Shown: positions 1-64,000 of the stretch, piece by piece | Numbering within the stretch: position 1 is the stretch's first letter | Layout of the letters: every line of letters starts with the position of its first letter | DNA from: Acidimicrobiales bacterium | GTDB lineage: Bacteria > Actinomycetota > Acidimicrobiia > Acidimicrobiales > SZUA-35 | Reading direction: 5' to 3' | Assembly: GCA_028285495.1 (NCBI GenBank) | Contig: JANQPB010000015.1 | Location: 124,001-188,000, forward strand | Length of the DNA stretch: 64,000 bases | Notes under the pieces: model-generated | The model's input: the letters and a program-made list of their open reading frames with translations, nothing else | Told to the model about the DNA's origin: nothing | Database searches by the model: none | Position numbers and translations under genes: made by a program

Positions 1-77
1 GCCATGCCGACACCTTAGCCGCCCGGGGTCGGCAAACAGGTTTACCGGAGTTGCTACTTGGAAAACACTGTGCTTGA

Positions 78-1523
78 GTGTCCCGGGTGGACACCTCGAC
101 CGACGCCAGACCCGCTCCCTCTCCCTGGGCGACGTTTGCGGTGTGCGCGGCCGGCGTCTACCTGACCACGCTCGATCTGTCGATCGTCAACGTCGCCTTC
201 CCCGACATCCTCACCGAGTTCGGCATCAGCCGGGTCGACGCCTCCTGGATCGTCACCGTCTACAACATCTTCTACGGCTCGCTGCTGGTCGTGGCCGGGA
301 AGGCGGCCGACGCCCTCGGCCGCCGGCGCCTGTTCCGGGCCGGGGTGGCCCTGTTCGCCCTCGGGTCGCTGGTGGCGGCCGTCGCCCCCGACCTCGGGGT
401 CCTCGTGGTCGGCCGGGCGATCCAGGGCATCGGCGGCGCCGTGCTCACCCCGGCCTCGCTCGGCCTGCTCGTCGCCGCGTTCCCGCCGGAGCGCCGGACC
501 CAGGTGGTGGCCATGTGGGGTGGGATCGGCGCCCTCGGGGTGGCCAGCGGACCGAGCCTCGGTGCCCTGCTGATCGCCCTGGCCGACTGGCGTGCTGCGT
601 TCTGGATCAACCTGCCGATCGGGGCTGCGTTGCTGGCGGTCACCGGGTTGGCCCTCGTCGAGTCCCCCCGGGCCACGCTCAGCAACCGGCCCGACTACCC
701 GGGGGCCGGCCTGGTCACGATCGGTCTGGCCAGCATCGCCCTCGGCCTGTCCCGCTCGGAGGTCTGGGGCCTGACCGACGCCCGCACGATCGGCGCCGTC
801 GTCCTCGGGCTGCTCGTCGCCGCGGCCTTCGTCGGTCGCCAGCGACGCCACCCCGAGCCGATCCTCGATCTGACGCTGTTCGAGAGCCGCCCCTTCTCCG
901 TCGCCAACGTGTCCGGCCTGGCCTTCTTCGGCGGGTTCGCCGCCCTCGGGCTCAACAACGTGCTGTTCCTCCGCCAGGCCTGGGGCTACGACGTGCTGAC
1001 CGCCGGTCTGCTGAGCGCCCTGGCCCCGCTCACCGTCGCCCTGCTGGCCCCGTTCGCCGGACGGATCGCCGCGGCGCGGGGCTTCCGGCCGCTGGTGGCC
1101 GGCGGCCCGCTGCTCGTGGCGGCGATGATGCTCGTGTTCGACCTCGTGTTCGACGCAACCAGACGGCCGTTGGCCTTCGTGCTGCTCGGCGAGCTGGTCG
1201 CCGTCGGGATCGCGGCCTTCATCCCGGTCAACGCCGCGGCGGCCGTCGCCGATCTCCCACCGCAGCGGCTGTCGGTCGGCGGCGCGGTCAACAACACCTT
1301 TCGCCAGATCGGCTCGGTCCTCGGGGTGGCCACGCTGGTGGCGGTGCTCGGGTCGGCGGCGACGGTCGACGAGCTGGTCGTGGCCCACGGGCGGGGCTGG
1401 CTCCTGATCGCCGGGGCGATGGCCCTGGCTGCGCTGGTGAGCCTGGCCCAGCCGAGCCGGGTCGAGCGGGGCGGGCCACCGGCCACCGCACCCGCCGGCC
1501 CGCCGACCGGGGCCACGTCCTGA
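78..1523 (+). CDS. MFS drug/solute exporter, DHA2 (14-TM) type
   Basis: A 481-residue polytopic membrane protein of the major facilitator superfamily, EmrB/QacA-like. The segment DLSIVNVAFPDI (residues 33-44) is the DHA2-type motif in helix 1. GKAADALGRRRLF (74-86) is the loop 2-3 motif A. The Gly-rich GALGVASGPSLGALL stretch (about 151-165) corresponds to antiporter motif C. Length fits a 14-helix proton-coupled exporter; the substrate cannot be read from sequence. The GTG at 78 is chosen because it puts helix 1 directly after a short cytoplasmic tail; no strong Shine-Dalgarno is visible. It converges with the NUDIX gene that ends 44 bp away. Confidence 0.9.
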   Translation: MSRVDTSTDARPAPSPWATFAVCAAGVYLTTLDLSIVNVAFPDILTEFGISRVDASWIVTVYNIFYGSLLVVAGKAADALGRRRLFRAGVALFALGSLVAAVAPDLGVLVVGRAIQGIGGAVLTPASLGLLVAAFPPERRTQVVAMWGGIGALGVASGPSLGALLIALADWRAAFWINLPIGAALLAVTGLALVESPRATLSNRPDYPGAGLVTIGLASIALGLSRSEVWGLTDARTIGAVVLGLLVAAAFVGRQRRHPEPILDLTLFESRPFSVANVSGLAFFGGFAALGLNNVLFLRQAWGYDVLTAGLLSALAPLTVALLAPFAGRIAAARGFRPLVAGGPLLVAAMMLVFDLVFDATRRPLAFVLLGELVAVGIAAFIPVNAAAAVADLPPQRLSVGGAVNNTFRQIGSVLGVATLVAVLGSAATVDELVVAHGRGWLLIAGAMALAALVSLAQPSRVERGGPPATAPAGPPTGATS

Positions 1524-1566
1524 CCGGCCGATCGCCGCGCCGCGGCCCGACCGGGCGATGGTCCGG

Positions 1567-2367
1567 CTAGGAACCGTCCGGTCGACGCCAGACCGGCTCG
1601 CGGGGTTCGTCGAAGACCACCCCGTCGTCGCGGCCGGCCAGGGCGGCGAAGGCGTGTGGGCCCCAGAGGCCGTAGTTGGCCAGCGGCGACGGCAGGTCGT
1701 CCTCGGCGAACCAGCCGGCGTCGAGGCACTCCTGGGGGTGAGGGGCGAGCGTGCCGCCGGTGGCCCGGCAGAGGAAGACGAGGCTGTAGAGCGGCGTGCG
1801 GCTGAAACCGGCCCGGAGACCGTCGAGGATGGCGAGCGGACGAACCACCTCGCAGACGATCCCGGTCTCCTCCCGGACCTCCTTGATCGCCACCTCGGAG
1901 GGTGAGTAGCCGACGTCGGCCCAGCCCGTCGGGTACAGCCAGACCCCCGAGTCGGACCGCTGGATCAGCAGCAGCCGGCCGTCGTCGTCGCCGACGACCG
2001 CCCCGATCGCCACCTTCGGCGTGACGTAGCCGGGGACGCCGGCGCCGACGTGGCGGAGCCAGTCGGCCCGCAGGTGGTCGGAGCGAACGGCATCGCCATC
2101 GGTCCGCTCGTCGGACAACTGGTCGGCGGCGACCCGGATGTCGGCGGCGACGTCGAGGATCTCCTCGTAGCGCTCGGCCTCGAAGTTGTTGGACGTGAAC
2201 CCGAGCCCGGTGCGGGCGATCGAGGCCAGGGCCTCCGACCACCGGTGCAGGGCCGAGGCGGTGACCGGCCCACCCGGGGTGGCACCCTCGCCGGCGGACC
2301 CGGCCCCCGCGCCGGCTGTCGCCGCCGCGTCGCTCCGGCCGGTTCCGTCGGTTCGCTCGGCATCCAT
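1567..2367 (-). CDS. NUDIX hydrolase with an N-terminal NUDIX_N_2-type domain
   Basis: 266 residues. The N-terminal half contains SIARTGLGFTSNNFEAERYEE, typical of the domain found in hydrolases of nucleoside diphosphates linked to another moiety. The Nudix box begins at GWADVGYS and ends KEVREETGI. Metal-binding glutamates of the REUxEE core are present, but the first box Glu is Tyr and the Arg is Lys, so the substrate or activity may differ from the family norm. The ATG at 2367 overlaps the glnD stop (ATGA), so it is translated in one operon with glnD. An Ala/Gly-rich linker precedes the first domain. Confidence 0.88.
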   Translation of the reverse strand: MDAERTDGTGRSDAAATAGAGAGSAGEGATPGGPVTASALHRWSEALASIARTGLGFTSNNFEAERYEEILDVAADIRVAADQLSDERTDGDAVRSDHLRADWLRHVGAGVPGYVTPKVAIGAVVGDDDGRLLLIQRSDSGVWLYPTGWADVGYSPSEVAIKEVREETGIVCEVVRPLAILDGLRAGFSRTPLYSLVFLCRATGGTLAPHPQECLDAGWFAEDDLPSPLANYGLWGPHAFAALAGRDDGVVFDEPREPVWRRPDGS

Positions 2368-4703
2368 CAGCTGATGACCTCGGTCAGCGCCAGCCGAAGC
2401 TCGGCCAGCAGGTCGCCGTCGCCGACCTTGGCCCCGTCGGCGTCCTGCAGGTAGAAGGAGTCGACCACTTGGGGCCCGAGGGTCTGGACCTTGGCGCTGC
2501 GGATGTCGAGCTGCAGCTCCCGCAGGACCTGGGTCAGCCGGTAGAGGAGCCCGAGCTCGTCGGGGGCGTGGACCTCGACCACGGTGGCGACGTCGGAGAT
2601 CGTGTCGTCGATCAGCACCTGGCGGCGAGGCGCGGCGGCCGACAGCCACCGGCGGTAGCGAGACTGCTCGCGGGCCTTGCGGGCCACCCGGGCCTGGAGG
2701 GCGAGGCGGCCGTCGAGGGCCTTCTCGGCCGTCTCGACCACCCGGCCCCAGTCGACCGTGCCGGACTGCGGGGGTTGGAGCACGAACTGGCAGGCCGCCA
2801 TCGGGCTCGACCCGCCGGCCGGGTCGGCGTCCTCGGAGTAGGCCGAGGCGTCGAGCACCTCGAGGCCGCACACCGCCAGCACCCCGGCCATCGTGGTGAA
2901 CAGCCCGACCCGCTCCGGCTCGACCACCGTGAACGTGGTGCCGGTGCCGTCGAGCACCCGCTCGCCGGCGGCCATGAGGTCGGACACCCGGGCGTCGGGG
3001 AACTCGGCCGAGACGACCTCGGTCGGGTTGCCGCCCTCGAGCACCCGTGCGGTCCGGTTGACCAGGTCTCGCAGCAGGCCCGCCTTCCACGAGTTCCAGG
3101 CCGAGGGACCGGTTGCCTTCGAGTCGGCCTCGGTCAGCGCGGCCAGCAGGTCGAGGAACGGGACCGAATCGACGGCGGCCGCCACGGCCCGGATCGTGCC
3201 CGGGTCGGACAGGTCCCGCCGGGTGGCCACGTCGGGCAGCAGCAGGTGGTGGCGGCAGAGATCGACCAGGACGGCGACGTCCTCGGGGGCGTAACCCATG
3301 CGCTCGCCGATCTCGCCGATCAGGTCGATGCCGACCTCGGTGTGATCGCCGGGGTAGCCCTTGCCGATGTCGTGCAGCAACGTGCCGACCACGAGCAGGT
3401 CGGGGCGGGACACCCGGTCGGTCAGCTCGGCGGCGTTGGCCGCCGCCTCGCACAGGTGCCGGTCGACGGTCCAGGTGTGCATCACGTTGCGCTGGGGGTG
3501 GCACAGCACGTTGGCCCACTCGGGCATCAGCCGCTCCATCAGCCCGAACTGGTCGAGATCCTCGACCACCCGGATGGCGGCGCGGCCGGACAGGAACAGC
3601 GCGGCGAACAGCCGGCGGGCCTCCCGGGGCCACGGGCGATCGATCTCGGCCCCCGACCGGGCGAGGTCGGCCAGGCTCCCGCGGTCCATCACCAGCCCGG
3701 TCTCGGCCGCCAGCACGGCCAGGCGCAGCAGCAGGAGCGGGTCGCTGGCTGGGTCGACCCCGGCCCGGAGGCCGACCAGGCCGTTGCCGATCGTGAGCTG
3801 CGAAGTGTCGGTGACCGACGGCGAGGCCACGGTCATCGACACCGACGACCCGGTGATCGACGAGGATGCGACCCGCCCTCGCTCCCACCGGGCCCAGACC
3901 TCGTCGCTGGCCCAGGCGATCCGGCGGGCGGCCAGGGCGAGACGAAGCATCAGCTCGTTGCTGTTGGGATCGCCGAGGGCGTCGGCCACGCCGTCCTGGT
4001 CGTCGAGGGTCAGCACGTCGCCCCGCCGGCTGGTCAGGCGATGCAGCTCGACCCTGGCCTCGAGCAGCGTGTCGACGTCGCCCTCGAGGTCGACGAGGAA
4101 GTCGTCGGCGAAGCCGGGCATGGCCCGGTTGGCCCAGCCCATGGCGTGCACGTCGCGAAGGCCGCCCCGGCCCTCCTTCAGATGGGGCTCGATCTGGAAG
4201 GCGGCGTCGCCCCGCTCACGGTGCCGACTCCTGACCGTGCCGGCCAGGTGCTCGAGCATCTCGTCGCGCCGCCCGGCCCACAGCGCCGCGGTCAGCCGGT
4301 CGATCTCGGTGTGCAGCGCCGGGTCGCCGGCAACGAGCCGGGTGTCGAGGAAGGCGGTGGCCCACTCGAACTCCTCGTCGAGGAGCTTGGCCGCCTGCTC
4401 CGGGGTCACGACGACGTACCCCATCTTCAGGCCCCGGTCCCACACCGGGTACCACAGCGCCTCGGCCACCTGGCCGCCGTCGACACCGGGGCCGTGGACC
4501 AGCACCACGTCGATGTCGCTCCGGGGCGCCAGCTCCCGCCGCCCGTAGCCGCCGACGGCCAGCAGGGCGATGCCATCGAGGCTGTCGAGGACCTCGGACG
4601 CCAGCTCCTGGAACCAGCGGTCGGTCGCGTCGGCATGGGACTCGACGAACGCCCGCCCCCGCAGCTGCGGAGCGACCAGGAGGGGCGGTCTGGTGGTGCT
4701 CAT
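2367..4703 (-). CDS. glnD: [Protein-PII] uridylyl/adenylyltransferase-removing enzyme
   Basis: 778 residues, normal for GlnD. It modifies and demodifies the PII signal protein in response to glutamine. The nucleotidyltransferase motif GGYGRRELAPRSDIDVVLVH (51-70) carries the DxD metal ligands. GRGGLRDVH follows. An HD phosphohydrolase domain is marked by the TVDRHLCE and LLHDIGKG segments near the middle. Two C-terminal ACT domains (around PERVGLFTTMAGVL and PDELGLLYRLTQVL) would sense glutamine. No glnB or amtB lies in this window. The NUDIX gene follows with a 1-bp start-stop overlap. Confidence 0.95.
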   Translation of the reverse strand: MSTTRPPLLVAPQLRGRAFVESHADATDRWFQELASEVLDSLDGIALLAVGGYGRRELAPRSDIDVVLVHGPGVDGGQVAEALWYPVWDRGLKMGYVVVTPEQAAKLLDEEFEWATAFLDTRLVAGDPALHTEIDRLTAALWAGRRDEMLEHLAGTVRSRHRERGDAAFQIEPHLKEGRGGLRDVHAMGWANRAMPGFADDFLVDLEGDVDTLLEARVELHRLTSRRGDVLTLDDQDGVADALGDPNSNELMLRLALAARRIAWASDEVWARWERGRVASSSITGSSVSMTVASPSVTDTSQLTIGNGLVGLRAGVDPASDPLLLLRLAVLAAETGLVMDRGSLADLARSGAEIDRPWPREARRLFAALFLSGRAAIRVVEDLDQFGLMERLMPEWANVLCHPQRNVMHTWTVDRHLCEAAANAAELTDRVSRPDLLVVGTLLHDIGKGYPGDHTEVGIDLIGEIGERMGYAPEDVAVLVDLCRHHLLLPDVATRRDLSDPGTIRAVAAAVDSVPFLDLLAALTEADSKATGPSAWNSWKAGLLRDLVNRTARVLEGGNPTEVVSAEFPDARVSDLMAAGERVLDGTGTTFTVVEPERVGLFTTMAGVLAVCGLEVLDASAYSEDADPAGGSSPMAACQFVLQPPQSGTVDWGRVVETAEKALDGRLALQARVARKAREQSRYRRWLSAAAPRRQVLIDDTISDVATVVEVHAPDELGLLYRLTQVLRELQLDIRSAKVQTLGPQVVDSFYLQDADGAKVGDGDLLAELRLALTEVIS

Positions 4704-4778
4704 CAGCGAGAGGTTACCCGCGAGGCCAGTCGCCGAGCAGGCCCGGGCGAGCCGCGATGTCGGGGCCCGGTCGGCCGG

Positions 4779-5105
4779 TCAGCGACCGGCCAGGAGGTCG
4801 GGCAGGCGCCGGAAGAACACGGAGCGGGCCAGGATCTCGTCGTAGCCGGCCTCGACCGCCCGCCGGTGCAGGTCGGTGTCGACGTGGGGGCCGAAGCCGA
4901 TGACCGGAACGCCGTCGATGGCGAAGCCCTCGACGTCGTCGCAGCGATCGAGGTCGACCAGCAGCAACGCCGGGGCCAGGGCCCTGGCCTCCTCGGCCGT
5001 CTCGACGAAGACGGCCTGGCCCGAGAAGCGGGACCGGTCGAACAGATTGGGGATGTGGGCGACGATGGTCCCGACCCCGGCCGGATCGGCGTCGGCCCCG
5101 GTCAC
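4779..5105 (-). CDS. Small receiver-like protein of unknown function
   Basis: 108 residues from a GTG at 5105, just behind the stop of the upstream gene at 5107, so the pair is probably cotranscribed. Strand-helix alternation (TIVAHIPN, ALLLVDLDRC, PVIGFGPHVD, AGYDEILARS) resembles a degenerate response-regulator fold with an Asp at the end of strand 3. The N-terminal acidic pair and the phosphosite neighbourhood are not canonical. I do not recognise a named family. The longer frame to 5441 is rejected because it runs antiparallel through the neighbouring gene's codons. Confidence 0.7.
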   Translation of the reverse strand: MTGADADPAGVGTIVAHIPNLFDRSRFSGQAVFVETAEEARALAPALLLVDLDRCDDVEGFAIDGVPVIGFGPHVDTDLHRRAVEAGYDEILARSVFFRRLPDLLAGR

Positions 5106-5106
5106 C

Positions 5107-5637
5107 TCAGACCACCCGTTCCTGACGGCGGCGCCGGAGATGGACGTGGGCCTTGGCCGCGCCCCACCCGATGCCGACGTCGTGCAGGTCGGGCGAGAGG
5201 TCGGCGAAGCTGGCCGGAGCGAGGTCGTAGACGTCGTCGGGGAGGAAGCGGACGGCCTGGGCATCGCGCTCCACGGGGCGCACCCCGGCCCGGGACAGGA
5301 TCTCGTTCGGGTAGCGGATGGCGGCCCGGATGAGGCTGAGCGGGTTGGTCCACTGCTCGTCGATGTCGAGCCGGACCAGCTCACGGACCCGCTCGCCGAT
5401 GTCGGCGGCGGCGGCACGGCCGGCCTCGGCCACCTCGGCACTCCACCGATCGAGCTGATCGGCCGGGAGGCGTCTGGCGATCGCAGCCGAGACCCACGCC
5501 GGGAGGGCCAGCTCGACGCCGTCGGCCAGCGATTCGGCGTAGCTGGCCAGGAGCTCGTCCTCGGAGCGCTCGATGGCCCGATCGTCGCCTGACGGCTCGT
5601 CGCCGAGGTCGATCTGGTCGCTCACGCGGTCACCCAT
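5107..5637 (-). CDS. Conserved-looking hypothetical protein
   Basis: 176 residues from ATG 5637. The protein is soluble and mostly helical, with an acidic N-terminus (SDQIDLGDEPSGDD), a central helical block (LPADQLDRWSAEVAEAGRAA) and a basic C-terminus (LRRRRQERVV). A segment TNPLSLIRAAIRYPNEILSRAG suggests a defined domain, but I know no family for it. It is followed within 2 bp by the receiver-like gene, implying joint expression. An internal GTG (VSDQ) is an alternative start. Confidence 0.7.
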   Translation of the reverse strand: MGDRVSDQIDLGDEPSGDDRAIERSEDELLASYAESLADGVELALPAWVSAAIARRLPADQLDRWSAEVAEAGRAAAADIGERVRELVRLDIDEQWTNPLSLIRAAIRYPNEILSRAGVRPVERDAQAVRFLPDDVYDLAPASFADLSPDLHDVGIGWGAAKAHVHLRRRRQERVV

Positions 5638-5686
5638 CCGTCCAGCGTGCCAGCTCGAGCCAGCGCCAGGGCGCACCCCGGGTGGT

Positions 5687-7264
5687 TCATCCCCCGAACT
5701 CGGCCGCCCGCCGGATCGACAGCTCGATGCGCCGGCGCTTCGGGTCGACCGAGAGGATCTTGACGCCGACCTCGTCGCCGGGAGCGACCACCTCTTCGGG
5801 GCTGACCACCCGGTACTCGGCCAGCTCCGACAGGTGGACGAGACCCTCGGCTTCGCCGACGGCAACGAAGGCCCCGAAGTCGACCAGGCGGGTCACCCGG
5901 CCGACGACCACGGCACCGACCTCGAGGGCCAGGAGCGGGTCGGGACTCGTCTGGCGCAGCGAGAGGCTGATCCGCTTCTTCTTCGGCTTCACGTCGAGGA
6001 TCTTCACCTCGACCTGCTGACCGACCGACACGACGTCGGCCGGGCGGTTGACCCGGTGCCAGCTCAGCTCGGAGATGTGGACGAGTCCGCTGACGCCGCC
6101 GAGATCGACGAACGCGCCGTAGTCGGCGAGCGAGGCCACGGTGCCGGTCCGGACCTCGCCGGGTGTGAGCGAGTGCAACAGCTCCTGCATCTCCTTGCGC
6201 TGGGCCCGGAGCAGGAGCGAGCGGCGGCTGAGGACCAGCTTCTCGCGCCTCGGGTCGACCTCGAGGATGCGCAGCTCGAGGGTCTGGTCGGCGTAGCTCT
6301 GGATGTCGGCGACCGGAGTGAGCTCGAGGTGTGACGACGGCACGAAGCCGCGGACGCCGACGTCGACGACGAGGCCCTTCGGCGAGCACGACACGACCCG
6401 ACCGTTGACGGTCTCGTTCTTGCCGGCCGCCTCGACCATCTTCTCCCAGGCCATGCGCTTGAGGGCCCAGGCCCGGGACAGGACGACGCGGGACTTCGGG
6501 TCCTCCCTGGCGAGCTCGGCGCCGAAGGCTCGATCGCCGACCGAGAGCACGGCCGATGGGTCCTCGTCGTGCAGACCGAAGTTGCGGCGATGGATGACGG
6601 CGGTCCGCCCGTCGTCGAGGGTCAGCTCGACGGCGTCGGTGGTGACCGAGATGACCGCGCCCTCGACGATCCGGCCGGTCTCGACCACCGGCTTCGGCTG
6701 GGGCACGGGCGGGTGGGCCACCGGTCCGGCCGGCGAGGGGGCCGTGTCCCCGACCCGTGGCTCGGGAGCGGGCGCAGCCGACGGCGGCGCCGCAGTCGGG
6801 GCGGATGGCGGCGCCGCCCCGGCGGCCTCGGTCGGCCCGGGTGCGACGTCGACCGCTGGCTCGGCCGCGGTCTCGGGGACGGCCTCGGGGACGGCCTCGG
6901 GCTCGGCGGGTGCAGCCCCCGACGCCTCAGGCCCAGAGACGACCTCGGACTCGGCGGGTGCAGCCCCCGACGCCTCAGGCCCAGAGACGGCCTCGGACTC
7001 GGCGGGCCGCTCGGGGGCCGGTCCCCCGGCCTCGCGATCGGCCGGTTCGGGGGTCTCGGCGGTCGAGGAGCCGGGCTCGCTCACGTCGCCGGCCGGCTCG
7101 GTCGACGGGGCGCCGCCGGCGATCTCGTCGGCTCGGGGCTCGGATGTCGGAACCGCCGGCCCCGGCGATTCGGCGGTCTCGGGCTCGGCGGGCTCCGCAT
7201 CCGGGCCGGAGCCGTCGGCGCCCGCACCGCCGTCGCTCGGACCGCCGGAAACGGGACCACTCAT
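5687..7264 (-). CDS. S1 RNA-binding protein with four S1 domains
   Basis: 525 residues. The first 180 residues are a low-complexity Ala/Pro/Glu/Ser/Gly tail. Four S1 oligonucleotide-binding repeats follow, each with the GxVxxxxxxGxxVxL pattern: GRIVEGAVISV, GRVVSCSPKGLVVDVG, GTVASLADYGAFVDLG and GRVTRLVDFGAFVAVG. Repeats 3 and 4 have the most typical S1 sequence (SGLVHISELS, EGLVHLSELA). It is shorter than ribosomal protein S1 and has a different tail. A role in mRNA binding or translation initiation is likely, and it could be this lineage's bS1. Encoded alone; the ATG start is clear. Confidence 0.9.
   Translation of the reverse strand: MSGPVSGGPSDGGAGADGSGPDAEPAEPETAESPGPAVPTSEPRADEIAGGAPSTEPAGDVSEPGSSTAETPEPADREAGGPAPERPAESEAVSGPEASGAAPAESEVVSGPEASGAAPAEPEAVPEAVPETAAEPAVDVAPGPTEAAGAAPPSAPTAAPPSAAPAPEPRVGDTAPSPAGPVAHPPVPQPKPVVETGRIVEGAVISVTTDAVELTLDDGRTAVIHRRNFGLHDEDPSAVLSVGDRAFGAELAREDPKSRVVLSRAWALKRMAWEKMVEAAGKNETVNGRVVSCSPKGLVVDVGVRGFVPSSHLELTPVADIQSYADQTLELRILEVDPRREKLVLSRRSLLLRAQRKEMQELLHSLTPGEVRTGTVASLADYGAFVDLGGVSGLVHISELSWHRVNRPADVVSVGQQVEVKILDVKPKKKRISLSLRQTSPDPLLALEVGAVVVGRVTRLVDFGAFVAVGEAEGLVHLSELAEYRVVSPEEVVAPGDEVGVKILSVDPKRRRIELSIRRAAEFGG
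6905..7000 (-). repeat. 48-bp tandem duplication inside the S1-protein tail
   Basis: Two head-to-tail 48-bp units (6905-6952 and 6953-7000), nearly identical, encode the 16-residue unit SGPEASGAAPAE plus a variable SEAV/SEVV step. The unit keeps the frame, so it only lengthens the disordered tail. It looks like recent slippage or unequal exchange and could vary between strains. Confidence 0.9.
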
Positions 7265-7349
7265 GACACAAGAGTAGGCAGGTCAGAGCGGCTTCGGGCC
7301 AACTGTTGCCGATCCGGGCCGGCTGGACGGCTGGGCGGATGCCGAGCGA

Positions 7350-8033
7350 TCAGCCCAGGCCGATGGCGGTGAGCGTCTCGTCCGCCGGGGCCACCATGCC
7401 GGTGTAGAACGGCCCGAACTCGGCAAACACCGCCGAGGCCTCGTCGAACCGCATGGTGTACACGACCTCCTTGAGGTCGTCGAGGTGCTGGGCGAACAGC
7501 GTCACGCCCCACTCGTAGTCGTCGAGGCCGGTCGAGCCGGTGATCAGCTGCACCAGCCGCCCGGCGAACTTCCGGCCGGACGAGCCGTGCTCGTACATCA
7601 GCTCCTTGCGCCGGTCGAAGGGGGTGGTGAACCAGTTGTGCTCGTCGCCCCGACGCTTGCTCATCGGGTAGAAGCACCAGGCGGTCTTGCCATCGGGTGG
7701 GAGCTGGGGGTACAGCCGGGCGGCTTTCATCTCGTCCGGCACGCCCGCCGCGTACTCGCTGACCTCGGTGATCGACAGGTAGCTGTCGACCAGTTCGAGC
7801 CCGGCCGCCACCAGCTCGGTCTGGAGGGCCCGGAGGCCCCAGACGTCGGCGGCCAAGCCCATCACGGCCAGGTCGGCCTTGTGGCCGAGCATGGCCACCG
7901 TGACGACCTGGGTCTCCCGGTCCTTGGCCCGATCGAGGGCGGCCAGGACCTCGGCCCGGTCGGCGAGGGGGGTCGGCCGCAGGAAGAGGTGGATGACGGC
8001 GAGGCCGGTGCTGGGGTCGGGAGAGACGCTCAC
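7350..8033 (-). CDS. chdC: Coproheme decarboxylase (HemQ/ChdC, chlorite-dismutase family)
   Basis: 227 residues, the usual actinobacterial length. It performs the last step of the coproporphyrin-dependent heme pathway, converting iron-coproporphyrin III to heme b. The family segment FYPMSKRR carries the catalytic Tyr, and ELMYEHGSSGRKF carries the proximal His. The C-terminal EWGVTLFAQHLDDLKEVVYTMRFDEAS is typical of the second ferredoxin-like half. No other heme genes are next to it. The ATG at 8033 starts directly in the first beta-strand region. Confidence 0.93.
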   Translation of the reverse strand: MSVSPDPSTGLAVIHLFLRPTPLADRAEVLAALDRAKDRETQVVTVAMLGHKADLAVMGLAADVWGLRALQTELVAAGLELVDSYLSITEVSEYAAGVPDEMKAARLYPQLPPDGKTAWCFYPMSKRRGDEHNWFTTPFDRRKELMYEHGSSGRKFAGRLVQLITGSTGLDDYEWGVTLFAQHLDDLKEVVYTMRFDEASAVFAEFGPFYTGMVAPADETLTAIGLG

Positions 8034-8055
8034 CGGGGTGAGTCTAGCCCCGGCC

Positions 8056-11000
8056 CTACCCGCCCCCGGAGCCGGCGACGCCGTCCAGGCCGGCAGGTGA
8101 GGCGTCGTCGCCGTTGCGTCCAGCGGGGCCGGCGGCGATCAGCGCCGGGGCCGAGCCGGCCCGGCCACGGTCGAACCAGGCCTCCAGCTGGGTCGGCTCC
8201 ATCGGTCGGCCGAGGTAGAAGCCCTGCCCGAGGTCGCAGCCGAGCGACCGCAGCAGCTCGAGCTCCCGTGGCTCCTCGATGCCCTCGGCCACGGTGGTCG
8301 CCTGCATCGTGTGGGCCAGGTCGATCACCCCTCGAACGAGCCGCTCGGCATCGCCAGAGCGGCTGAGGGCATCGACATAGCTCTTGTCGATCTTGATGAC
8401 GTTGAACGGGACGTCGCGGAGGTGACTGAGCCCGGCGGCACCGGTGCCGAAGTCGTCGACCGCCACCCGCATGCCGAGGTCGCGGAAGGCCTCGAGCTGG
8501 GCCCGCATCCAGGCCGGGTCCTCGATCAGGGTCGACTCGGTCAGCTCGAGCGTGATGCGGCCGGGGGCCAGCCCCGAGGCGTCGACGATCTGGGCCAGCC
8601 GCCCGGCCTCACCCTCCTCCTCGAGCTGGATGGCCGACACGTTCACGCTGACGCCGAGGTTGCCCGCCCCGGGCACCCGGTCGTCCCAGACCGTCAGTTG
8701 GCGGCACGCCTCCCGGAGCACCCAGCGGCCGAGCTCACGGATCTGCCCCGACTTCTCGGCCAACGGGATGAACATGCCGGGCGAGATCGGACCCCGATTG
8801 GGATGGTTCCACCGCAGCAGGGCCTCGACCCCTCGCACGGTGCTGCTGGCGATCTCGAGGATCGGTTGGTAGACGACGTGGAGCTGACCGGCCGAGGCCG
8901 CCTCCTCCAGGTCAGAGGCCAGCTCGAACCGGGTGGTGGCGTCGGACCGCAGGGCCGGCTCGAAGACCCGGATACCGGTACCGGCGCCGGCGCCGTCGAG
9001 CACCGAGGCGGCGGCCAGGGCCGCCTGGTTGAGGACGTCGCTGGCCACGGTGGCCCGGTCGTCGGTGATGTCGATACCGATGGCGGCGCCGAGCCGGCGC
9101 GACCGGCCGGCCACCGGGAACGGCTCGTCGAACTGCAACTGGAGGAGTCGGGCCAGCCGGTTGACGTCGTCGGCGTTCGGGGCCTCGACGGCGACCGCCA
9201 GCTCCTGACTGCCGACCCGGGCCAGCAGGTCGCTCGACCGCAACCGCGACCGCAGCCGGGTGGCCACCTGGATCAACAGTTCGTCGCCGGCCTCGAAGCC
9301 GACCGACTGGTTGATCTCCTTGAGCTCGTCGAGGTCGATGTGGAGCACGCCGAGCACCCGGCCGGGCTCGAGCCCCTGCAGCATCGTCTGCAGCTCGTGG
9401 TGGAGGGTCGACCGGGTGGCCAGACCCGTCAGCGAGTCGTACAGCGCCTGGTCCCGCAGGCTGCGCTCCAGGTGGCGGCGCTCGGTCACGTCGACCAGCG
9501 TCAGCAGGAACCCGGCCTCGTCGTCGCGATCCGACACGGTCACCTCGGCCACTCGCAGGTCGCCGTGGCGGGTCCTGATCTCCAGGTCGATCGTCTCGTT
9601 GCTGATGTGGTCGTCGCCGCCGGCGATCAGCTCGTGGAGGCGGGCGGCCGAGGAGTCGGGCAGGAGGGAGGCGACATCGGTGGCCATCAGGTCCGCGGCC
9701 GGGTAGCCGAGGACGGTCTCGACGTTCGGGCTGATGAAGTTGATGGTCAGGTCGGGTTCGAGGACGGCGAACACGTCGCGGGAATTGAGGACCAGGGCCC
9801 GGTACCGCTGCTCGGAGAACCCGAGTGACAGCTCGGCCATCTTGCGGCGGTGGATGTCGGTCAGGTTGATGACGAGGCCCCGCACCTCCTCGTCGTCGGT
9901 GTGGTCACGCACGAAGGCCGAGAACCACTGGTAGTGCCCGTCGACGTGGCGGAGTCGGGTGTCGACCGGGCGGGTGTCGGCCGGCGCATCCTGGGGTCGG
10001 AGCAGGGCGGCGCTGAGCAGGTGGTCGAGCTCCTCGATGTCGTCCGGGTGGACGTGGTCGATCACCCGCCCGCCGACGAACGCCTCCTCCCGCAACCCGA
10101 GCAGGCGGTGCAGCGAGGGGCTGATCATCGTGACCGCCCTGGTCTCGGGATCGAGCACGGCCACCACGTCACTCGAGTCCTGGACGAGGGCCCGGAAGCG
10201 GCGATCGGCCCGCCGCTGGTGGTTGGCCTCACTCAACTCGTAGGCGACGAGGGCCCGGCTGGTCGCCCCGGTGACCTGGGTCAGCTGCTCGATCTCGACG
10301 GTGTTGAGCACCGGCGAGGCCTCGACCAGCAGCACCTCGACGTGGTCGGGCGACTCCCCGACGGGGATGGCCAGCCTGGTGGCGAACCGAAGACCGGGCC
10401 GGTCGCTCCGACCCTCCTGACGGACCAGCCGCTCGCTGCGGTGAGCTTCGGCCACCACCGGCTCGACGTCGCTGCCGAGGCGGAGCTCGTGACCCTCGGG
10501 GCAGGCCAGCCATCGTCCGCCCTCGGCGCGGACCAGCTCGACCTCGACGTACTGCTTGTTGGCCAGCAGCCGGTCGGCGGCCAGGCCGGACCGCTCCAGG
10601 ATCGAGGTGGGATCCTTGGCCCGGATGACGTCGGCGAGCGACACCCGGAGCGTGCGCTCGACGACGAGCAGCCGCTCGCGCTCCCGGATCGTGAGGAAGA
10701 GGTTGACGCCGGCGGCCACCCCGATGGCGGCGAGGAAGGCGCCGAGATACCAGGCCGGGCGGGGGAAGGCGACGAGGCTGCCGGCGATGGCCGCGAACGA
10801 CAGCACCAGCCAGGCCGAGCGGATCCGCGTCATCGGCTCCTGCTGGCCGGCGACCGGGGTCTCGAGGTCGGGGGCGCTCGGGTGGTTGACGGCGGCGGCG
10901 AGGACGACGGCCCCGAGCGAGGCGGCGGCGACGCCGACCCGGCGGGCCCCACCCTCCCCGGCCGCGGCGGCCAGGAACCCGAGCTCCGACACCACGGTCA

Positions 11001-11577
11001 GCAGCGCCCCGCTGGCCAGGATGGCGACACTGCCGGTGCGGGAGTCGGAGCCGAGTACGAGCCGCAGCGTCTGGAAGACCAGCGCAAGCGACAGCGGGAG
11101 ATAGAGGAGTGCAGCGACCAGGGCGACACCGCTCAGGCGCTCGGTCAGCTCGGAGCCGACCCACGCCAACGCACCGAACCCGGTCCACAGGGCGACGAGT
11201 GCGGCGTCGAGGTTGGCCCGGGTCTGGGGCGCCATCGTGCGGGCCAGCAGCACGACCTGGAAGCCGGCGATCGTGAAGGCATAGGCCAGCGCCAGCACGC
11301 CGTCGCCGATGGTGAGGGGGCCGAGGTCGGGGTCGATGGCCCGATGGATCTCGCTGATGACGGGCCCGACGCCGAAGCCGACGAGACCGACGATCGTCAG
11401 CCGCCAGCCCCGCGAGCCGCGGAGTCGACGGACCGACGACACGATGCGGGCCATCGCGACCACGACGACAAGGCCGAGGCCGAGGTCGAAGGCCGGGCTC
11501 GGCAGCGCAGCCGACACGAGCGCGACGAGACCGAGCAGGACGAAGAACGACGATCGCTGGTCTTGCCACGGCACCAC
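8056..11577 (-). CDS. Membrane PAS-GGDEF-EAL cyclic-di-GMP phosphodiesterase
   Basis: About 1,173 residues from GTG 11577; a second GTG follows directly. Roughly 1-300 are eight or more membrane segments, 310-440 a GAF-like region, 460-585 and 590-710 two PAS domains (SDVVAVLDPETRA, RDVFAVLEPDL), about 720-880 a GGDEF domain and 890-1130 an EAL domain. The cyclase signature is replaced by VGSQEL, so synthesis activity is probably lost. The EAL motifs are intact: VEALLRW, NVSA, ELTES, DDFGTG, KIDKSYV, AEGIEE. I infer a membrane-sensed c-di-GMP phosphodiesterase with a regulatory GGDEF. Upstream in-frame codons run antiparallel to the next gene and are not used. Confidence 0.88.
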   Translation of the reverse strand: MVPWQDQRSSFFVLLGLVALVSAALPSPAFDLGLGLVVVVAMARIVSSVRRLRGSRGWRLTIVGLVGFGVGPVISEIHRAIDPDLGPLTIGDGVLALAYAFTIAGFQVVLLARTMAPQTRANLDAALVALWTGFGALAWVGSELTERLSGVALVAALLYLPLSLALVFQTLRLVLGSDSRTGSVAILASGALLTVVSELGFLAAAAGEGGARRVGVAAASLGAVVLAAAVNHPSAPDLETPVAGQQEPMTRIRSAWLVLSFAAIAGSLVAFPRPAWYLGAFLAAIGVAAGVNLFLTIRERERLLVVERTLRVSLADVIRAKDPTSILERSGLAADRLLANKQYVEVELVRAEGGRWLACPEGHELRLGSDVEPVVAEAHRSERLVRQEGRSDRPGLRFATRLAIPVGESPDHVEVLLVEASPVLNTVEIEQLTQVTGATSRALVAYELSEANHQRRADRRFRALVQDSSDVVAVLDPETRAVTMISPSLHRLLGLREEAFVGGRVIDHVHPDDIEELDHLLSAALLRPQDAPADTRPVDTRLRHVDGHYQWFSAFVRDHTDDEEVRGLVINLTDIHRRKMAELSLGFSEQRYRALVLNSRDVFAVLEPDLTINFISPNVETVLGYPAADLMATDVASLLPDSSAARLHELIAGGDDHISNETIDLEIRTRHGDLRVAEVTVSDRDDEAGFLLTLVDVTERRHLERSLRDQALYDSLTGLATRSTLHHELQTMLQGLEPGRVLGVLHIDLDELKEINQSVGFEAGDELLIQVATRLRSRLRSSDLLARVGSQELAVAVEAPNADDVNRLARLLQLQFDEPFPVAGRSRRLGAAIGIDITDDRATVASDVLNQAALAAASVLDGAGAGTGIRVFEPALRSDATTRFELASDLEEAASAGQLHVVYQPILEIASSTVRGVEALLRWNHPNRGPISPGMFIPLAEKSGQIRELGRWVLREACRQLTVWDDRVPGAGNLGVSVNVSAIQLEEEGEAGRLAQIVDASGLAPGRITLELTESTLIEDPAWMRAQLEAFRDLGMRVAVDDFGTGAAGLSHLRDVPFNVIKIDKSYVDALSRSGDAERLVRGVIDLAHTMQATTVAEGIEEPRELELLRSLGCDLGQGFYLGRPMEPTQLEAWFDRGRAGSAPALIAAGPAGRNGDDASPAGLDGVAGSGGG

Positions 11578-11660
11578 CGTCCCGTCGGACGATCGGCTCC
11601 CGCCGTGAGTGCCATCGGTTCGGACCTGCCCCCGGCCGTGAGCCGATCGGCGGCGGGCGC

Positions 11661-12344
11661 CTACCGGTTGCGGCGGCGACGCTGACGCCGGTAGGTGGCG
11701 GCGACGATCGGTCGGGCCAGCGGCCGGAGGAGCCGGGACCGCCTGACCGGGTTGGTCCAGGCGAAGATCGCCCCGTGGTCCAGTGAGTCGGCGTCCTTGA
11801 AGTAGTTGGGAACGACCCCGACCAGACGGACGCCGGGGATGCGGCTGTAGATCTGGATCTCGGGATCGAGGTAGCGGCCCCTGGCGTTGCGGCTGAAGGC
11901 GTACTCCTCGGCCGACATCTGGTCGGCATAGCGGTGGTAGCGGGGCAGCCGGCTGCCCCAGAACGCCTGCTCGACCCCGAGCCGGATCGAGGTCTCGGTC
12001 AGGTGGGCCATCATCCTGGTGACCGTCGAGCGAGGGGCCCGCCGGCTGACGGACAGATCGACCCCGAACAGGAACCGCCCGCCTGGCTGGTGATTGGTGC
12101 ACCAGCCCGAATCGGTGGTGTCCTCCCACGAGCGGTGCTCGCCGACGTCGTAGTCGGCCAGGAGCATCGTCGTCGACCCGCCGACCACGAGCCCGTCGTG
12201 CTCGGCCACCGCCATGAGCTCGCCGACGTGGTCGAGCCGGCTCTCCAGCTGTCCCCGGGAGGCCGACATGCCGTCGTGCCACTCCTCCTCCTGGATGGCC
12301 AGGTAGGCGTCGAGGTCGGCGGCGGCGGCCGGGCGGACGATCAT
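11661..12344 (-). CDS. GNAT-like N-acetyltransferase
   Basis: 227 residues. It begins MIVRPAAAADLDAYLAIQ, the standard first strand and helix of GNAT enzymes. A central segment GRFLFGVDLSVSRRAP aligns with the acetyl-CoA-binding beta4-alpha3 region, although the usual QxxGxG/A loop is replaced by an RRAPRSTVTRMM-like stretch. The C-terminal half (YAFSRNARGRYLDPEIQIYSR) resembles acyltransferases of larger size. The substrate is unknown. Its start overlaps the stop of the upstream membrane-protein gene (ATGA). Confidence 0.75.
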   Translation of the reverse strand: MIVRPAAAADLDAYLAIQEEEWHDGMSASRGQLESRLDHVGELMAVAEHDGLVVGGSTTMLLADYDVGEHRSWEDTTDSGWCTNHQPGGRFLFGVDLSVSRRAPRSTVTRMMAHLTETSIRLGVEQAFWGSRLPRYHRYADQMSAEEYAFSRNARGRYLDPEIQIYSRIPGVRLVGVVPNYFKDADSLDHGAIFAWTNPVRRSRLLRPLARPIVAATYRRQRRRRNR

Positions 12345-12898
12345 CGCTCCCCCACCTGGGCATCGAGGCGGTCCCGGCGGACACCGCCGACCACCGCCGC
12401 CCGAACGGCGACCGTCAGTCCGAGGTCGGCGGCCGGCAGGACCAGCAGCCCCCAGGCCGACACCGGCAACCCGGCCAGCACGGCGGCCACCAGGACCAAG
12501 GCGGTCCCGATGGCGCCGACGGTGTTGACGGCCAGCCCGACCCAGAACGTCGGCGAGCGCTGGAGTTGGGCGAGGACCACGTCGAGCCGGGTGCGCCACT
12601 GGAACGGGTTGCGCCCGAGCTTCACGCCGACCGACCACGCCATCACCAGCAGGCCGATGGCGAACAGGACCTCGGAGAGCAGCAGGCCGCCGCCGACCCA
12701 GGGGCCGACCTCCCGGACCCGATCGATCAGCGGCCCGAGCGGCGACAGCAGGAGCGAGGCGATCGAGAGCGCGACCAGACCCCAGAAAACGACACGGGTC
12801 CATCGGCGGCGCGATGGGGCCGACGATGCCCGCAGAGGGGCGGCTGAGGGAGTTGGCAATGCAGAGGGCGGAAGGGCGGCGGGTGGACATCGACTCAT
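12341..12898 (-). CDS. Four-helix integral membrane protein, unknown function
   Basis: 185 residues from ATG 12898; a longer frame to 12946 exists but its extra residues look like leader sequence. Hydrophobic segments: VVFWGLVALSIASLLL, VGGGLLLSEVLFAIGLLVMA, FWVGLAVNTVGAIGTALVLVAAV and AWGLLVLPAADLGLTVAVRAA. A basic, Pro/Ala-rich cytoplasmic tail precedes helix 1. No catalytic motif is seen. Translationally coupled to the acetyltransferase gene. Confidence 0.7.
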   Translation of the reverse strand: MSRCPPAALPPSALPTPSAAPLRASSAPSRRRWTRVVFWGLVALSIASLLLSPLGPLIDRVREVGPWVGGGLLLSEVLFAIGLLVMAWSVGVKLGRNPFQWRTRLDVVLAQLQRSPTFWVGLAVNTVGAIGTALVLVAAVLAGLPVSAWGLLVLPAADLGLTVAVRAAVVGGVRRDRLDAQVGER

Positions 12899-13025
12899 GG
12901 AGAGCCGGAGGCTGGCAAGGTACTGCACCAGACCACCGCTTGCCAAGTGCGAGGCCGGCGTTGGGGCGATTCCGGGTGCCGGCCGGGGCGAGCGGCGGGT
13001 GGTCGGGCGAACGCCCCGCCGGTGC

Positions 13026-13862
13026 TCAGCGGCGGCCGTCGACCAGCTCGGCCGGGCTGTAGATCGTCGCGGTTGCGCCCCTGGCGAATCCGACGACGGT
13101 CAGCCCGGCCCGGCGAGCGGTGGTGACCGCCAGCGCCGAGGGGGCCGAGACGGCGACCAGTGCGGTGTAGCCGCCGACCCACGCCTTCTGCACCATCTCG
13201 AACGAGGCCCGGCCGCTGACCACGAGCGCCAGATCGGGGGCCGAGGCCACGGCCGTGGTGGCGGACGGCAGCTTGCCGTCGAGCAGGAGCCGACCCGTGA
13301 CCTTGTCGACGGCGTTGTGGCGGCCGATGTCCTCGCGGGCCACGAGCAGGCGGCCCGAGCGATCGAAGGCCGCGGCGGCGTGGACGGCGCCGGTTGCGTC
13401 GAACAGGGTCTGGGCCGCCCGGAGCTGATCGGGCAGCGCCACGAGCAGCTCGAGGTCCCATGGCTCGTAGGCCGGCAGCACCCGGAGCCGCTCGGTCAGT
13501 CCCTCGATGGCCTCCGAACCGCACAGCCCGCAGGAGGCCGAGATCGATCCGAGGCGGGGCGTCGGCGTCGGCGCCCGGCCACCGGTCTCGACCGAGACGA
13601 CGTTGAACTCGCTCTCGACCGCCGACCCGGTGCCGCAGTAACGGATGCCGGTGATCCAGCCGGGCTCGATCACCCCCTCGGCCAGGAGGAAGCCGGCGGC
13701 CAGCTCGAAGTCGTGTCCGGGAGTCCGCATCGTCGAGGCGACCGGATGGTCGTCGAGGCGGATGGTCATCGGCTCCTCGACCACCAGCTCGTCCGGGTCG
13801 CGTCCACCGATGCCGCCGTCGAAGCGGCGGGTGAACACCGAGAAGCTGCGGGACCGGACCAC
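13026..13862 (-). CDS. fdhD: Formate dehydrogenase accessory sulfurtransferase
   Basis: FdhD moves sulfur from a cysteine desulfurase to the molybdenum cofactor of formate dehydrogenase. Family hallmarks: RTPGHDFELAAGFLLAEGVI, RYCGTGS, the SCGLCG loop with the sulfur-carrying cysteines, REDIGRHNAVDKVTG and VVSGRASFEMVQKAW. From the GTG at 13862 the protein is about 278 residues, as expected. The start is uncertain: GGAGAG touches this GTG directly, and a second GTG lies eight codons inside. A longer frame to 13970 would overlap the next gene. No formate dehydrogenase gene is in view. Confidence 0.9.
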   Translation of the reverse strand: MVRSRSFSVFTRRFDGGIGGRDPDELVVEEPMTIRLDDHPVASTMRTPGHDFELAAGFLLAEGVIEPGWITGIRYCGTGSAVESEFNVVSVETGGRAPTPTPRLGSISASCGLCGSEAIEGLTERLRVLPAYEPWDLELLVALPDQLRAAQTLFDATGAVHAAAAFDRSGRLLVAREDIGRHNAVDKVTGRLLLDGKLPSATTAVASAPDLALVVSGRASFEMVQKAWVGGYTALVAVSAPSALAVTTARRAGLTVVGFARGATATIYSPAELVDGRR

Positions 13863-13893
13863 CTCTCCAGGATAGAGGTGGGCTGCGTTCCGG

Positions 13894-14373
13894 TCAGGAC
13901 CGGTCGAGCGGCGGCGCCTCGCCAGGCCGGGATGCGACCCGGGACCGCGACCCGAGCAGCAGCCCGACACCGAGCGCGATCAGCGTCGGCGCGGCGAGCA
14001 CGAGGAAGCCGAGCCCGATGTTGGCGTCGCCCGCCGTCGAGTCCACGAGCGACACGACCACGCCGACGGCGGCGAGCAGCCCGACGACCAGGACCCCGAC
14101 CCCGACCGGACGGCGTCCCGGCGCCGGCCACGAGGTGAAGCTCCAGACGATCATCGCCAGGCCGACGGCGGCCGGCAGTGCGAACATCGCCGGCACGGCC
14201 AGCGGCCACGCCTCCGGACCCTCCAACCGGTCCTCGCCGACGAGCGTCGCCACCAGTGCGAACAGAACGAACCCGGCGACGGGGGAGCTGGCGAGCACGG
14301 CGATCCCGTAGCCGCGCAGCTCGGGGCGCGAACGGGCCCCCGCCGGTGGCGGGGGCCCGTTCTGCTCGCTCAT
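13894..14373 (-). CDS. Small four-helix membrane protein, unknown function
   Basis: 159 residues from ATG 14373. After a Pro-rich cytosolic stretch (SEQNGPPPPAGARSRPE) come about four hydrophobic helices: GIAVLASSPVAGFVLFALVATLV, LAVPAMFALPAAVGLAMIVWSF, VGVGVLVVGLLAAVGVVVSLV and GLGFLVLAAPTLIALGVGLLLG. No family is recognised. It begins 26 bp after the groEL stop on the same strand, so read-through from groEL is plausible. Confidence 0.7.
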   Translation of the reverse strand: MSEQNGPPPPAGARSRPELRGYGIAVLASSPVAGFVLFALVATLVGEDRLEGPEAWPLAVPAMFALPAAVGLAMIVWSFTSWPAPGRRPVGVGVLVVGLLAAVGVVVSLVDSTAGDANIGLGFLVLAAPTLIALGVGLLLGSRSRVASRPGEAPPLDRS

Positions 14374-14398
14374 GGCGGGGACGGTCGACCGGCCCCGA

Positions 14399-16067
<1,669 letters not shown>

Positions 16068-16099
16068 CTACCACGCCGTCGACCCATCCCGTCCCCGGA

Positions 16100-16280
16100 T
16101 CAGCAGAACAGCCGATGACGGAGGCGTCACCGGCTGTTCAGGGTTCCCGCCAGGGTCGTTCGAGCCGGAGCCTTCCGCCGCTGACAGGCTCCGACCCTCC
16201 AGCAGGACGGACCCGCTGACCCTGCTTCCTTCGGTTGCCCGAGCCGCTTCATGACCGGATTGGGCCCGGCGGCTCACCAC
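16100..16280. other. Gene-free interval with three strong hairpins
   Basis: The 16068-16393 gap between groEL and gpgS has no convincing gene; a 70-codon minus frame lacks any family feature. It contains GAACAGCCG (16106-16114) pairing with CGGCTGTTC (16131-16139) with an inner TGACG/CGTCA stem, CGGAGCC (16166-16172) with GGCTCCG (16187-16193), and GAGCCGC (16241-16247) with GCGGCTC (16269-16275). No T-run follows on either strand. These could be part of a structured leader or a small RNA. I could not match a known riboswitch. Confidence 0.4.
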
Positions 16281-16393
16281 ATCGCCTGGATTTGGGTCGT
16301 GGGCCCCGGAGCCCGAGCCCGGCCTTCGCTGGGTTCGGGGCGACGGCTCGGCCGGATCCGTCGCCGGCCACGGCCGGGTCGTACGGTTGTCCG

Positions 16394-17362
16394 GTGACCT
16401 TCCCTCGGGCCGAGACCCCCCGCTTCGATCACCCCCCGGCGCCCGACCACATGTTCGACCACGGCGACTTCTCCCCGAGCGGCCTGGCCGAGGCCAAGGC
16501 GGCGTCGGTCGGGCGTGACGGGTCGGCGCTGCGGGTGAGCGTGGTGCTCCCGGCCCGCAACGAGGAGCAGACGGTCGGCTCGATCGTCGACACCCTGCAC
16601 CGGCGGCTGGTGGTCGACGAGTCGGTGATCGACGAGCTGCTGGTGATCGACGACGGATCGACCGACGCCACCGCCGCCGTGGCCGCCGAGGCCGGGGCCA
16701 AGGTGATCGAGGCCAGCTCGGTGCTGCCCACCCACGGCTCGGGGGGCAAGGGCGAGGCGCTGTGGAAGTCGCTGCGGGCCTCGACCGGCGACGTGGTCGT
16801 GTGGTGTGACGCCGACATCCGCAACTTCGACGAGCGCTTCGTCGTCGGTTGCCTCGGCCCGCTGCTGACCCGGCCGGACATCGGGTTCGTCAAGGGCTTC
16901 TATCGGCGGCCCCTGAGCGACGAGGGCGAGGGCGGAGGCCGGGTGACCGAGCTGGTCGCCCGGCCCCTGATCGCCACCCTGTTCCCGGAGCTCGGGCACC
17001 TCGTGCAGCCGCTGTCCGGCGAGTTCGGCGGGCGGCGGGAGCTCCTGGAGGCGGTGCCCTTCCATCGGGGCTACGCGGTCGACCTCGGGCTGCTGATCGA
17101 CCTGTCCCGCCGGTTCGGCATCGAGTGCATCGGCCAGGTCGATCTCGGCACCCGGGTCCACCGGAACCGGCCGCTCCGCGAGCTCGGACCGCAGGCCGCG
17201 GCGATCACGGCGATGGCGCTGGAGCGGGCCGGCGTGACCGGCGGGCGGCCGGGTGGCGACGGGCCCGGTCGGCTGTCCGATCTGGTGATGGCCCGGCCCG
17301 AGTTCGGCGATGCGGTGATCGCGGTCGGCCACCTGCCGCCGATGGCGTCGGTCCCGCGCTGA
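16394..17362 (+). CDS. gpgS: Glucosyl-3-phosphoglycerate synthase
   Basis: 322 residues from GTG 16394. A family GT81, GT-A fold enzyme that moves glucose from NDP-glucose to 3-phosphoglycerate, first step of glucosylglycerate and methylglucose lipopolysaccharide synthesis. It matches the mycobacterial enzyme along its length: SVVLPARNEEQTVGS, GKGEALWKSL, a metal-binding WCDADI, VKGFYRRPL, GGGRVTELVARPL, VQPLSGEFGGRRELL and VDLGTRVHRNRPLRELG. The N-terminal extension before residue 45 is variable in the family. No phosphatase gpgP is adjacent. A glycerate kinase lies nearby on the other strand. Confidence 0.93.
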   Translation: MTFPRAETPRFDHPPAPDHMFDHGDFSPSGLAEAKAASVGRDGSALRVSVVLPARNEEQTVGSIVDTLHRRLVVDESVIDELLVIDDGSTDATAAVAAEAGAKVIEASSVLPTHGSGGKGEALWKSLRASTGDVVVWCDADIRNFDERFVVGCLGPLLTRPDIGFVKGFYRRPLSDEGEGGGRVTELVARPLIATLFPELGHLVQPLSGEFGGRRELLEAVPFHRGYAVDLGLLIDLSRRFGIECIGQVDLGTRVHRNRPLRELGPQAAAITAMALERAGVTGGRPGGDGPGRLSDLVMARPEFGDAVIAVGHLPPMASVPR

Positions 17363-17449
17363 CGATCGGTCCGGCGGCGAGTCGGCTCGCCAACGGGCCG
17401 GTCGAGAGCCCGATCTCCACCGGCGACGGCCGGGAAGTAGACTGTGGCG

Positions 17450-17656
17450 ATGGCTACGACAACCAGCGAGCGGCGCCCGTCGGTGGTGATGACCCTGGTC
17501 ACGCTGGCCGTGGTGGTGCTCGTCGGCCTGCTGGCCCTTCGCTGGATCACCGGTCTGATTCTGGGGTTGATCCAGCTGGCGCTGGTGCTGGTCGCGCTCT
17601 ATCTCATCGCCAGGGTGGGTTGGTACCTGCTCCGCAAGGGCGGCTCCGGGTCCTGA
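17450..17656 (+). CDS. Small two-helix membrane protein
   Basis: About 68 residues from ATG 17450; a GTG two codons earlier is an alternative. Two hydrophobic segments (VVMTLVTLAVVVLVGLLAL and LILGLIQLALVLVALYLIA) are joined by a short loop, and the ends are basic or Ser/Gly. No known family. It is transcribed in the same direction as gpgS, 87 bp downstream. Confidence 0.6.
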   Translation: MATTTSERRPSVVMTLVTLAVVVLVGLLALRWITGLILGLIQLALVLVALYLIARVGWYLLRKGGSGS

Positions 17657-17704
17657 CGGCCCGGGTCCTGGCGGCTCGGACGGTCCCGGTGCCGCAGCGC
17701 CCGA

Positions 17705-18724
17705 TCAGCTCGGTTGCGATCGGTCGGCCAGGATCCGTGTGACCTCGGCACCGACGAGGTCGACGGCGGCGTCCATCGACCGTTGCAGGCCGTGCAGCTC
17801 GGTCAGCGAGCGAACCTCCAGGTCGTCCGGCGGGGTGGCGTCCCGGTCGGCCTGGCCGACGATCGCCACCGCCGGAGTGCCGGCCTCGACGGCCCAGCGG
17901 TGCACCCCGCCGACGACCTTGCCGGCGAACGACTCCTGGTCGAGGAAGCCCTCGCCGGTGATCACGAGGTCGGCGTCGGCTAGGTGCTCGTCGAGGGCGA
18001 CCCGCTCGGCCAGCATCTCGAAGCCGGATTCGAGGCGGGCTCCGACGGCGACGAGACCCCCGGCCAGCCCGCCGGCGGCGCCGGCGCCGGGCACATCGGC
18101 GAGGTCGACGCCGTAGCGCTCGAGGTACTGGTCCTGCAGGAGCTCGAGGCGGCGGGTCAGCAGCTCGACCTGGGCCGGCGTGGCCCCCTTCTGGGGTCCG
18201 AAGACGCGGGCGGCGTCGACGAATCGGGTCTCGACGTCGCAGCCGACGACCAGCTCGATGCCGCGGAGTCGGGCGGCGGGCGGCATCGCCTGGAGGGCGC
18301 CGAGGCCGCCGTCGGTCGTGGCCGAGCCGCCGACGAGCACGTGCACCGTGCGGGCCCCGAGCTCGATGGCGGTGGCGATGAGGCGTCCGGTGCCGGTGGT
18401 GTCGGCCAGCATCGGCTCGTTGCCATCGGCACCGCCGACCAGCACGAGACCGGAGGCGGCGGCCATCTCGATGAACGCGTCGCGGCCGTCGAGCCGCCAG
18501 CCGGCCTCGACCGGCTCGCCCAGCGGGCCGGGGACGGTGGTGCGCTTGTTGACCCCGCCGAGCACATCGAGCGAGCCCTCGCCGCCATCGGCCAGGGGAA
18601 CGGGGATCGGGGTCCAACCGGCCTGGCGGGCGGCGGCGGCCGCGGCCGACGTCAGCTCGGCGCTCGTCGCCGAGCCACGGAACTTGTCGAAGGCGACGAC
18701 GACCGTGCGGCTCACGAGGGCCAT
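17705..18724 (-). CDS. Glycerate kinase (GarK/GlxK family)
   Basis: 339 residues. Phosphorylates glycerate with ATP. Family signatures: VVAFDKFRGSATSAEL at the start, VPLADGGEGSLDVL, ALGAR-type helices, the nucleotide-binding VLVGGSATTDGGLGALQA, and the C-terminal ITGEGFLDQESFAGKVVGGV. In this family the product is usually 2-phosphoglycerate. Together with gpgS it could recycle glycerate released from glucosylglycerate; this is inference from proximity. The ATG at 18724 is the first good start. Confidence 0.92.
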   Translation of the reverse strand: MALVSRTVVVAFDKFRGSATSAELTSAAAAAARQAGWTPIPVPLADGGEGSLDVLGGVNKRTTVPGPLGEPVEAGWRLDGRDAFIEMAAASGLVLVGGADGNEPMLADTTGTGRLIATAIELGARTVHVLVGGSATTDGGLGALQAMPPAARLRGIELVVGCDVETRFVDAARVFGPQKGATPAQVELLTRRLELLQDQYLERYGVDLADVPGAGAAGGLAGGLVAVGARLESGFEMLAERVALDEHLADADLVITGEGFLDQESFAGKVVGGVHRWAVEAGTPAVAIVGQADRDATPPDDLEVRSLTELHGLQRSMDAAVDLVGAEVTRILADRSQPS

Positions 18725-18823
18725 GCTGTCATCGATCGGGTCGCAGTGCGCAGCCGCTCGGGTCGGTCGAGGCGGTGGCCGGGCATCGTTGGCGCCGGGC
18801 GGGAGACCGGCCCGGGATCGGGC

Positions 18824-19546
18824 TCAGGGGATGGGGATGACGTCGTCGTTGCCGATGACCACGATGACCGCTGCGTCCTGGGTGTCGTCGACCGGGGGGA
18901 CCGTCGGGTCGAGGGGGCGGACGAGGGTGTCGAGGCCGGGGCCGAAGACCGCCGCCACGGCCAGCGCCTCGGGCTCGTACCCCTCGACGTGATAGATCGC
19001 CGACGGACCGCTGGCGTTGGCGTTCTTCGGGGCGCCCGTCAGGTAGCTGGCGGCCTGGAGCAGCTCGGTGCCACGGGCCGCGATGCCCTGGGTGCCGGCG
19101 CCGTTGAGCACGAGGACCCGGACCTCGGCCGGCGGGCGGACGGTGGTGAGGGGATCGGCCATGGCATCGGTGCTGGTCGGTGCGGCCGGGTCGCTGGTCG
19201 CGGGATCGGTGGCCGCAACCGTTGTCGGGGTCCCGGTCGCCTGGCCGGCGACGCCACCGTCGGTGGTTGTGTCGTCGCTGGTCGGGTCGTCGGTGGCGGC
19301 CGGGTCGGTCGCAGCGTCGTCGGCGGTCTGGTCGACGGCCGTGGTCTCACCGTCGGCGCCGGGCACGACCTCGTCCTCCGAGGTGGGGGCCTCACCGAGC
19401 CCCTGGGCGAACAGCACGCCGCCGATGATCAGCGCCACGAGGATCACCATCGCGCCACGGAAGATGTCGGTGCCGCCGAGCCGGGTCGCCGCCGGGGCGA
19501 CGTCACGCTCGTCCGCGGCCTGACGCTGATCGGGGACCACTCGCAT
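18824..19546 (-). CDS. Membrane-anchored LytR C-terminal-domain protein
   Basis: 240 residues from ATG 19546. A cytosolic stretch with one membrane helix (AMVILVALIIGGVLFAQGL, about 30-48) is followed by a long Thr/Asp/Ala-rich linker of about 90 residues and then a LytR_C domain beginning VRVLVLNGAGTQGIAARGTELLQ. Such proteins sit at the actinobacterial envelope, often near cell-wall enzymes; LytR_C alone is not the LCP ligase. The frame to 19678 adds only basic sequence overlapping the tRNA promoter region. Confidence 0.8.
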   Translation of the reverse strand: MRVVPDQRQAADERDVAPAATRLGGTDIFRGAMVILVALIIGGVLFAQGLGEAPTSEDEVVPGADGETTAVDQTADDAATDPAATDDPTSDDTTTDGGVAGQATGTPTTVAATDPATSDPAAPTSTDAMADPLTTVRPPAEVRVLVLNGAGTQGIAARGTELLQAASYLTGAPKNANASGPSAIYHVEGYEPEALAVAAVFGPGLDTLVRPLDPTVPPVDDTQDAAVIVVIGNDDVIPIP

Positions 19547-19723
19547 GTGTACGGTTCCAGTCGTGGGAGGGGGGTGCCGGTGGACGACCATCCGCCGTCG
19601 ACCGGCGACGGGCTGAGGCGGCGACCTCCATCGCAACGCTAGCGCCGCCGGACCCCGGAGGCGGGCAATGGTCGCCAAACGGCGAGGTCGGTGTTGCCGC
19701 TGGCCCGTAGACTCGGGCCTACT

Positions 19724-19796
19724 GCCCGGGTAGCTCAGTTGGTAGAGCGCCGCTCTTGTAAAGCGATGGTCGCAGGTTCAAATCCTGTCCCGGGCT
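19724..19796 (+). tRNA. tRNA-Thr (anticodon TGT)
   Basis: Complete cloverleaf: acceptor GCCCGGG pairs with CCCGGGC (19789-19795) plus discriminator T, D-arm GCTC/GAGC with AGTTGGTA, anticodon loop CTTGTAA with TGT at 34-36, and T-arm GTTCAAATC. The outermost anticodon-stem pair is C-A. No CCA is encoded. Its 3' half is duplicated at 49.7 kb, marking it as the likely integration site of an island. Confidence 0.95.
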
Positions 19797-19971
19797 CGTT
19801 GTGATGTCGCGAGACGTCTGCAGGCCCGAGCCCTCAGTGGTTCGGGTCTTGCGGGTTTTGGGGTCGGTAGTTGCGGGTGGGGTCGAGGGTGAGATGGCGG
19901 AGGAGTTTGTCCGGTGTCGGTTGCGATGCTGCGGATGTCGCGGTCGATGATGGGGAGGGGTGATGTTGGTG
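19754..19971. repeat. Left copy of the island-flanking direct repeat (putative attL)
   Basis: From the tRNA-Thr anticodon loop to 19971 the sequence recurs, same orientation and highly similar, at 49677-49896. The first 43 nt are the tRNA 3' part (two mismatches); the rest covers a hairpin and the last part of an IS481-type transposase. Copies are about 29.9 kb apart. An anticodon-loop-to-3'-end duplication is typical of tyrosine-recombinase att sites, but no integrase gene is seen. Confidence 0.85.
19825..19846 (+). terminator. Hairpin behind tRNA-Thr
   Basis: CCCGAGCC and GGTTCGGG pair across CTCAGT, followed by TCTTGCGGGTTTT. Likely ends tRNA transcription. The 49.7-kb copy keeps the stem (CCGAACC/GGTTCGG), and the G-T pair of this copy is an A-T pair there. 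Confidence 0.55.
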
Positions 19972-20240
19972 CCTGTGTGGGCTCGGCCGATGCCGATGTG
20001 GTGCATGCGTCCCGCGCAGCGGAGAAAGACCGACCCGGATTGGTCGATGCGGTCGTGGCGGATGCGGTAGTGGGGCCCGGCCCCTGAGCCCGGTGGGTCC
20101 GATCTTGGGCAGACGCTGGTCGGCGGCTGCGGGGGTGGTTCGCATGGGGGCTCGGTGTGGCCGACGGTGATAGTTGTGGTCGACGAAGCCATTGAGCCGG
20201 GTCTGGAGCTGGTCGAGCGACGCCAGGAGGGTCTGGACGC
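19830..20240 (-). pseudogene. C-terminal remnant of an IS481-type transposase
   Basis: On the minus strand two alternating frames give the end of an actinobacterial IS481 integrase-core transposase: LDQLQTRLNGFVDHNYHRRPHRAP, then HYRIRHDRIDQSGSVF, AGRMHHIGIGRAHTGT, and finally LLRHLTLDPTRNY. At least two frameshifts and no N-terminal half are present. It lies immediately beside the tRNA, and its tail is part of the direct repeat. Confidence 0.8.
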
Positions 20241-20263
20241 ACCCCGGGTAGGGTCCGAAGGCT

Positions 20264-20285
20264 CTATGCGACTGGTTCTCATTCT
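20264..20285. promoter_or_regulatory. Putative Zur/Fur-type operator, box A (half-site)
   Basis: On the minus strand AATGAGAACC (within 20274-20283) matches the half-site seen in boxes B-E; the second half is weak. It lies directly before ATG 20293 and would fall inside the coding region if an earlier start were used, favouring 20293. Confidence 0.5.
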
Positions 20286-20292
20286 CAACAAC

Positions 20293-21723
20293 ATGAGATT
20301 CATGCGCCATCTGTCGAGAAGCTTGTCGAGACCAATCCTCTTCCTCGGACCTCTGCTGCTGCTGGTCTTCGCAGTGGCCGGATGCGGAAGCAGCTCATCC
20401 GAGGAAGGAACGAGCGACACACCGACGACGGTCGTGGAGACCACACCCACTACCGCTGCTGACGACGACCATGACCACGACGGCCACGACCACGACAACG
20501 ACGACGACGGCCACGACCACGATGGCGACGGCCACGACCACGACGACGAGGACTCCGAGGAATCGAGCGGTGAAACGGTTCGGGCTGGTGAGTTGACACG
20601 GGGACGTCTCGTGGCTGCCTCAGCAACGCTCCCCGAGGTCTACGTTGTGGACCTCGACACGTTCAAGGTGTCGACCCTGCCCGTCGCGGCTCCGAACGCC
20701 ATCCTCCAGGGCACAGGGGGGATGAGTCCCTACAGTTGGATGGTGCATTACGCCGACGATCGCGTTGAGATCGTGGACGTCGGGATCGACTTCGTCCGCC
20801 ACGGAGCCCACTACCACATCGACGACTCGGATCCGGAACTCACCACCTTCTCGATGACCGGCCCGAACCCCGCCCACATCGTGGAGCATGGCGGTTTGGT
20901 GGCTGTGTTCTTCGACGGCAGCGGCGAAGTCCGCCTGGTGGCCGAAGACCAGTTGACCTCCGGAGGAGATGTCGACGTCGAGAGCGTGATGGCGAACATG
21001 CCCCACCACGGCGTTGCCCTCAACTTCCATGACCACTTGCTCGTCACCACGGCCGAGACCGTCGATGAAAGGGCGGTTCCCAACGGCGTCGTCGCCTTCG
21101 CCCACGACGATCCGGGCACGACGGAGTATGAGAGCGAAGCCTGCACCAACCTGCACGGAGAGGCCCCTCTCGACCACTACATCGCCTATGGCTGCGACGA
21201 GGGTGTTCTCATCCTTCACCACACGCACGTCCCAACAAGTGGGTTCTCGTCGGTCATGGTCCCCTACCCCGATGACTCGGGTCCTCGGCCGTTCTTCCTC
21301 AAGTCCCACACGGATGCGCCAGTGATCGTCGGAATCTCGGGACAAGGACTGGTGGCCGTCGATCCGTTTGCACCCGCCGCGATCGGCCACAGTCTGCCTT
21401 CCGCTCCAAAGGAGTTCGCGTTCGAGGACGGCCAGCATCTCCTTGTTCTCGCCGCGGACGGGGACTTGTATCGGGTATCCCTCGACGACTTCTCCGTGGA
21501 GGGAGAACCCTTGCCACTCGTCCCCCCGTTCGATGAAGACGACACCGCTAACGTTCACGTCGCTGCGAACCGGTTGTATGCACTCGACAGCCGCGACGAA
21601 TCGGTCGTGGCCGTCGACCTCGAGGCCTGGGAGATTCTCGACGCCGGAATTGTGCTTCCGTCGGCCCCGAATACCTTCGCATTCCGTGCGGTGTCTGCCG
21701 TTTCGCCAGACTGGCAGAGCTGA
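20293..21723 (+). CDS. Secreted lipoprotein with His/Asp-rich metal linker and predicted beta-propeller (AztD-like)
   Basis: 476 residues from ATG 20293 (alternatives 20266 and 20302). Signal peptide with a hydrophobic core LFLGPLLLLVFAVAG and lipobox Cys31. Residues 57-90 are almost only Asp, His and Gly (DHDHDGHDHD-type repeats), a typical metal-binding linker. The remainder has propeller-like repeats (VYVVDLDTFKVSTLPV, GVVAFAHDDPG, LYALDSRDESVVAVDLEAWE) and scattered His. It resembles AztD, the extracytoplasmic zinc chaperone that hands zinc to an ABC binding protein, by architecture rather than measured similarity. First gene of a set with two methyltransferases. Confidence 0.75.
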   Translation: MRFMRHLSRSLSRPILFLGPLLLLVFAVAGCGSSSSEEGTSDTPTTVVETTPTTAADDDHDHDGHDHDNDDDGHDHDGDGHDHDDEDSEESSGETVRAGELTRGRLVAASATLPEVYVVDLDTFKVSTLPVAAPNAILQGTGGMSPYSWMVHYADDRVEIVDVGIDFVRHGAHYHIDDSDPELTTFSMTGPNPAHIVEHGGLVAVFFDGSGEVRLVAEDQLTSGGDVDVESVMANMPHHGVALNFHDHLLVTTAETVDERAVPNGVVAFAHDDPGTTEYESEACTNLHGEAPLDHYIAYGCDEGVLILHHTHVPTSGFSSVMVPYPDDSGPRPFFLKSHTDAPVIVGISGQGLVAVDPFAPAAIGHSLPSAPKEFAFEDGQHLLVLAADGDLYRVSLDDFSVEGEPLPLVPPFDEDDTANVHVAANRLYALDSRDESVVAVDLEAWEILDAGIVLPSAPNTFAFRAVSAVSPDWQS

Positions 21724-21756
21724 GTCGAGTCGGGTCGGGTCGTCGAAAGGACGCCG

Positions 21757-22590
21757 ATGGCTGGTGATGTCACCGCTCAGGTGCGCGAGTACTTCGGTCG
21801 TGCTGCGGCTGGTTGGGGGCGCTGGGCCGACGCCGTGGAGCGAGACGACGCTGCCCGCTACATCGAAGCGTCGGCGGTGGAGGCGGGTGATTGCGTCCTC
21901 GAGATCGGGGCCGGGGCTGGCGAGCAGACCCTTGTGCTGGCCGAGCACGTGGGACCGCAAGGAGTGGTCGTCGCAACCGATCTTTGCCCTGAGATGGTCG
22001 ATGTTGCCGCTCGTCGGGTCACAGAGGCTGGGTTCGACAACGTCGAGTTCGTCGCCGGGAGCGTCGATGTCATCGAGCTCGAGGAGGCGAGCTTCGATGC
22101 CTGCATCTCCGGGTTCACGTGGGAGTTCCTTGCCGACCCGATCGGCGCAGCGGTCAGGGTCAAGAGGCTGCTCACGCAACGAGGACGGTTCGCCGCCTCG
22201 ACGTGGGCTCCGCTGCCCGGCGTTCCCATGAGGACGATCGCCTCGACGGTGATCCTGTCCGAGCTGGGGCTACCGCCACCCGCTGAGCCCGCAGGTGTCG
22301 ACCTCGCCGACCCCCGCGAGTTCGAACGTGCCCTCAGCCAGGCCGGCTTCGAGGACGTGACCGTCACCGAATCGCCCGTGGTCATGCGCTGGGCAACTCC
22401 GGACGCCTACGCGCGGTGGATGCGCGAGATCGCCCCTCACTTCGACGACCTGATCAACGCTCACGATCCGAACAGGACCGAGCAGATATGGGATGCGGTC
22501 GCGCACGCAGCGGCGGACCACCTCGTCGACGACGGAACCGTGCGCATGGTGAACGAGGCGTTCCTGGGCGCCGGAGCGCGACCGGGCTGA
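21757..22590 (+). CDS. Class I SAM-dependent methyltransferase
   Basis: 277 residues. Motif I is VLEIGAGAGEQTLVLAEH, motif II VVATDLCPEMVDVAARR, and post-I FDNVEFVAGSVD. The UbiE/Methyltransf_11-like fold is clear; the substrate is not. A GAAAGGAC Shine-Dalgarno lies before ATG 21757. It follows the lipoprotein by 33 bp and is followed by a second, dissimilar methyltransferase. In a metal locus a role in making or modifying a small metallophore is possible but unproven. Confidence 0.88.
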   Translation: MAGDVTAQVREYFGRAAAGWGRWADAVERDDAARYIEASAVEAGDCVLEIGAGAGEQTLVLAEHVGPQGVVVATDLCPEMVDVAARRVTEAGFDNVEFVAGSVDVIELEEASFDACISGFTWEFLADPIGAAVRVKRLLTQRGRFAASTWAPLPGVPMRTIASTVILSELGLPPPAEPAGVDLADPREFERALSQAGFEDVTVTESPVVMRWATPDAYARWMREIAPHFDDLINAHDPNRTEQIWDAVAHAAADHLVDDGTVRMVNEAFLGAGARPG

Positions 22591-22721
22591 CGACCGGCGA
22601 AGCGCCATCGCCGGGGCATCTCGGGTCACCATCGACCCTGAACGCGGTCGTCCGTCCGAGACCTGGAGTGGCAGTGCCGTCCCTGGACGACCGTCGGTCC
22701 GCATCAGCTACGGTCCCGAGC

Positions 22722-23435
22722 ATGGAGTCCGACTACGACGCACGGGCGGAGTTGCACGAGGTGCACATGCCTCCGGTCTGGGAGCGGTTGCGCAGCGTGA
22801 TCGGTGATGCCTTCGGCGACATCGGCCCCGATGGCGTGATCGTCGACATCGGCGCCGGCAGCGGCCTCGGCGCAGCGATGGTGGCCAGCGTCACCGGCGC
22901 CGAGATCATCGCCCTCGAGCCGAACCCCACCATGCGGGCGATGCTGGTCGCACGCCTGGACACCGCCGGCGTGCTCGACCGAGTCACCGTGTTGCCGGAT
23001 GCAGTCCCCGATGGGCTCGAGGATCTCCCCCGACAGGTTGACGGCATCATCGCCGCGCACATGCTCGGCCACCTGACCGACGCGACGCGAGCCAGCCTCC
23101 TCGACTGGGTCGCAGCCAGCCTGGCTTCCGGGCGATCCGCGTTGCTGACCGTCAGCGCTGACGCCGAGGCCGAGGGCGAAGCGCCAGCTGTCGAGGAACG
23201 ATCCGTTGGTCGCCTCGTCTACCGGGTCACCCACCAGCCGTCGACGCCGGGCCGCTACGAGGGGCTCTTCGAGGTCATCGACGACCAGCAGCGCGTGGTT
23301 CGCTCGCTGCAGGACGCCACCTCGTGGGAGTCCGTGACCGTCGACGACGTCCGTGCCGCCCTCGCCGGTCAAGCCGTCGAGGTCACCGAGCCACAAACTG
23401 GGGTCGCAATCGTGACGAAGCCCGCCGCCAGTTGA
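22722..23435 (+). CDS. Class I SAM-dependent methyltransferase
   Basis: 237 residues from ATG 22722. Motif I is VIVDIGAGSGLGAAMVASV and the acidic ribose-binding residue is in EIIALEPNPTMRAML. ADAVPDG-like and DGIIAAHMLGHLT segments complete the Rossmann core. The C-terminal half (RLVYRVTHQPSTPGRYEG) is beta-rich. It starts about 130 bp after the previous methyltransferase. Substrate unknown; the frame upstream to 22416 is rejected because it overlaps that gene. Confidence 0.85.
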   Translation: MESDYDARAELHEVHMPPVWERLRSVIGDAFGDIGPDGVIVDIGAGSGLGAAMVASVTGAEIIALEPNPTMRAMLVARLDTAGVLDRVTVLPDAVPDGLEDLPRQVDGIIAAHMLGHLTDATRASLLDWVAASLASGRSALLTVSADAEAEGEAPAVEERSVGRLVYRVTHQPSTPGRYEGLFEVIDDQQRVVRSLQDATSWESVTVDDVRAALAGQAVEVTEPQTGVAIVTKPAAS

Positions 23436-23513
23436 CCCATACCGGTGTTGCGCCACACACAACAGGCAACCACCCGCGTGCACAGCCGACCGAGCTGCTC
23501 ACCGGTCGTGCAA

Positions 23514-23537
23514 CGAGAATAGGAACCATTACTATTT
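23514..23537. promoter_or_regulatory. Putative Zur/Fur-type operator, box B
   Basis: GAGAATAGGAACCATTACTATT is an imperfect palindrome around a central C, sharing most positions with box C. It ends less than 10 bp before the small gene starting at 23544, so that mRNA is probably leaderless or very short-leadered and would be blocked by a bound repressor. Confidence 0.7.
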
Positions 23538-23543
23538 CCAGTG

Positions 23544-23765
23544 ATGGCTGCAGCATTCCCCCGAACCTACGACGAGTGGCGGCGGTGCATCACCGTCGAC
23601 TGCGGGATCGCACTGACCGCCCCGTTCATCGACGAGCGCCTGCGGGCGCTCCGAGATCCGAGCGACGCGCACACCGACCAGTTCATCGAGCAGTACGGCG
23701 AGCGCTACCTCGCCCTGGTGATCGAGTGGTTCGAGCACGCCCGATCCGAGCCCGAGCCGGCGTGA
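23544..23765 (+). CDS. Small protein of the metal locus, unknown function
   Basis: About 73 residues from ATG 23544 (GTG 23541 also possible). It begins MAAAFPRTYDEWRRCITVDCGIALT and is mostly helical, with two Cys close together (CITVDCG) and an acidic/aromatic C-terminus. I do not know a family. It is the first gene after box B and its stop overlaps the GTG of mogA, so it is coexpressed with MogA and probably metal-regulated. Confidence 0.7.
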   Translation: MAAAFPRTYDEWRRCITVDCGIALTAPFIDERLRALRDPSDAHTDQFIEQYGERYLALVIEWFEHARSEPEPA

Positions 23766-24382
23766 CCCAGGACACGGCCCGACGAACCGACACCCCTCCA
23801 GCCCGCGTCGGGATCATCACGGTCTCCGACCGTGCGAGCACCGGCGACTACGAGGATCGGGGCGGCCCGGCGATACGGAGCTACCTGGACCGGGTGGTCA
23901 CCTCCGACTGGACCTCGGAGGCCCGGCTGGTTCCCGATGAGCAGCGCCAGGTCGAGGAGGCCATCAGATCGCTCGCCGCCGGCGGCTGTTGCCTGATCCT
24001 CACCACCGGGGGCACCGGGCCCGCCGTTCGTGACGTCACGCCGGAGGCCACCGAGGCGGTCTGTTCGAAGCTGCTGCCCGGCTTCGGGGAGGAGATGCGA
24101 CGGGCGTCGCTCCTGGCCGTACCGACGGCGATTCTCTCCCGCCAGACCGCCGGCGTCTGCGACGGGGCGCTGGTCATCAACCTGCCCGGCCAACCGAAGG
24201 CCATCGCTGAGTGCCTCGACGCCGTCTTCGCGGCCGTCCCCTACTGCGTCGACCTGATCGGCGGGCCCTACCTCACCACCGACGTCGAACACGTCGATGC
24301 CTTCCGGCCCGCGTCCGCCATCCGCCCACCCGACGACACGCCTCGAACCCCCGTGACCCACTCGGCCAAGTCCGCTCCGTAG
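23762..24382 (+). CDS. Molybdopterin adenylyltransferase-like protein (MogA/MoaB family)
   Basis: 206 residues from GTG 23762, overlapping the upstream stop. Core motifs: VGIITVSDRASTGDYEDRGGP, LTTGGTGPAVRDVTPEA (molybdopterin-binding GGTG loop) and LVINLPGQPKAIAECLD. MogA activates molybdopterin with AMP before molybdate insertion. It has a 30-residue Pro/Thr-rich C-terminal extension beyond the domain. No other molybdenum genes are here, so it may be a condition-specific paralogue; its position behind box B suggests expression under metal limitation. Confidence 0.88.
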   Translation: MTQDTARRTDTPPARVGIITVSDRASTGDYEDRGGPAIRSYLDRVVTSDWTSEARLVPDEQRQVEEAIRSLAAGGCCLILTTGGTGPAVRDVTPEATEAVCSKLLPGFGEEMRRASLLAVPTAILSRQTAGVCDGALVINLPGQPKAIAECLDAVFAAVPYCVDLIGGPYLTTDVEHVDAFRPASAIRPPDDTPRTPVTHSAKSAP

Positions 24383-24466
24383 GGCGACGATCCTCCACGC
24401 CATCGGCCCGGAGTGGCCGAGCCCTCCCCGATACCGACCTCGTCCGACCAACGAAAGGACCAACCC

Positions 24467-25699
24467 ATGGCCAGTTCCCTCGAAGCGACGACCCTCGGCG
24501 ACGCCGCATTCGTGATCCGCCCCCTTCCCGAGGTGGTCTTCCGCGCCGGGGCGATCGCCGAGACGCCAGCACGGGTTCGCCAACTCGATGGGCGTCGGGT
24601 CCTGGTCGTCACCGACCCCGGCGTCGCCGCTGCCGGGCTGAGCGACCGGCTGACGGAGCTCATCAACGCTGATGGTCTCGACGTCAGCGTGTTCGACGGA
24701 GTCGAGCCCAACCCGACGCTGGCCAACGTCACCAGCGGCAGCGAGGCGGCCGGCGGCAGCGACGGCCTCGTGATCGTCGCGCTCGGCGGCGGATCGTCGA
24801 TGGACTGCGCCAAGGCCATTGCGATGGACCTCGTCAACGAGGGGCCCATCCGCGGCTACTGCATCGCCGCGTCGCTCGGCGAGACCGGGACGATCGACCC
24901 GGCCACCGCCGCCCCGCAGCACCAACCGACCAGCGCAGTGCCGCTCATCGCCATCCCGACGACCTCGGGTACCGCATCGGAGACCAACGGCTCCGGAGTG
25001 CTCACCGACGAGTCGGAGAACCGCAAGATCTTCATCTCCAACCCCCTGGTCCGGCCTGCGGTCTCGCTGCTCGACGCCGAGCTGACGCTCGGCCTCCCGC
25101 CCTACCCCACCGCTACCTGCGGCATGGACGCGCTCACCCACGCCACCGAGGCGTTCACCTCCAACCGGGTCACCCCGTACAGCGACGCCATCGCCCTCCA
25201 GGCGATCCGGCTCGTCGGCCAGTGGCTGCCGACCGCCGTCAACGACGGCGCCAACCTCGAGGCCCGGGCCCAACTCCTCCTGGGATCACACCTCGCCGGC
25301 GTCGCCTTCGGGATCGCCGGACTCGGGATGTGCCATGCGCTCGGTCATCCACTGTCGGCCGTCCTCCATCAGGCCCATGGGCAGACCCTCACCACGATGC
25401 TGCCGCACGTCATGGGCTTCAACATGCCCGAGCGCACCAGCCGGTACGCGGCCGTGGCCGAGGCCCTCGGCGCCGCCGATGCGTCGGATGACGAGGCGAC
25501 CAACGCCCGGGCCGCGATCGGGGCGGTGGAGGCGATGGCCGAACGGGTCGGCATCGCCCGGTCGATCAGCGAGATGGGCGGCAGCTCCGATCACCTCCCC
25601 GAACTGGTCCACCAGGCCATGTCCGACGTGACCATGCTCGCCAACCCCCGACCGGCCAGCAGCGACGACGTCCGCGCCCTCTACCTGGCTGCGTTCTGA
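24467..25699 (+). CDS. Iron-type (group III) alcohol dehydrogenase
   Basis: 410 residues from ATG 24467 behind AAAGGA. NAD-binding GGGSSMDCAKAIA, the AIPTTSGTASETNG loop, GMDALTHATEAF with the first metal ligands, and GMCHALGHPLSAVLHQAHG with the metal-binding His residues are all present. Family members oxidise alcohols or reduce aldehydes using Fe(II). Within a suspected zinc-starvation regulon it may replace a zinc alcohol dehydrogenase; this is inference from context. It starts 84 bp after mogA without its own clear box. Confidence 0.9.
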   Translation: MASSLEATTLGDAAFVIRPLPEVVFRAGAIAETPARVRQLDGRRVLVVTDPGVAAAGLSDRLTELINADGLDVSVFDGVEPNPTLANVTSGSEAAGGSDGLVIVALGGGSSMDCAKAIAMDLVNEGPIRGYCIAASLGETGTIDPATAAPQHQPTSAVPLIAIPTTSGTASETNGSGVLTDESENRKIFISNPLVRPAVSLLDAELTLGLPPYPTATCGMDALTHATEAFTSNRVTPYSDAIALQAIRLVGQWLPTAVNDGANLEARAQLLLGSHLAGVAFGIAGLGMCHALGHPLSAVLHQAHGQTLTTMLPHVMGFNMPERTSRYAAVAEALGAADASDDEATNARAAIGAVEAMAERVGIARSISEMGGSSDHLPELVHQAMSDVTMLANPRPASSDDVRALYLAAF

Positions 25700-25802
25700 C
25701 CTCCGATCCCGACGACGTCCGTCGGCCCACGGTCCCCTGCGGCCGGCCAAACAAACGCGTCCTGCTGCTCCTAGTCGAGGTGAACCCAGGCTCGCATCCT
25801 AA

Positions 25803-25831
25803 ATGAGAATAGGAATCATTCCCATTATGGA
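25803..25831. promoter_or_regulatory. Putative Zur/Fur-type operator, box C
   Basis: AATAGGAAT and ATTCCCATT flank a central C, a 19-bp palindrome with one mismatch, preceded by AATGAG. It ends about 20 bp before the methyltransferase-ABC importer operon starting at 25846. Confidence 0.75.
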
Positions 25832-25845
25832 CTAGGGTCCCCTGC

Positions 25846-26649
25846 ATGTCTCTCCTGGACGCCTGGGACAACCAGCAGGCGCGATACATCGCCGCCCGCG
25901 AGCAGCGTTTCGACGCCCTGCTCACCGTCATCGAGTGGATCGCCGCCGAGGGCGAGAACCGCCATCCTGTCGTCGTCGATCTCGGTGCCGGTCCGGCGGC
26001 GATCGGTCGACGCCTCCTCCGGCGGCTACCGACGGCGTCCTACGTCGGCATCGACCTCGATCCGGTCCTGTTGCATCTCGGCCGCCGCATCGCTGAAGAC
26101 TTCGATCCCGGCCGTCTGCACATGGTCGATGGCGACGTCACCGACCCTGCGTGGCTCGACAGCGTCGGCGTCCGGTCGGTCGACGTCGTGTGTTCGTCGA
26201 CCGCGCTCCACTGGCTGCCGCCGGACGATCTTCGCCGGTGTCTCCGCAACGCCTACCAGGCGCTTCGACCGGGTGGCGTCCTCCTCAACGCCGACCATCT
26301 CGGCTTCGACGAGCAGGCACCGTCGCTGACCCGGCTCGCCGAGTGGGTTGCCGCTCGCGACGAGCGGGCGGCGGCGGACCGCGGCGCCCTGAGCTGGGAC
26401 GACTGGTGGACCAGGGCCCGAGCCGACGACGAGCTGACGTCGCAGATCGAACAGCGAGACCGGATCCTCGGCTCGTCCGCCGTCGCCGACGAGACCGAGG
26501 ACCATGACGACGTGCCCGAGCCGAGGCCCCCGCTCCGGGAGTTCCTCGAGCTGGCTCGGAGCACCGGCTTCTCGGAGGTCGAGACCGTCTGGCAACGCTT
26601 CGACGACCGGATCGTGCTCGCCGTCAAACCGGGGCCGCAGACCCCGTGA
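25846..26649 (+). CDS. Class I SAM-dependent methyltransferase, first gene of importer operon
   Basis: 267 residues. Motif I is VVVDLGAGPAAIGRRLLRR, motif II SYVGIDLDPVLLHLGRR, and VDVVCSSTALHWLPPDDLRR is a typical post-II block. A His/Asp-rich patch (DETEDHDDVPEPRP) lies near residue 220. It directly follows box C and its stop overlaps the permease GTG. Coupling a methyltransferase to a FecCD importer is unusual; it might modify the imported chelate. Substrate unknown. Confidence 0.88.
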   Translation: MSLLDAWDNQQARYIAAREQRFDALLTVIEWIAAEGENRHPVVVDLGAGPAAIGRRLLRRLPTASYVGIDLDPVLLHLGRRIAEDFDPGRLHMVDGDVTDPAWLDSVGVRSVDVVCSSTALHWLPPDDLRRCLRNAYQALRPGGVLLNADHLGFDEQAPSLTRLAEWVAARDERAAADRGALSWDDWWTRARADDELTSQIEQRDRILGSSAVADETEDHDDVPEPRPPLREFLELARSTGFSEVETVWQRFDDRIVLAVKPGPQTP

Positions 26650-27731
26650 CCGCCCAGCTCGAACGCGCGCCGGCCCGGGCCCCGGCCGATGGCGGGAGCG
26701 GTTGGAGCTGGAGTCGCCGTCCTGCGCTCGTCGCCCTGGCGATCGGCGCGCTCGTCTCGGTTGTCGTGGCCATCGGCCTCGGCCCGGTCGGGGTCGCCCC
26801 GCTGACGGTCATCCAGATCATCGGACACCACACGATCGGTGTACCCGGCGACGTCACCTGGGCCCGGACCGACGATGCGATCATCTGGGAGGTCCGCCTA
26901 CCGCGTGTCCTGCTCGGCGCCATCGTCGGCGCGTCACTCGGGGTCGTCGGCACCGCACTCCAGGCGCTGGTCCGCAACCCGCTGGCCGAGCCCTACATCC
27001 TCGGTGTCAGCTCCGGCGCGTCGACGGGAGCCGCAGCGGCGATCCTGTTCGGCGTCGGCGCAGGGCTTGGTGCGCACTCCGTGTCGCTCATGGCCTTCTT
27101 CGGAGCACTCGGCGCCCTGGCCTTCGTGCTTGCGCTCGCCCGATCGACCGGCCGGATCACCCCCTCGCGCATGCTGGTCGCCGGCGTGGCGGTCAGCTAC
27201 CTGCTGAGCGCCACCACCAGCCTGCTCATCCTGTTCGCCGAGAGCGCCGAAGGCGCCCGAGCCGTGATGTTCTGGCTGCTCGGCTCCCTGGCCAACGCCG
27301 ACTGGTCGACGCTCCCCGTCGGCTACGTCGGCATGACCGCCGGCATGGGATTGGTCTTCTGGTGGCGGCGCCGTCTCGACCTGCTCGCACTCGGCGACGA
27401 GACGGCAATGGCCAGTGGCGTCGATCCGGGCCGCACACGACTGGTCCTCGTGATCGTGGTTGCGCTCTGCGTCGGGCTCGCCGTGTCGCTCTCCGGCGGG
27501 ATCGGATTCGTCGGTCTGGCCGGCCCCCACATCGCCCGTCGACTCGTCGGCCCCATCCACCGCCATCTCGTCCCCGCCGCGGCCGCGCTCGGCGCGCTGA
27601 TGCTCGTCTGGGCCGACGTCGTGGCCCGGATGGCCCTCCAGCCTCGCGAGCTCCCGATCGGCGTCGTCACCGGAGTCCTCGGCGCACCCGTGCTCATCGC
27701 CCTGGTCCGCAAGCTCCCCCACAACACCTGA
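26646..27731 (+). CDS. FecCD/BtuC-type ABC importer permease
   Basis: 361 residues from GTG 26646 (GTGA overlap). About nine to ten membrane helices. Family segments: RLPRVLLGAIVGASLGVVGTALQ, VRNPLAEPYILGVSSGAS, MFWLLGSLANADW and GGIGFVGLAGPHIARRLVG. Such permeases carry iron-siderophores, heme, cobalamin or other metal chelates. Encoded between the methyltransferase and its binding protein and ATPase, so importer 1 is complete. Confidence 0.93.
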   Translation: MTAQLERAPARAPADGGSGWSWSRRPALVALAIGALVSVVVAIGLGPVGVAPLTVIQIIGHHTIGVPGDVTWARTDDAIIWEVRLPRVLLGAIVGASLGVVGTALQALVRNPLAEPYILGVSSGASTGAAAAILFGVGAGLGAHSVSLMAFFGALGALAFVLALARSTGRITPSRMLVAGVAVSYLLSATTSLLILFAESAEGARAVMFWLLGSLANADWSTLPVGYVGMTAGMGLVFWWRRRLDLLALGDETAMASGVDPGRTRLVLVIVVALCVGLAVSLSGGIGFVGLAGPHIARRLVGPIHRHLVPAAAALGALMLVWADVVARMALQPRELPIGVVTGVLGAPVLIALVRKLPHNT

Positions 27732-27759
27732 GCGCGACCGTGCTCACGAAAGGAACCAC

Positions 27760-28806
27760 GTGAACCCGTCACCTCTCCTGCGGCAAGCTCTCGCCCTGCT
27801 CACCGTGTTCGTCCTCCTGGCCGCGGCCTGTGGCGACAGCGACGACACCGACTCGGCGACGCCGGCGACCGGGCAGGCGTCCGAAGAGGACCCGCAGGGA
27901 CCCCAAACCGGTGCGGACGCATCCGGGTTCCCCCTGACCTTCACCAACTGCGGCCAGGACTTCACCATCGACTCGCCCCCACAACGAGTCATGTTGATGG
28001 AAGCTGCGGCGCCCTCGCTGCTGTTCGCAGCCGGCGCCATGGACCGGGTGATCGCCCGCATCGAGGACTTCCCGGCCGAGTACTACAGCGCAGACGAGCT
28101 GGCGCTCCTCGACGAGATCCCGGCGCTGATCGCCGAAGCCACCTCGACCGGCGGCGTCGAGGTCTCGGTCGAGGAGATCATCAGCTTCGAACCCGATCTC
28201 GTCGTCGGCTACGACACGGCAACGATCACCCACGACTCCCTGGCCGACGTCGGCATCCAGCTCTACGTCATGCCGCCGTTCTGCGACGACCCACCGACGC
28301 CGTCGTTCGAGAGCATCGTCGAGGAGGTCCGCTTCTACGGAACGCTCTTCGGCACGAGCGAGGTCGCCGAGGCCAACGCCGCGGCACTCGAGTCCGCCGT
28401 CGCCGCCGCCGCCGACGCGCCGGTCGCCGATGGCAAGACCGCCGCGGCGCTCTATGTGAGCTCCGACGGCAGCGCCATCTACGCCTACTCCTCGCTCGGC
28501 ATGGTCCATCCGCTGATGGTCGCCCTCGGCATGGAGAACGTCTTCGAGGAGCTCAGCGAGCGGGTGCCCGAGGTGTCGATCGAGGAGGTCATCGGCCGCA
28601 ACCCGGAGATCCTCGTCCTCTTGTACGACGACACCGGCCTGAGCCCGGAGGAGATCAGCGCACTCGTCACCGACCTGCCCGGTGCCGACAGCATCACCGC
28701 CGTGTCCGACGGCGCGGTCTATCCCCTGCTGTTCAACTTCGCCGAGCCACCGACACCGCTCGTCGTCGACGGCCTGTCCGAGCTCGGTGACCAGATCGCC
28801 GAGTGA
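27760..28806 (+). CDS. FecB/BtuF-type substrate-binding lipoprotein
   Basis: 348 residues from GTG 27760 behind GAAAGGA. Lipobox VLLAAAC at about residue 24, then an acidic Thr/Ser linker. The periplasmic-binding fold is marked by PQRVMLMEAAAPSLLFAAG, EEIISFEPDLVVGYD and EEVIGRNPEILVLLYDD. A single Cys in the front lobe (FTNCGQDF) and another (MPPFCDDPPTP) could form a disulfide or bind metal. Ligand likely a metal chelate. Its stop overlaps the ATPase GTG. Confidence 0.92.
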   Translation: MNPSPLLRQALALLTVFVLLAAACGDSDDTDSATPATGQASEEDPQGPQTGADASGFPLTFTNCGQDFTIDSPPQRVMLMEAAAPSLLFAAGAMDRVIARIEDFPAEYYSADELALLDEIPALIAEATSTGGVEVSVEEIISFEPDLVVGYDTATITHDSLADVGIQLYVMPPFCDDPPTPSFESIVEEVRFYGTLFGTSEVAEANAAALESAVAAAADAPVADGKTAAALYVSSDGSAIYAYSSLGMVHPLMVALGMENVFEELSERVPEVSIEEVIGRNPEILVLLYDDTGLSPEEISALVTDLPGADSITAVSDGAVYPLLFNFAEPPTPLVVDGLSELGDQIAE

Positions 28807-29573
28807 CCCTGATGCTGGCCGCCACCGACCTCCACCTCCGGTTGGGGGCCGCCGACGTCCTGTCCGGTGCGCACCTGTCGACGCGCCCCGCACAGGTGGT
28901 CGGCCTCATCGGACCGAACGGGAGCGGCAAATCGTCGCTCCTGCGGTGTCTCTACGGCATGCTCCGCCCGAGTCGAGGTGCGGTGCTCATCGACGATGCC
29001 GCCATCGGCTCCTTGCCGCAGCGGGCGGTCGCTCGCTCGATCGCCGTCGTGGCCCAAGACGCGGCAACGGACGGGATCGAGATCACGGTCGGCGAGTTCG
29101 TCCTGCTCGGTCGTCACGTCCACCGGGGCGACCATCAGGGCTTCACCGACGACGACCGCCTGATTGCCCTCGACGCGCTCGATCTCGTGAGCCTGACCGG
29201 GTTCGCCGACCGCAACCTCGGTGAGCTGTCAGGCGGTGAGCGCCAGCGAGCGATGATCGCCCGCTGCATCGCCCAGCGGAGCCCGGTCGTCCTACTGGAC
29301 GAGCCGACCAATCACCTCGACATCCGCTACCAGCACGAGATCCTGGCCCTCGTGCGACGTCTCGGACTGGAGACGATCGTGGTGCTCCACGACCTCAACC
29401 TGGCCAGCCGCTACTGCGACCACCTTGCCCTGCTCGACGGAGGACGAATCGTCCATCAGGGAACCCCGGACGACGTCCTCCGGAGCGAGGTGCTCGAACC
29501 CGTCTACGGCATCGAAGTCCGTCGGCTCGCCGACGGCCGACACTCCTACCTCGCCTTCGGGCCCGTCGGATGA
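28803..29573 (+). CDS. ABC importer ATPase (FecE/BtuD type)
   Basis: 256 residues from GTG 28803. Walker A GPNGSGKSS, signature LSGGERQR, Walker B VVLLDEPTNHLD and the H-loop VLHDLNLA are intact. Energises importer 1 with the two genes before it. The FecE-type ending VYGIEVRRLADGRH is present. Confidence 0.94.
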   Translation: MTLMLAATDLHLRLGAADVLSGAHLSTRPAQVVGLIGPNGSGKSSLLRCLYGMLRPSRGAVLIDDAAIGSLPQRAVARSIAVVAQDAATDGIEITVGEFVLLGRHVHRGDHQGFTDDDRLIALDALDLVSLTGFADRNLGELSGGERQRAMIARCIAQRSPVVLLDEPTNHLDIRYQHEILALVRRLGLETIVVLHDLNLASRYCDHLALLDGGRIVHQGTPDDVLRSEVLEPVYGIEVRRLADGRHSYLAFGPVG

Positions 29574-29586
29574 GGCTCGACGAACG

Positions 29587-29940
29587 ATGACCACCACCCC
29601 CGATCACCCCGTCGACGACAGCAGACCGCGGGTCCTGGTCTGCCGCGGCTGCTGCTGCGGCTCGGAGCAAAAACACCCGGACGTCGACCACGACGAACAG
29701 ATCGCCGAGATCTCGTCGGTCGCTCGAACCCGCGTCGTCGATTGCGTCGACGAGTGCACCTACTCCAACGTCGTGGTCGTTCGTCCCAGGCCCGGTGAGT
29801 CCGTCTGGTTTGGCAGGCTCAACAGCGCCGTCCTCACCCGCGAGCTCCGCAACTGGCTGGACGCAGGTGCGCCGCGACCGCTGCCCCCGATCCTCGACGT
29901 GTTCTCGTTCGAACCTCGCAGCCGTGCTGCCACCGAGTGA
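29587..29940 (+). CDS. Thioredoxin-fold [2Fe-2S] ferredoxin-like protein
   Basis: 117 residues from ATG 29587, 13 bp after the ATPase. The pattern VLVCRGCCCGSEQKHP followed by VVDCVDECTYSNVVVVRP supplies the Cys ligands of the (2Fe-2S) ferredoxin family with a thioredoxin-like fold. End of the importer 1 operon. A role in reducing an imported ferric chelate would be reasonable but is inferred only from position. Confidence 0.8.
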   Translation: MTTTPDHPVDDSRPRVLVCRGCCCGSEQKHPDVDHDEQIAEISSVARTRVVDCVDECTYSNVVVVRPRPGESVWFGRLNSAVLTRELRNWLDAGAPRPLPPILDVFSFEPRSRAATE

Positions 29941-29970
29941 ATCGCCGCGAGGGTTCGCTACAGGGTCTGG

Positions 29971-30435
29971 TCACACGGCGGCATCGGCGGGGTCGGCGGC
30001 GAGGTCGCAGCCGGCACACGTTCCGAACACATCCACCCGATGCGCGCCCGCTCGGAATCCGGCTCGGCCGAGCGCTTCGATGAGACCCGTTTCCAGCCGG
30101 TTCTCCGCCGTGGTCGGTAGACGGAAGTCTTCGACCACGCCACAGACCGTGCAGATCATGTGATGGTGATGTCCGATGATGTCCTCGGAGAGCTCGTACC
30201 GGCTGAGATCACCGCCGCCGGGGACTCGTCTCACGACGCCGATGCTCTCCAGGTCGACCAGGTTCCGGTAGGCCGAGCTCTGGGCCAAGCCAGGGCTCAA
30301 CGACAGCAGCTCGGCCATCGTGGTCGGTCGACCAGCTCGCACCAGTGACTCGACGAGCACCCGTCGACCCGGCGTGTAGGACTGACCGGACCCGCGGAGC
30401 CGAGCTGCGATCAACGTGTGGGCGTCGTCGCTCAT
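29971..30435 (-). CDS. Fur-family metal regulator (Zur/FurB candidate)
   Basis: 154 residues from ATG 30435 (a GTG two codons earlier is possible). Winged helix with SSAYRNLVDLESIGVVRRV, then the HHHHMICTVCG block and CAGC near the C-terminus, giving two CxxC structural zinc pairs and the His-rich sensory site of Fur/Zur proteins. It faces the importer operon head-on and has no clear box of its own. It is the best candidate for the regulator of boxes A-E. Zur is favoured over Fur because of the COG0523 gene in the locus, not from sequence alone. Confidence 0.88.
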   Translation of the reverse strand: MSDDAHTLIAARLRGSGQSYTPGRRVLVESLVRAGRPTTMAELLSLSPGLAQSSAYRNLVDLESIGVVRRVPGGGDLSRYELSEDIIGHHHHMICTVCGVVEDFRLPTTAENRLETGLIEALGRAGFRAGAHRVDVFGTCAGCDLAADPADAAV

Positions 30436-30492
30436 GGGCACACCCGTGCCCTTGCGAGGAGCATCGAGCTACCGGAGCGACGCACCAAAGCC

Positions 30493-31545
30493 TCAGGACG
30501 ACGACGGATCCATGGGCGCCAGTCCGAGCCGGACGATGCCACCGTCGGCTCGGCCGACGAGGAGGCTCGCATCGTTGATCCAGCCCAGTCTGCTGACCGG
30601 CGAGTCGGACGCCAGCCTGGCCACCGGCGACAGCTGCTCGCCCTTCCTCGTCGGGGCGGGCCAGACGATGGTCCGGCCGTCGCCTCCTCCGGTGGCTATC
30701 GAGCGCCCAGACGGACTCCAAGCCAGGGCCTCGATGTGATTGTCATGGCCGGAGGCCACCGCCGGGCTCGTCCCCTTTGGTCCCCTGCCACTGAAGTCCC
30801 AGACGCTCAGCTCGTCGAGGCAAGCGAGCGCGAGCCAGTGGCTGTCGTGACAGAAGGCCAACCGCTCGATCTTCGACGGGTAGCCGGCGATGGTGAGGTC
30901 CTTGCCGCTCCACAGCTTCCAGATCTGGACCATTGCGTCCTGCGCCCCGGCGCACGCCCACTTGCCGTCCGGCGATGTGGCCAACGTGAGCAGGGAACCC
31001 TTCCAGTCGAATCGCCGACGTCGACCTGCTCGCTTGCCGACGACATCGTGCCAACCGACACCTCCGTAGGCCGACACCCCGACCCGCGAACCGTCGGCCG
31101 ACCAGGCAACGCCCGTGACCGTCGAGCGCTGGTCGTCGAAATCGTGGAGCGAGGCTCCCGAGTGGTCGGTGACGAGGAGCCGCCGACCGGCGCCGATGGC
31201 GAGGACGGGCGCCGCCGGTGACCAGGCCAGCCCGGTCACCCAGTCGGACAGTTGGACGACCCCGAGCGGGCTCCCGGCACGGTCGTAGATACGAACCCGG
31301 CCATCCTGGCCTCCGACGGCAACGCTCGTGCCGTCGGCCGACCACGCACTGCTCAACACACCCATCTCGTGTCGCGCCAACGGGGTGGCAGAGCCGTCGT
31401 CGGTCGAGACGAGCGCAGCCTCGCCGCCGAGCGACCCGACGACCGCCTGGTCGCCGTCCGGGTGAACGGCGATGGCGTGCACGTAGTCGTCGAGGTCGAG
31501 GCGCCACAGCGCCGCCGGTGTCGCCGTCGTGGTGGTGTCGGTCAT
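30493..31545 (-). CDS. WD40-repeat protein coupled to the CobW GTPase
   Basis: 350 residues from ATG 31545. About seven WD-type blades, e.g. HAIAVHPDGDQAVVGSLGGE, SSAWSADGTSVAVGGQDGRVRIYD, TGVAWSADGSRVGVSA and EALAWSPSGRSIATGGGDGRTIVW. No signal peptide, so cytosolic. The start overlaps the CobW stop (ATGA), so the two proteins are made together and may form a complex. Function unknown; WD40 proteins usually act as scaffolds. Confidence 0.88.
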   Translation of the reverse strand: MTDTTTTATPAALWRLDLDDYVHAIAVHPDGDQAVVGSLGGEAALVSTDDGSATPLARHEMGVLSSAWSADGTSVAVGGQDGRVRIYDRAGSPLGVVQLSDWVTGLAWSPAAPVLAIGAGRRLLVTDHSGASLHDFDDQRSTVTGVAWSADGSRVGVSAYGGVGWHDVVGKRAGRRRRFDWKGSLLTLATSPDGKWACAGAQDAMVQIWKLWSGKDLTIAGYPSKIERLAFCHDSHWLALACLDELSVWDFSGRGPKGTSPAVASGHDNHIEALAWSPSGRSIATGGGDGRTIVWPAPTRKGEQLSPVARLASDSPVSRLGWINDASLLVGRADGGIVRLGLAPMDPSSS

Positions 31546-32525
31546 ACCAGGCAGGACCGGAGGCTGCTCTCGAGCTCGTCGCGGTCGAGGTTGCGGCCGA
31601 TGAACACCAGCCGGTTTCGCCGGCTCTCCTCGTCTGGCCACGTGCCCTGCGGCTGGCCGTCGAGCAGCATGTGGACGCCCTGGAACACATACCGCTCATC
31701 CATCCCGGCGACCGACAGGATCCCCTTCGACCGGAAGATGTCGGTTCCCTTGGTCATCAGCAGGTTGCTGAGCCACTCGTTCAACCGGTCGAGGTCGAGA
31801 TCGCCCTCGATCTCGAATCCGACCGAGGTCACGCTCAGGTCGTGCTGGTGCTCGGCCTCGGGGTCGAGGAACTCGGGGTCATCGGCAAGCACCCGGTCGA
31901 GTGAGAACGCCCCGACCTCCAGGATGGCGTCGAGATCGACCTTGCCGTGCTGGGTGCGAACGATGGGGGCCAGCGCGTTGATCTCACGGATCCTTGTCTC
32001 GACCTCGGCCAGTTGCGCCTCGTCGGCCAGATCGGTCTTGTTCAGCACCACCCGATCGGCGAAGGCGAGCTGCTCGATCGCCTCGTTCTCCACCCCTTCG
32101 GGCTTCTCGTCGTCAAGGTGCGGGATCAGGTGCTTGGCGTCGACAACGGTCACGATGGCGTCGAGCCGAAGCTGAGCCGACATCTCGTCGTCGACGAAGA
32201 ACGTCTGGGCGACCGGCGCCGGGTCGGCCAGCCCCGTTGTCTCGATCAGGATCTGATCGAACCGGTCCTTTCGCCGCATCAGGTTGCCGAGGATCCGGAT
32301 GAGATCGCCTCGCACGGTGCAGCAGATGCAGCCGTTGTTCATCTCGAAGATCTCTTCCTCGGCGTCGAGCACGATGGCATCGTCGATCCCCACCTCGCCG
32401 AACTCGTTCTCGATCACGGCGATCCGCTTGCCGTGCTGCTCGGTCAGGATGTGGTTCAGCAAGGTGGTCTTGCCGGCACCGAGGAAGCCAGTCAGAACCG
32501 TCACGGGAACGCGATCGTCAGTCAT
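31542..32525 (-). CDS. COG0523 (CobW/ZNG1-type) metal-chaperone GTPase
   Basis: 327 residues from ATG 32525. Walker A GFLGAGKTT (13-21), the metal-binding CxCC motif at GCICC (65-69), the IETTGLADP switch and guanine-specific NKTD. The C-terminal CobW_C domain ends near GRNLDRDELESSL. Zinc-responsive members hand zinc to client enzymes in starvation and are a common part of Zur regulons. Box D lies directly before it. The in-frame extension to 32804 runs through the box and the divergent gene and is rejected. Confidence 0.92.
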   Translation of the reverse strand: MTDDRVPVTVLTGFLGAGKTTLLNHILTEQHGKRIAVIENEFGEVGIDDAIVLDAEEEIFEMNNGCICCTVRGDLIRILGNLMRRKDRFDQILIETTGLADPAPVAQTFFVDDEMSAQLRLDAIVTVVDAKHLIPHLDDEKPEGVENEAIEQLAFADRVVLNKTDLADEAQLAEVETRIREINALAPIVRTQHGKVDLDAILEVGAFSLDRVLADDPEFLDPEAEHQHDLSVTSVGFEIEGDLDLDRLNEWLSNLLMTKGTDIFRSKGILSVAGMDERYVFQGVHMLLDGQPQGTWPDEESRRNRLVFIGRNLDRDELESSLRSCLV

Positions 32526-32529
32526 ACCC

Positions 32530-32556
32530 AAACTATAATGGTTCTCATTCTTGAGT
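32530..32556. promoter_or_regulatory. Putative Zur/Fur-type operator, box D
   Basis: On the minus strand GAATGAGAACCATTATAGTT matches box B at most positions (AATGAGAAC, C, ATTATAGTT). It lies between the CobW-WD40 pair (5 bp before its ATG) and the divergent 84-residue gene at 32607, so it may control both. Confidence 0.7.
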
Positions 32557-32606
32557 AGTGCAGAGACGATGACGATTCGTCGTTGAGCCCGAGGAGAGCG
32601 GAACTC

Positions 32607-32861
32607 ATGGTGTTGCCCGGCATGGGACCACGGCGCGATCCGGAAGCGGTCGCCCGCATTCGAGCGTGGGTGCGCAGGGAGATCGAGGACGACGAGACGA
32701 CGGTCCTCGTCACCGAGCTGGCCTGCACCGAGCCCGGATGTCCACCGCTCGAAACCGTCATCGGGCTGCTCAGCGATGGCGACCAGGTCCACCACAAGCT
32801 CCACAAGCCTCTTGCCGAGGTCACCAAAGCCGACGTCGAGGGCCTCCTCCGCTCAACCTGA
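32607..32861 (+). CDS. Small conserved-looking protein divergent from CobW
   Basis: 84 residues from ATG 32607 with GAGGAGAG upstream. Sequence features: an N-terminal helix (DPEAVARIRAWVRREIEDD), a strand with two Cys (VTELACTEPGCPPLE) and a His pair (GDQVHHKLHKPL). The Cys/His content suggests metal binding. No family known to me. Shares box D with the CobW operon. Confidence 0.75.
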   Translation: MVLPGMGPRRDPEAVARIRAWVRREIEDDETTVLVTELACTEPGCPPLETVIGLLSDGDQVHHKLHKPLAEVTKADVEGLLRST

Positions 32862-32903
32862 ACTCCTCCAGTGCAGCGCTTGGTATCACCTCATACTCGG
32901 CGC

Positions 32904-34712
32904 TCAGCTGGTGGGGTGATCGAGCAGTCGAGACAACGGCCCGCCTGGCTCGGCGAGGAGCTCGTCGTAGGTGCCGATGGCGGTGACCTCACCGTGCTCG
33001 AGCACCACAACGTGATCAGCGGTGCGGATCGTCGATGGCCGGTGGGCGATCAGCAGCGTGGTGCGACCTTCGGCCGTAGTCGCCAACGCCTCGTTGATCG
33101 CTCGTTCGGTCTCGGTGTCGAGGTTCGAGACGGCCTCGTCCTGAAGCGCGAGCGGACGGTCGGCGAGCAGGGCACGTGCGATGGCGATGCGTTGGCGCTG
33201 CCCGCCGGACAGCCCGGTGCCGAGCTCGCCGAGCCTCGTATCGCCACCGTCCAGCAACGCATGCACGAAGTCGTGTGCGTGCGCCGCGACAAGCACGCGC
33301 TGGACGTCGCCGTCGGCTGCGTCGGGATGGGCGAGCCGCACGTTGTCGTTGACGGACCGGCGGAACAGGTGGGTGTCTTGCGGGACGACCGCCAGCAGGT
33401 TACGGACTTCAGCGGACGGCAGGTCTCGGAGGTCGACACCGTCGATGGTGATGCGGCCATCGTCCGGGTCGACGTGGCGTTGCAGCAGTGCGGCGCAGGT
33501 GGACTTGCCGGCCCCTGAGTGGCCGACCAGCGCCACTCGTTCGCCGGGCGGGATCTCGAAGGACACACCTCGCAGCGCCGGTGACGGCGCGCCGGGGTAG
33601 GTGAAGGTGACGTTCTCGAAGCGAACGGCGCCGGTGGCGGCCGGTGTCCGGGCGGGCATGGCTGGCTCGGTGATGTCGGGTTGCTGGTCGAGCAGTCGGC
33701 CGATGCGCTCGAACGCAGCGGCGATGTTGGCGAGCTCCTGGGCCAGCCGCGACACGGCGATGACGGGGCCGAACGATGCGGCGGCGACGACGATGGCGGC
33801 GGGGTAGAGCGCCGGTTCCAGTCGTCCCTGCTCAACGAGGATGCCGGCGACCAGCACCGTCAGGAGCACGCCGATTGCCAGCAGACCGTCCGTTGCCGCC
33901 TGCTCCCGGCCCGCACGGCGACCGTGGCGGGCGTTGGCCCTCGCCAGTTGGTCCTGGCGCTCGTCCAGACGGCGGAGCACCTCGGCCTCGGCCCCGAGCG
34001 CAGCGATCTCGCGAACGCCCTGCAGCGCATCGACGACGTCGGCGGACAGCTGACCGACGCCGCCGCGGATCCTGTCGGCGTCCTCGTTGGCCTGCGCAAG
34101 GAGCCAGCCTGGCACGGTGGCGACGGCGAGCAGGACCGGCAGCAGGACGAGGGGCAGGAGCGGGTGCATCAGCCCGAGCCCGACGAGTGCTGCGCCCGGG
34201 ACCAGGACCGCGACGACCGCTGGCGGGACGATGTGGGAGGTGAACAGCTCGAGCGTCTCCATGTCACCCATGGCGCTTGAGGCGACGTCACCGGAGCGGG
34301 ACCGGTGGGTGTGGACGGGGGCCAGCGAGCGGATCTTGCGGAAGGTCGTCAGCCGCCGTTCGGCGAGCATCCGGTACGACATCTGGTGGGTCCAGAGGTT
34401 GTGCAACCCGGCCAACAGCGCAGCGGGCACGGAGAGCGCGAGGATGATCCAGACCAGCGGCCAGAGCTCATCGGCCGTGGCGCCGGACGCCGCCCGCCCG
34501 ATCAGGTAGGCGCCCGCCGCTGCCGCCGCCACCTGCAGAACCCGACTCAGCACGTCGGCAACGACGGCGCCGGCGAACAGCGCCCGGTAGGGCCGCAGCA
34601 GCCCGACCAGCGGCCGAACGGCACGCAACGTGCGGGCGCTGGCGGCGAACACGCCGACGTGCGCGTCCCGGGTTCGCGTGGGCGCTTCAGTGCCCTCGGT
34701 GGCCACGGTCAC
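32904..34712 (-). CDS. ABC exporter-fold half transporter, second of a pair (YbtQ/IrtB-like)
   Basis: 602 residues from GTG 34712, overlapping the stop of its partner. Six-helix ABC membrane domain then an ATPase with Walker A GHSGAGKST, signature LSGGQRQR and Walker B ALQDEAVSNLD (catalytic Glu kept). Tandem exporter-fold genes beside FecB-type importers recall IrtAB and YbtPQ, exporter-like proteins that import metallophores; CydDC-like export is the alternative. The apparent longer ORF to 35705 is an antiparallel artefact over the partner gene. Confidence 0.88.
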   Translation of the reverse strand: MTVATEGTEAPTRTRDAHVGVFAASARTLRAVRPLVGLLRPYRALFAGAVVADVLSRVLQVAAAAAGAYLIGRAASGATADELWPLVWIILALSVPAALLAGLHNLWTHQMSYRMLAERRLTTFRKIRSLAPVHTHRSRSGDVASSAMGDMETLELFTSHIVPPAVVAVLVPGAALVGLGLMHPLLPLVLLPVLLAVATVPGWLLAQANEDADRIRGGVGQLSADVVDALQGVREIAALGAEAEVLRRLDERQDQLARANARHGRRAGREQAATDGLLAIGVLLTVLVAGILVEQGRLEPALYPAAIVVAAASFGPVIAVSRLAQELANIAAAFERIGRLLDQQPDITEPAMPARTPAATGAVRFENVTFTYPGAPSPALRGVSFEIPPGERVALVGHSGAGKSTCAALLQRHVDPDDGRITIDGVDLRDLPSAEVRNLLAVVPQDTHLFRRSVNDNVRLAHPDAADGDVQRVLVAAHAHDFVHALLDGGDTRLGELGTGLSGGQRQRIAIARALLADRPLALQDEAVSNLDTETERAINEALATTAEGRTTLLIAHRPSTIRTADHVVVLEHGEVTAIGTYDELLAEPGGPLSRLLDHPTS

Positions 34713-36439
34713 ACCTCCTGGGCCGACACGAGTTGGCGGTACGGGCCGTTGGCAGCCGACAGTTCGGCGTGGGTGCCGGCCTCGACGACCCGACCGCCGT
34801 CGAGCACGACGATCCGGTCGGCATCGACGACGGTCGACAGGCGGTGGGCGATCACCAGCACGGTGCGGTCGGCGGTCAGCTCGTCGAGCGCCGCCTGGAT
34901 CGCGGCCTCGTTGGCGACGTCGACGCTGGCCGTCGCCTCGTCGAGGATCAGGATCGGTGCGTCCTGCAGGAGCGCACGAGCGATCGCCAGGCGCTGCCGC
35001 TCGCCGCCGGAGAGCCGGGCGCCGCGTTCGCCGACGACCGTGTTCAGGCCGTCTGCCTGCTTCGCAACGAACTCGTCCAGGCACGCGGCCGAGAGCGCTG
35101 CCCGCAGCTGCGCCTCGGTCGCATCGGGGCGAGCCAACAGCATGTTGGCTCGAATCGTGCCGTGGAACGCCAGCGCGTCCTGCGACACCACCGCCGTCAT
35201 GGCCCGGACCGTGGCCACCGGCAGGTCCCGCAGGTCGCAGCCACCCATCCGGATGACGCCCGCCTGTGGGTCGTAGAAGCGCAGCAGCAGATTGACGAGC
35301 GTCGACTTCCCGGCCCCCGACCGACCGACCACGGCCACCGTCTCGCCGCCGTCCACCTGCAGGCTCAGCCCGTCGAGCGCGGGTGGATCGTCGGGGCGGT
35401 AGGCGAAGGTCACGGCCTCGAACGAGATGGTCGCATCGAGCGCCGGCGGCGCCGGCCCGTCGGCCGACGAGATGATTGACGGCCGCTCGTCGAGTATCCC
35501 CAGCATCTTTCGGGCCGGGTCGATCGAGGTCATCGCAACGTGGTAGGCCAGGCTCAGCTCGTTGACCGGCCGGAGGCACTCGCCGACGAGCAGCAGCACC
35601 AGGAACACCCTCGCCGGCGTCGTGCCGCCTCCCGCCAGGTCGAGCGCGGCCACCGCCAACGCCAACCCGTTGCCGATCGCCGTCAGCCACCCGATGATCC
35701 CCCACACGACACCTCCGGTGCGCGAGAAGGCGATGTTGTCGTCGCGGACCGTGATGATGCGCTCGTACAGGTCATCCTCGGTCCGACCGTCGGCCCCGTA
35801 GGCCTTCAGCACGGTCATGCCCTGCATCGCATCGACCAACTCGGACGACAGGTCGGCGTAGCGCTCGTTGGCGACGGTCAGACGCCGGTTGAGGCGTCGC
35901 ATCTCCCAATGCGGCAGGACGACCAGCAACATCATCGTCGCGACGATCACCAGCGCAACGGGTGGCGAGATGACGGCGACGACGGCGAGCGCAGTGAGCG
36001 TCGTGAGTCCAGCGACGACGGCCTGGGCGGCGAAGCGCCGGTAGTACACGTCGAGCCGCTGCACCCCCTCGACCAGCGTGACGTCCAGCTCGCCGGCGCG
36101 ACGTTCGGCCAGCCACGCCGGGCCCAACTCGAACGCTTTGGCCAGCAGGCGTCGTCTGAGGTCCGCCGTGACCCGGACGGAGGCTTCCGCACTCGCGCCT
36201 TCGCGCGCGGCGATCAGCACGGCCCGGATGCCGACCAGCGCCGCTGCCGCTGCGACGAGGGGGGCGACGTCCGAGAGGGGCCGACCGGCGAACGCACGAT
36301 CGACGGCGATCGCCGTGACAACGCCAACCGCGAGATAGGTGGCAGAGACCCCGAGACCGAGCGCAACCACCCGACCGAGCGCGGAGCGCTGCGCCGCGCC
36401 AAGGGCGAGCAGCCGGCGATGGACCTCGAGGTCACCCAT
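34709..36439 (-). CDS. ABC exporter-fold half transporter, first of a pair (YbtP/IrtA-like)
   Basis: 576 residues. Six hydrophobic helices (e.g. AVVAVISPPVALVIVATMMLLVVL), coupling helix region SSELVDAMQGMTVLKAYGADGR, Walker A GRSGAGKST, signature LSGGERQR and Walker B ILILDEATASVD. No siderophore-interacting FAD domain, unlike mycobacterial IrtA. Coupled to the next gene by a GTGA overlap, so a heterodimer is expected. A palindrome at 36459 and box E further away lie upstream. Confidence 0.9.
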   Translation of the reverse strand: MGDLEVHRRLLALGAAQRSALGRVVALGLGVSATYLAVGVVTAIAVDRAFAGRPLSDVAPLVAAAAALVGIRAVLIAAREGASAEASVRVTADLRRRLLAKAFELGPAWLAERRAGELDVTLVEGVQRLDVYYRRFAAQAVVAGLTTLTALAVVAVISPPVALVIVATMMLLVVLPHWEMRRLNRRLTVANERYADLSSELVDAMQGMTVLKAYGADGRTEDDLYERIITVRDDNIAFSRTGGVVWGIIGWLTAIGNGLALAVAALDLAGGGTTPARVFLVLLLVGECLRPVNELSLAYHVAMTSIDPARKMLGILDERPSIISSADGPAPPALDATISFEAVTFAYRPDDPPALDGLSLQVDGGETVAVVGRSGAGKSTLVNLLLRFYDPQAGVIRMGGCDLRDLPVATVRAMTAVVSQDALAFHGTIRANMLLARPDATEAQLRAALSAACLDEFVAKQADGLNTVVGERGARLSGGERQRLAIARALLQDAPILILDEATASVDVANEAAIQAALDELTADRTVLVIAHRLSTVVDADRIVVLDGGRVVEAGTHAELSAANGPYRQLVSAQEV

Positions 36440-36458
36440 GGCGCGGACGCTTACACGC

Positions 36459-36474
36459 GTACTTGAGCAAGTAC
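36459..36474. promoter_or_regulatory. Palindrome before the ABC pair
   Basis: GTACTTG and CAAGTAC flank AG, a perfect 16-bp dyad 20 bp upstream of the ABC-pair start codon. It differs from boxes A-E, so a second regulator may act here. The ArsR-family protein encoded at 39.8 kb is one candidate. Confidence 0.5.
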
Positions 36475-36623
36475 TAAACTATAGTGAGGCCGAGACCTTG
36501 ACGTCTACGAGCGGTACTGAGCACCGATACCAGGTTTCGTGGCCTGCTGCGGCCACGGCTGGACGGTCACAGAGTCAAGTACGTGCTCATGTCCTCAACA
36601 GTTGGTACCGTGCGGGGATGCCC

Positions 36624-36644
36624 GAATGGGAACGGTTCCCATTC
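36624..36644. promoter_or_regulatory. Putative Zur/Fur-type operator, box E (perfect palindrome)
   Basis: GAATGGGAAC and GTTCCCATTC flank a single G: a perfect 21-bp palindrome and the best copy of the island motif. It lies 50 bp before the importer 2 operon start at 36695 and about 185 bp from the divergent ABC-pair start. Confidence 0.85.
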
Positions 36645-36694
36645 GCTGGCCAGCGTCACGGATCCAACCGTGGACTCCCCCACGAGGCGGCTTC

Positions 36695-37888
36695 ATGCGA
36701 CTCCGACAGACGTCCAGCACATCGAGCCGCGACGCGTCGCACGTCGACCCGACGCGGCCCGACGTCGACCGCGACGCGGCCGGCCGGTCGGCGGGCGACG
36801 CAGCCGAGACGGTCATGGCGACACGGCCGACGGCGGCGCTCGGCTCGACCCACGGAGTGTTACCCGGTGCGGCGGTGCCCGTCGTGTCGGTCATGCTCGC
36901 ACTGGCGCTTCCGGTCGCCATCGTGGTGGCCACCGGCATCGGCGCCGTCGGCATCCCGACCGACGAGGTGTGGGAGGTCGTCTCGACCCGGCTGGTCGGT
37001 GATTCTCCTGACGTCGCACCCGAGGTCGAGCAGATCATCTGGACGATTCGGCTCCCCCGGGTGCTCCTGGCGGCCATCGTCGGCGCCGGGCTCGCGCTGG
37101 CCGGGGTGTGCCTGCAAGCTGTGGTGCGGAACCCGCTCGCCGACCCCTACATCCTCGGTGCGGCCTCCGGCGCATCGGCGGCCGCAGTCGCCGTCATCGT
37201 GCTCGGCTCGTCGGCCGTCTTCGGTCTCGGGCTGTCGACGGCAGCCTTCCTCGGGGCCCTCGGGTCACTGTTGCTCACGCTGGCGCTCGGTCAGCGGGCC
37301 GGGCAGGTCTCGTCGACCCGCTTGATCCTCGCCGGCGTCGCCGTTGGCTACGTCTTCTCGGCCGTCACGAGTTTCCTGCAGCTGCAGGCCGAGCCGAACC
37401 AGCTGCGTGGAGTGATCTTCTGGCTGCTCGGGAGCTTCGCCAGTGCGGAGTGGCCGGATCTCGTCATTCCGGCCGCAGCCCTGTTCCTGGTCGGCGGGTT
37501 GCTGACGGTGCAGGGGCCGAAGATGAACGCCCTGGTGATGGGGGACGACACGGCTGCATCGCTCGGCATACGCGTCGGCCGCTACCGCGTTTGGCTCCTG
37601 ATCCTGGCCTCGCTGGTCACCGGCGCCTGTATCTCCGTCGCCGGCGGGATCGGATTCGTCGGACTGATGATCCCGCACGCCGCTCGGCTCGCCGTCGGGC
37701 CCGACCACCGTCGGCTGCTCCCCGTCGCCGTCCTCGCAGGTGCGGTGTTCCTCGTATTCGTCGACGTCGTCGCCCGCAGGGTGGCGGCACCGGCGGAGCT
37801 CCCGATCGGCATCTTCACCGCCGCCATCGGTGGGCCCGCGTTCCTCGCCATCATGTCCCGCAACAACACCTGGGCCTCCGGTCAATGA
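36695..37888 (+). CDS. FecCD/BtuC-type ABC importer permease (importer 2)
   Basis: 397 residues from ATG 36695; ATG 36815 would remove a 40-residue Asp/Thr/Arg-rich N-terminal tail and is a fair alternative. Helices and motifs as in the family: RLPRVLLAAIVGAGLALAGVCLQ, VRNPLADPYILGAASGAS, FWLLGSFASAEW and GGIGFVGLMIPHAARLAVG. Clearly related to but distinct from the permease at 26646. First gene after box E; its stop overlaps the ATPase start. Confidence 0.92.
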   Translation: MRLRQTSSTSSRDASHVDPTRPDVDRDAAGRSAGDAAETVMATRPTAALGSTHGVLPGAAVPVVSVMLALALPVAIVVATGIGAVGIPTDEVWEVVSTRLVGDSPDVAPEVEQIIWTIRLPRVLLAAIVGAGLALAGVCLQAVVRNPLADPYILGAASGASAAAVAVIVLGSSAVFGLGLSTAAFLGALGSLLLTLALGQRAGQVSSTRLILAGVAVGYVFSAVTSFLQLQAEPNQLRGVIFWLLGSFASAEWPDLVIPAAALFLVGGLLTVQGPKMNALVMGDDTAASLGIRVGRYRVWLLILASLVTGACISVAGGIGFVGLMIPHAARLAVGPDHRRLLPVAVLAGAVFLVFVDVVARRVAAPAELPIGIFTAAIGGPAFLAIMSRNNTWASGQ

Positions 37889-38676
37889 CCGGCGCCGAAG
37901 TTCGCGACGTCGACGTGGTCGTCGGCGGGACGGCCATCGTGCGATCGATCGCGCTCGAGCTCGTCGGTGGGGAGTTCCTCGCACTGGTCGGCCCGAACGG
38001 GAGCGGCAAGTCCACGCTCCTGCGCACCCTCTACCGGGCCCTGCGCCCCAACTCCGGTCAGGTCCTGGTCGACGGCACTGACGTGTGGCGACTGCGCTCG
38101 GTCGACGTCGCACGCACCATCGCCGTCGTCGCCCAGGAGCGGCCCGCCGACTTCGACTTCACGGTCGCCGACGTCGTTCGCATGGGTCGAACCCCGTATC
38201 TCGGACGCATGGCGCGCATCGGTGCGTCCGACGACCGGATCTGTGCCGACGCGCTGGAGCGCACCGGCGCCGCTCATCTGGCTTCCCGCGTGCTCCACAC
38301 CCTGTCAGGCGGGGAGAAGCAGCGGGTGCTGATCGCCCGCGCCCTCGCCCAGGACCCGTCGATCCTCATCCTCGACGAGCCGACCAATCACCTCGACATC
38401 GCGGCCCAGCTGGAGATCCTCGGTCTCGTCGCCTCCCTCGACGGGGTGACCGTGATCGCCGCCCTCCACGAGCTCAACCACGCCGCGGCCTACGCCGACC
38501 GGGTAGCCGTCCTCAAGGCCGGATCGCTGGTCGGTTGCGGAGCCCCGAGCCACGTGCTCACCCCCGCGTTGATCGAGGAGGTGTTCGGCGTGCGGGCGTC
38601 CATCGGCACGCATCCCGACAACGGACGCACCCAGTTCTCCTTCAGTCCCCTGCAAACAGAAAGCAACCCACCATGA
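37885..38676 (+). CDS. ABC importer ATPase (importer 2)
   Basis: 263 residues from ATG 37885 (ATGA overlap). Walker A GPNGSGKST, signature LSGGEKQR, Walker B LILDEPTNHLD and H-loop ALHELNHA. FecE/HmuV-like. Operon order permease-ATPase-binding protein differs from importer 1 (permease-binding protein-ATPase), so the two modules are not a simple recent duplication. Confidence 0.94.
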   Translation: MTGAEVRDVDVVVGGTAIVRSIALELVGGEFLALVGPNGSGKSTLLRTLYRALRPNSGQVLVDGTDVWRLRSVDVARTIAVVAQERPADFDFTVADVVRMGRTPYLGRMARIGASDDRICADALERTGAAHLASRVLHTLSGGEKQRVLIARALAQDPSILILDEPTNHLDIAAQLEILGLVASLDGVTVIAALHELNHAAAYADRVAVLKAGSLVGCGAPSHVLTPALIEEVFGVRASIGTHPDNGRTQFSFSPLQTESNPP

Positions 38677-39725
38677 CTCGAACCCGACTGATCGCAACCA
38701 TTGCGCTCCCGATACTCCTCGTCGTTGCCGCCTGCGGCAGCGACTCGGACGACGATGCCACCGACACCGGCTCGCCGTCGGCGTCGGCGTCCGAGCCCGC
38801 TGAGGCGGCCGCCGCCGACCTGTCCACGTCATATCCGCTCACGATCGAGACCTGCGGGGTCAGCTCGACGCTCGACGGCCCGCCCGAGAGCATCCTCGTG
38901 TACTACTCGTTCGAGGAGCCGCTGCTCCTGTGGGGCCTGGGTGATGCGATCGACCTCTTTGTCAGCTTCGGCGCCGACTCGGCCTACCCGGGCGTGAACG
39001 ACATGTACGCAGATCTCGAGATCACGACCGAGCAACCCGGTCGGGAGGCGCTCATCGCCATGGCCCCGGACCTGATCCTCACCGCATCGGACTTCGCGTT
39101 CAACGAGGAAGCGGGATTCCTCAGCCGTGAGGACGTGCACGACCTCGGGATCGCCACCTGGCTCCCCCAGAGCATGTGCGCGCAGGACAAGGCGGATCCG
39201 CCAGCCGACGAGGCCGAGGCCCTCCGGAACCGTGACTACGACCAGGTCGTCGACGACCTCTTGGAGCTCGGCGAGATCGTCGATCGCCAGGCGGAAGCCA
39301 TTGCGCTCACGGATGAGATGAACGCCAAGATGGCCGAGGTCGAGGCTCGCGTGCCCGACGGCGATCCGGTGCCGGTCGCCCTTCTCTCCGCCAGCGCCGA
39401 TCTCTCCGAGATCTGGGGCGTCTATACCGGCGGGGTGAACGAGGACCTCATCCGGCGTGCCGGCGGGGTCAACCCGTTCCGCAACGAGGACACCGGCCAG
39501 TTCGAGAGCCTGTCGGTCGAGGAGCTCACCGTGACGCCGCTCGACGCGGTCCTGACCGACCTCCCGCTCGACCCGGGCGCCGACGAGGCGCTGCTCGCCC
39601 AGTTCCCGACCTGGCCGGCGTCCGAGACCGGATCCTATGCCTACATCCCGTCGATTCTCGGCGGCCCCGGTATGCCGTGGGCGGCCGAACAGCTCGTCGA
39701 ACTGCTCTACCCCGACGCCAGCTAA
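38673..39725 (+). CDS. FecB-type substrate-binding lipoprotein (importer 2)
   Basis: 350 residues from ATG 38673. Signal peptide with lipobox VVAAC, an acidic Ser/Ala linker, and a metal-chelate binding fold (IETCGVSSTLDGPPESILVYY, ALIAMAPDLILTASDFAF, LSVEELTVTPLDAVLTDLPL). Like the importer 1 protein it has a Cys just after the linker (ETCG) and one mid-protein (QSMCAQDK), suggesting a conserved disulfide. Ligand unknown. Confidence 0.9.
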   Translation: MTRTRLIATIALPILLVVAACGSDSDDDATDTGSPSASASEPAEAAAADLSTSYPLTIETCGVSSTLDGPPESILVYYSFEEPLLLWGLGDAIDLFVSFGADSAYPGVNDMYADLEITTEQPGREALIAMAPDLILTASDFAFNEEAGFLSREDVHDLGIATWLPQSMCAQDKADPPADEAEALRNRDYDQVVDDLLELGEIVDRQAEAIALTDEMNAKMAEVEARVPDGDPVPVALLSASADLSEIWGVYTGGVNEDLIRRAGGVNPFRNEDTGQFESLSVEELTVTPLDAVLTDLPLDPGADEALLAQFPTWPASETGSYAYIPSILGGPGMPWAAEQLVELLYPDAS

Positions 39726-39842
39726 TCACTCGAAGCTGACTCCCTGGGCGCTTCGCTCCATCCTGGCTCGGTGGGACGCAGCGCCCAGTGTCTCGCCAGC
39801 GACGGCGCTGACCTGCCGACGCGGCTGGCGATCGCCGTTGGG

Positions 39843-40223
39843 TCAGCTCGGCGACGAGGTGTAGGCGGCATCGAAGGGTGCGGGCTGACGACGGCCGCGG
39901 CCGTCGTGGCGTGCTGACTCGGCCACGTGCTCGGCGTACCAGAAGGCCGCATCGGCGAGGCGGGCGAAGTGCCGGTCGGCGAGCTCATACCGCACGTTCA
40001 CGCCATCCTTCGTCGCCTTCAGGACCCCGGCTCGCCGCATCCGATTGAGATGCTGCGAGGTGGCCGACAAGCTGAGGTTCCCGAGCTCTGCGAGTTCGCT
40101 CACCGCCAGCGGGCTCTCGTGCAACAGTGCATGAACGATGCGCAGGCGCGATGCACTGGCCAATAGCGCCAGGGTGTCGACGGCGACCGCTACGTGATCG
40201 TCAGGTACAAGTCGCTCATCCAT
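39843..40223 (-). CDS. ArsR/SmtB-family regulator, KmtR-like metal site
   Basis: 126 residues from ATG 40223. Winged helix with LAELGNLSLSATSQHLNRMRRAGVLKATKDG. There is no alpha3N CxC metal site. The last helix has DRH and, 13-14 residues on from its His, an EH pair (WYAEH), followed by another His; this spacing resembles the nickel/cobalt sensor KmtR more than SmtB. It is convergent with importer 2. It probably controls itself or the palindrome at 36459, which is untested. Confidence 0.8.
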   Translation of the reverse strand: MDERLVPDDHVAVAVDTLALLASASRLRIVHALLHESPLAVSELAELGNLSLSATSQHLNRMRRAGVLKATKDGVNVRYELADRHFARLADAAFWYAEHVAESARHDGRGRRQPAPFDAAYTSSPS

Positions 40224-40438
40224 GGCCACCACTGTACTGCTCCCCCAGACCCCGGTCCCGACCGCCGCGAGCGGAGAGACCGAGCTCCCAAGAGCTGACC
40301 GCTGTGCTTGTCAGCCGACCCCTCGGCGACGGCTGGCGCAGGAGGCAGCCGCTCGTCCTCCGCCGGCGGAATGCATCGGTGATGCACACCAGAATCCCGT
40401 CGTGAGGACTGCTCCCCACGGGACTCGGAGAGGGTGGG

Positions 40439-40714
40439 GAGGGTCCGGTGCGGAACCACCGACCCTTCTTGGACTACTCACCCGAGATCCGACGACTGCT
40501 CTACTCCACCAACGCCATCGAGTCGTTGAACGCCCGGTTCCGGCGGGCGACCCGAGCCAGGGGCCACTTCCCCAACGAACAGGCCGCCACGAAGTGTCTC
40601 TACCTTGTCGTCCGATCCCTCGACCCGACCGGGTCAGGACAAGAACGCTGGACGAACCGATGGAAGCCAGCCCTCAACGCCTTCGCCATCACCTTCGAAG
40701 GGAGACCCTTCTAG
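40439..40714 (+). pseudogene. 3' fragment of an IS256-family transposase
   Basis: The conserved C-terminal end of mutator-type transposases: PEIRRLLYSTNAIESLNARFRR, RARGHFPNEQAATKCLYLVVRSLDPTG and RWKPALNAFAITFEGRPF, then a stop. Nothing resembling the DDE core precedes it, so the element is 5'-truncated. It marks the left side of the lower-GC cassette. The 264 bp between it and thiB hold no gene that I can see. Confidence 0.88.
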
Positions 40715-40978
40715 GATCCAGACCCGCAACCAACAAGAAGTGATGCCAGACCAGTGACACCAACCACCTGACACTCCCTTCACTGGGCGGATGTTCGCAG
40801 ATGAAGCTGAGTGACGCATGCTGCTGCATGCCTTCAGCCGCCTGCCTGGGCAATGGGGACCATGGGAGGCGACATCACTACTCTCTCGTCCGGGGGCCAG
40901 CTCGAAGTGGCTGAAGTTGGTGCCCAGGTGGGAGCCCGGTCGTGTTTGCCAAAGGTGCGGGTGCCGTGGGCACGTGGG

Positions 40979-42010
40979 TTAGCGCAGCACTGTCTCGACC
41001 CACTGTTCAGTCCAGACCTCACGACTGTCTTCGATGTCATCGGCTGCCATCGTGAGTGGAGCGCTCGGCACGTCGCTGTGTGCCACAAAGATCTCGGGAA
41101 GATCGACGGTCTCGTTCGCCGGGTAGACGAACATCGTCAAGGGGAGCTCTGCCTGAAACTCCGGTGATGTAAGGAAGTCGATCAACTCTTGGGCTGCTTC
41201 GAGCTGCTCTGTACCGGCCAAGATACCCGCGAACTCGACCACGGCGAAGCATGTGGAAACCACCACCCCAGTCGGTGCCTCATCTACCACTGAATCTGCG
41301 AACAGAACCTCAACTGGCGGGCTTGAGGCGTATGACACCACGATCGGGCGCTCTCCTCCAGATCGAGTGAATTCGCTCTGGTAGGCCTCGGTCCATCCGG
41401 ACACGACGAGCACGCCGTTGGCCCGCAGCTGTTCCCAGTAGCCAATCCAGCCGCCCTCGCCAAATGCAGCGATGGTTGCAAGAAGAAAGGCAAGACCGGG
41501 CGACGACTGCTCGGGGTGTTGGACTACCAGAAGGTCGCTATAGGCCGGGTCGATCAAGTCGTCCAAACTCGAGGGTGGCTCGAGTTCGTTCTCAGCGAAC
41601 CACTCGCGGTCAAAGTTGATGCAAACGTCGCCTCGATTCACTGGGGTCAGCCGGTACTGAGGGTCGAGCACCAGATCAACGTCGAGGTCGCCTGAGGTCG
41701 TGGGCTGGTAGGCCGTGAAGAGGTTTGCGCCGAGGCTTCGGGTGATCAGTGTGTTCTGAATACCCCACACGACGTCGGCCGCTGGCTCATCGGCAGTCAG
41801 GATCAGCTGAGACACCAGTTGTCCGGCATCCCCGGCAGTGGACACCTCGAGCTCGACACCGGACATTGCTTCAAAGCTCGCCTCGGACTCCTCGGTCATC
41901 ACGAAGCTGTCGTAGGCGACGAGACGCAGTGGCTCATCTTGCGGCCCTTCGCCGCATGCTGCAACTGCAACACAGACAGCCGCAACTGTCAGAAACCTGC
42001 GAATTCTCAC
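40979..42010 (-). CDS. Thiamine-binding lipoprotein of an ABC importer (ThiB-like), orphan
   Basis: 343 residues from GTG 42010. Signal peptide with lipobox VAVAAC; the body is a type 2 periplasmic-binding fold: LRLVAYDSFVMTEESEASFEAMSG, VWGIQNTLITRSLGANLF, RGDVCINFDREWF, PSSLDDLIDPAYSDLLVV and SPGLAFLLATIAAFGEGGW are characteristic of ThiB. A TPP riboswitch directly upstream supports thiamine. thiP and thiQ do not follow; the next feature is a transposase fragment, so the operon looks truncated. Codon usage is more AT-tolerant than in the chromosome. Confidence 0.9.
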   Translation of the reverse strand: MRIRRFLTVAAVCVAVAACGEGPQDEPLRLVAYDSFVMTEESEASFEAMSGVELEVSTAGDAGQLVSQLILTADEPAADVVWGIQNTLITRSLGANLFTAYQPTTSGDLDVDLVLDPQYRLTPVNRGDVCINFDREWFAENELEPPSSLDDLIDPAYSDLLVVQHPEQSSPGLAFLLATIAAFGEGGWIGYWEQLRANGVLVVSGWTEAYQSEFTRSGGERPIVVSYASSPPVEVLFADSVVDEAPTGVVVSTCFAVVEFAGILAGTEQLEAAQELIDFLTSPEFQAELPLTMFVYPANETVDLPEIFVAHSDVPSAPLTMAADDIEDSREVWTEQWVETVLR

Positions 42011-42012
42011 GC

Positions 42013-42101
42013 TTCCTCCGCCGGTGCTAACCGGATCAGGTTCAGTGGGTCAACGGCACGTCAGCCGCAATCTCAGCTCGGTCGCGTCCAAGCTCCCCAG
42101 G
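42013..42101 (-). promoter_or_regulatory. TPP riboswitch (THI element)
   Basis: On the minus strand: CTGGGGAGC, then GCTGAGATTGCGG, ACCCACTGAACCTGATC, CGGTTAGCACCGGCGGAGG and AAG, all canonical thiamin-pyrophosphate aptamer blocks in order. The terminal GGAGG is also the Shine-Dalgarno of thiB, a few bases before its GTG, so ligand binding would close the P1 stem over the ribosome site (translational control). Confidence 0.95.
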
Positions 42102-42330
42102 TGCACAGAAGACCCTAGACCTTGGCCACCGACCGACGCAAGCGTTCAGTCAGATGGTGCCGCGGAAGCTCGGCGCCCTCAGGCGGCGTGCCATCTCGCG
42201 CGAATATGCGGCGCATGGTTTGGACGCCGGAAAGCCCTCGCGTCGGGACGCTCTCAAGGCCGATGTCGGTGAACGGAGCTAGAGGGTCTGTCAGAGACGC
42301 TATCTCCGGCAGCCTCAACCAGCGCTCGTA

Positions 42331-42371
42331 GCGCCAGCAAGGGGTAGCCGTCGCCTTCCCCTTGCTGGCGC
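42331..42371 (-). terminator. Long perfect hairpin between the peptide operon and thiB
   Basis: GCGCCAGCAAGGGG (42331-42344) and CCCCTTGCTGGCGC (42358-42371) form a 14-bp perfect stem with a 13-nt loop. No T-run follows. It lies 170 bp after the last peptide-operon gene and before thiB on the same strand, so transcription ending or RNA protection is likely. The remainder of 42102-42544 shows no gene. Confidence 0.55.
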
Positions 42372-42544
42372 CCCTCAAGTGCTCGGGCGCGCTATGCCGC
42401 CGGCCCCTCGAGTCGCCATCGGGTGCAGTAGCCAAAGGCTCAAGGTCGTCGCAGACCGGCAGCCGGCTCCAATCTTGTCGAAGACCATGCGGCAAATGCC
42501 TGAGGTCCTGACACAGACATCGGAGTCCTCCCCCTGGGGTGATC

Positions 42545-43480
42545 CTAGCCGAATGGGATCGACTCAGCGTTCGTGGGATAGCGATCAACCCATCTCAGAA
42601 ACGTCACCACGTTCTCATCAAGCGGGCCAGGGTTCAGCGGGCGTAACCGCAATCGCGAGAAGATCGGTTGATCCTCAGCGAGAGTCGTTCTTGCATCGCT
42701 CAGAGCGCTCATGAAGATGGATCGGGCCGCGGGCTCGGCGCCGGGAATATCCCTCCTCACCCAGTAGCTTACGTGAACCTTTGACATCGCCCGCTCCACC
42801 GGCGTATTGGTGACCAAACCGATTACGATCGGTTCGCCGGGCCGACCGGGCATAATCCGCGTGCAATAGGTATTTGGCCCGACTATGTGGGCAGAAAGGG
42901 CCGTGCCATCAGCCGCCAGTTGATACCCGAATTCGATATCGATCTCGTTGAAGCGCAACCCCTCCATCTTGGGTCGAAACGGCGGCGTAGCGTGTACATG
43001 CACTAGATGGTCGAGATCCAGGGCGTTCGCCACCTGAACGTAGCAAGGTTGAGGTATGAGGCCGAGCGTGGTCGAGAAGCTGAAGAAATCGCTGTCGTTC
43101 ACTCCGAACGGGGTAGGTACGGGGAATGTCGGTCGAGTTCCATTGAATACCCACACCAGTCCTGCCGATTCGACGCAAGGATAGCTAAAGGTCCGGACGC
43201 ACCCGGGATCAGATTCATCATTCCTAACGCTACCATCGACAGCGTAACGCCAGCCGTGAAAGGCGCACTGCAGAGTCTCCCCACAGACTGCTCCGCCACC
43301 AAGGTGTGCTCCGAAGTGCTGACACCTGGGAGCAAGTGCCGAGATCACTCCGGCCGTCGACCTCCACAACACGAGATCCTCGCTGAACAAGGGCAACGTA
43401 GCAAGTTCGCCCCGGCCAACCTCGGCCGATTCGGCGATAGCGAACCAAGACTCGAACCGGGCAACATCCGTTGGTGTCAT
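42545..43480 (-). CDS. Rieske non-heme iron oxygenase, last gene of the peptide operon
   Basis: 311 residues from ATG 43480. N-terminal Rieske [2Fe-2S] site C53-Q-H55 and C72-A-F-H75. The catalytic iron motif NALDLDHLVHVH has exact NxxDxxHxxxxH spacing (N152, D155, H158, H163). It is therefore expected to be an active oxygenase alpha subunit (hydroxylase or demethylase type). A reductase is not encoded nearby. Its start overlaps the cyclotransferase-like stop. In context it could oxidise the cysteine-rich peptide, which is inference. Confidence 0.88.
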   Translation of the reverse strand: MTPTDVARFESWFAIAESAEVGRGELATLPLFSEDLVLWRSTAGVISALAPRCQHFGAHLGGGAVCGETLQCAFHGWRYAVDGSVRNDESDPGCVRTFSYPCVESAGLVWVFNGTRPTFPVPTPFGVNDSDFFSFSTTLGLIPQPCYVQVANALDLDHLVHVHATPPFRPKMEGLRFNEIDIEFGYQLAADGTALSAHIVGPNTYCTRIMPGRPGEPIVIGLVTNTPVERAMSKVHVSYWVRRDIPGAEPAARSIFMSALSDARTTLAEDQPIFSRLRLRPLNPGPLDENVVTFLRWVDRYPTNAESIPFG

Positions 43481-44193
43481 AGGGCCACCCTGCACAGGTG
43501 CGGCCAGTTCTTTCCGGTGACGTACAGGGCGCCCGATTCCCACACGGCAACGGCGCTCAGGTGATCGAGGCCGTTGGGCGGTCCAGGCTGGAACCCTTCA
43601 AAGTCGATCGTCCAGAGAGCGCCGCCACTACACCTGCTGATGGCCAGTAGGGCGGCCTCGTGCGGCACGGTTGCAAAGAGCAGATTGCGCTCCGAATCGA
43701 AGTCGAGGGCCGACAGACCTAGCTCTGGATCGACTAGCTCGTCTGCGAGCGTCACCTCAATTACTTCACCCGTGGGCTCGAGCTCTCTATCTCTGACTGT
43801 GATCCGATTCGACCCGTTCGTTGTGAAGAAGGTGCCACTGTGACAATCGTACGTGATGCCCCAGATCGACTCTCGGCATATGGTTGCAGAAACCGTCTTG
43901 AGCGTGCTTGGGTCGATATGAACCCAGCAGGCCCCATCCCAAGTTGCGATTACAGCTAGATCGCCGGCCAAGGTGATGTCCTCATAATGAGCGTCTATGG
44001 TGGCCGGTCGAAGTTCAACATCACGGCCGGTTAGCGGATCGATCATGGCGATAGCTGAGCAGCCCCGCGGGCCTGAACTCTCGAGCAGTAGTCGACCACA
44101 ACGAACTATACCCTGAGTGTAGCGCAACGACTGTCGAGATAATGTGTCAACCGAGCGCGGCTCGTGTTTGGGTATTACAGCCAGACCGTTCAT
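43477..44193 (-). CDS. Glutaminyl-peptide cyclotransferase-like beta-propeller protein
   Basis: 238 residues. Matches the bacterial/plant-type glutamine cyclotransferase fold: LRYTQGIVRCGRLLLESSG, ITLAGDLAVIATWDGACWVHIDP, IWGITYDCHSGTFFTTNGS and the closing block ALYVTGKNWPHLCRV. The family turns N-terminal Gln into pyroglutamate. No signal peptide is seen, unlike most homologues, so a cytosolic step or a repurposed propeller is possible. It overlaps genes on both sides. The precursor peptide has a Gln at a plausible core start. Confidence 0.82.
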   Translation of the reverse strand: MNGLAVIPKHEPRSVDTLSRQSLRYTQGIVRCGRLLLESSGPRGCSAIAMIDPLTGRDVELRPATIDAHYEDITLAGDLAVIATWDGACWVHIDPSTLKTVSATICRESIWGITYDCHSGTFFTTNGSNRITVRDRELEPTGEVIEVTLADELVDPELGLSALDFDSERNLLFATVPHEAALLAISRCSGGALWTIDFEGFQPGPPNGLDHLSAVAVWESGALYVTGKNWPHLCRVAL

Positions 44194-44750
44194 GAACTAA
44201 TGTCCGATTCTAGCGATGTAGCGGCATGGGCCCGAAGTAGATCTAGTGCCGACGCAAACGAGGTCGTCGACAGCGCCAAGCGGCCGTCCGGGCCAACGAC
44301 TAAGTAGGCGGGAATGGCCACGAGTTCGAGAACCTCACTCACTGATGTGCTGTTCTCAGCCACCAGTAGCTCAGCTTCGGCAACGCCTTCCATAGACACC
44401 GCAACGAACTTCGCTCGGTTCGCCATGGCGTCTGCGGCTGCGCTGAATTGGGGTCGGTCTTCTAGACACTTTGGGCAGGCTTCCGAGAAGACACCGATCA
44501 GTCCCCAATGGCCGGACAGGCGGCGCAAGAGGGTCTCCCTTTGGCCTTTACGATCGACTAAGGCAAGATCCGGTAGCGGCCGGCCAGCGACCACCTTCGA
44601 CGATTGCACGTCGCCGTCCACAACTCCGCCCTGCATTCTGCTCAACTCAAGCGTTGCCACACGACGTAGCGAGCCAAAGGCAACGAGGATCGATACGCAC
44701 GCAAGAAGGCTTGAAGTCGCGGCGATTATGATAGCTACGGTCTGAGTCAA
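44190..44750 (-). CDS. Membrane-anchored thioredoxin-like protein (MauD/TlpA type)
   Basis: 186 residues. One N-terminal membrane helix (VAIIIAATSSLLACVSILVAFGSL), then an extracytoplasmic redoxin domain with the active site C92-P-K-C95 in GLIGVFSEACPKCLEDRP and the cis-Pro region VAIPAYLVVGPDGRL. MauD-type proteins, paired with MauE, help form the disulfides of a Cys-rich small subunit. Here it starts directly after the MauE-like gene, and the operon's own peptide has six cysteines. Confidence 0.88.
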   Translation of the reverse strand: MTQTVAIIIAATSSLLACVSILVAFGSLRRVATLELSRMQGGVVDGDVQSSKVVAGRPLPDLALVDRKGQRETLLRRLSGHWGLIGVFSEACPKCLEDRPQFSAAADAMANRAKFVAVSMEGVAEAELLVAENSTSVSEVLELVAIPAYLVVGPDGRLALSTTSFASALDLLRAHAATSLESDISS

Positions 44751-44751
44751 T

Positions 44752-45294
44752 CTAGTTCACCTCACGGGCCTTCGGGGTCTTGGATAGGGAGTGTCTGCCG
44801 ACTTCGGCCAGTTCCTCGACGTTGGCGGCCACCGCGGCGGTAAGTAGAGAGAGATTGAAGATCGCCACCGTCAACCATCCAACGTGAAGCGCCGGCTGGC
44901 TAGCGTTGACTAGTAGTCCAGATGAAGCCAGCGCGATCAGGGTCACATTGCGAACTAGTGAGTAACTCGTGATGATCATGTCCGAACCCATGCACGCGCA
45001 TGAAAGCTGCTTTCCTTCGGCGCGTTGTTGTGTCAGCACCACCGAGTAGATCACCAAAAGAGCGAGTGTGGCGGAATAGCCAACTCGGTTGGGCGCCCGG
45101 AAGGGGGAGAGGAGTAGGGAGGCGACCGAGATCTCAAGAAGTGCTATTCCGAGAGAGCTTCCTGGCGGCCACCGGAGGATCCGCAGTTCCTGTAGCTTCG
45201 CCCCGAAGCCGCGAAGGTCGACGAGCTTGGTGTATGCGGAGTACCCAAGTACGAGAGCGAGTGTGATTCTCAGGTACAGATCAAGTCGAGTCAC
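44752..45294 (-). CDS. MauE/DoxX-family redox membrane protein
   Basis: 180 residues, four to five membrane helices (LYLRITLALVLGYSAYTKL, IALLEISVASLLL, ATLALLVIYSVVL and further ones). A Cys pair C99/C101 in KQLSCACMGS lies beside a helix end as in MauE, which passes electrons to or from the partner MauD-like thioredoxin. It overlaps the signal-peptidase gene by 14 bp and is followed immediately by the thioredoxin. Confidence 0.85.
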   Translation of the reverse strand: MTRLDLYLRITLALVLGYSAYTKLVDLRGFGAKLQELRILRWPPGSSLGIALLEISVASLLLSPFRAPNRVGYSATLALLVIYSVVLTQQRAEGKQLSCACMGSDMIITSYSLVRNVTLIALASSGLLVNASQPALHVGWLTVAIFNLSLLTAAVAANVEELAEVGRHSLSKTPKAREVN

Positions 45295-45760
45295 TGGAAG
45301 ATCCGATCATTCCTCGGTCGAGGGCTACTAGTACTCTGCCGACGAGCAGGTCGCGTGGGACAGGGCCCCAGGCACGCGAGTCGAAGCTGATATCGCTGTC
45401 GCCCTGCAGGAAGACCATGCCATCTCCGACCGACACGCTGATATCACTGCCTTGGTTGTGAGCCGATTCGGCGACGAGACGGCTGACGGAGCTGTTGCGA
45501 AAGACGAGCTGATCGCCTGGTAGGCCTACCAGCCTCTTGACGACAAGGGTGCCCGGCCCTTTGAGCCCCGGATCCTTCGCAATCACGACGGCCCTCCGGC
45601 TGTACAATCGGTTCGTCCGGAGGCCGATAAGTCTCGCCCCGTGCCCATAGGTTGGGCTCATGGAGAATCCGCTGACGGTGACAAGCGTCAGTGTGCGGTG
45701 GACCAGAAGTCCCGCGGCGATCAGCATGCCCAGCGCCGGAAGCATGAGTCGGTGTGTCAC
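45281..45760 (-). CDS. S26 (type I) signal peptidase-like protease
   Basis: 159 residues from GTG 45760, overlapping the ABC gene stop (GTGA). One N-terminal membrane helix (MLPALGMLIAAGLLVHRTL), catalytic Ser33 in SGFSMSPTY and catalytic Lys75 in LVVKRLVGLPGDQL, then FLQGDSDISFDSRAWGPVPRD, the standard S26 C-terminal box. Much smaller than housekeeping LepB. A dedicated processing protease for the cluster peptide is the simplest reading. Confidence 0.9.
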   Translation of the reverse strand: MTHRLMLPALGMLIAAGLLVHRTLTLVTVSGFSMSPTYGHGARLIGLRTNRLYSRRAVVIAKDPGLKGPGTLVVKRLVGLPGDQLVFRNSSVSRLVAESAHNQGSDISVSVGDGMVFLQGDSDISFDSRAWGPVPRDLLVGRVLVALDRGMIGSSSDST

Positions 45761-47604
45761 TGGTACAGCTCGGCTTGTTCGATGAATGCGTGCCGGTACC
45801 AATCCGACCCCGCAAGTAGTTCCTGATGACTTCCCTCGTCCACGATGGCACCCCGGTCCATCACGACTATCCGGTCGGCGCAACGAACGAGGCTGAAGCG
45901 ATGAGAGACCACCAGCAACGTAGCTTTGCCCGAGAGGTCGCAGATGGTGTCAATGATCTCGCGCTCAGAGGCAGGGTCTACGGACGAGAGTGGTTCATCG
46001 AGAATCAGGAGGGGAGGGTCGCTATAGAGTGCTCGGGCAAGAGCGACTCGTTGCCACTCGCCGCCGCTGAGCTGCGCTCCAGTTGCGAACGAGTCGGCCA
46101 GAGAGTCGGTGAAGCGTCGACTGATGAGGGCGTCGAAGCCGCCAGGCAGCCGATGAGCTACCGGATCCAACCCTACGCGCTTGGCCACGTCGACTACTTT
46201 TGTAGGTGATAGACCGCGGCCGAGAGCGATGTTCTCGCCCAGAGTGAGTTCGAACTCGGCGAAGTCTTGGAACAGCACTGCGGCGTGGTTTGGGGTCTCT
46301 GCTTGGCTGTCGCCGACCTCGACACCGTTGTGCAAGATCGCTCCGTGTGATGGCTTGGCGAGTCCCGCGGCGAGCTTGGCGAGCGTAGACTTCCCCGCGC
46401 CGTTTGGTCCAACGACTGCCACGAACTCGCCTGCCTCGAGGTGGAGCGAGATGGCGACCGCGGATGGGGATATGCGGCCGGGGTATGTGTAGGAGACTCG
46501 TTCCATCGTAACGTCGGTCGGTCTGCGTGGGTGGGCCTCTGGGGTGCTGACGGTCATCGCTCGCCGGCGCTGGCTGCGGTCGAGAAAGAGCGAGAATCTG
46601 TGTAGCGCGAGGCGTAGATCGAACGCCTCACTAATGGCCGCCCCCGTGGTGCCGGCGATGCTCACTAAGGCTCCGGTCAGATAGACCATCTCGGCGACCG
46701 ACAGTCGTTCGGCGGCGACGCCGTTGGCAAGCTGGACCCCCGCTAGAGCTAGGGCGGCGGCCGATACTCCCGCGGCTGCGAGGCCGCTTCTCAAATAGTG
46801 TCGCTCGTAGCCGTCTTCGGTCCTGTTCGTCCGCGACCACATCACAGTCGCGCGCTCAGCGAAGTAGTGAGATCGTTGGTAGAGGACCATTTCGCGATGA
46901 GTAGCGTGATTTCGCAGTAGTTCCTTGTATGAGAAACGCTCGCGTTCGGCCTCAATAGTATTGAGTATGAACTCGTTTCGACGTCTCGAGATGCGGGATG
47001 CAGCCCAGGACTGTGCGGCGATGATCAATGTGAGACTCAGGCCAGTGCGCGCATCTAGTAGAAGGCCCGACCCGGTGAATATCGCCAACGTCAGTAGTCG
47101 CTCGGTCACTCCCGAGAGAGATACGAGAGCGTCGCTGGCTGCTTGCACTCCTTCCTCTTGGGCGAGGACTATCTCATCCTGAGCCTGGGGTGAGTCGAGG
47201 GTATCGACCCAGTCGACCGCCTCTGCCGTCTGGATCAAGGCGATCATCCCGAGGGCGTTGAGCCGTCGGCGGCACCACCCAGTCAAGTACTGTCTTAGAC
47301 GAGACGCGGCCTCGATGACACCGGCGAGGCCGGCGAGACCTGCGAGCCAGTAATAGATGCTTGCGCTGCCACTTGAGGCGGCCGAAACGGCCCGAGCGAC
47401 GGCGTAGGCCGAGAGAACCGGGACCAACGCCATCAGTGACGATAATCCGACCCCGATCGTTGGGCGTAGGCGCCCGGTGGCAGCGATCGTGTGCTGTAAC
47501 CACTGTCTGAAGAGGTAGAGCAGACGCAGTCTTCCCGGACGGGAGCGACCCGCCGGCTGCCGCGTGTCCGGCGAGTCGCTCAGGTCCGAGTAACGCAACC
47601 GCAT
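45757..47604 (-). CDS. ABC transporter with fused membrane and ATPase domains, peptide-exporter candidate
   Basis: 615 residues from ATG 47604. Six-helix exporter domain (VGLSSLMALVPVLSAYAVARAV onward), Walker A GPNGAGKST, signature LSGGEWQR, Walker B LLILDEPLSSVD, H-loop VVSHR. There is no N-terminal C39 peptidase domain, so leader removal must be done by another enzyme such as the adjacent S26 peptidase. Starts 74 bp after the peptide gene. The longer frame to 47841 would overlap the peptide gene and is rejected. Confidence 0.9.
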   Translation of the reverse strand: MRLRYSDLSDSPDTRQPAGRSRPGRLRLLYLFRQWLQHTIAATGRLRPTIGVGLSSLMALVPVLSAYAVARAVSAASSGSASIYYWLAGLAGLAGVIEAASRLRQYLTGWCRRRLNALGMIALIQTAEAVDWVDTLDSPQAQDEIVLAQEEGVQAASDALVSLSGVTERLLTLAIFTGSGLLLDARTGLSLTLIIAAQSWAASRISRRRNEFILNTIEAERERFSYKELLRNHATHREMVLYQRSHYFAERATVMWSRTNRTEDGYERHYLRSGLAAAGVSAAALALAGVQLANGVAAERLSVAEMVYLTGALVSIAGTTGAAISEAFDLRLALHRFSLFLDRSQRRRAMTVSTPEAHPRRPTDVTMERVSYTYPGRISPSAVAISLHLEAGEFVAVVGPNGAGKSTLAKLAAGLAKPSHGAILHNGVEVGDSQAETPNHAAVLFQDFAEFELTLGENIALGRGLSPTKVVDVAKRVGLDPVAHRLPGGFDALISRRFTDSLADSFATGAQLSGGEWQRVALARALYSDPPLLILDEPLSSVDPASEREIIDTICDLSGKATLLVVSHRFSLVRCADRIVVMDRGAIVDEGSHQELLAGSDWYRHAFIEQAELYQ

Positions 47605-47677
47605 GGTAACGGTCGACGGCCTTTGCTGATCGCGATCGATAGCGGGGGGCGACGTCGGATGGAGTAGCGTGAACGGG

Positions 47678-47881
47678 CTAGCAGGGACCCGAGTAGCTGC
47701 AGGACGTACATCCGCCGCCGATGGGTGCGCAATACTTGTAGAGCCCGACATGCGGGTAGGAGATGCAGTAGCAGAACCTGGGGATCTGGCCCTCTGCCTC
47801 CATTCTGTTTCTGATCGCCTTGTCGGCCAAGCGGTCGGCAAGACGAGCTATGCGGCCTTGTCCTTGGGCAATGGTCTTCAT
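47678..47881 (-). CDS. Cysteine-rich secreted-peptide precursor (candidate RiPP)
   Basis: 67 residues from ATG 47881 with GGAG about 12 nt upstream. Residues 1-31 look like a leader: basic and amphipathic (RIARLADRLADKAIRNRM) ending MEAEG. Residues 32-67 begin with Gln32 and hold six Cys (37, 39, 51, 58, 61, 67), many Tyr and Gly, and a C-terminal SCSYSGPC. There is no Sec-type hydrophobic signal. First gene of an operon for export, processing, disulfide chemistry, pyroglutamate chemistry and oxidation. I know of no named family. The frame to 47932 only adds a leader-less extension. Confidence 0.8.
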   Translation of the reverse strand: MKTIAQGQGRIARLADRLADKAIRNRMEAEGQIPRFCYCISYPHVGLYKYCAPIGGGCTSCSYSGPC

Positions 47882-48057
47882 GTCAGCTGTTCTCCAGTTC
47901 GTCAAGTCTCGATGGAGCCGTGTCGCTCGCATCCTCTAGATACCTGAGCATTGCGAGAATGGACTGGGGTGAACAACGCCCTCTAGCGGGTCAAGATCTC
48001 CGTCTCGACGCCGCAGTAGCCGGAAGTTGCAGTGCTTTGTCGTCTTTTGGGCCATCG

Positions 48058-48121
48058 GCACCGGCGCCGGTGCTGCGAGGCCGCTTCCCGGTGGGAAGTG
48101 CCGACCTCCACAGCCGCGGCT
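48058..48121 (-). promoter_or_regulatory. Cluster of palindromes between regulator and peptide operon
   Basis: GCACCGGCGCCGGTGC (48058-48073) is a perfect 16-bp palindrome. CTTCCC/GGGAAG (48084-48098) and an AGCCGCGGCT dyad next to the regulator stop follow. They may combine a terminator for the regulator gene with operator sites for the peptide operon. The promoter itself (47.9-48.05 kb) is not evident. Confidence 0.45.
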
Positions 48122-48718
48122 TCACGGCTGAGAGTTGAGCAGACCCCACTTGGCAGCGGCTATTGCTGCCATACGATGATCGTCCAGGTTGAGGCTCCGG
48201 CAGAGTAGGCCAAATCGGCGTTGAACCTGCCTGCGGGAGTATCCCAAGCGCTCGCCAGCGGCTTCGATGGACATCGTCGCTGCCAGGGCAAGCAAGTCCT
48301 GTTCCTCCGGGGTGAGTGGCCGAGGCGGCGACTCAAGTCGCTGTGCCAGCTCGAGGCCGTGGCCGTCGGGGAGGATGCAGCATCCGGTGCTCGCAGCGAT
48401 CGCAAGCATGGCCTGCTCCGTAGGGACACCCTGAGCTTTGATCATCGCATCGGCGCCGGAGGTTATGAGTCGACGAGTGTCATCAGGAGTCGCAGTCTCG
48501 ACTGCAACGATCAGTCTTGGCCTTCGTAGCGCTCCCTTGGCTTGTTCTCGCGCCGTGTCGAGGTCCTTGGGGAGCACTATGACGGAATCTACGCCAGCAA
48601 CGGGAAGGGGGCTCCCCGTTTCCCAGTAGTGGACTACTGCTCCGGCGCTTCGAAGTGCTTCGCTGAACTCGGAGGCTTGCTCAACAGGCGGGCCGAAGCC
48701 TAGGAGAATCGTAAGCAA
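48122..48718 (-). CDS. LuxR-type regulator with a degenerate receiver
   Basis: 198 residues from a TTG at 48718 with GAGAGGG upstream. The N-terminal 130 residues resemble a receiver fold (LTILLGFGPP, DSVIVLPKDL, RLIVAVETATPDD), but the phospho-Asp context is not canonical. The C-terminus is a LuxR/GerE helix-turn-helix: LTPEEQDLLALAATMSIEAAGERLGYSRRQVQRRF. Lies directly upstream of the peptide operon on the same strand and is its likely regulator. Confidence 0.82.
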   Translation of the reverse strand: MLTILLGFGPPVEQASEFSEALRSAGAVVHYWETGSPLPVAGVDSVIVLPKDLDTAREQAKGALRRPRLIVAVETATPDDTRRLITSGADAMIKAQGVPTEQAMLAIAASTGCCILPDGHGLELAQRLESPPRPLTPEEQDLLALAATMSIEAAGERLGYSRRQVQRRFGLLCRSLNLDDHRMAAIAAAKWGLLNSQP

Positions 48719-48919
48719 GTCGGGCCCTCTCTAGATGGCGGCGGCGAGAACCTGGAAGTCGACGATGACGCAATTGGAGTATAGGTCGGTGTATTTGATT
48801 GGAGGGGGTCGGCGCCGGTGGGGAGGTTCAACCTGAGGTTGTGGATCGGTCATCTGTTCGGGGGCGCGGCGTCCCTTCCTCGTTGAACGAAGCGAGAGGC
48901 AACACGCCGACGTTGCGGC

Positions 48920-49230
48920 GTTGGCTGGAATGCACGCCGATGTTGAGAGTAGTGGCTGATAGACCAGCGGACGAGGAGATGTGTTTGACTCTGGATGAGA
49001 TCTGCCGGGAAGGCGCCCGGAGGATGTCGGCCGCGGCCCTTGAGGCCGAGGTCGATGAGTACATCACCAATCTGGTCGACCGGGTCGACGACGAAGGTCG
49101 ACGGCTGGTGGTCCGTAACGGGCACGCCCGGCCCGCACCCTGACCATGGCTGCCTGGTGGGTCGAGATCCGCCAGTCAAGGGGGGATGACCGTCGGGTCG
49201 CGCCCGGGACCGGTGAGCGGCGTCGGTTCC
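48920..49230 (+). pseudogene. 5' fragment of an IS256-family transposase
   Basis: CLTLDEICREGARRM, LEAEVDEYITNL and GRRLVVRNGHARP are the N-terminal signature of mutator-type transposases. The frame stops at 49143, and a shifted frame continues VEIR and GERRRFR before similarity is lost. With the 3' fragment at 40.4 kb, same strand, it brackets the 40.7-48.8 kb cassette. Confidence 0.8.
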
Positions 49231-49676
49231 GACCGGACGTCGACCTGTATCGACCCTGCCAAAGGGACACACCTACGAATGGCCGGTGTTCTTGAGGAGC
49301 TGCAACCTCGTGCATCGACCTCAGGGCGGGAGTCGATCATCATCGATCGGGGTACAGACGGCTGCGATCGTTGAAGGCTGCCCCTCGCGTGCCCCTGGCT
49401 GGCCCCCCTGAGATGACGGCGGTGGCATCGATGTAGTGGTGACGATGATCGTCAGCGTTGCGTCCGAATGTGAGATAGCCCACCAACGCGGTGTGCGCTC
49501 GAGGGCGGAGTCGCAGCTGGTCGTGGTACCAGTACTCGATCTCGATCCGGAGCTGTCCGGTCTTGGATCCTGCGCGGCCTGTGCCGAGGCGGAACTCGGG
49601 GACGGTGCCCGTATCCGCAGGTCTGCTGGTGGGTGACGAGGGCGCTGGGCGAGTTCCTCTGGACCGGCGTCGCCCT
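49231..49676. other. Gene-free interval before the right direct repeat
   Basis: No frame here has a recognisable family or a credible start. Composition looks like decayed mobile-element sequence between the IS256 fragment and the tRNA 3' copy. I see no integrase. Confidence 0.4.
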
Positions 49677-49896
49677 TCTTGTGAAGCGATGGTCGCAGGT
49701 TCGAATCCTGTCCCGGGCTCGTTTGTGATGTCGCGAGAGATCTGCACGGTCCGAACCCTCAGTGGTTCGGGTCTCGAGGGTTGTGGGGTCGGTAGTTGCG
49801 GGTGGGGTCGAGGGTGAGATGGCGGAGGAGTTTGTCCGGTGTCGGTAGCGATGCTGCGGATGTCGCGGTCGATGATGAGGAGGGGCGATGTTGGTG
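49677..49896. repeat. Right copy of the island-flanking direct repeat (putative attR)
   Basis: Begins with a tRNA-Thr 3' part (49677-49719: TTCTTGTGAAGCG through GTCCCGGGCT) and continues with the same hairpin (49751-49770) and the tail of the same IS481-type transposase as 19754-19971. It lacks the tRNA 5' half, so it is not a functional tRNA gene. In minus-strand translation RPRHPQHRYRHRTNSSAISP parallels the left copy. Confidence 0.85.
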
Positions 49897-50081
49897 ATTG
49901 CGGGTCGACGAGGACGATGGCGGGTGGTCCCGGTGGTCGTCCAGGCGGCGGCTTGACCAACCGGGCCAACGCGTCCCGCGTCAACCGGCCGATCGGGCAG
50001 GGCTGACCGAGGTGGGGTCCACCCGGCGCTCCCGCCTGGACCGGAACGGCATCCGCGGCAGCTGTATGGCGCCGACCTACG

Positions 50082-51272
50082 GTGGCTGACATCGAGGTCC
50101 GCCACCGTTCGCACTACGTCAACCGCGTGCTCGACCGCCCACAGGTCTCGGTACCGCCCGCCGCCCGGCGCCTAGCCGTGACCGCTCTCCCGGTCCTGTC
50201 GTTCGCGCTCTACGCCTTCCGGCTCGTCCCCCGGTTGACCGATCGACAGCTCTGGGCCGAGGACGGGACCATCTTCCTCCAAAACGCGCTCGATCTCGGC
50301 TTGCTCGAAACCCTGTTCCTCCGGTACCAGGGCTACTGGCACTTCGTGCCCCGTCTCGTGGCCGAGGCCTCGACCCTCTTCGAGCTCCGGCGCGGCCCCG
50401 ACGTTTTCGCTGCCCTCAACCTGGCCGCCATCGCCCTGCTCTACCTGTTGATCCATCGATGCGTCGAGGACCCCTTGGATCGGGCGGTTCTATTCGTCGT
50501 GATGCCGCTGTCCGTCGGCGCCAACGAGATCTACGGCAACGTGACCAACTTCCACTGGTTCGCCGCCGCCTATTCCTACCAGCTGATGACCAGACGATTC
50601 ACGGCGCTCGATGGTGCCCTACTCGTCCCGACCATCCTCACCGGACCGTTCTACTTCATCGCCTTGGCGGCCCGTGTGACGACGGTCGCCATCGAGCGAC
50701 ACTGGCGGACCCTCCTCCTCCCGACCGTGGCGGCCGCAGCGATGATCACGGTCGTTCTCCACGGGCCGGTGGCAGCGGCCCTCAGGGTCATCCTGATCGC
50801 CGTCGCCTCACCTCTCTACCAGGGCGAGCAGACCACGGCGATCTTCGTCGGTGCCGGTTCGGTGGCGGCCGCGCTCGCCACCTGGGGATGGATGGACGAC
50901 CGGGAGCGGTACGGCCTCGTCTACCTCGGCCTGCTCTTCGCTGCGGTGGGCTACAAGTTCGGGATCAGGGAGGGGATTGGTCAGCCGTTGTTCGGTGGCG
51001 GCGGCTCCCGGTACTTCTACATCCCCCAATTCGTGGTCATCGGTGTCGCCTGCTCGATGCTGCGCCGCCACCGCGGCGCCCCGGCCGCCTATGCGCTCCT
51101 CGGCGTGGTGACGATCGTCTACACCCTGGCCTTCTTCACCTCGGAGCGGATCGTCACCTTCGACGAGAACCGCTGGGCCGCAGAGATGGCCGATCTCGAA
51201 CAGCGTGGCGACCGGACGATCGACATCCAGCCAGCGGGGTGGTCCTTCGTGGTACCCGACGACCCCGGATGA
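50082..51272 (+). CDS. Polytopic membrane protein, GT-C glycosyltransferase-like
   Basis: 396 residues from GTG 50082; start uncertain. About nine helices. The first extracytoplasmic loop has RLTDRQLWAEDGTIFLQNALDLG and YQGYWHFVPRLVAE: an Asp/Glu pair and a YxGYxHxxPR block seen in undescribed GT-C-like proteins. No signature fixes a donor or acceptor. The 49897-50081 interval before it contains no convincing gene. Confidence 0.65.
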   Translation: MADIEVRHRSHYVNRVLDRPQVSVPPAARRLAVTALPVLSFALYAFRLVPRLTDRQLWAEDGTIFLQNALDLGLLETLFLRYQGYWHFVPRLVAEASTLFELRRGPDVFAALNLAAIALLYLLIHRCVEDPLDRAVLFVVMPLSVGANEIYGNVTNFHWFAAAYSYQLMTRRFTALDGALLVPTILTGPFYFIALAARVTTVAIERHWRTLLLPTVAAAAMITVVLHGPVAAALRVILIAVASPLYQGEQTTAIFVGAGSVAAALATWGWMDDRERYGLVYLGLLFAAVGYKFGIREGIGQPLFGGGGSRYFYIPQFVVIGVACSMLRRHRGAPAAYALLGVVTIVYTLAFFTSERIVTFDENRWAAEMADLEQRGDRTIDIQPAGWSFVVPDDPG

Positions 51273-51399
51273 TCCATGCCCTCCGGCCGATCCGCCCGAC
51301 CGACCTGATCGCTCATCCAGGCCATCGCCACCTCGCCGACCTGCGCAGTGGAGTCCGCGCGATCGCCGCCGCAACGGGGCCGGCATCGACGTGGTTGGC

Positions 51400-53355
51400 C
51401 TAGGCGTAGGCCTCGCCGACCACGTCTTGATCGGCGAGCGCCGACTGCGCTGGATCGAGTGGAAGCCTGATCGTGAACGTCGTACCGACTCCGACCGCCG
51501 AATCGAGTTCGATAGTCCCGCCATGACTTCTGACCACGTTGTACGCCAGCGAGAGGCCTTGGCCGGTTCCCTTGCCAAGCGCCTTCGTCGTGAAGAACTG
51601 TTCGAAGACCTTGTCCCGAATCTCCGGGGCCACTCCGGCCCCGGTGTCCCGGATCTGGATCTCGACGAGCTCGGCCACCGAATCGTAGTGCGAAGTCAAC
51701 GTGATGACGCCGCGTTCGATGCTTCCCGATTCGATGCTCTCGGCGATCGCATGTGAGGCATTCACGACCAGGTTCAGTGCAACTTGCCCAATCTCATCGG
51801 CACGACATTTGACGTGGGGCAGCTTGTCAGCCAGCTGCAGATCGACTTCAGCGAGGTACTTCCATTCGCTCGAAGATACGGTGACGGTGCTCCTGATGAG
51901 ATCGTTGATGTCGACCGGTTGGAGGTCATCGCAACCTGGGTGAGAGAAGTCCTTCATCGCTTGGACTATTCGCTTGACTCGGTCGATTCCATCGACCGAC
52001 TGGTCGAAGGCCTCCGGGATCTCTTGCCGTAGAAAGTCGAAGTCGGCGTCGTCCAGGGCGGCCAGGAAGCGACTGGCGCTTGCGTTCGAGGGTTTGGTGC
52101 AGCCGGCCGCACGCAGTGCCAGCTCAAGTGCGGCAATGATGTCAGTGAAGCTCTCGCGCAGGAACCGCAGATTGTCGCCGATGAACTGAATAGGTGTGTT
52201 GATCTCGTGCGCTATACCCGCCGACAGTCGCCCGATGGCCTCCATCTTCGTCGCGGTGGCGAGCTGCGCCTCTAGCGTGACCCGGGTGGTCGTATCGACA
52301 TCCATCCCGAGTACGCCTGCGACAGAGCCATCGAGATCGAACAGCGGCACTCGACTCCGTTCGATATGGCATGCTTGGCCCGTCGGGCCGAAGGTCGAGG
52401 TCGGCACCGAGAGGGCAGGCTCCCCAGTATCCACGACGCCGATGGCCAGGTCGGTTCCCGGCCCCTGAACCGTCGCTCCGATCTCCGCCGCGATTCCTTC
52501 CTCGTTGCACCACGACAGGTACTCGCCGTTTGCACCGAGCAATCGGTGACTTCGATCTGTCCAGTGCACGGCGGCGGGGATCGTCTCGACGACCTGGGCC
52601 AGGAGGCGCTCCTCTTGCTGCACCTTCGACAGGGCCAGCCGGAGTCGCTCGGCCGTCGCTCGGTTCTCGTCGACGAGTTGAGCTTTCGCTGTGGCCGTCT
52701 GGCGAGTCGTCGCCGCGAGCGCTCCGCCAGCCGGGATGGCGGCGAGCACGAGCACAGCCAGTTCTGCCATCCCCGAAGCGCGAAGCAGAACCATCGCCGT
52801 GGGAAGGGCCAGTGCCAGCTGCCAGGCCCAGAACACACTCGGGATGAGCGCCCCGAATGAGCAATTCGCGGCCAGCATCGCCACCAGGACCGCCACAACG
52901 GCGGCCCTGGCCTCTGGCGCGTCCGGCCAAGCAAGAAGGCCGACACTCGACCACGCCAGACCGCTGGCAACCATCACGGCCGACAGACGTCGCGTGCTCT
53001 GGGCCTGCGACCATTGGCCACTCGCGACTGCCCTCAACAGGAGCCACACAGTCGCCGAGACGGCCAACACCAACGAAGCCCAGAGCCCGACTCGCTCGCT
53101 GGCGACCTCACCCCAGAGAGCTGCCGACACCGAGACGACCCCAAAAGGGGCCAACAGAGTGGCGGTCCTCAGCATCTTGACCCCAGACGCAAAGACCATC
53201 TCCCGTTGAGAATCGCTCGCGGCCGAGCCATCACTCTGTCTGCGAGCCACCGCGATGTCGCGACGCCTTCGCTGCAACCGTTGACGAAGGCGTCCGGCTG
53301 GCTCCGCCCGGATGTCCTGTCCTGGTCCGGAGGGCGGCGTCGCGACCATTCTCAT
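51400..53355 (-). CDS. Membrane sensor histidine kinase with a PAS domain
   Basis: 651 residues. A basic cytosolic start, six to seven membrane helices (about 60-205), a coiled segment (ENRATAERLRLALSKVQQEERLL), one PAS/PAC domain (VVETIPAAVHWTDRSHRLLGANGEYL), then a phosphoacceptor region with His in LSAGIAHEINTPIQFIGDNLRFL, and a HATPase with N-box NLVVNASHAI, G1 DTGAGV and TTKALGKGTGQGLSL. No response regulator is adjacent; the orphan receiver at 58.3 kb is a possible partner. Confidence 0.88.
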   Translation of the reverse strand: MRMVATPPSGPGQDIRAEPAGRLRQRLQRRRRDIAVARRQSDGSAASDSQREMVFASGVKMLRTATLLAPFGVVSVSAALWGEVASERVGLWASLVLAVSATVWLLLRAVASGQWSQAQSTRRLSAVMVASGLAWSSVGLLAWPDAPEARAAVVAVLVAMLAANCSFGALIPSVFWAWQLALALPTAMVLLRASGMAELAVLVLAAIPAGGALAATTRQTATAKAQLVDENRATAERLRLALSKVQQEERLLAQVVETIPAAVHWTDRSHRLLGANGEYLSWCNEEGIAAEIGATVQGPGTDLAIGVVDTGEPALSVPTSTFGPTGQACHIERSRVPLFDLDGSVAGVLGMDVDTTTRVTLEAQLATATKMEAIGRLSAGIAHEINTPIQFIGDNLRFLRESFTDIIAALELALRAAGCTKPSNASASRFLAALDDADFDFLRQEIPEAFDQSVDGIDRVKRIVQAMKDFSHPGCDDLQPVDINDLIRSTVTVSSSEWKYLAEVDLQLADKLPHVKCRADEIGQVALNLVVNASHAIAESIESGSIERGVITLTSHYDSVAELVEIQIRDTGAGVAPEIRDKVFEQFFTTKALGKGTGQGLSLAYNVVRSHGGTIELDSAVGVGTTFTIRLPLDPAQSALADQDVVGEAYA

Positions 53356-53575
53356 GTTGTCGGCCGGAAGATGCGCGAATCAACCGAGACCGACTGGTTC
53401 GGATCGCCGACGGAGTGGAACAGGCCGGGCTACCGGACCAGGCGAGTCCCCTGCCTGCAATGGCCGAACGAGCTCGACTCCATCCACGGCGCGGAGCTGA
53501 GGCGCCGCAGTGGATCGGCGGCACCGACTTCCGTTGGCCGGGGGCTTCGAGCTACCGAGCCGGCGCTGGCATGGG

Positions 53576-54349
53576 TCAGCGCCCGGAGACCCGGCGCCAG
53601 ATCGGCTCGGGGAGGTTCCGGAGGATTGCGAACACCCAGCGCAGCACCGGCGGACTCCAAACGACGGCGCGCCCTGCGGCGACTGCGGCTGCGACATCGG
53701 CGGCCACCGACGCGGGGTCGGTGGCGAACGGGGCCGGCGGCAGTCCATCGGTCATCGCCGAGTGGACGAACCCGGGCCTCACGATGAGGAGATCCACACC
53801 GGCCCCGGCCAATCGTTGCTGCATCGCCCGGCAGAAGGCGTCGAGTCCGGCCTTCGACGCGCCGTAGGTGGCAAGGCCGCCCCGGACCCGCAGCCCGGCC
53901 ACCGAAGACAACACGACGAGGCGCCCGTGGCCCTGTGCCTCGAACCGATCGATCGCCTCCATCACCGCCTCGACCGCAGCGACGAGGTTGATGCCCAGCA
54001 GCTCCGTGGCGCGATGGGCCAACCGGTTGTGCTCGTCGGTTCCCAGCACGCCGGCCGCCACGACGATGAGGTCGACGTCACCGTCGGCCGAAGCGGCGGC
54101 GATCGCCTTGGCCGCTGCGCCCGGTTGGGTCGCGTCGTAGTCGACGGTGGCGACCTGCGCTGTCCCCGCAGCGTCGTCCTGTGGGCGGCGGGCATCGAAC
54201 CGCTCGGCCATGTCACCCGGCCGCCGCCCGGCCAGGACGACCTGCTGGACGCCGCCGTCTTCGACGAAGCGGGCGGCGATCGCCTGCCCGATGTCACTAC
54301 CACCGCCGAGCACCAGGATCCGTCCTGGCGCACCGAGCGAGTTGGTCAT
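53576..54349 (-). CDS. dprE2: Decaprenyl-phosphoryl-2-keto-erythro-pentose reductase (DprE2-like)
   Basis: 257 residues from ATG 54349. Short-chain dehydrogenase: cofactor loop LGGGSDIGQAIAARF, VVAAGVLG, Ser in VLSSVAG and the YGASK active site. With DprE1 it completes the epimerisation of polyprenyl-phosphoryl-ribose to arabinose, the arabinose donor for cell-wall polymers. Its start overlaps the DprE1 stop. Last gene of the operon. Confidence 0.88.
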   Translation of the reverse strand: MTNSLGAPGRILVLGGGSDIGQAIAARFVEDGGVQQVVLAGRRPGDMAERFDARRPQDDAAGTAQVATVDYDATQPGAAAKAIAAASADGDVDLIVVAAGVLGTDEHNRLAHRATELLGINLVAAVEAVMEAIDRFEAQGHGRLVVLSSVAGLRVRGGLATYGASKAGLDAFCRAMQQRLAGAGVDLLIVRPGFVHSAMTDGLPPAPFATDPASVAADVAAAVAAGRAVVWSPPVLRWVFAILRNLPEPIWRRVSGR

Positions 54350-55722
54350 GTTGGACCTCCCGTTCGCAACCCGAGTCGCCTGGCGAGATCGGACTGGAAC
54401 CGGCCCTGCGGGTCGAGCTTGTCGACCGCCCGCCGCCACTCGCCGAGGCGCGGGTACATCCGGGCCACCGCCGGGATGCTGGTCCTGCCGTCCTTGGCCA
54501 GGTAGATTCGGCCGCCGGCCTCGACGACGATCCGATCGAGCCGGTCGAGTGTGGCGGCCAGACGTGGCACGGCGGTCGGCACGTCGACCGCCAGCGTCCA
54601 TCCGGGGCAGGGGAACCCGAGCATGGCCGGACTCGCCGACCCGAACCGCTTGACGACGGTCAGCGCCGAGGTGGCTCCGCCAGCGCTGAGCGCGTCGAGC
54701 TGGGCGAGGACGTCGTCCGGGGCCGGGACCACGCTCTGGTACTGGACGAACCCGCGCCGGCCGTACAGCCGATTCCATCGGCCGAGCCCGTCGAGCGGAT
54801 GGAAGAACGCGCCTATCGACGTCGGAACCTCCGTCGCCCGGCGGGGCACCTTGTGGTACCAGAGGCGGTTGAACCAGCGGATGGTGGCCGGGCGGATCAG
54901 CGCCGGCCCCCGTCCAACGGTCGGGGGCACCGGGATCGGAGACCCCGGCGCATAGGCCATCTCGCCAGAGCCACGGGCGGCGTCGGCGGCATCGAGGTGG
55001 TCACCGCCGGACACGACGCCGCGGCCCCGTCGCGAGCCGGTGGCGCTCGTGTCGACCCAGGCGACGGCGTAGCGGTGCCCGTCCTCGGCTTCGGCCAGCG
55101 CCGCAAGTGTCGCGTCGAAGTCACCGGTCCTGGTGGTCGTGACGGCCAGCTGGTCCGACCGGATGGGGATCGTGTCGAACGTCGCCGACAGGATGATCCC
55201 GCTGAGCCCCATCCCGCCGACGGTCGCCCAGAACTCGCTTGGCGTGGCCACCGGATCGAGGTGTCGCCGATCCCCGTGCCCGTCCACCAGCTCGATGGCG
55301 GTGAGGTGCTCGCCCCACGATCCGTCGCGATGGTGGTTCTTGCCGTGGACGTCGGCGGCCACGCACCCGCCGATGGTGGCCAGCCTGGTTCCTGGGGTCA
55401 CCGGCACGAACCGGCCATGGGGCACGAGGACCGACAGCACCTGCTCGATCGTCGCTCCGGCCGACGCCGTGGCGCGACCGGTCGTCGGGTCGATCGTGAT
55501 GGTCGGCTCGGGCTGGGTCACGAGGGCGCCGCCACCGTTCTGGGCTGCGTCGTTGTAGCTCCGGCCGGCGCCTCGGGCCAGGACACCACGGCCGGCGGCC
55601 CCGACGACGGCCTCGACGACCTCGACCGGCCGCCGCGCCTCGACCCGCACTGCACGAGAGGAGGTCGAGCGGCCCCAACCGCCGAACGAGGTCCGCGCCG
55701 CCCTACCGCCGTCGACGCTCAC
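54346..55722 (-). CDS. dprE1: Decaprenylphosphoryl-beta-D-ribose 2'-oxidase (DprE1-like)
   Basis: 458 residues from GTG 55722 (overlaps the UbiA stop). FAD-linked oxidase: FGGWGRSTSS, ARGAGRSYNDAAQ, TPGTRLATIGGCVAADVHGKNHHRDG and the C-terminal GGRIYLAKDGRT with the catalytic Lys. At the position of mycobacterial Cys387, the covalent target of benzothiazinones, this protein has Ala (PGWTLAVDV versus NICVDF), so covalent inhibition should not occur. The upstream in-frame extension overlaps UbiA and the phosphatase and is not coding. Confidence 0.92.
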   Translation of the reverse strand: MSVDGGRAARTSFGGWGRSTSSRAVRVEARRPVEVVEAVVGAAGRGVLARGAGRSYNDAAQNGGGALVTQPEPTITIDPTTGRATASAGATIEQVLSVLVPHGRFVPVTPGTRLATIGGCVAADVHGKNHHRDGSWGEHLTAIELVDGHGDRRHLDPVATPSEFWATVGGMGLSGIILSATFDTIPIRSDQLAVTTTRTGDFDATLAALAEAEDGHRYAVAWVDTSATGSRRGRGVVSGGDHLDAADAARGSGEMAYAPGSPIPVPPTVGRGPALIRPATIRWFNRLWYHKVPRRATEVPTSIGAFFHPLDGLGRWNRLYGRRGFVQYQSVVPAPDDVLAQLDALSAGGATSALTVVKRFGSASPAMLGFPCPGWTLAVDVPTAVPRLAATLDRLDRIVVEAGGRIYLAKDGRTSIPAVARMYPRLGEWRRAVDKLDPQGRFQSDLARRLGLRTGGPT

Positions 55723-56666
55723 AGGCCTCGGACGCCGACCACGAACAGGACCAGCCACAGCACGCCGGCGATCTGGCTGAAGCGGTCGGTGTAGAGCAGG
55801 GTCTCCGGACGGTCGACGAGCCCCCGGTCCGCCTGGAGGGCGAAACGGAGCACGATCAGCACCACGGGGAGCAGCGACAGCTGGACGATGCCGGGGAGCT
55901 CGGCCGGGAGCGCGGCCCCCGAGATCGACCAGATGCAATAGACGGCGAGGAAGAAGGCGATGGCGAGCGTCTGCGTCTGGGACAGGAACCGCTCGGAGTA
56001 CTCGTCGAGGACGGCCCGGTGACCTCCTGCCCGATCGCCGAGCCGGCGGATCTCGGACAGCCGCTTCGACGTGACGACGAACAGCGCGGCGCTGCTGATG
56101 ACCAGCATGAACCAGGGGGTGACCGCCAACCCGACGGCGGCGATGCCGGACAGGGCCCGCAGCGGGAACCCGGCCGCCACCATCAGCAGCTCGACGATCG
56201 GGACCGTCTTGGCCCAGGTCGAGTAGTTCGCAGTGATCGTCAGGTAGGTGGCGAGGAGCGCCGCCACCGACGGCGACACGGCGAGCCCGGCCGCCAGGCC
56301 GACCAGGGCGGTCGCGGCCGCGATCGCCAGGCCGGTGCGGGCTCCGATCGCTCCCGAGGCCAACGGCCGGTGCCGCTTCTCGGGGTGGAGCCGGTCGGCG
56401 GCCCGATCGTTCAGGTCGTTGATGATGTACGCCGCGCTGCTGACGAGGCACCAGCAGCCCAGGGTGATGGCCAGCGCCACCGCACCCTCCCGAGGGGTGG
56501 CCGCGTTGTCGCCGGTGAGGGCCGTGGCCGCCAGCGGACCAGCGAGAACGAGTCCGTTCTTCGGCCACTGGTTGATCCGCAGCAATGCCGGCACGGCGCG
56601 GATCGCGAGGCGTGGCGCTCTCCCGGCCCCCAACCCCTCGACGAGATCGACCGGCTGGTAGGTCAT
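55719..56666 (-). CDS. Decaprenyl-phosphate phosphoribosyltransferase (UbiA family)
   Basis: 315 residues, about eight helices. Metal/diphosphate motif NDLNDRAADRLHPEKRHRPLA and the second Asp-rich motif near KRLSEIRRLGDRAGGHRAVLDEYS identify the Rv3806c-type enzyme that joins PRPP to polyprenyl phosphate. N-terminal RINQWPKNGLVLAGPL is the family's entry helix. Coupled by overlapping start/stop to the phosphatase before and DprE1 after. Confidence 0.92.
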   Translation of the reverse strand: MTYQPVDLVEGLGAGRAPRLAIRAVPALLRINQWPKNGLVLAGPLAATALTGDNAATPREGAVALAITLGCWCLVSSAAYIINDLNDRAADRLHPEKRHRPLASGAIGARTGLAIAAATALVGLAAGLAVSPSVAALLATYLTITANYSTWAKTVPIVELLMVAAGFPLRALSGIAAVGLAVTPWFMLVISSAALFVVTSKRLSEIRRLGDRAGGHRAVLDEYSERFLSQTQTLAIAFFLAVYCIWSISGAALPAELPGIVQLSLLPVVLIVLRFALQADRGLVDRPETLLYTDRFSQIAGVLWLVLFVVGVRGL

Positions 56667-57271
56667 CGGCGGGGCCCGACCCGGTGTGGGGTGGCGGCAA
56701 AGCGGAGCATGGCGTCGTCGCCGGAGCTGTCGCCGTAGGCGGTGAGGTGGCGTCCATCGACGCCGAGGGCCTGGAGCCGGAGCACCTTCTCGTCACCGCG
56801 GCAGTTCGGGCCGTCGAACCGCCCGGTGAATCGCCCGTCGTCGAAGTGGAGCCGGGTGCACGCCACCTCGACCCCGAGGGCGTCGGCGATCGGGTCGAGG
56901 TAGCAGTCGATGCTGGCCGACACGATGACGACCCGGTGGCCGTCGGCGACATGGCGGTCGAAGGTGGCGAAGACGTCCTCCCGCGGTGCGTCCGACGCCA
57001 GCAACTCGGCTGCGAACTGCTCGCCGGCACGCCGCAGCTGGTGCTCGGACCAACCGCGGTAGCAGGCCCCCAGGATGCGTTCCTTCAGCCCACCCCGGTC
57101 CAACCGGCGGTCCATCCGCGCCGCCCCGACGCCTCGAACGAGGCCGGCCGCGATGGCCGGGCCGGCGAGCGTCTTCCGGAGGAATCGGTACAGGCTGTCG
57201 CCGGCGATCAGAGTGCCGTCGAAGTCGAAGGCCGCCACCGGCGTGTCGGTCGTGGTGTCCGGTCGGGTCAC
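56663..57271 (-). CDS. HAD-IB phosphatase of the arabinose-donor operon
   Basis: 202 residues. Motif I FDFDGTLIAGDSL, motif II VVIVSASID and motif IV AYGDSSGDDAMLRFA: phosphoserine-phosphatase-like HAD subfamily IB. In mycobacteria the 5-phosphate of decaprenyl-phosphoryl-phosphoribose is thought to be removed by a PAP2-type enzyme (Rv3807c). Here a HAD enzyme occupies the slot, so it is the likely functional replacement; inferred from operon position. Confidence 0.88.
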   Translation of the reverse strand: MTRPDTTTDTPVAAFDFDGTLIAGDSLYRFLRKTLAGPAIAAGLVRGVGAARMDRRLDRGGLKERILGACYRGWSEHQLRRAGEQFAAELLASDAPREDVFATFDRHVADGHRVVIVSASIDCYLDPIADALGVEVACTRLHFDDGRFTGRFDGPNCRGDEKVLRLQALGVDGRHLTAYGDSSGDDAMLRFAATPHRVGPRR

Positions 57272-57570
57272 GACGGCTCCAGAACCAACGTATCGATGAG
57301 GTCGGGACCGGCGTCTCGAGCGGCGAGAACGATGCCGATCGGCGTCGGGTTCGGCAGTTGGGGCGGGACGACGTGGGACGACAGGTCGGCCGCCCAGACC
57401 CGGTCAGCGGACGAGGCGCTGGTCGCATGAAGGTGATTGAGGTGGATGCCGAGGACAACAATGACAATGAATGTCGCGCCGGCGACCGCCACCAAGCGGC
57501 ATGTCGCATGGCCCAGATCCTCGCCGATATCGACGATTTCTGGCTTCGGAGGTGCGGCGGTTTCCTCCAT
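57268..57570 (-). CDS. Small single-pass membrane protein, operon leader
   Basis: 100 residues from ATG 57570. Cytosolic acidic start (EETAAPPKPEIVDIGEDLGH), one helix (LVAVAGATFIVIVVLGIHL) and a 50-residue external tail. No family known. Its stop overlaps the HAD gene start (ATGA), making it the first gene of the five-gene operon. Confidence 0.65.
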   Translation of the reverse strand: MEETAAPPKPEIVDIGEDLGHATCRLVAVAGATFIVIVVLGIHLNHLHATSASSADRVWAADLSSHVVPPQLPNPTPIGIVLAARDAGPDLIDTLVLEPS

Positions 57571-57699
57571 GAGACTTCAGACCATAGTGCCCCCGTCGGG
57601 TCAGTTGGTGGTTGAGCGGCCCGGTGGTGAACCCTGCGTTCCTTCCACAGACCACGAAGACACCACCACCGTGATCACCTCTGCCGGCATCGTCTACCA

Positions 57700-58240
57700 G
57701 CGACGCGTTCTTTGCCCGATCTCGCTGAACAACTCGGCAACGTCTCCGACGCCTGCCGGCTGATGGGGACCCCCCCGGACCGCCACTGCCAATGGTGCAG
57801 ACCGGCCGACGAGCACGAGCCGGAACCGCTGATGCCCAAGGACCGGCGCCGAGCTCGACAACCGAACGAGGATCGCTGACCTTTGTGGTGGCCGTGGTTG
57901 GAGCAACGATCGGGTGCCGCCAGGACGCCCACCGCCTCGATGAAGCTCGGCTACACGATCTCCGAGGGCAGGCTGCAACGGATCCAGAACGGCCACGGCT
58001 CGGGGCACCAGCGTCACCCGAGCAGCCCGAGCCGAAGCCCTGGAGGCGATGGCCGGTCTGGTCACCGAACCCACCAGCGAGCCGTTCGGGCTCGGCCACT
58101 GGGGCAGAGGTGCGTTGAGCCGGGGGCTTGCCCACCTGGGTAGACCCGCCATGAGCTCGCCCCCACGTCGGTGGCCCGGTTCGGGAAGCGCTGGCCATTC
58201 CACGAGGGGCGCCGGCTTCGGCCCTCGCGGACCGTGACGA
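57700..58240 (+). pseudogene. N-terminal remnant of an IS481-type transposase
   Basis: One frame reads DLAEQLGNVSDACRLMG, then PADEHEPEPLMPKDRRRAR and a stop. Shifted frames continue GCRQDAHRLDEARLHD and AGLVTEPTSEPFGLGHW. This is the helix-turn-helix and start of the integrase core of a leucine-zipper type IS481/IS3-like transposase, with several frameshifts and no C-terminal half. Confidence 0.7.
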
Positions 58241-58312
58241 CACCCACGTCCGCCGAGGAACCGGCAGACAGCGTCGCCAGACGACTGCTCGCACGTCATC
58301 GCGAGCGACTGA

Positions 58313-58771
58313 CTACAGATCGACCAACCCATTGAAGAGCTCGACGACGTCGTCGACCTTCGCACACCGCGGATGGGTTCTCGCAGCCAGTAGCTCGATG
58401 CGTTCTCGGATCTCACAGTCTTCCGGGCTGGGGGTCAGTACCAGGACATGCACTTCTCGGAACTCCGTGTAGCTCCGGAGCACCCTGAGGACCGTCAAGC
58501 TATCCAGCTCGGGTCTCTTGAGGTCCAGCAGTACTGCGGCCGGTATCGACCTCGACGATCTTCTGGACAGGTGCATGCAGTGGAGGAAATCGGCACCTGA
58601 GACGAAGGTCAGAAGCTCGTGGAGCTTGGCGGCCGACGATTCGACAAAGCCCTGCCTCGCTCGATCAGTCTCTCCGTCTCGATCACTGACAAAAGCGATG
58701 GGCCTCGTTGCCTTCGAGCTAGATCCCACTGGGCACCCCTCGTCGAGCCCGACCCTCAGCCGCCGACGCAT
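58313..58771 (-). CDS. Single-domain response-regulator receiver
   Basis: About 152 residues from ATG 58771 (58825 also possible). Receiver pattern: PIAFVSDRDGETDR, phospho-Asp in AAVLLDLKRPELDS, the Thr/Ser switch in HVLVLTPSPED, but the usual late Lys-Pro is replaced by PRCAKVDD. Similar to stand-alone receivers that take input from hybrid or orphan kinases. No output domain. The kinase at 51.4-53.4 kb is the only one in the window. Confidence 0.7.
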   Translation of the reverse strand: MRRRLRVGLDEGCPVGSSSKATRPIAFVSDRDGETDRARQGFVESSAAKLHELLTFVSGADFLHCMHLSRRSSRSIPAAVLLDLKRPELDSLTVLRVLRSYTEFREVHVLVLTPSPEDCEIRERIELLAARTHPRCAKVDDVVELFNGLVDL

Positions 58772-58849
58772 CAACTCACAAAGACAAGCACATCCAGTGC
58801 GGCTCGTGCTGTCTAAACGTACCACCGGTTCGAGATGTATGCGTCACCG

Positions 58850-59940
58850 TACTGCCAGACGATCTCCGAATCAATGACCACCCCGCCAGTCGGACATGTT
58901 GGACATATTGATGCAACGTTCGCGGCACGCGTTTGCGGTTCCCAATGTGGCTGCAGGCACCTCCGGGCATCGCCGGGCTCGAGCCTTGCCCGTGGCTTTC
59001 AACGTGCCGCACGCCAGACAGCCATCTTGATCGGCTGCCCAATCCCCGCTGAAGTGCCTTGCTCACTGGCCACCTCGACATCGAGGCGACTTCGCCGCAG
59101 CGGTCATCGAACGGCCCCCGACTGTCACGACCAAGCAGTCTCATCTCGAGATGGGGTAGCAATCGATCTCACGGTTCGCGGGAGTAGACGAGAACACCAT
59201 TCGGGGGGATTCAGACGTCTCGACTCCCTCGTGATCTGGGTGTGTTCGGAGGTACTCGGATCGCAACGGAACCCACTTCTTGGACAGGGCGAGACGCTTG
59301 TCCTTGTCCAATCTTGTCTTGGGGCGTCCCGTCCACCCTTCCTCCTTCTCGTGAACGCACTCGTGAGCGAGCTTGGGAGTGGCCGATGTCCTTCTGGTGC
59401 CATTCCTTGCAGGCGACGAGCGCTTGAGGCCCCGCATAGGTAGCTCGAGTTGCGTTTCGGTAGCCTTGACGCTCATGATGCTGGTCGCTACAATTTGACG
59501 TGTCCAGGTTGCCATGGTTATCTGGACGGCCGCCGCCGGGTGTTGAGGGCAGTGGCTCCCTTATGTCCCTACCGTAAGGTCCAGGTCTGAGACCATTGTC
59601 TCGCGGGACCACTGCCCTCGGGCTCGGGCGAGGTGTCTGACAAGCATGTGGTGGGCGCAGAATTTCCTGCCGCAGCTTTGCGAAGGTACCGGTATGCACT
59701 GCGAGCCGAATGGTGCTTGTTCGTGGCATGAATGCCATGAGGTCGGCCGTGTCAACCGGGTCCGAAGCCCGGCAAACTCGACACCTGTCACGAGAGCCAT
59801 CATGGCCGTCGCGACGATCCACCCCCAAGAGGTGGCCCTGGCGAAGAGTCCCGCCGGCACAAGCCCCTTGGCGCGATGGGGTTTGGGCAGGTTCCACCAT
59901 GAGGTGAGCTACCGGCGTGAGGCCCTGCGCACCGCCCGAC
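58850..59940. other. Gene-poor interval, decayed sequence
   Basis: Several open frames of 90-200 codons overlap on both strands, but none shows a recognisable domain. The best candidate is a basic minus-strand frame ending at 59145 (about 110 residues, MSVKATETQLELPMRG), and next a 99-residue frame at 59561-59860 with one membrane segment (WIVATAMMALVTGVEFAGL) and Cys/His-rich tail. Neither has a clear ribosome site. Lower GC than the chromosome. Confidence 0.35.
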
Positions 59941-59989
59941 GTTCACACCGACGAGATCACGTCGATGGCTCTCGAGGACTGATCGAATC

Positions 59990-60670
59990 GAAGCTGACGA
60001 GGCCATCGGTACCGAGCGGTGGGAACGCTCGTCGCAGCAGTTGACGCATCGCAGCGGTCACCGGCCACAGGTCCCTTCCCGAAGGCGGGTGATCTGGAGC
60101 TGGGGATCCCGAAGTCTCGGCGAGGCTCGTTCTCCGCGGAGATCCTCGAACCCCGCCGCCGCAGCGACCAAGCCCTGTGTGCGGTCATACTGGAGGCCTG
60201 CGTCAAGGGCGTCTCCACAAGGGCCGCTGACAACCTGGTGACGGCGATGGGGATCGATACCGGGATCTCGAAGTCCGAGGTGTCGAGGATCTGTGCCGGC
60301 CTTGACGAGAGGGCCGAGGCCTTCCGGGGTCGGGCTCTGGGTCACATCGCCTTCCCGGACGTCGACGTGGATGCCACCTACGTGAGTGTCCGAGACGACG
60401 ACTTGGGCCAGGTCGTCTTGAGCCTGGTCATCGCCACCGGCATCGCCGCCAGCGAGGCGAGGCGTCGTCGGTGTCCGTCTCGTGATCTCCGACGCCCTCG
60501 AGGGATCGAAATCGGCCATCCGCCGTTGCTTCCAAGGGGCGTCGTGGCGGCGGCGCCGGTTCACGACGCCCGGAACCTGCTGTCCGAGGCGCACCAACTG
60601 GACGACCTGCTGTCAGGAGTGGTGCGACCTCTCGGCGGCGGGTCGGACCCTGGGCCCGAGCAATGCCTCA
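59990..60670 (+). pseudogene. IS256-family transposase remnant with multiple frameshifts
   Basis: Three frames in order give EAIGTERWERSSQQLTHR, then GDLELGIPKSRRGSF, LEPRRRSDQALCAVILEA, GISKSEVSRICAGLDERA and FPDVDVDATYVSV, then LVISDALEGSKSAIRRCFQG. These are the central and DDE-core regions of a mutator-type transposase. N- and C-termini are lost. Confidence 0.85.
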
Positions 60671-60982
60671 GGCAGAGATGGGTACGACTCGGGGTTGGAC
60701 CTGCTTAGGCTCGTTCGGATCGACCGGCTTCTCCACCGCCGGAGGTGGCGGTGTTGGCCTGTCCGCAAGCTGGACTTGATAGTAGGTCTTGAACGAGATA
60801 CCAACTTCTCGCATTTCAAAGACTCGAGAACTGTTGTCGCCGCGCTGATTCATCAAGAATTCTGCGTATGTCCTGGCCTCTTCAAGGCTGGCAGTTACAA
60901 CGTGTTGAAGTCCGGCGTCCACACCGTGAATGAGCAAGTGCGGCGTCGCCGCATCGAGGTGATCGTGGCCTATCGACTTCAT
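60668..60982 (-). CDS. Hypothetical protein
   Basis: 104 residues from ATG 60982. Begins MKSIGHDHLDAATPHLLIHG, with a helical centre (SLEEARTYAEFLMNQRGDN) and a Pro-rich tail (RPTPPPPAVEKPVDPNEPKQ). No family recognised. It abuts the transposase remnant, so its 3' end may have been altered by insertion. Confidence 0.45.
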   Translation of the reverse strand: MKSIGHDHLDAATPHLLIHGVDAGLQHVVTASLEEARTYAEFLMNQRGDNSSRVFEMREVGISFKTYYQVQLADRPTPPPPAVEKPVDPNEPKQVQPRVVPISA

Positions 60983-61743
60983 TCTGCAACCTCACTGGTA
61001 GGCCGCCCGGCGCAGTAGATGTCAGTATGGTACTAATCCGACCATTTTGCAACCGCAAGCCCCCGAGACTCAGATCGGTGCGCCGCGTATGTGCTTCAAC
61101 ATGCTTGTTGATACAGACAGCAGATAGAGGGCCAGTCCCGTCTGGTCGAAAGGCAAAGGGCTGGCTGGGTAGACTCCTCATTGTTTGGCGACCGATCCCT
61201 CGTGCGGCTGTCAAGTACATCGTCGGATACCTGGTTTGTCCATCCTTTGGCCACCTCAAGCGAGGCCAGCGTCTGTCTGAGATGGCCCCAACGAGCCGGG
61301 TGAGCCAACCTCGTTGCCCGATCGCTCGGTGAGACATGATGGCGATGTCTGCGGGACTACCGCGCCGTCGCGCCAGCCTGGTTGCTTGCCAGGACAGCCG
61401 CAAGACAACCTCGGGACTCAGGCGTTGATGGCGACATCGTGTGACGCTGCCGAGCGGACGGCTGCGTGCCGTCGTCGTGCATCGAGATTCGACGAGCAAC
61501 TGGTCGAGCATGTCCCCGATCTGAACGGATCCGACCTGGTTGAGCTGAGCCGGCCAGGTCGTGCAGCGGACGGCGGCATGGCGACGACTCGCGTCGCGAG
61601 AGACGGGCAGACGGTGAGACCGATCTTGGCGCAGTCGGCGCTGCGGTGTGACGAGATCGGGGCTGACGAGCTCGAGCCCGAGACTGTCCGTGGGCGACAC
61701 CACCGACTGGCCGGAGCTTGACCGGCAGCAACCACCCTTGCCG
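60983..61743. other. Interval without a convincing gene, downstream of flagellin
   Basis: A long minus-strand frame (to 61826) crosses into the flagellin gene and has Ser/Arg-rich, domain-free sequence. A 135-codon plus frame has no recognisable feature. The usual flagellin neighbours (fliS, fliD, fliW, csrA) are not here. Confidence 0.35.
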
Positions 61744-62571
61744 CTAGACGAGGAGCTCGAGAACGGAGACCGAGATGAGGCTGGCCTGTCCGACCATTGC
61801 GGTACCAGTCGCCAGCAGGATCTCATGCTCGGAGAACCTCGCTATCTCGTTGGCAATGTCCGTGTCGCTGATTCGGGACACGGAAGCACTGAGGTTGTCG
61901 GCGGTGAGTAGCAGGTTGCGGATCGTCGAGTCGAGGCGCTGATGTGCTGCGCCGAGCGCCCCACGACTCGTGGAGATAGCTTCGATGGCAAGGTCGATGC
62001 TCTCGATCGACGTCCGGGCGTTGGCCGCCGTGTTCACACTCAGAGCTGCAAGATCGTTTCCGGCACCACCCAGTGCGTTGGCGTCGACCAGCCCCACGCT
62101 CAGGAGGATCTGATTACCAGACCCGCCTTCGGCCCCGAGCTGGAGAGCCATCGCCGTGGCGGTGAAGACTGCTCGGCCGCTGAACGTCGTGTCGGTGCCG
62201 ATTCGATCGATCTCGGCGGCGAGTGCGTCCAGCTCCACCTTGATCGAGGCTCGGGCGGTGGAGTCGTTTGAGTCGTTGGCGGCTTGGACCGCGAGCTGTC
62301 GCATGCGGTTCAAGAGGTTGTGGACTTCCTGGAGTGCGCCTTCCGCAGTCTGCAGGAAGCTGATGCCCTCCTGTGCGTTGCGGGCGGCTTGTCGCAGGCC
62401 TGAAGCCTCGGCGTTCAGCTTCTGGGAGATGACCAGGCCAGCGGCGTCGTCACCGGCCCGGTTGAGTGCGGAACCCGTGTTGAGCCTCTCGAGGCTCAGG
62501 GCGAGTTCATCCCCTAGGTAGGAGGCGTTCCTCGTGGCATTGAGGGCCATGACATTGGTGTTGATGCGCAT
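61744..62571 (-). CDS. Flagellin
   Basis: 275 residues from ATG 62571 behind AGGGAGGA. The conserved D0/D1 ends are intact: MRINTNVMALNATRN, LERLNTGSALNRAGDDAAGLVIS, NAQEGISFLQTAEGALQEVHNLLNRMRQLAVQAAND, and at the C-terminus ISDTDIANEIARFSEHEILLATGTAMVGQA. No D2/D3 surface domains, so a short, plain filament protein. Exported by the flagellar type III system. It is isolated from other flagellar genes, so it may be a secondary copy. Confidence 0.95.
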   Translation of the reverse strand: MRINTNVMALNATRNASYLGDELALSLERLNTGSALNRAGDDAAGLVISQKLNAEASGLRQAARNAQEGISFLQTAEGALQEVHNLLNRMRQLAVQAANDSNDSTARASIKVELDALAAEIDRIGTDTTFSGRAVFTATAMALQLGAEGGSGNQILLSVGLVDANALGGAGNDLAALSVNTAANARTSIESIDLAIEAISTSRGALGAAHQRLDSTIRNLLLTADNLSASVSRISDTDIANEIARFSEHEILLATGTAMVGQASLISVSVLELLV

Positions 62572-62815
62572 CTCGGTTGTCCTCCCTATGGAGACAGCTG
62601 ACTGTGCGCCTCTCACTGGGCAGAGAGTGCCTTGCACGAAGGTGCGTTTGGCTCAGTCTCGTCCGATCGCAGGGAAGTAGTAGGCGCTGCCGCAGGGGAG
62701 ACTCCCCCCGAAGCGACTCCGAGACCTGGCGACACCGCGGACGACCGCTGCTCAATGGACCAATGGATCGCCGCCATCATGCCAGCGGAAGCCTCGCCTC
62801 GATGGGTGTGGACGG

Positions 62816-63060
62816 TCAGTCGGCGAGGACGGTGACGAGAAGGGTGGCGGTGTCACAGGTCCTTCCGGTATCGCAGATCTCGTAGGTGAGCCGATCGATG
62901 CCGGCGAGTCATTGGCGAGCACGTCGACCGTCGCCGATGCCTCCTCCACTACCGTGCCGCTGTCCGAGTTGGCGGTCGGACCGACAGATGACTGCGTTGA
63001 CGTGCTCGTTGTCGTGGTCGTCGTGCGCGTCCACTTCGTGGGGCCCTCGCTGGGGTTCGG
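62816..63060 (-). pseudogene. Frameshifted remnant of a Big_9/cadherin-like surface repeat
   Basis: One frame reads PTANSDSGTVVEEASATVDVLANDS; after a frame change another reads AGIDRLTYEICDTGRTCDTATLLVTVLAD and stops at 62816. Together these are the start and end of a tandem Ig-like repeat typical of large secreted adhesins, with the middle deleted. No upstream protein remains before the divergent HDOD gene. The Thr/Ser run before it may have been a linker. Confidence 0.7.
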
Positions 63061-63123
63061 CTCATGTCGGCTCCGGTTCGGCCGACATAGAACAGGGACC
63101 CGACCACCCAAAGCAGGCCCACC

Positions 63124-64000
63124 ATGCTGAGGATCTTGTTCGTTGACGACGAGCCCGACGACTTGCAGGCGATTCGCCGCACCAGTCAGCTCATGCAGCA
63201 CGAGTGGGACATGCACTTCGTCGACAGTGGCCAGGCAGCCTTGGTCGTACTGTCACAACGACCATTCGATGTGGTCGTTTCCGACATGCGGATGACAAGA
63301 ATGGACGGCGCCGACCTCCTCGCCGCCGTACGCCGCCAGTACCCTACTTGCGCTCGCATCATTCTCTCAGACTGCACAGAGAAGGATGCGCAGTTCCGCT
63401 CGACAAAGGTCGCTCATCAGCTCCTGAGCAAGCCATGTAGGCTCGACGAGCTCACCCGCACGATCGATCGGATCCAAGCTTCCCGAGGCTACGTCGAGTC
63501 CAATGCCATCCGGGCGATCGTGGGACAGGTCGACCAGTTGCCCGTGCTCGGCGACGTCTACGAAGACTTCATGGCTGCTGTCGATCGCGACACTTCCACC
63601 GCCGAAGCGTTGGGCCGAATCGTCTCTCAGGACATCGCTCTGACGGCTGAGCTGCTGCGTCTGGTCAACTCGGCGTTCTTCGGTCTCCGCCGCACGGTCG
63701 ATTCGACCGCAGACGCCATCACCTACCTCGGGGTCGATGTCGTGCGAGCGATCGTCGCTGGCCATTCCGTGTTCGGCGTCGATGTGCCAGGCCTCGACGT
63801 CGACCGGATCGCGTGTCGCGCCCAGTGGGCCGCTGCTCTCGTCCGGGCGATGCTTCGAGCAGAGGGTGCATCCAACCAGGAGGCTGCCGAAGGCTACCTC
63901 GCCGGCGGCCTGCATGAGGTGGGGCTCCTGGTCCTCGGCTCGCTGCCCGTACCACCGGGCGCCGACCTGACCGCGGTCGTCGAGAGCAACGATCCGATCG
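63124..64000 (+). CDS. Receiver-HDOD signalling protein (partial, runs off the window)
   Basis: At least 292 residues from ATG 63124. Residues 1-120 are a receiver: LFVDDEPDD, phospho-Asp in VVVSDMRMTRMDG, Ser in IILSDCTEK and LLSKPC. From about 138 an HDOD domain follows (QLPVLGDVYEDFMAAVDR, SQDIALTAELLRLVNSAFFGL, ADAITYLGVDVVRAIVAGH). Such proteins act in motility, c-di-GMP and stress signalling; closeness to flagellin fits. The C-terminus is outside the window. Confidence 0.9.
   Translation, partial: MLRILFVDDEPDDLQAIRRTSQLMQHEWDMHFVDSGQAALVVLSQRPFDVVVSDMRMTRMDGADLLAAVRRQYPTCARIILSDCTEKDAQFRSTKVAHQLLSKPCRLDELTRTIDRIQASRGYVESNAIRAIVGQVDQLPVLGDVYEDFMAAVDRDTSTAEALGRIVSQDIALTAELLRLVNSAFFGLRRTVDSTADAITYLGVDVVRAIVAGHSVFGVDVPGLDVDRIACRAQWAAALVRAMLRAEGASNQEAAEGYLAGGLHEVGLLVLGSLPVPPGADLTAVVESNDPI

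Follow-up and report, generated by a model that had tools for sequence, protein, structure and literature searches.

Organization of the operon

The window, a 64,000-nt stretch of an Acidimicrobiales contig, contains a minus-strand operon headed by a short ORF (47678–47881; ATG start, GGAG upstream) that encodes a 67-residue cysteine-rich precursor peptide. After a spacing of 73 nt, it is followed by the gene for an ABC exporter of 615 residues (45757–47604), in which the membrane and ATPase parts are fused; the protein matches Pfam ABC_tran and carries no C39 peptidase domain. The next gene (45281–45760) encodes an S26 (signal peptidase I-like) leader peptidase of 159 residues with one N-terminal membrane segment (Pfam Peptidase_S26). 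Its dyad was read as Ser33/Lys75, and both columns are conserved among related peptidases. Further downstream on the same strand are genes for a MauE/DoxX-like redox membrane protein (44752–45294; Pfam MauE) with the motif C99-A-C101, a membrane-anchored thioredoxin-like protein (44190–44750; Pfam thioredoxin-like fold, TraF model) with a CPKC motif, a glutamine-cyclotransferase-like propeller (43477–44193) and a Rieske non-haem iron oxygenase (42545–43480).

The genes are tightly packed. Exporter and peptidase share a GTGA overlap, peptidase and MauE overlap by 14 nt, MauE and thioredoxin are separated by 1 nt, and the thioredoxin/propeller and propeller/Rieske junctions are both ATGA overlaps. 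Because their reading frames overlap in this way, we assign the Rieske and propeller genes to the operon. A preliminary description of this DNA had proposed a coupled operon of these genes with a 67-residue, six-Cys precursor at its head; the precursor lies where it was placed, Pfam confirms the domains of the proteins behind it and the computed junctions bear out the coupling.

A gene upstream of the precursor (48122–48718, minus strand) had been described as a LuxR-type regulator. A candidate C-terminal helix-turn-helix is present, but its matches are sub-threshold (HTH_23, E=0.009; phrog_323, E=9e-4), and its position suggests a link to the operon. At the other end, a near-perfect 20-nt inverted repeat (42331–42371), about 175 nt beyond the Rieske stop and with no T-run, is a candidate terminator and possibly marks the end of the operon. 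No immunity gene was recognised.

Precursor peptide and cleavage site

All six cysteines of the precursor (positions 37, 39, 51, 58, 61 and 67) lie within the C-terminal 31 residues. They align with the cores of a six-Cys sub-type, FCYC...C...GG..C..C...C, which is present in three of the related loci described below. Scored with a profile built from related six-Cys cores, the precursor core reaches 29.5 bits, a value attained by 7 of 5000 shuffles with fixed cysteines and by none of 5000 full shuffles. The family leader profile gives the leader 10.4 bits (matched by 6 of 10,000 shuffles); it was recognised by this general profile alone, the FCYC leader profile by itself having missed it (0.4 bits). 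A rule combining leader, A-x-A site and Cys-rich tail, which was derived from the related loci, has the precursor as its single match in the 64-kb window and no match across the 1.25 Mb of 109 control loci. Since the leader, core and locus searches partly share training data, this and the preceding statistics lend support without being fully independent.

The precursor belongs to no family in Pfam, NCBIfam or PHROG, and nothing credible emerged when 85,000 species contigs, a plasmid collection and 298 genomes from the order were searched directly with its sequence; the family is visible only through its operon. When the six-Cys precursor profile was run across 396 genomes of the phylum, the window alone matched.

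The leader comprises residues 1–29 (47795–47881, minus strand), with the motif LADRL...RMEA, or alternatively residues 1–31. Ala occupies the −1 position of a small-x-Ala site in all 44 aligned leaders, and alignment with the nearest precursors (MEA↓EGQIPRFCYC versus AQA↓DTSFYKFCYC) favours A29↓E30. The S26 peptidase would be expected to cut after A29 or G31, the alignment showing the type of site. Cleavage before Gln32 (AEG↓Q), as originally put forward, corresponds to the second of these candidate sites; cleavage may instead expose Glu30.

Related loci

In a Streptomycetaceae-type family of 41 loci, an ABC gene lies beside MauE in 39, and 37 of these 39 have retained a short ORF that is rich in Cys, shares the leader style and carries an A-x-A site. 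This retention supports the earlier proposal that the operon would yield a secreted, disulfide-rich peptide. The core set of precursor, MauE, thioredoxin, ABC exporter and S26 peptidase is also found on an annotated Streptomyces plasmid and, among the matches listed when named genomes were scanned with the exporter alignment (a sample rather than a census), in Nonomuraea, Micromonospora and S. atratus. The window proteins are approximately 25–35% identical to their Streptomyces counterparts, with the exporter at about 30% to those of related clusters, and the spacing of the cysteines differs considerably from one family member to another. In the order to which the window belongs, MauE genes are mostly generic (the best loci fetched have no ABC or S26 gene within about 1.5 kb), and no Cys-rich partner accompanies the remaining MauE loci of this genome.

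The system had been put forward as a candidate new class. This does not hold, as the core set occurs widely among actinobacteria and as decRiPPter had already listed, without products, candidate RiPP families in which mauE/mauD accompany Cys-rich precursors in 2020 (PMC7794033). The window has the features of such MauE-associated candidates: MauE, thioredoxin, exporter and S26 peptidase within one operon, and a short ORF with a leader, an A-x-A type site whose −1 residue may be either A29 or G31, and a Cys-rich tail. Compared by description, the families of Kloosterman et al. (PMC7794033) likewise place mauE, joined in one family by mauD, next to a short Cys-rich precursor in Streptomyces; their precursors differ in having at least eight Cys, whereas the window precursor has six, belongs to another order of the phylum and is accompanied by Rieske and cyclotransferase-like genes. 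The plasmid cluster of Streptomyces sp. NBC_01727 (OIE76_RS41155-RS41185, NZ_CP109164.1) combines precursor WP_327129478.1, MauE/DoxX, TlpA, ABC and S26 in one block, but its precursor has at least eight Cys and the block contains two redoxin genes and a SARP regulator, with neither Rieske nor propeller. Closest in the peptide are the FCYC precursors of loci L116, L117 and L118, in which all six Cys positions, a Gly ahead of the C-x-x-C pair and the leader align with those of the window precursor; these clusters, at about 25–32% identity, encode two or three precursors each and lack the Rieske and propeller genes. For no cluster of this kind did the searched literature contain a product.

The block has a GC content of 0.60, compared with 0.69 around it, and remnants of Mutator-family transposases lie at 40448–40714 and 60019–60708. 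Both observations support acquisition of the operon from outside, and the operon is best read as a horizontally acquired form of a family that many actinobacteria share.

The MauE/thioredoxin pair and the fate of the cysteines

MauE together with a membrane thioredoxin serves oxidation in the maturation of methylamine dehydrogenase. The co-occurrence of MauE with a MauD-like thioredoxin and a propeller could suggest a divergent amine dehydrogenase cluster with the small ORF as a MauA-like subunit. We consider this very improbable: the peptide has only 67 residues and no Trp for a TTQ cofactor, and its relatives adjoin ABC and S26 genes rather than an amine dehydrogenase. A methylamine dehydrogenase cluster as such was rejected, as the operon contains no dehydrogenase subunit and the recurrent RiPP-like context disfavours it.

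A metal-binding RiPP, such as a chelator of copper or zinc, held reduced by the thioredoxin, is a somewhat better alternative, albeit a rather improbable one. The core contains CxC and CxxC spacings, MauE/DoxX-like maturation proteins have been mentioned for copper-binding RiPP systems (HvfX family), and the Streptomyces MauE weakly matches that family (E=0.014). Nevertheless, the operon has no metal-uptake gene, the Cys spacing is highly variable across the family and the pairing of a membrane thioredoxin with MauE points to oxidation.

Class I lasso clusters (sviE/F, mslE/F; PMC9266682) also pair a DoxX/MauE-like protein with a thioredoxin and export a disulfide-bearing peptide. The window operon differs in that it has no Pfam or NCBIfam match to a lasso cyclase or leader peptidase (B and C proteins), and a lasso peptide was rejected on this ground. 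Deletion of mslE or mslF only lowered yield, and deletion of sviF left sviceucin production intact (PMC9266682); since these deletions are tolerated, MauE and the thioredoxin may not be the disulfide former.

The glutamine-cyclotransferase-like propeller

The propeller belongs to a five-bladed family (Pfam Glu_cyclase_2, 74.6 bits against a cutoff of 22.3; E=1e-20), with structure matches to 3NOL and 3MBR. It had been proposed that S26 cleaves at AEG↓Q32 and that the propeller converts Gln32 to pyroglutamate, much as in the Q-rule of Bacteroidetes, for which the combination of signal peptidase and glutaminyl cyclase is published (PMC10653852, PMC5837995). The family match, the retained equivalents of Q24, E69 and K225 (papaya numbering) and the A29-E30-G31 segment, which suits a −3/−1 small-residue site followed by Gln, are consistent with this idea, and 18% of bacterial plant-type cyclase homologues are predicted to be cytosolic. 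However, of the catalytic residues E69, N155 and K225 of plant-type (type I) glutaminyl cyclases, N155 is replaced by Ser, and W169 by Pro. N155 is strictly conserved in Bacteroidetes orthologues and present in all 21 compared homologues, nearly all of which also keep W169. Moreover, the propeller has no signal peptide and no N-terminal hydrophobic segment, unlike homologues with a readable N-terminus, whereas S26 is expected to act outside the cell, though the propeller may conceivably be exported without a signal. The Q-rule cyclase, by contrast, is located outside the cytoplasm and conserves its catalytic Asn. The nearest-precursor alignment prefers the other cut, every other leader has Ala and not Gly at −1, and the propeller is absent from related clusters. 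The claim of a pyroglutamyl product is thus weakened, and we now regard it as unlikely.

A few other cores of the family (L130, L183) may start with Gln, though their clusters have no propeller.

The Rieske oxygenase

The Rieske protein (311 residues; Pfam Rieske, 60.9 bits) has its nearest solved relatives in SxtDIOX/SxtT and 3-ketosteroid 9alpha-hydroxylase. Direct reading confirms that the Rieske ligands (C-x-H...C-x2-H) and iron ligands (D-x2-H-x4-H) are intact, as had been described; the C-terminal domain falls under the cutoff (17.4 versus 23.3). At E≤1e-15, none of 11 genomes sampled from the same genus has the gene. To our knowledge, no RiPP with a Rieske tailoring enzyme has been described.

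One tentative possibility is that the core of a disulfide RiPP is oxidised by this dedicated oxygenase, with the cytosolic propeller, having lost its Asn, repurposed, for example, to bind or modify the substrate before export. That the two genes are instead passengers or a second pathway beside an ordinary disulfide RiPP seems rather doubtful: neither occurs in any of about 44 related loci and both families are widespread with other substrates, but each gene starts in an ATGA overlap with the stop before it and the low GC is common to the whole block. Hydroxylation of the peptide is a possibility: the Rieske gene is translationally coupled and the ligands of its product are intact, but it is missing from related clusters.

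Proposed pathway

We consider it likely that the operon, a horizontally acquired variant, makes a disulfide-rich RiPP-like peptide by leader-guided ABC export, S26 cleavage and disulfide formation through MauE and the thioredoxin. This explanation is favoured because the core set recurs with Cys-rich precursors and because leader and core homology exceed those of shuffled sequences. The product, its disulfides and its modifications are all inferred. Judging from sequence and homology, the ribosome would produce a 67-residue precursor with an amphipathic leader, whose core might be oxidised in the cytosol by the coupled Rieske protein, perhaps with the propeller as enzyme or scaffold; this step is the least certain. 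The conserved pairing of leader and exporter suggests that the ABC exporter would be recruited via the leader motif and carry the precursor out, where the membrane S26 peptidase would cleave at the small-residue site following A29 or G31. Finally, MauE and the CPKC thioredoxin would drive formation of three disulfides outside the cell, although their lasso-peptide homologues are helpful rather than essential. The released peptide of 36–38 residues is most likely a bacteriocin or a signal.

From its sequence, the operon is thus best read as one version of an uncharacterised disulfide-RiPP system that turns up repeatedly in actinobacteria. What sets this copy apart is its added oxygenase and its altered glutamine-cyclotransferase-like protein. 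It points to a large, little-studied group of actinobacterial disulfide-peptide operons, recognisable by a short leader motif together with MauE, thioredoxin, ABC and S26 genes, and represents such a system outside the Streptomyces group with an oxygenase attached. As such, it allows two ideas to be tested: that disulfides in exported peptides are formed by MauE/thioredoxin pairs, the question left by the knockouts in lasso-peptide clusters, and that ribosomal peptides can be substrates of Rieske enzymes.

Precursor and operon organization

The operon (42545–47881, minus strand) is headed by a 67-residue precursor ORF (47678–47881, minus strand) with cysteines at positions 37, 39, 51, 58, 61 and 67, followed by genes for an ABC exporter, an S26 peptidase, MauE, a thioredoxin-like protein, a glutamine-cyclotransferase-like propeller and a Rieske oxygenase. 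This arrangement is as the preliminary description had it, and Pfam confirms each gene that follows the precursor, the thioredoxin-like protein through the TraF model. Past the exporter, stop and start overlap or touch at every junction. The sequence supports a precursor start at 47881 rather than 47932, since a GGAG lies upstream and homologous leaders open with M-K/R-T-I/L. An ORF is present upstream (48122–48718) where a LuxR-type regulator had been proposed, but its helix-turn-helix matches are weak and it is retained as a regulator candidate.

Related loci

With the precursor as query, no credible match was found in the order, in plasmids or in the species-level contig collection. A MauE search led to a genome of the same phylum (G320), in which a 59-aa Cys-rich ORF sits among MauE, two thioredoxin, ABC and S26 genes. 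A plasmid of Streptomyces sp. NBC_01727 carries this ORF at 93% identity, and there the whole operon is present in the NCBI annotation, with the precursor labelled a hypothetical protein. Across 249 genomes of the Streptomycetaceae-type family, the MauE query gave 51 matches; we inspected 40 of these and the G320 locus, and found an ABC gene near MauE in 39. Of those 39 loci, 37 keep a short Cys-rich ORF whose leader follows the same style (exceptions, L096 and L098). Beyond this sample, the matches listed in named genomes include Nonomuraea sp. SYSU D8015 (L168), Micromonospora sp. CB01531 (L181) and S. atratus OK807 (L183).

One cluster, L116, carries three six-Cys precursors in tandem (6941–7533), and L117 and L118 have two apiece, flanking the exporter on both sides. 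At L144, from the window's own order, a Tat-signal-like Cys-rich 127-aa ORF (271–654, minus strand) near a generic MauE on the opposite strand is possibly a MauE client of a different type.

A leader and tail rule written from the related loci matches once in the 64-kb window, at the precursor, nowhere in 109 control loci (1.25 Mb) and twice in reversed related loci; these figures for window and controls carry more weight than the 35 matches across 45 related loci (30 with a match), a rate that is not independent because the positives shaped the rule. Against a profile of five FCYC-type six-Cys cores (L116–L118), the window core scores 29.5 bits, above every other precursor outside the profile; with the Cys held in place, 7 of 5000 shuffles reach this score, and with full shuffling 0 of 5000 do. 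The leader scores 10.4 bits against a profile of 44 family leaders (6 of 10,000 shuffles reach this). The precursor alignment shows no variation at the six Cys, at Ala29 or at one Gly preceding the C-x-x-C pair.

Leader cleavage

In 44 of 44 leaders, the small-x-Ala site that most closely precedes the first Cys has A, V, S or G at position −3. Two candidate cuts compete in the window precursor. At AEG/Q32, −3 is Ala and −1 is Gly, and the product would have 36 residues and an N-terminal Gln. At MEA/E30, the invariant Ala falls at −1 and Met at −3, and the product would have 38 residues; its spacing to FCYC is six residues, as in TAQA/DTSFYKFCYC. The sequence is compatible with either cut.

Propeller and Rieske oxygenase

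The propeller (43477–44193, minus strand) is genuinely related to Glu_cyclase_2. The papaya enzyme has E69, N155, K225 and Q24 in its active site, and N155 is strictly conserved in Bacteroidetes orthologues (PMC5837995). E69, K225 and Q24 are present in the window protein, but N155 is replaced by Ser and W169 by Pro; among 21 compared proteins, position 155 is Asn in all and position 169 is Trp in twenty and Tyr in one. The window propeller has no signal peptide, whereas homologues with a readable N-terminus have a hydrophobic segment. The catalytic domain of S26 is expected on the outer side of the membrane. If the propeller is an enzyme acting on the peptide, it must work before export on a target other than the freed N-terminus, or else leave the cell by an unconventional route. 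The proposed pyroglutamyl peptide is possible but not favoured.

The solved cyclotransferase 3MBR, unlike papaya and the other aligned proteins, has Ala at the catalytic Glu69 position, so Glu69 may not be essential in every member.

The Rieske ligands are intact on reading, and the closest solved relatives, matching over the N-terminal half, are SxtDIOX, SxtT and steroid hydroxylases. The enzyme should be cytosolic, so any action on the peptide would have to precede export. Related clusters contain no Rieske gene, the sole match being a 29-residue fragment 7.5 kb off in L128, and the gene is missing from sampled genomes of the same genus.

Origin of the operon

Within the operon the GC content is 0.60, compared with 0.69 for the remainder of the window and 0.71–0.73 for other pieces of the genome. 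Positions 40000–50000 (0.59–0.64 versus about 0.70 around) match an acquired island, and Mutator-family (IS256-type) transposase remnants lie at 40448–40714 and 60019–60708 (both plus strand). Low GC, transposase fragments and absence from congeners together point to horizontal acquisition.

By eye, ORF 48799–49143 (plus strand) resembles an N-terminal piece of a Mutator-family transposase; it has no Pfam match. Just downstream of the operon are a lipoprotein-like substrate-binding protein of the thiamine ABC family (40979–42010, minus strand; TIGR01254, above cutoff) and a 20-nt inverted repeat whose arms are 1 nt apart (42331–42371), possibly a terminator or palindromic element.

Relation to known systems

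In the open-access papers searched, we found none on a characterized product of a MauE–S26–ABC cluster. The svi and msl lasso clusters have DoxX and thioredoxin genes, and the disulfide peptide is still made after their removal (PMC9266682). Three candidate decRiPPter families contain mauE, one of them also mauD, each with at least 8 precursor Cys, and a peptide-modification role was proposed (PMC7794033). The observation is real, but rather than the candidate new class first suggested, the core set is a new variant of this already flagged, uncharacterized kind, a likeness drawn from family descriptions. New here are a Rieske oxygenase coupled to the operon, a propeller with altered residues, and the presence of the system beyond the Streptomyces-type group.
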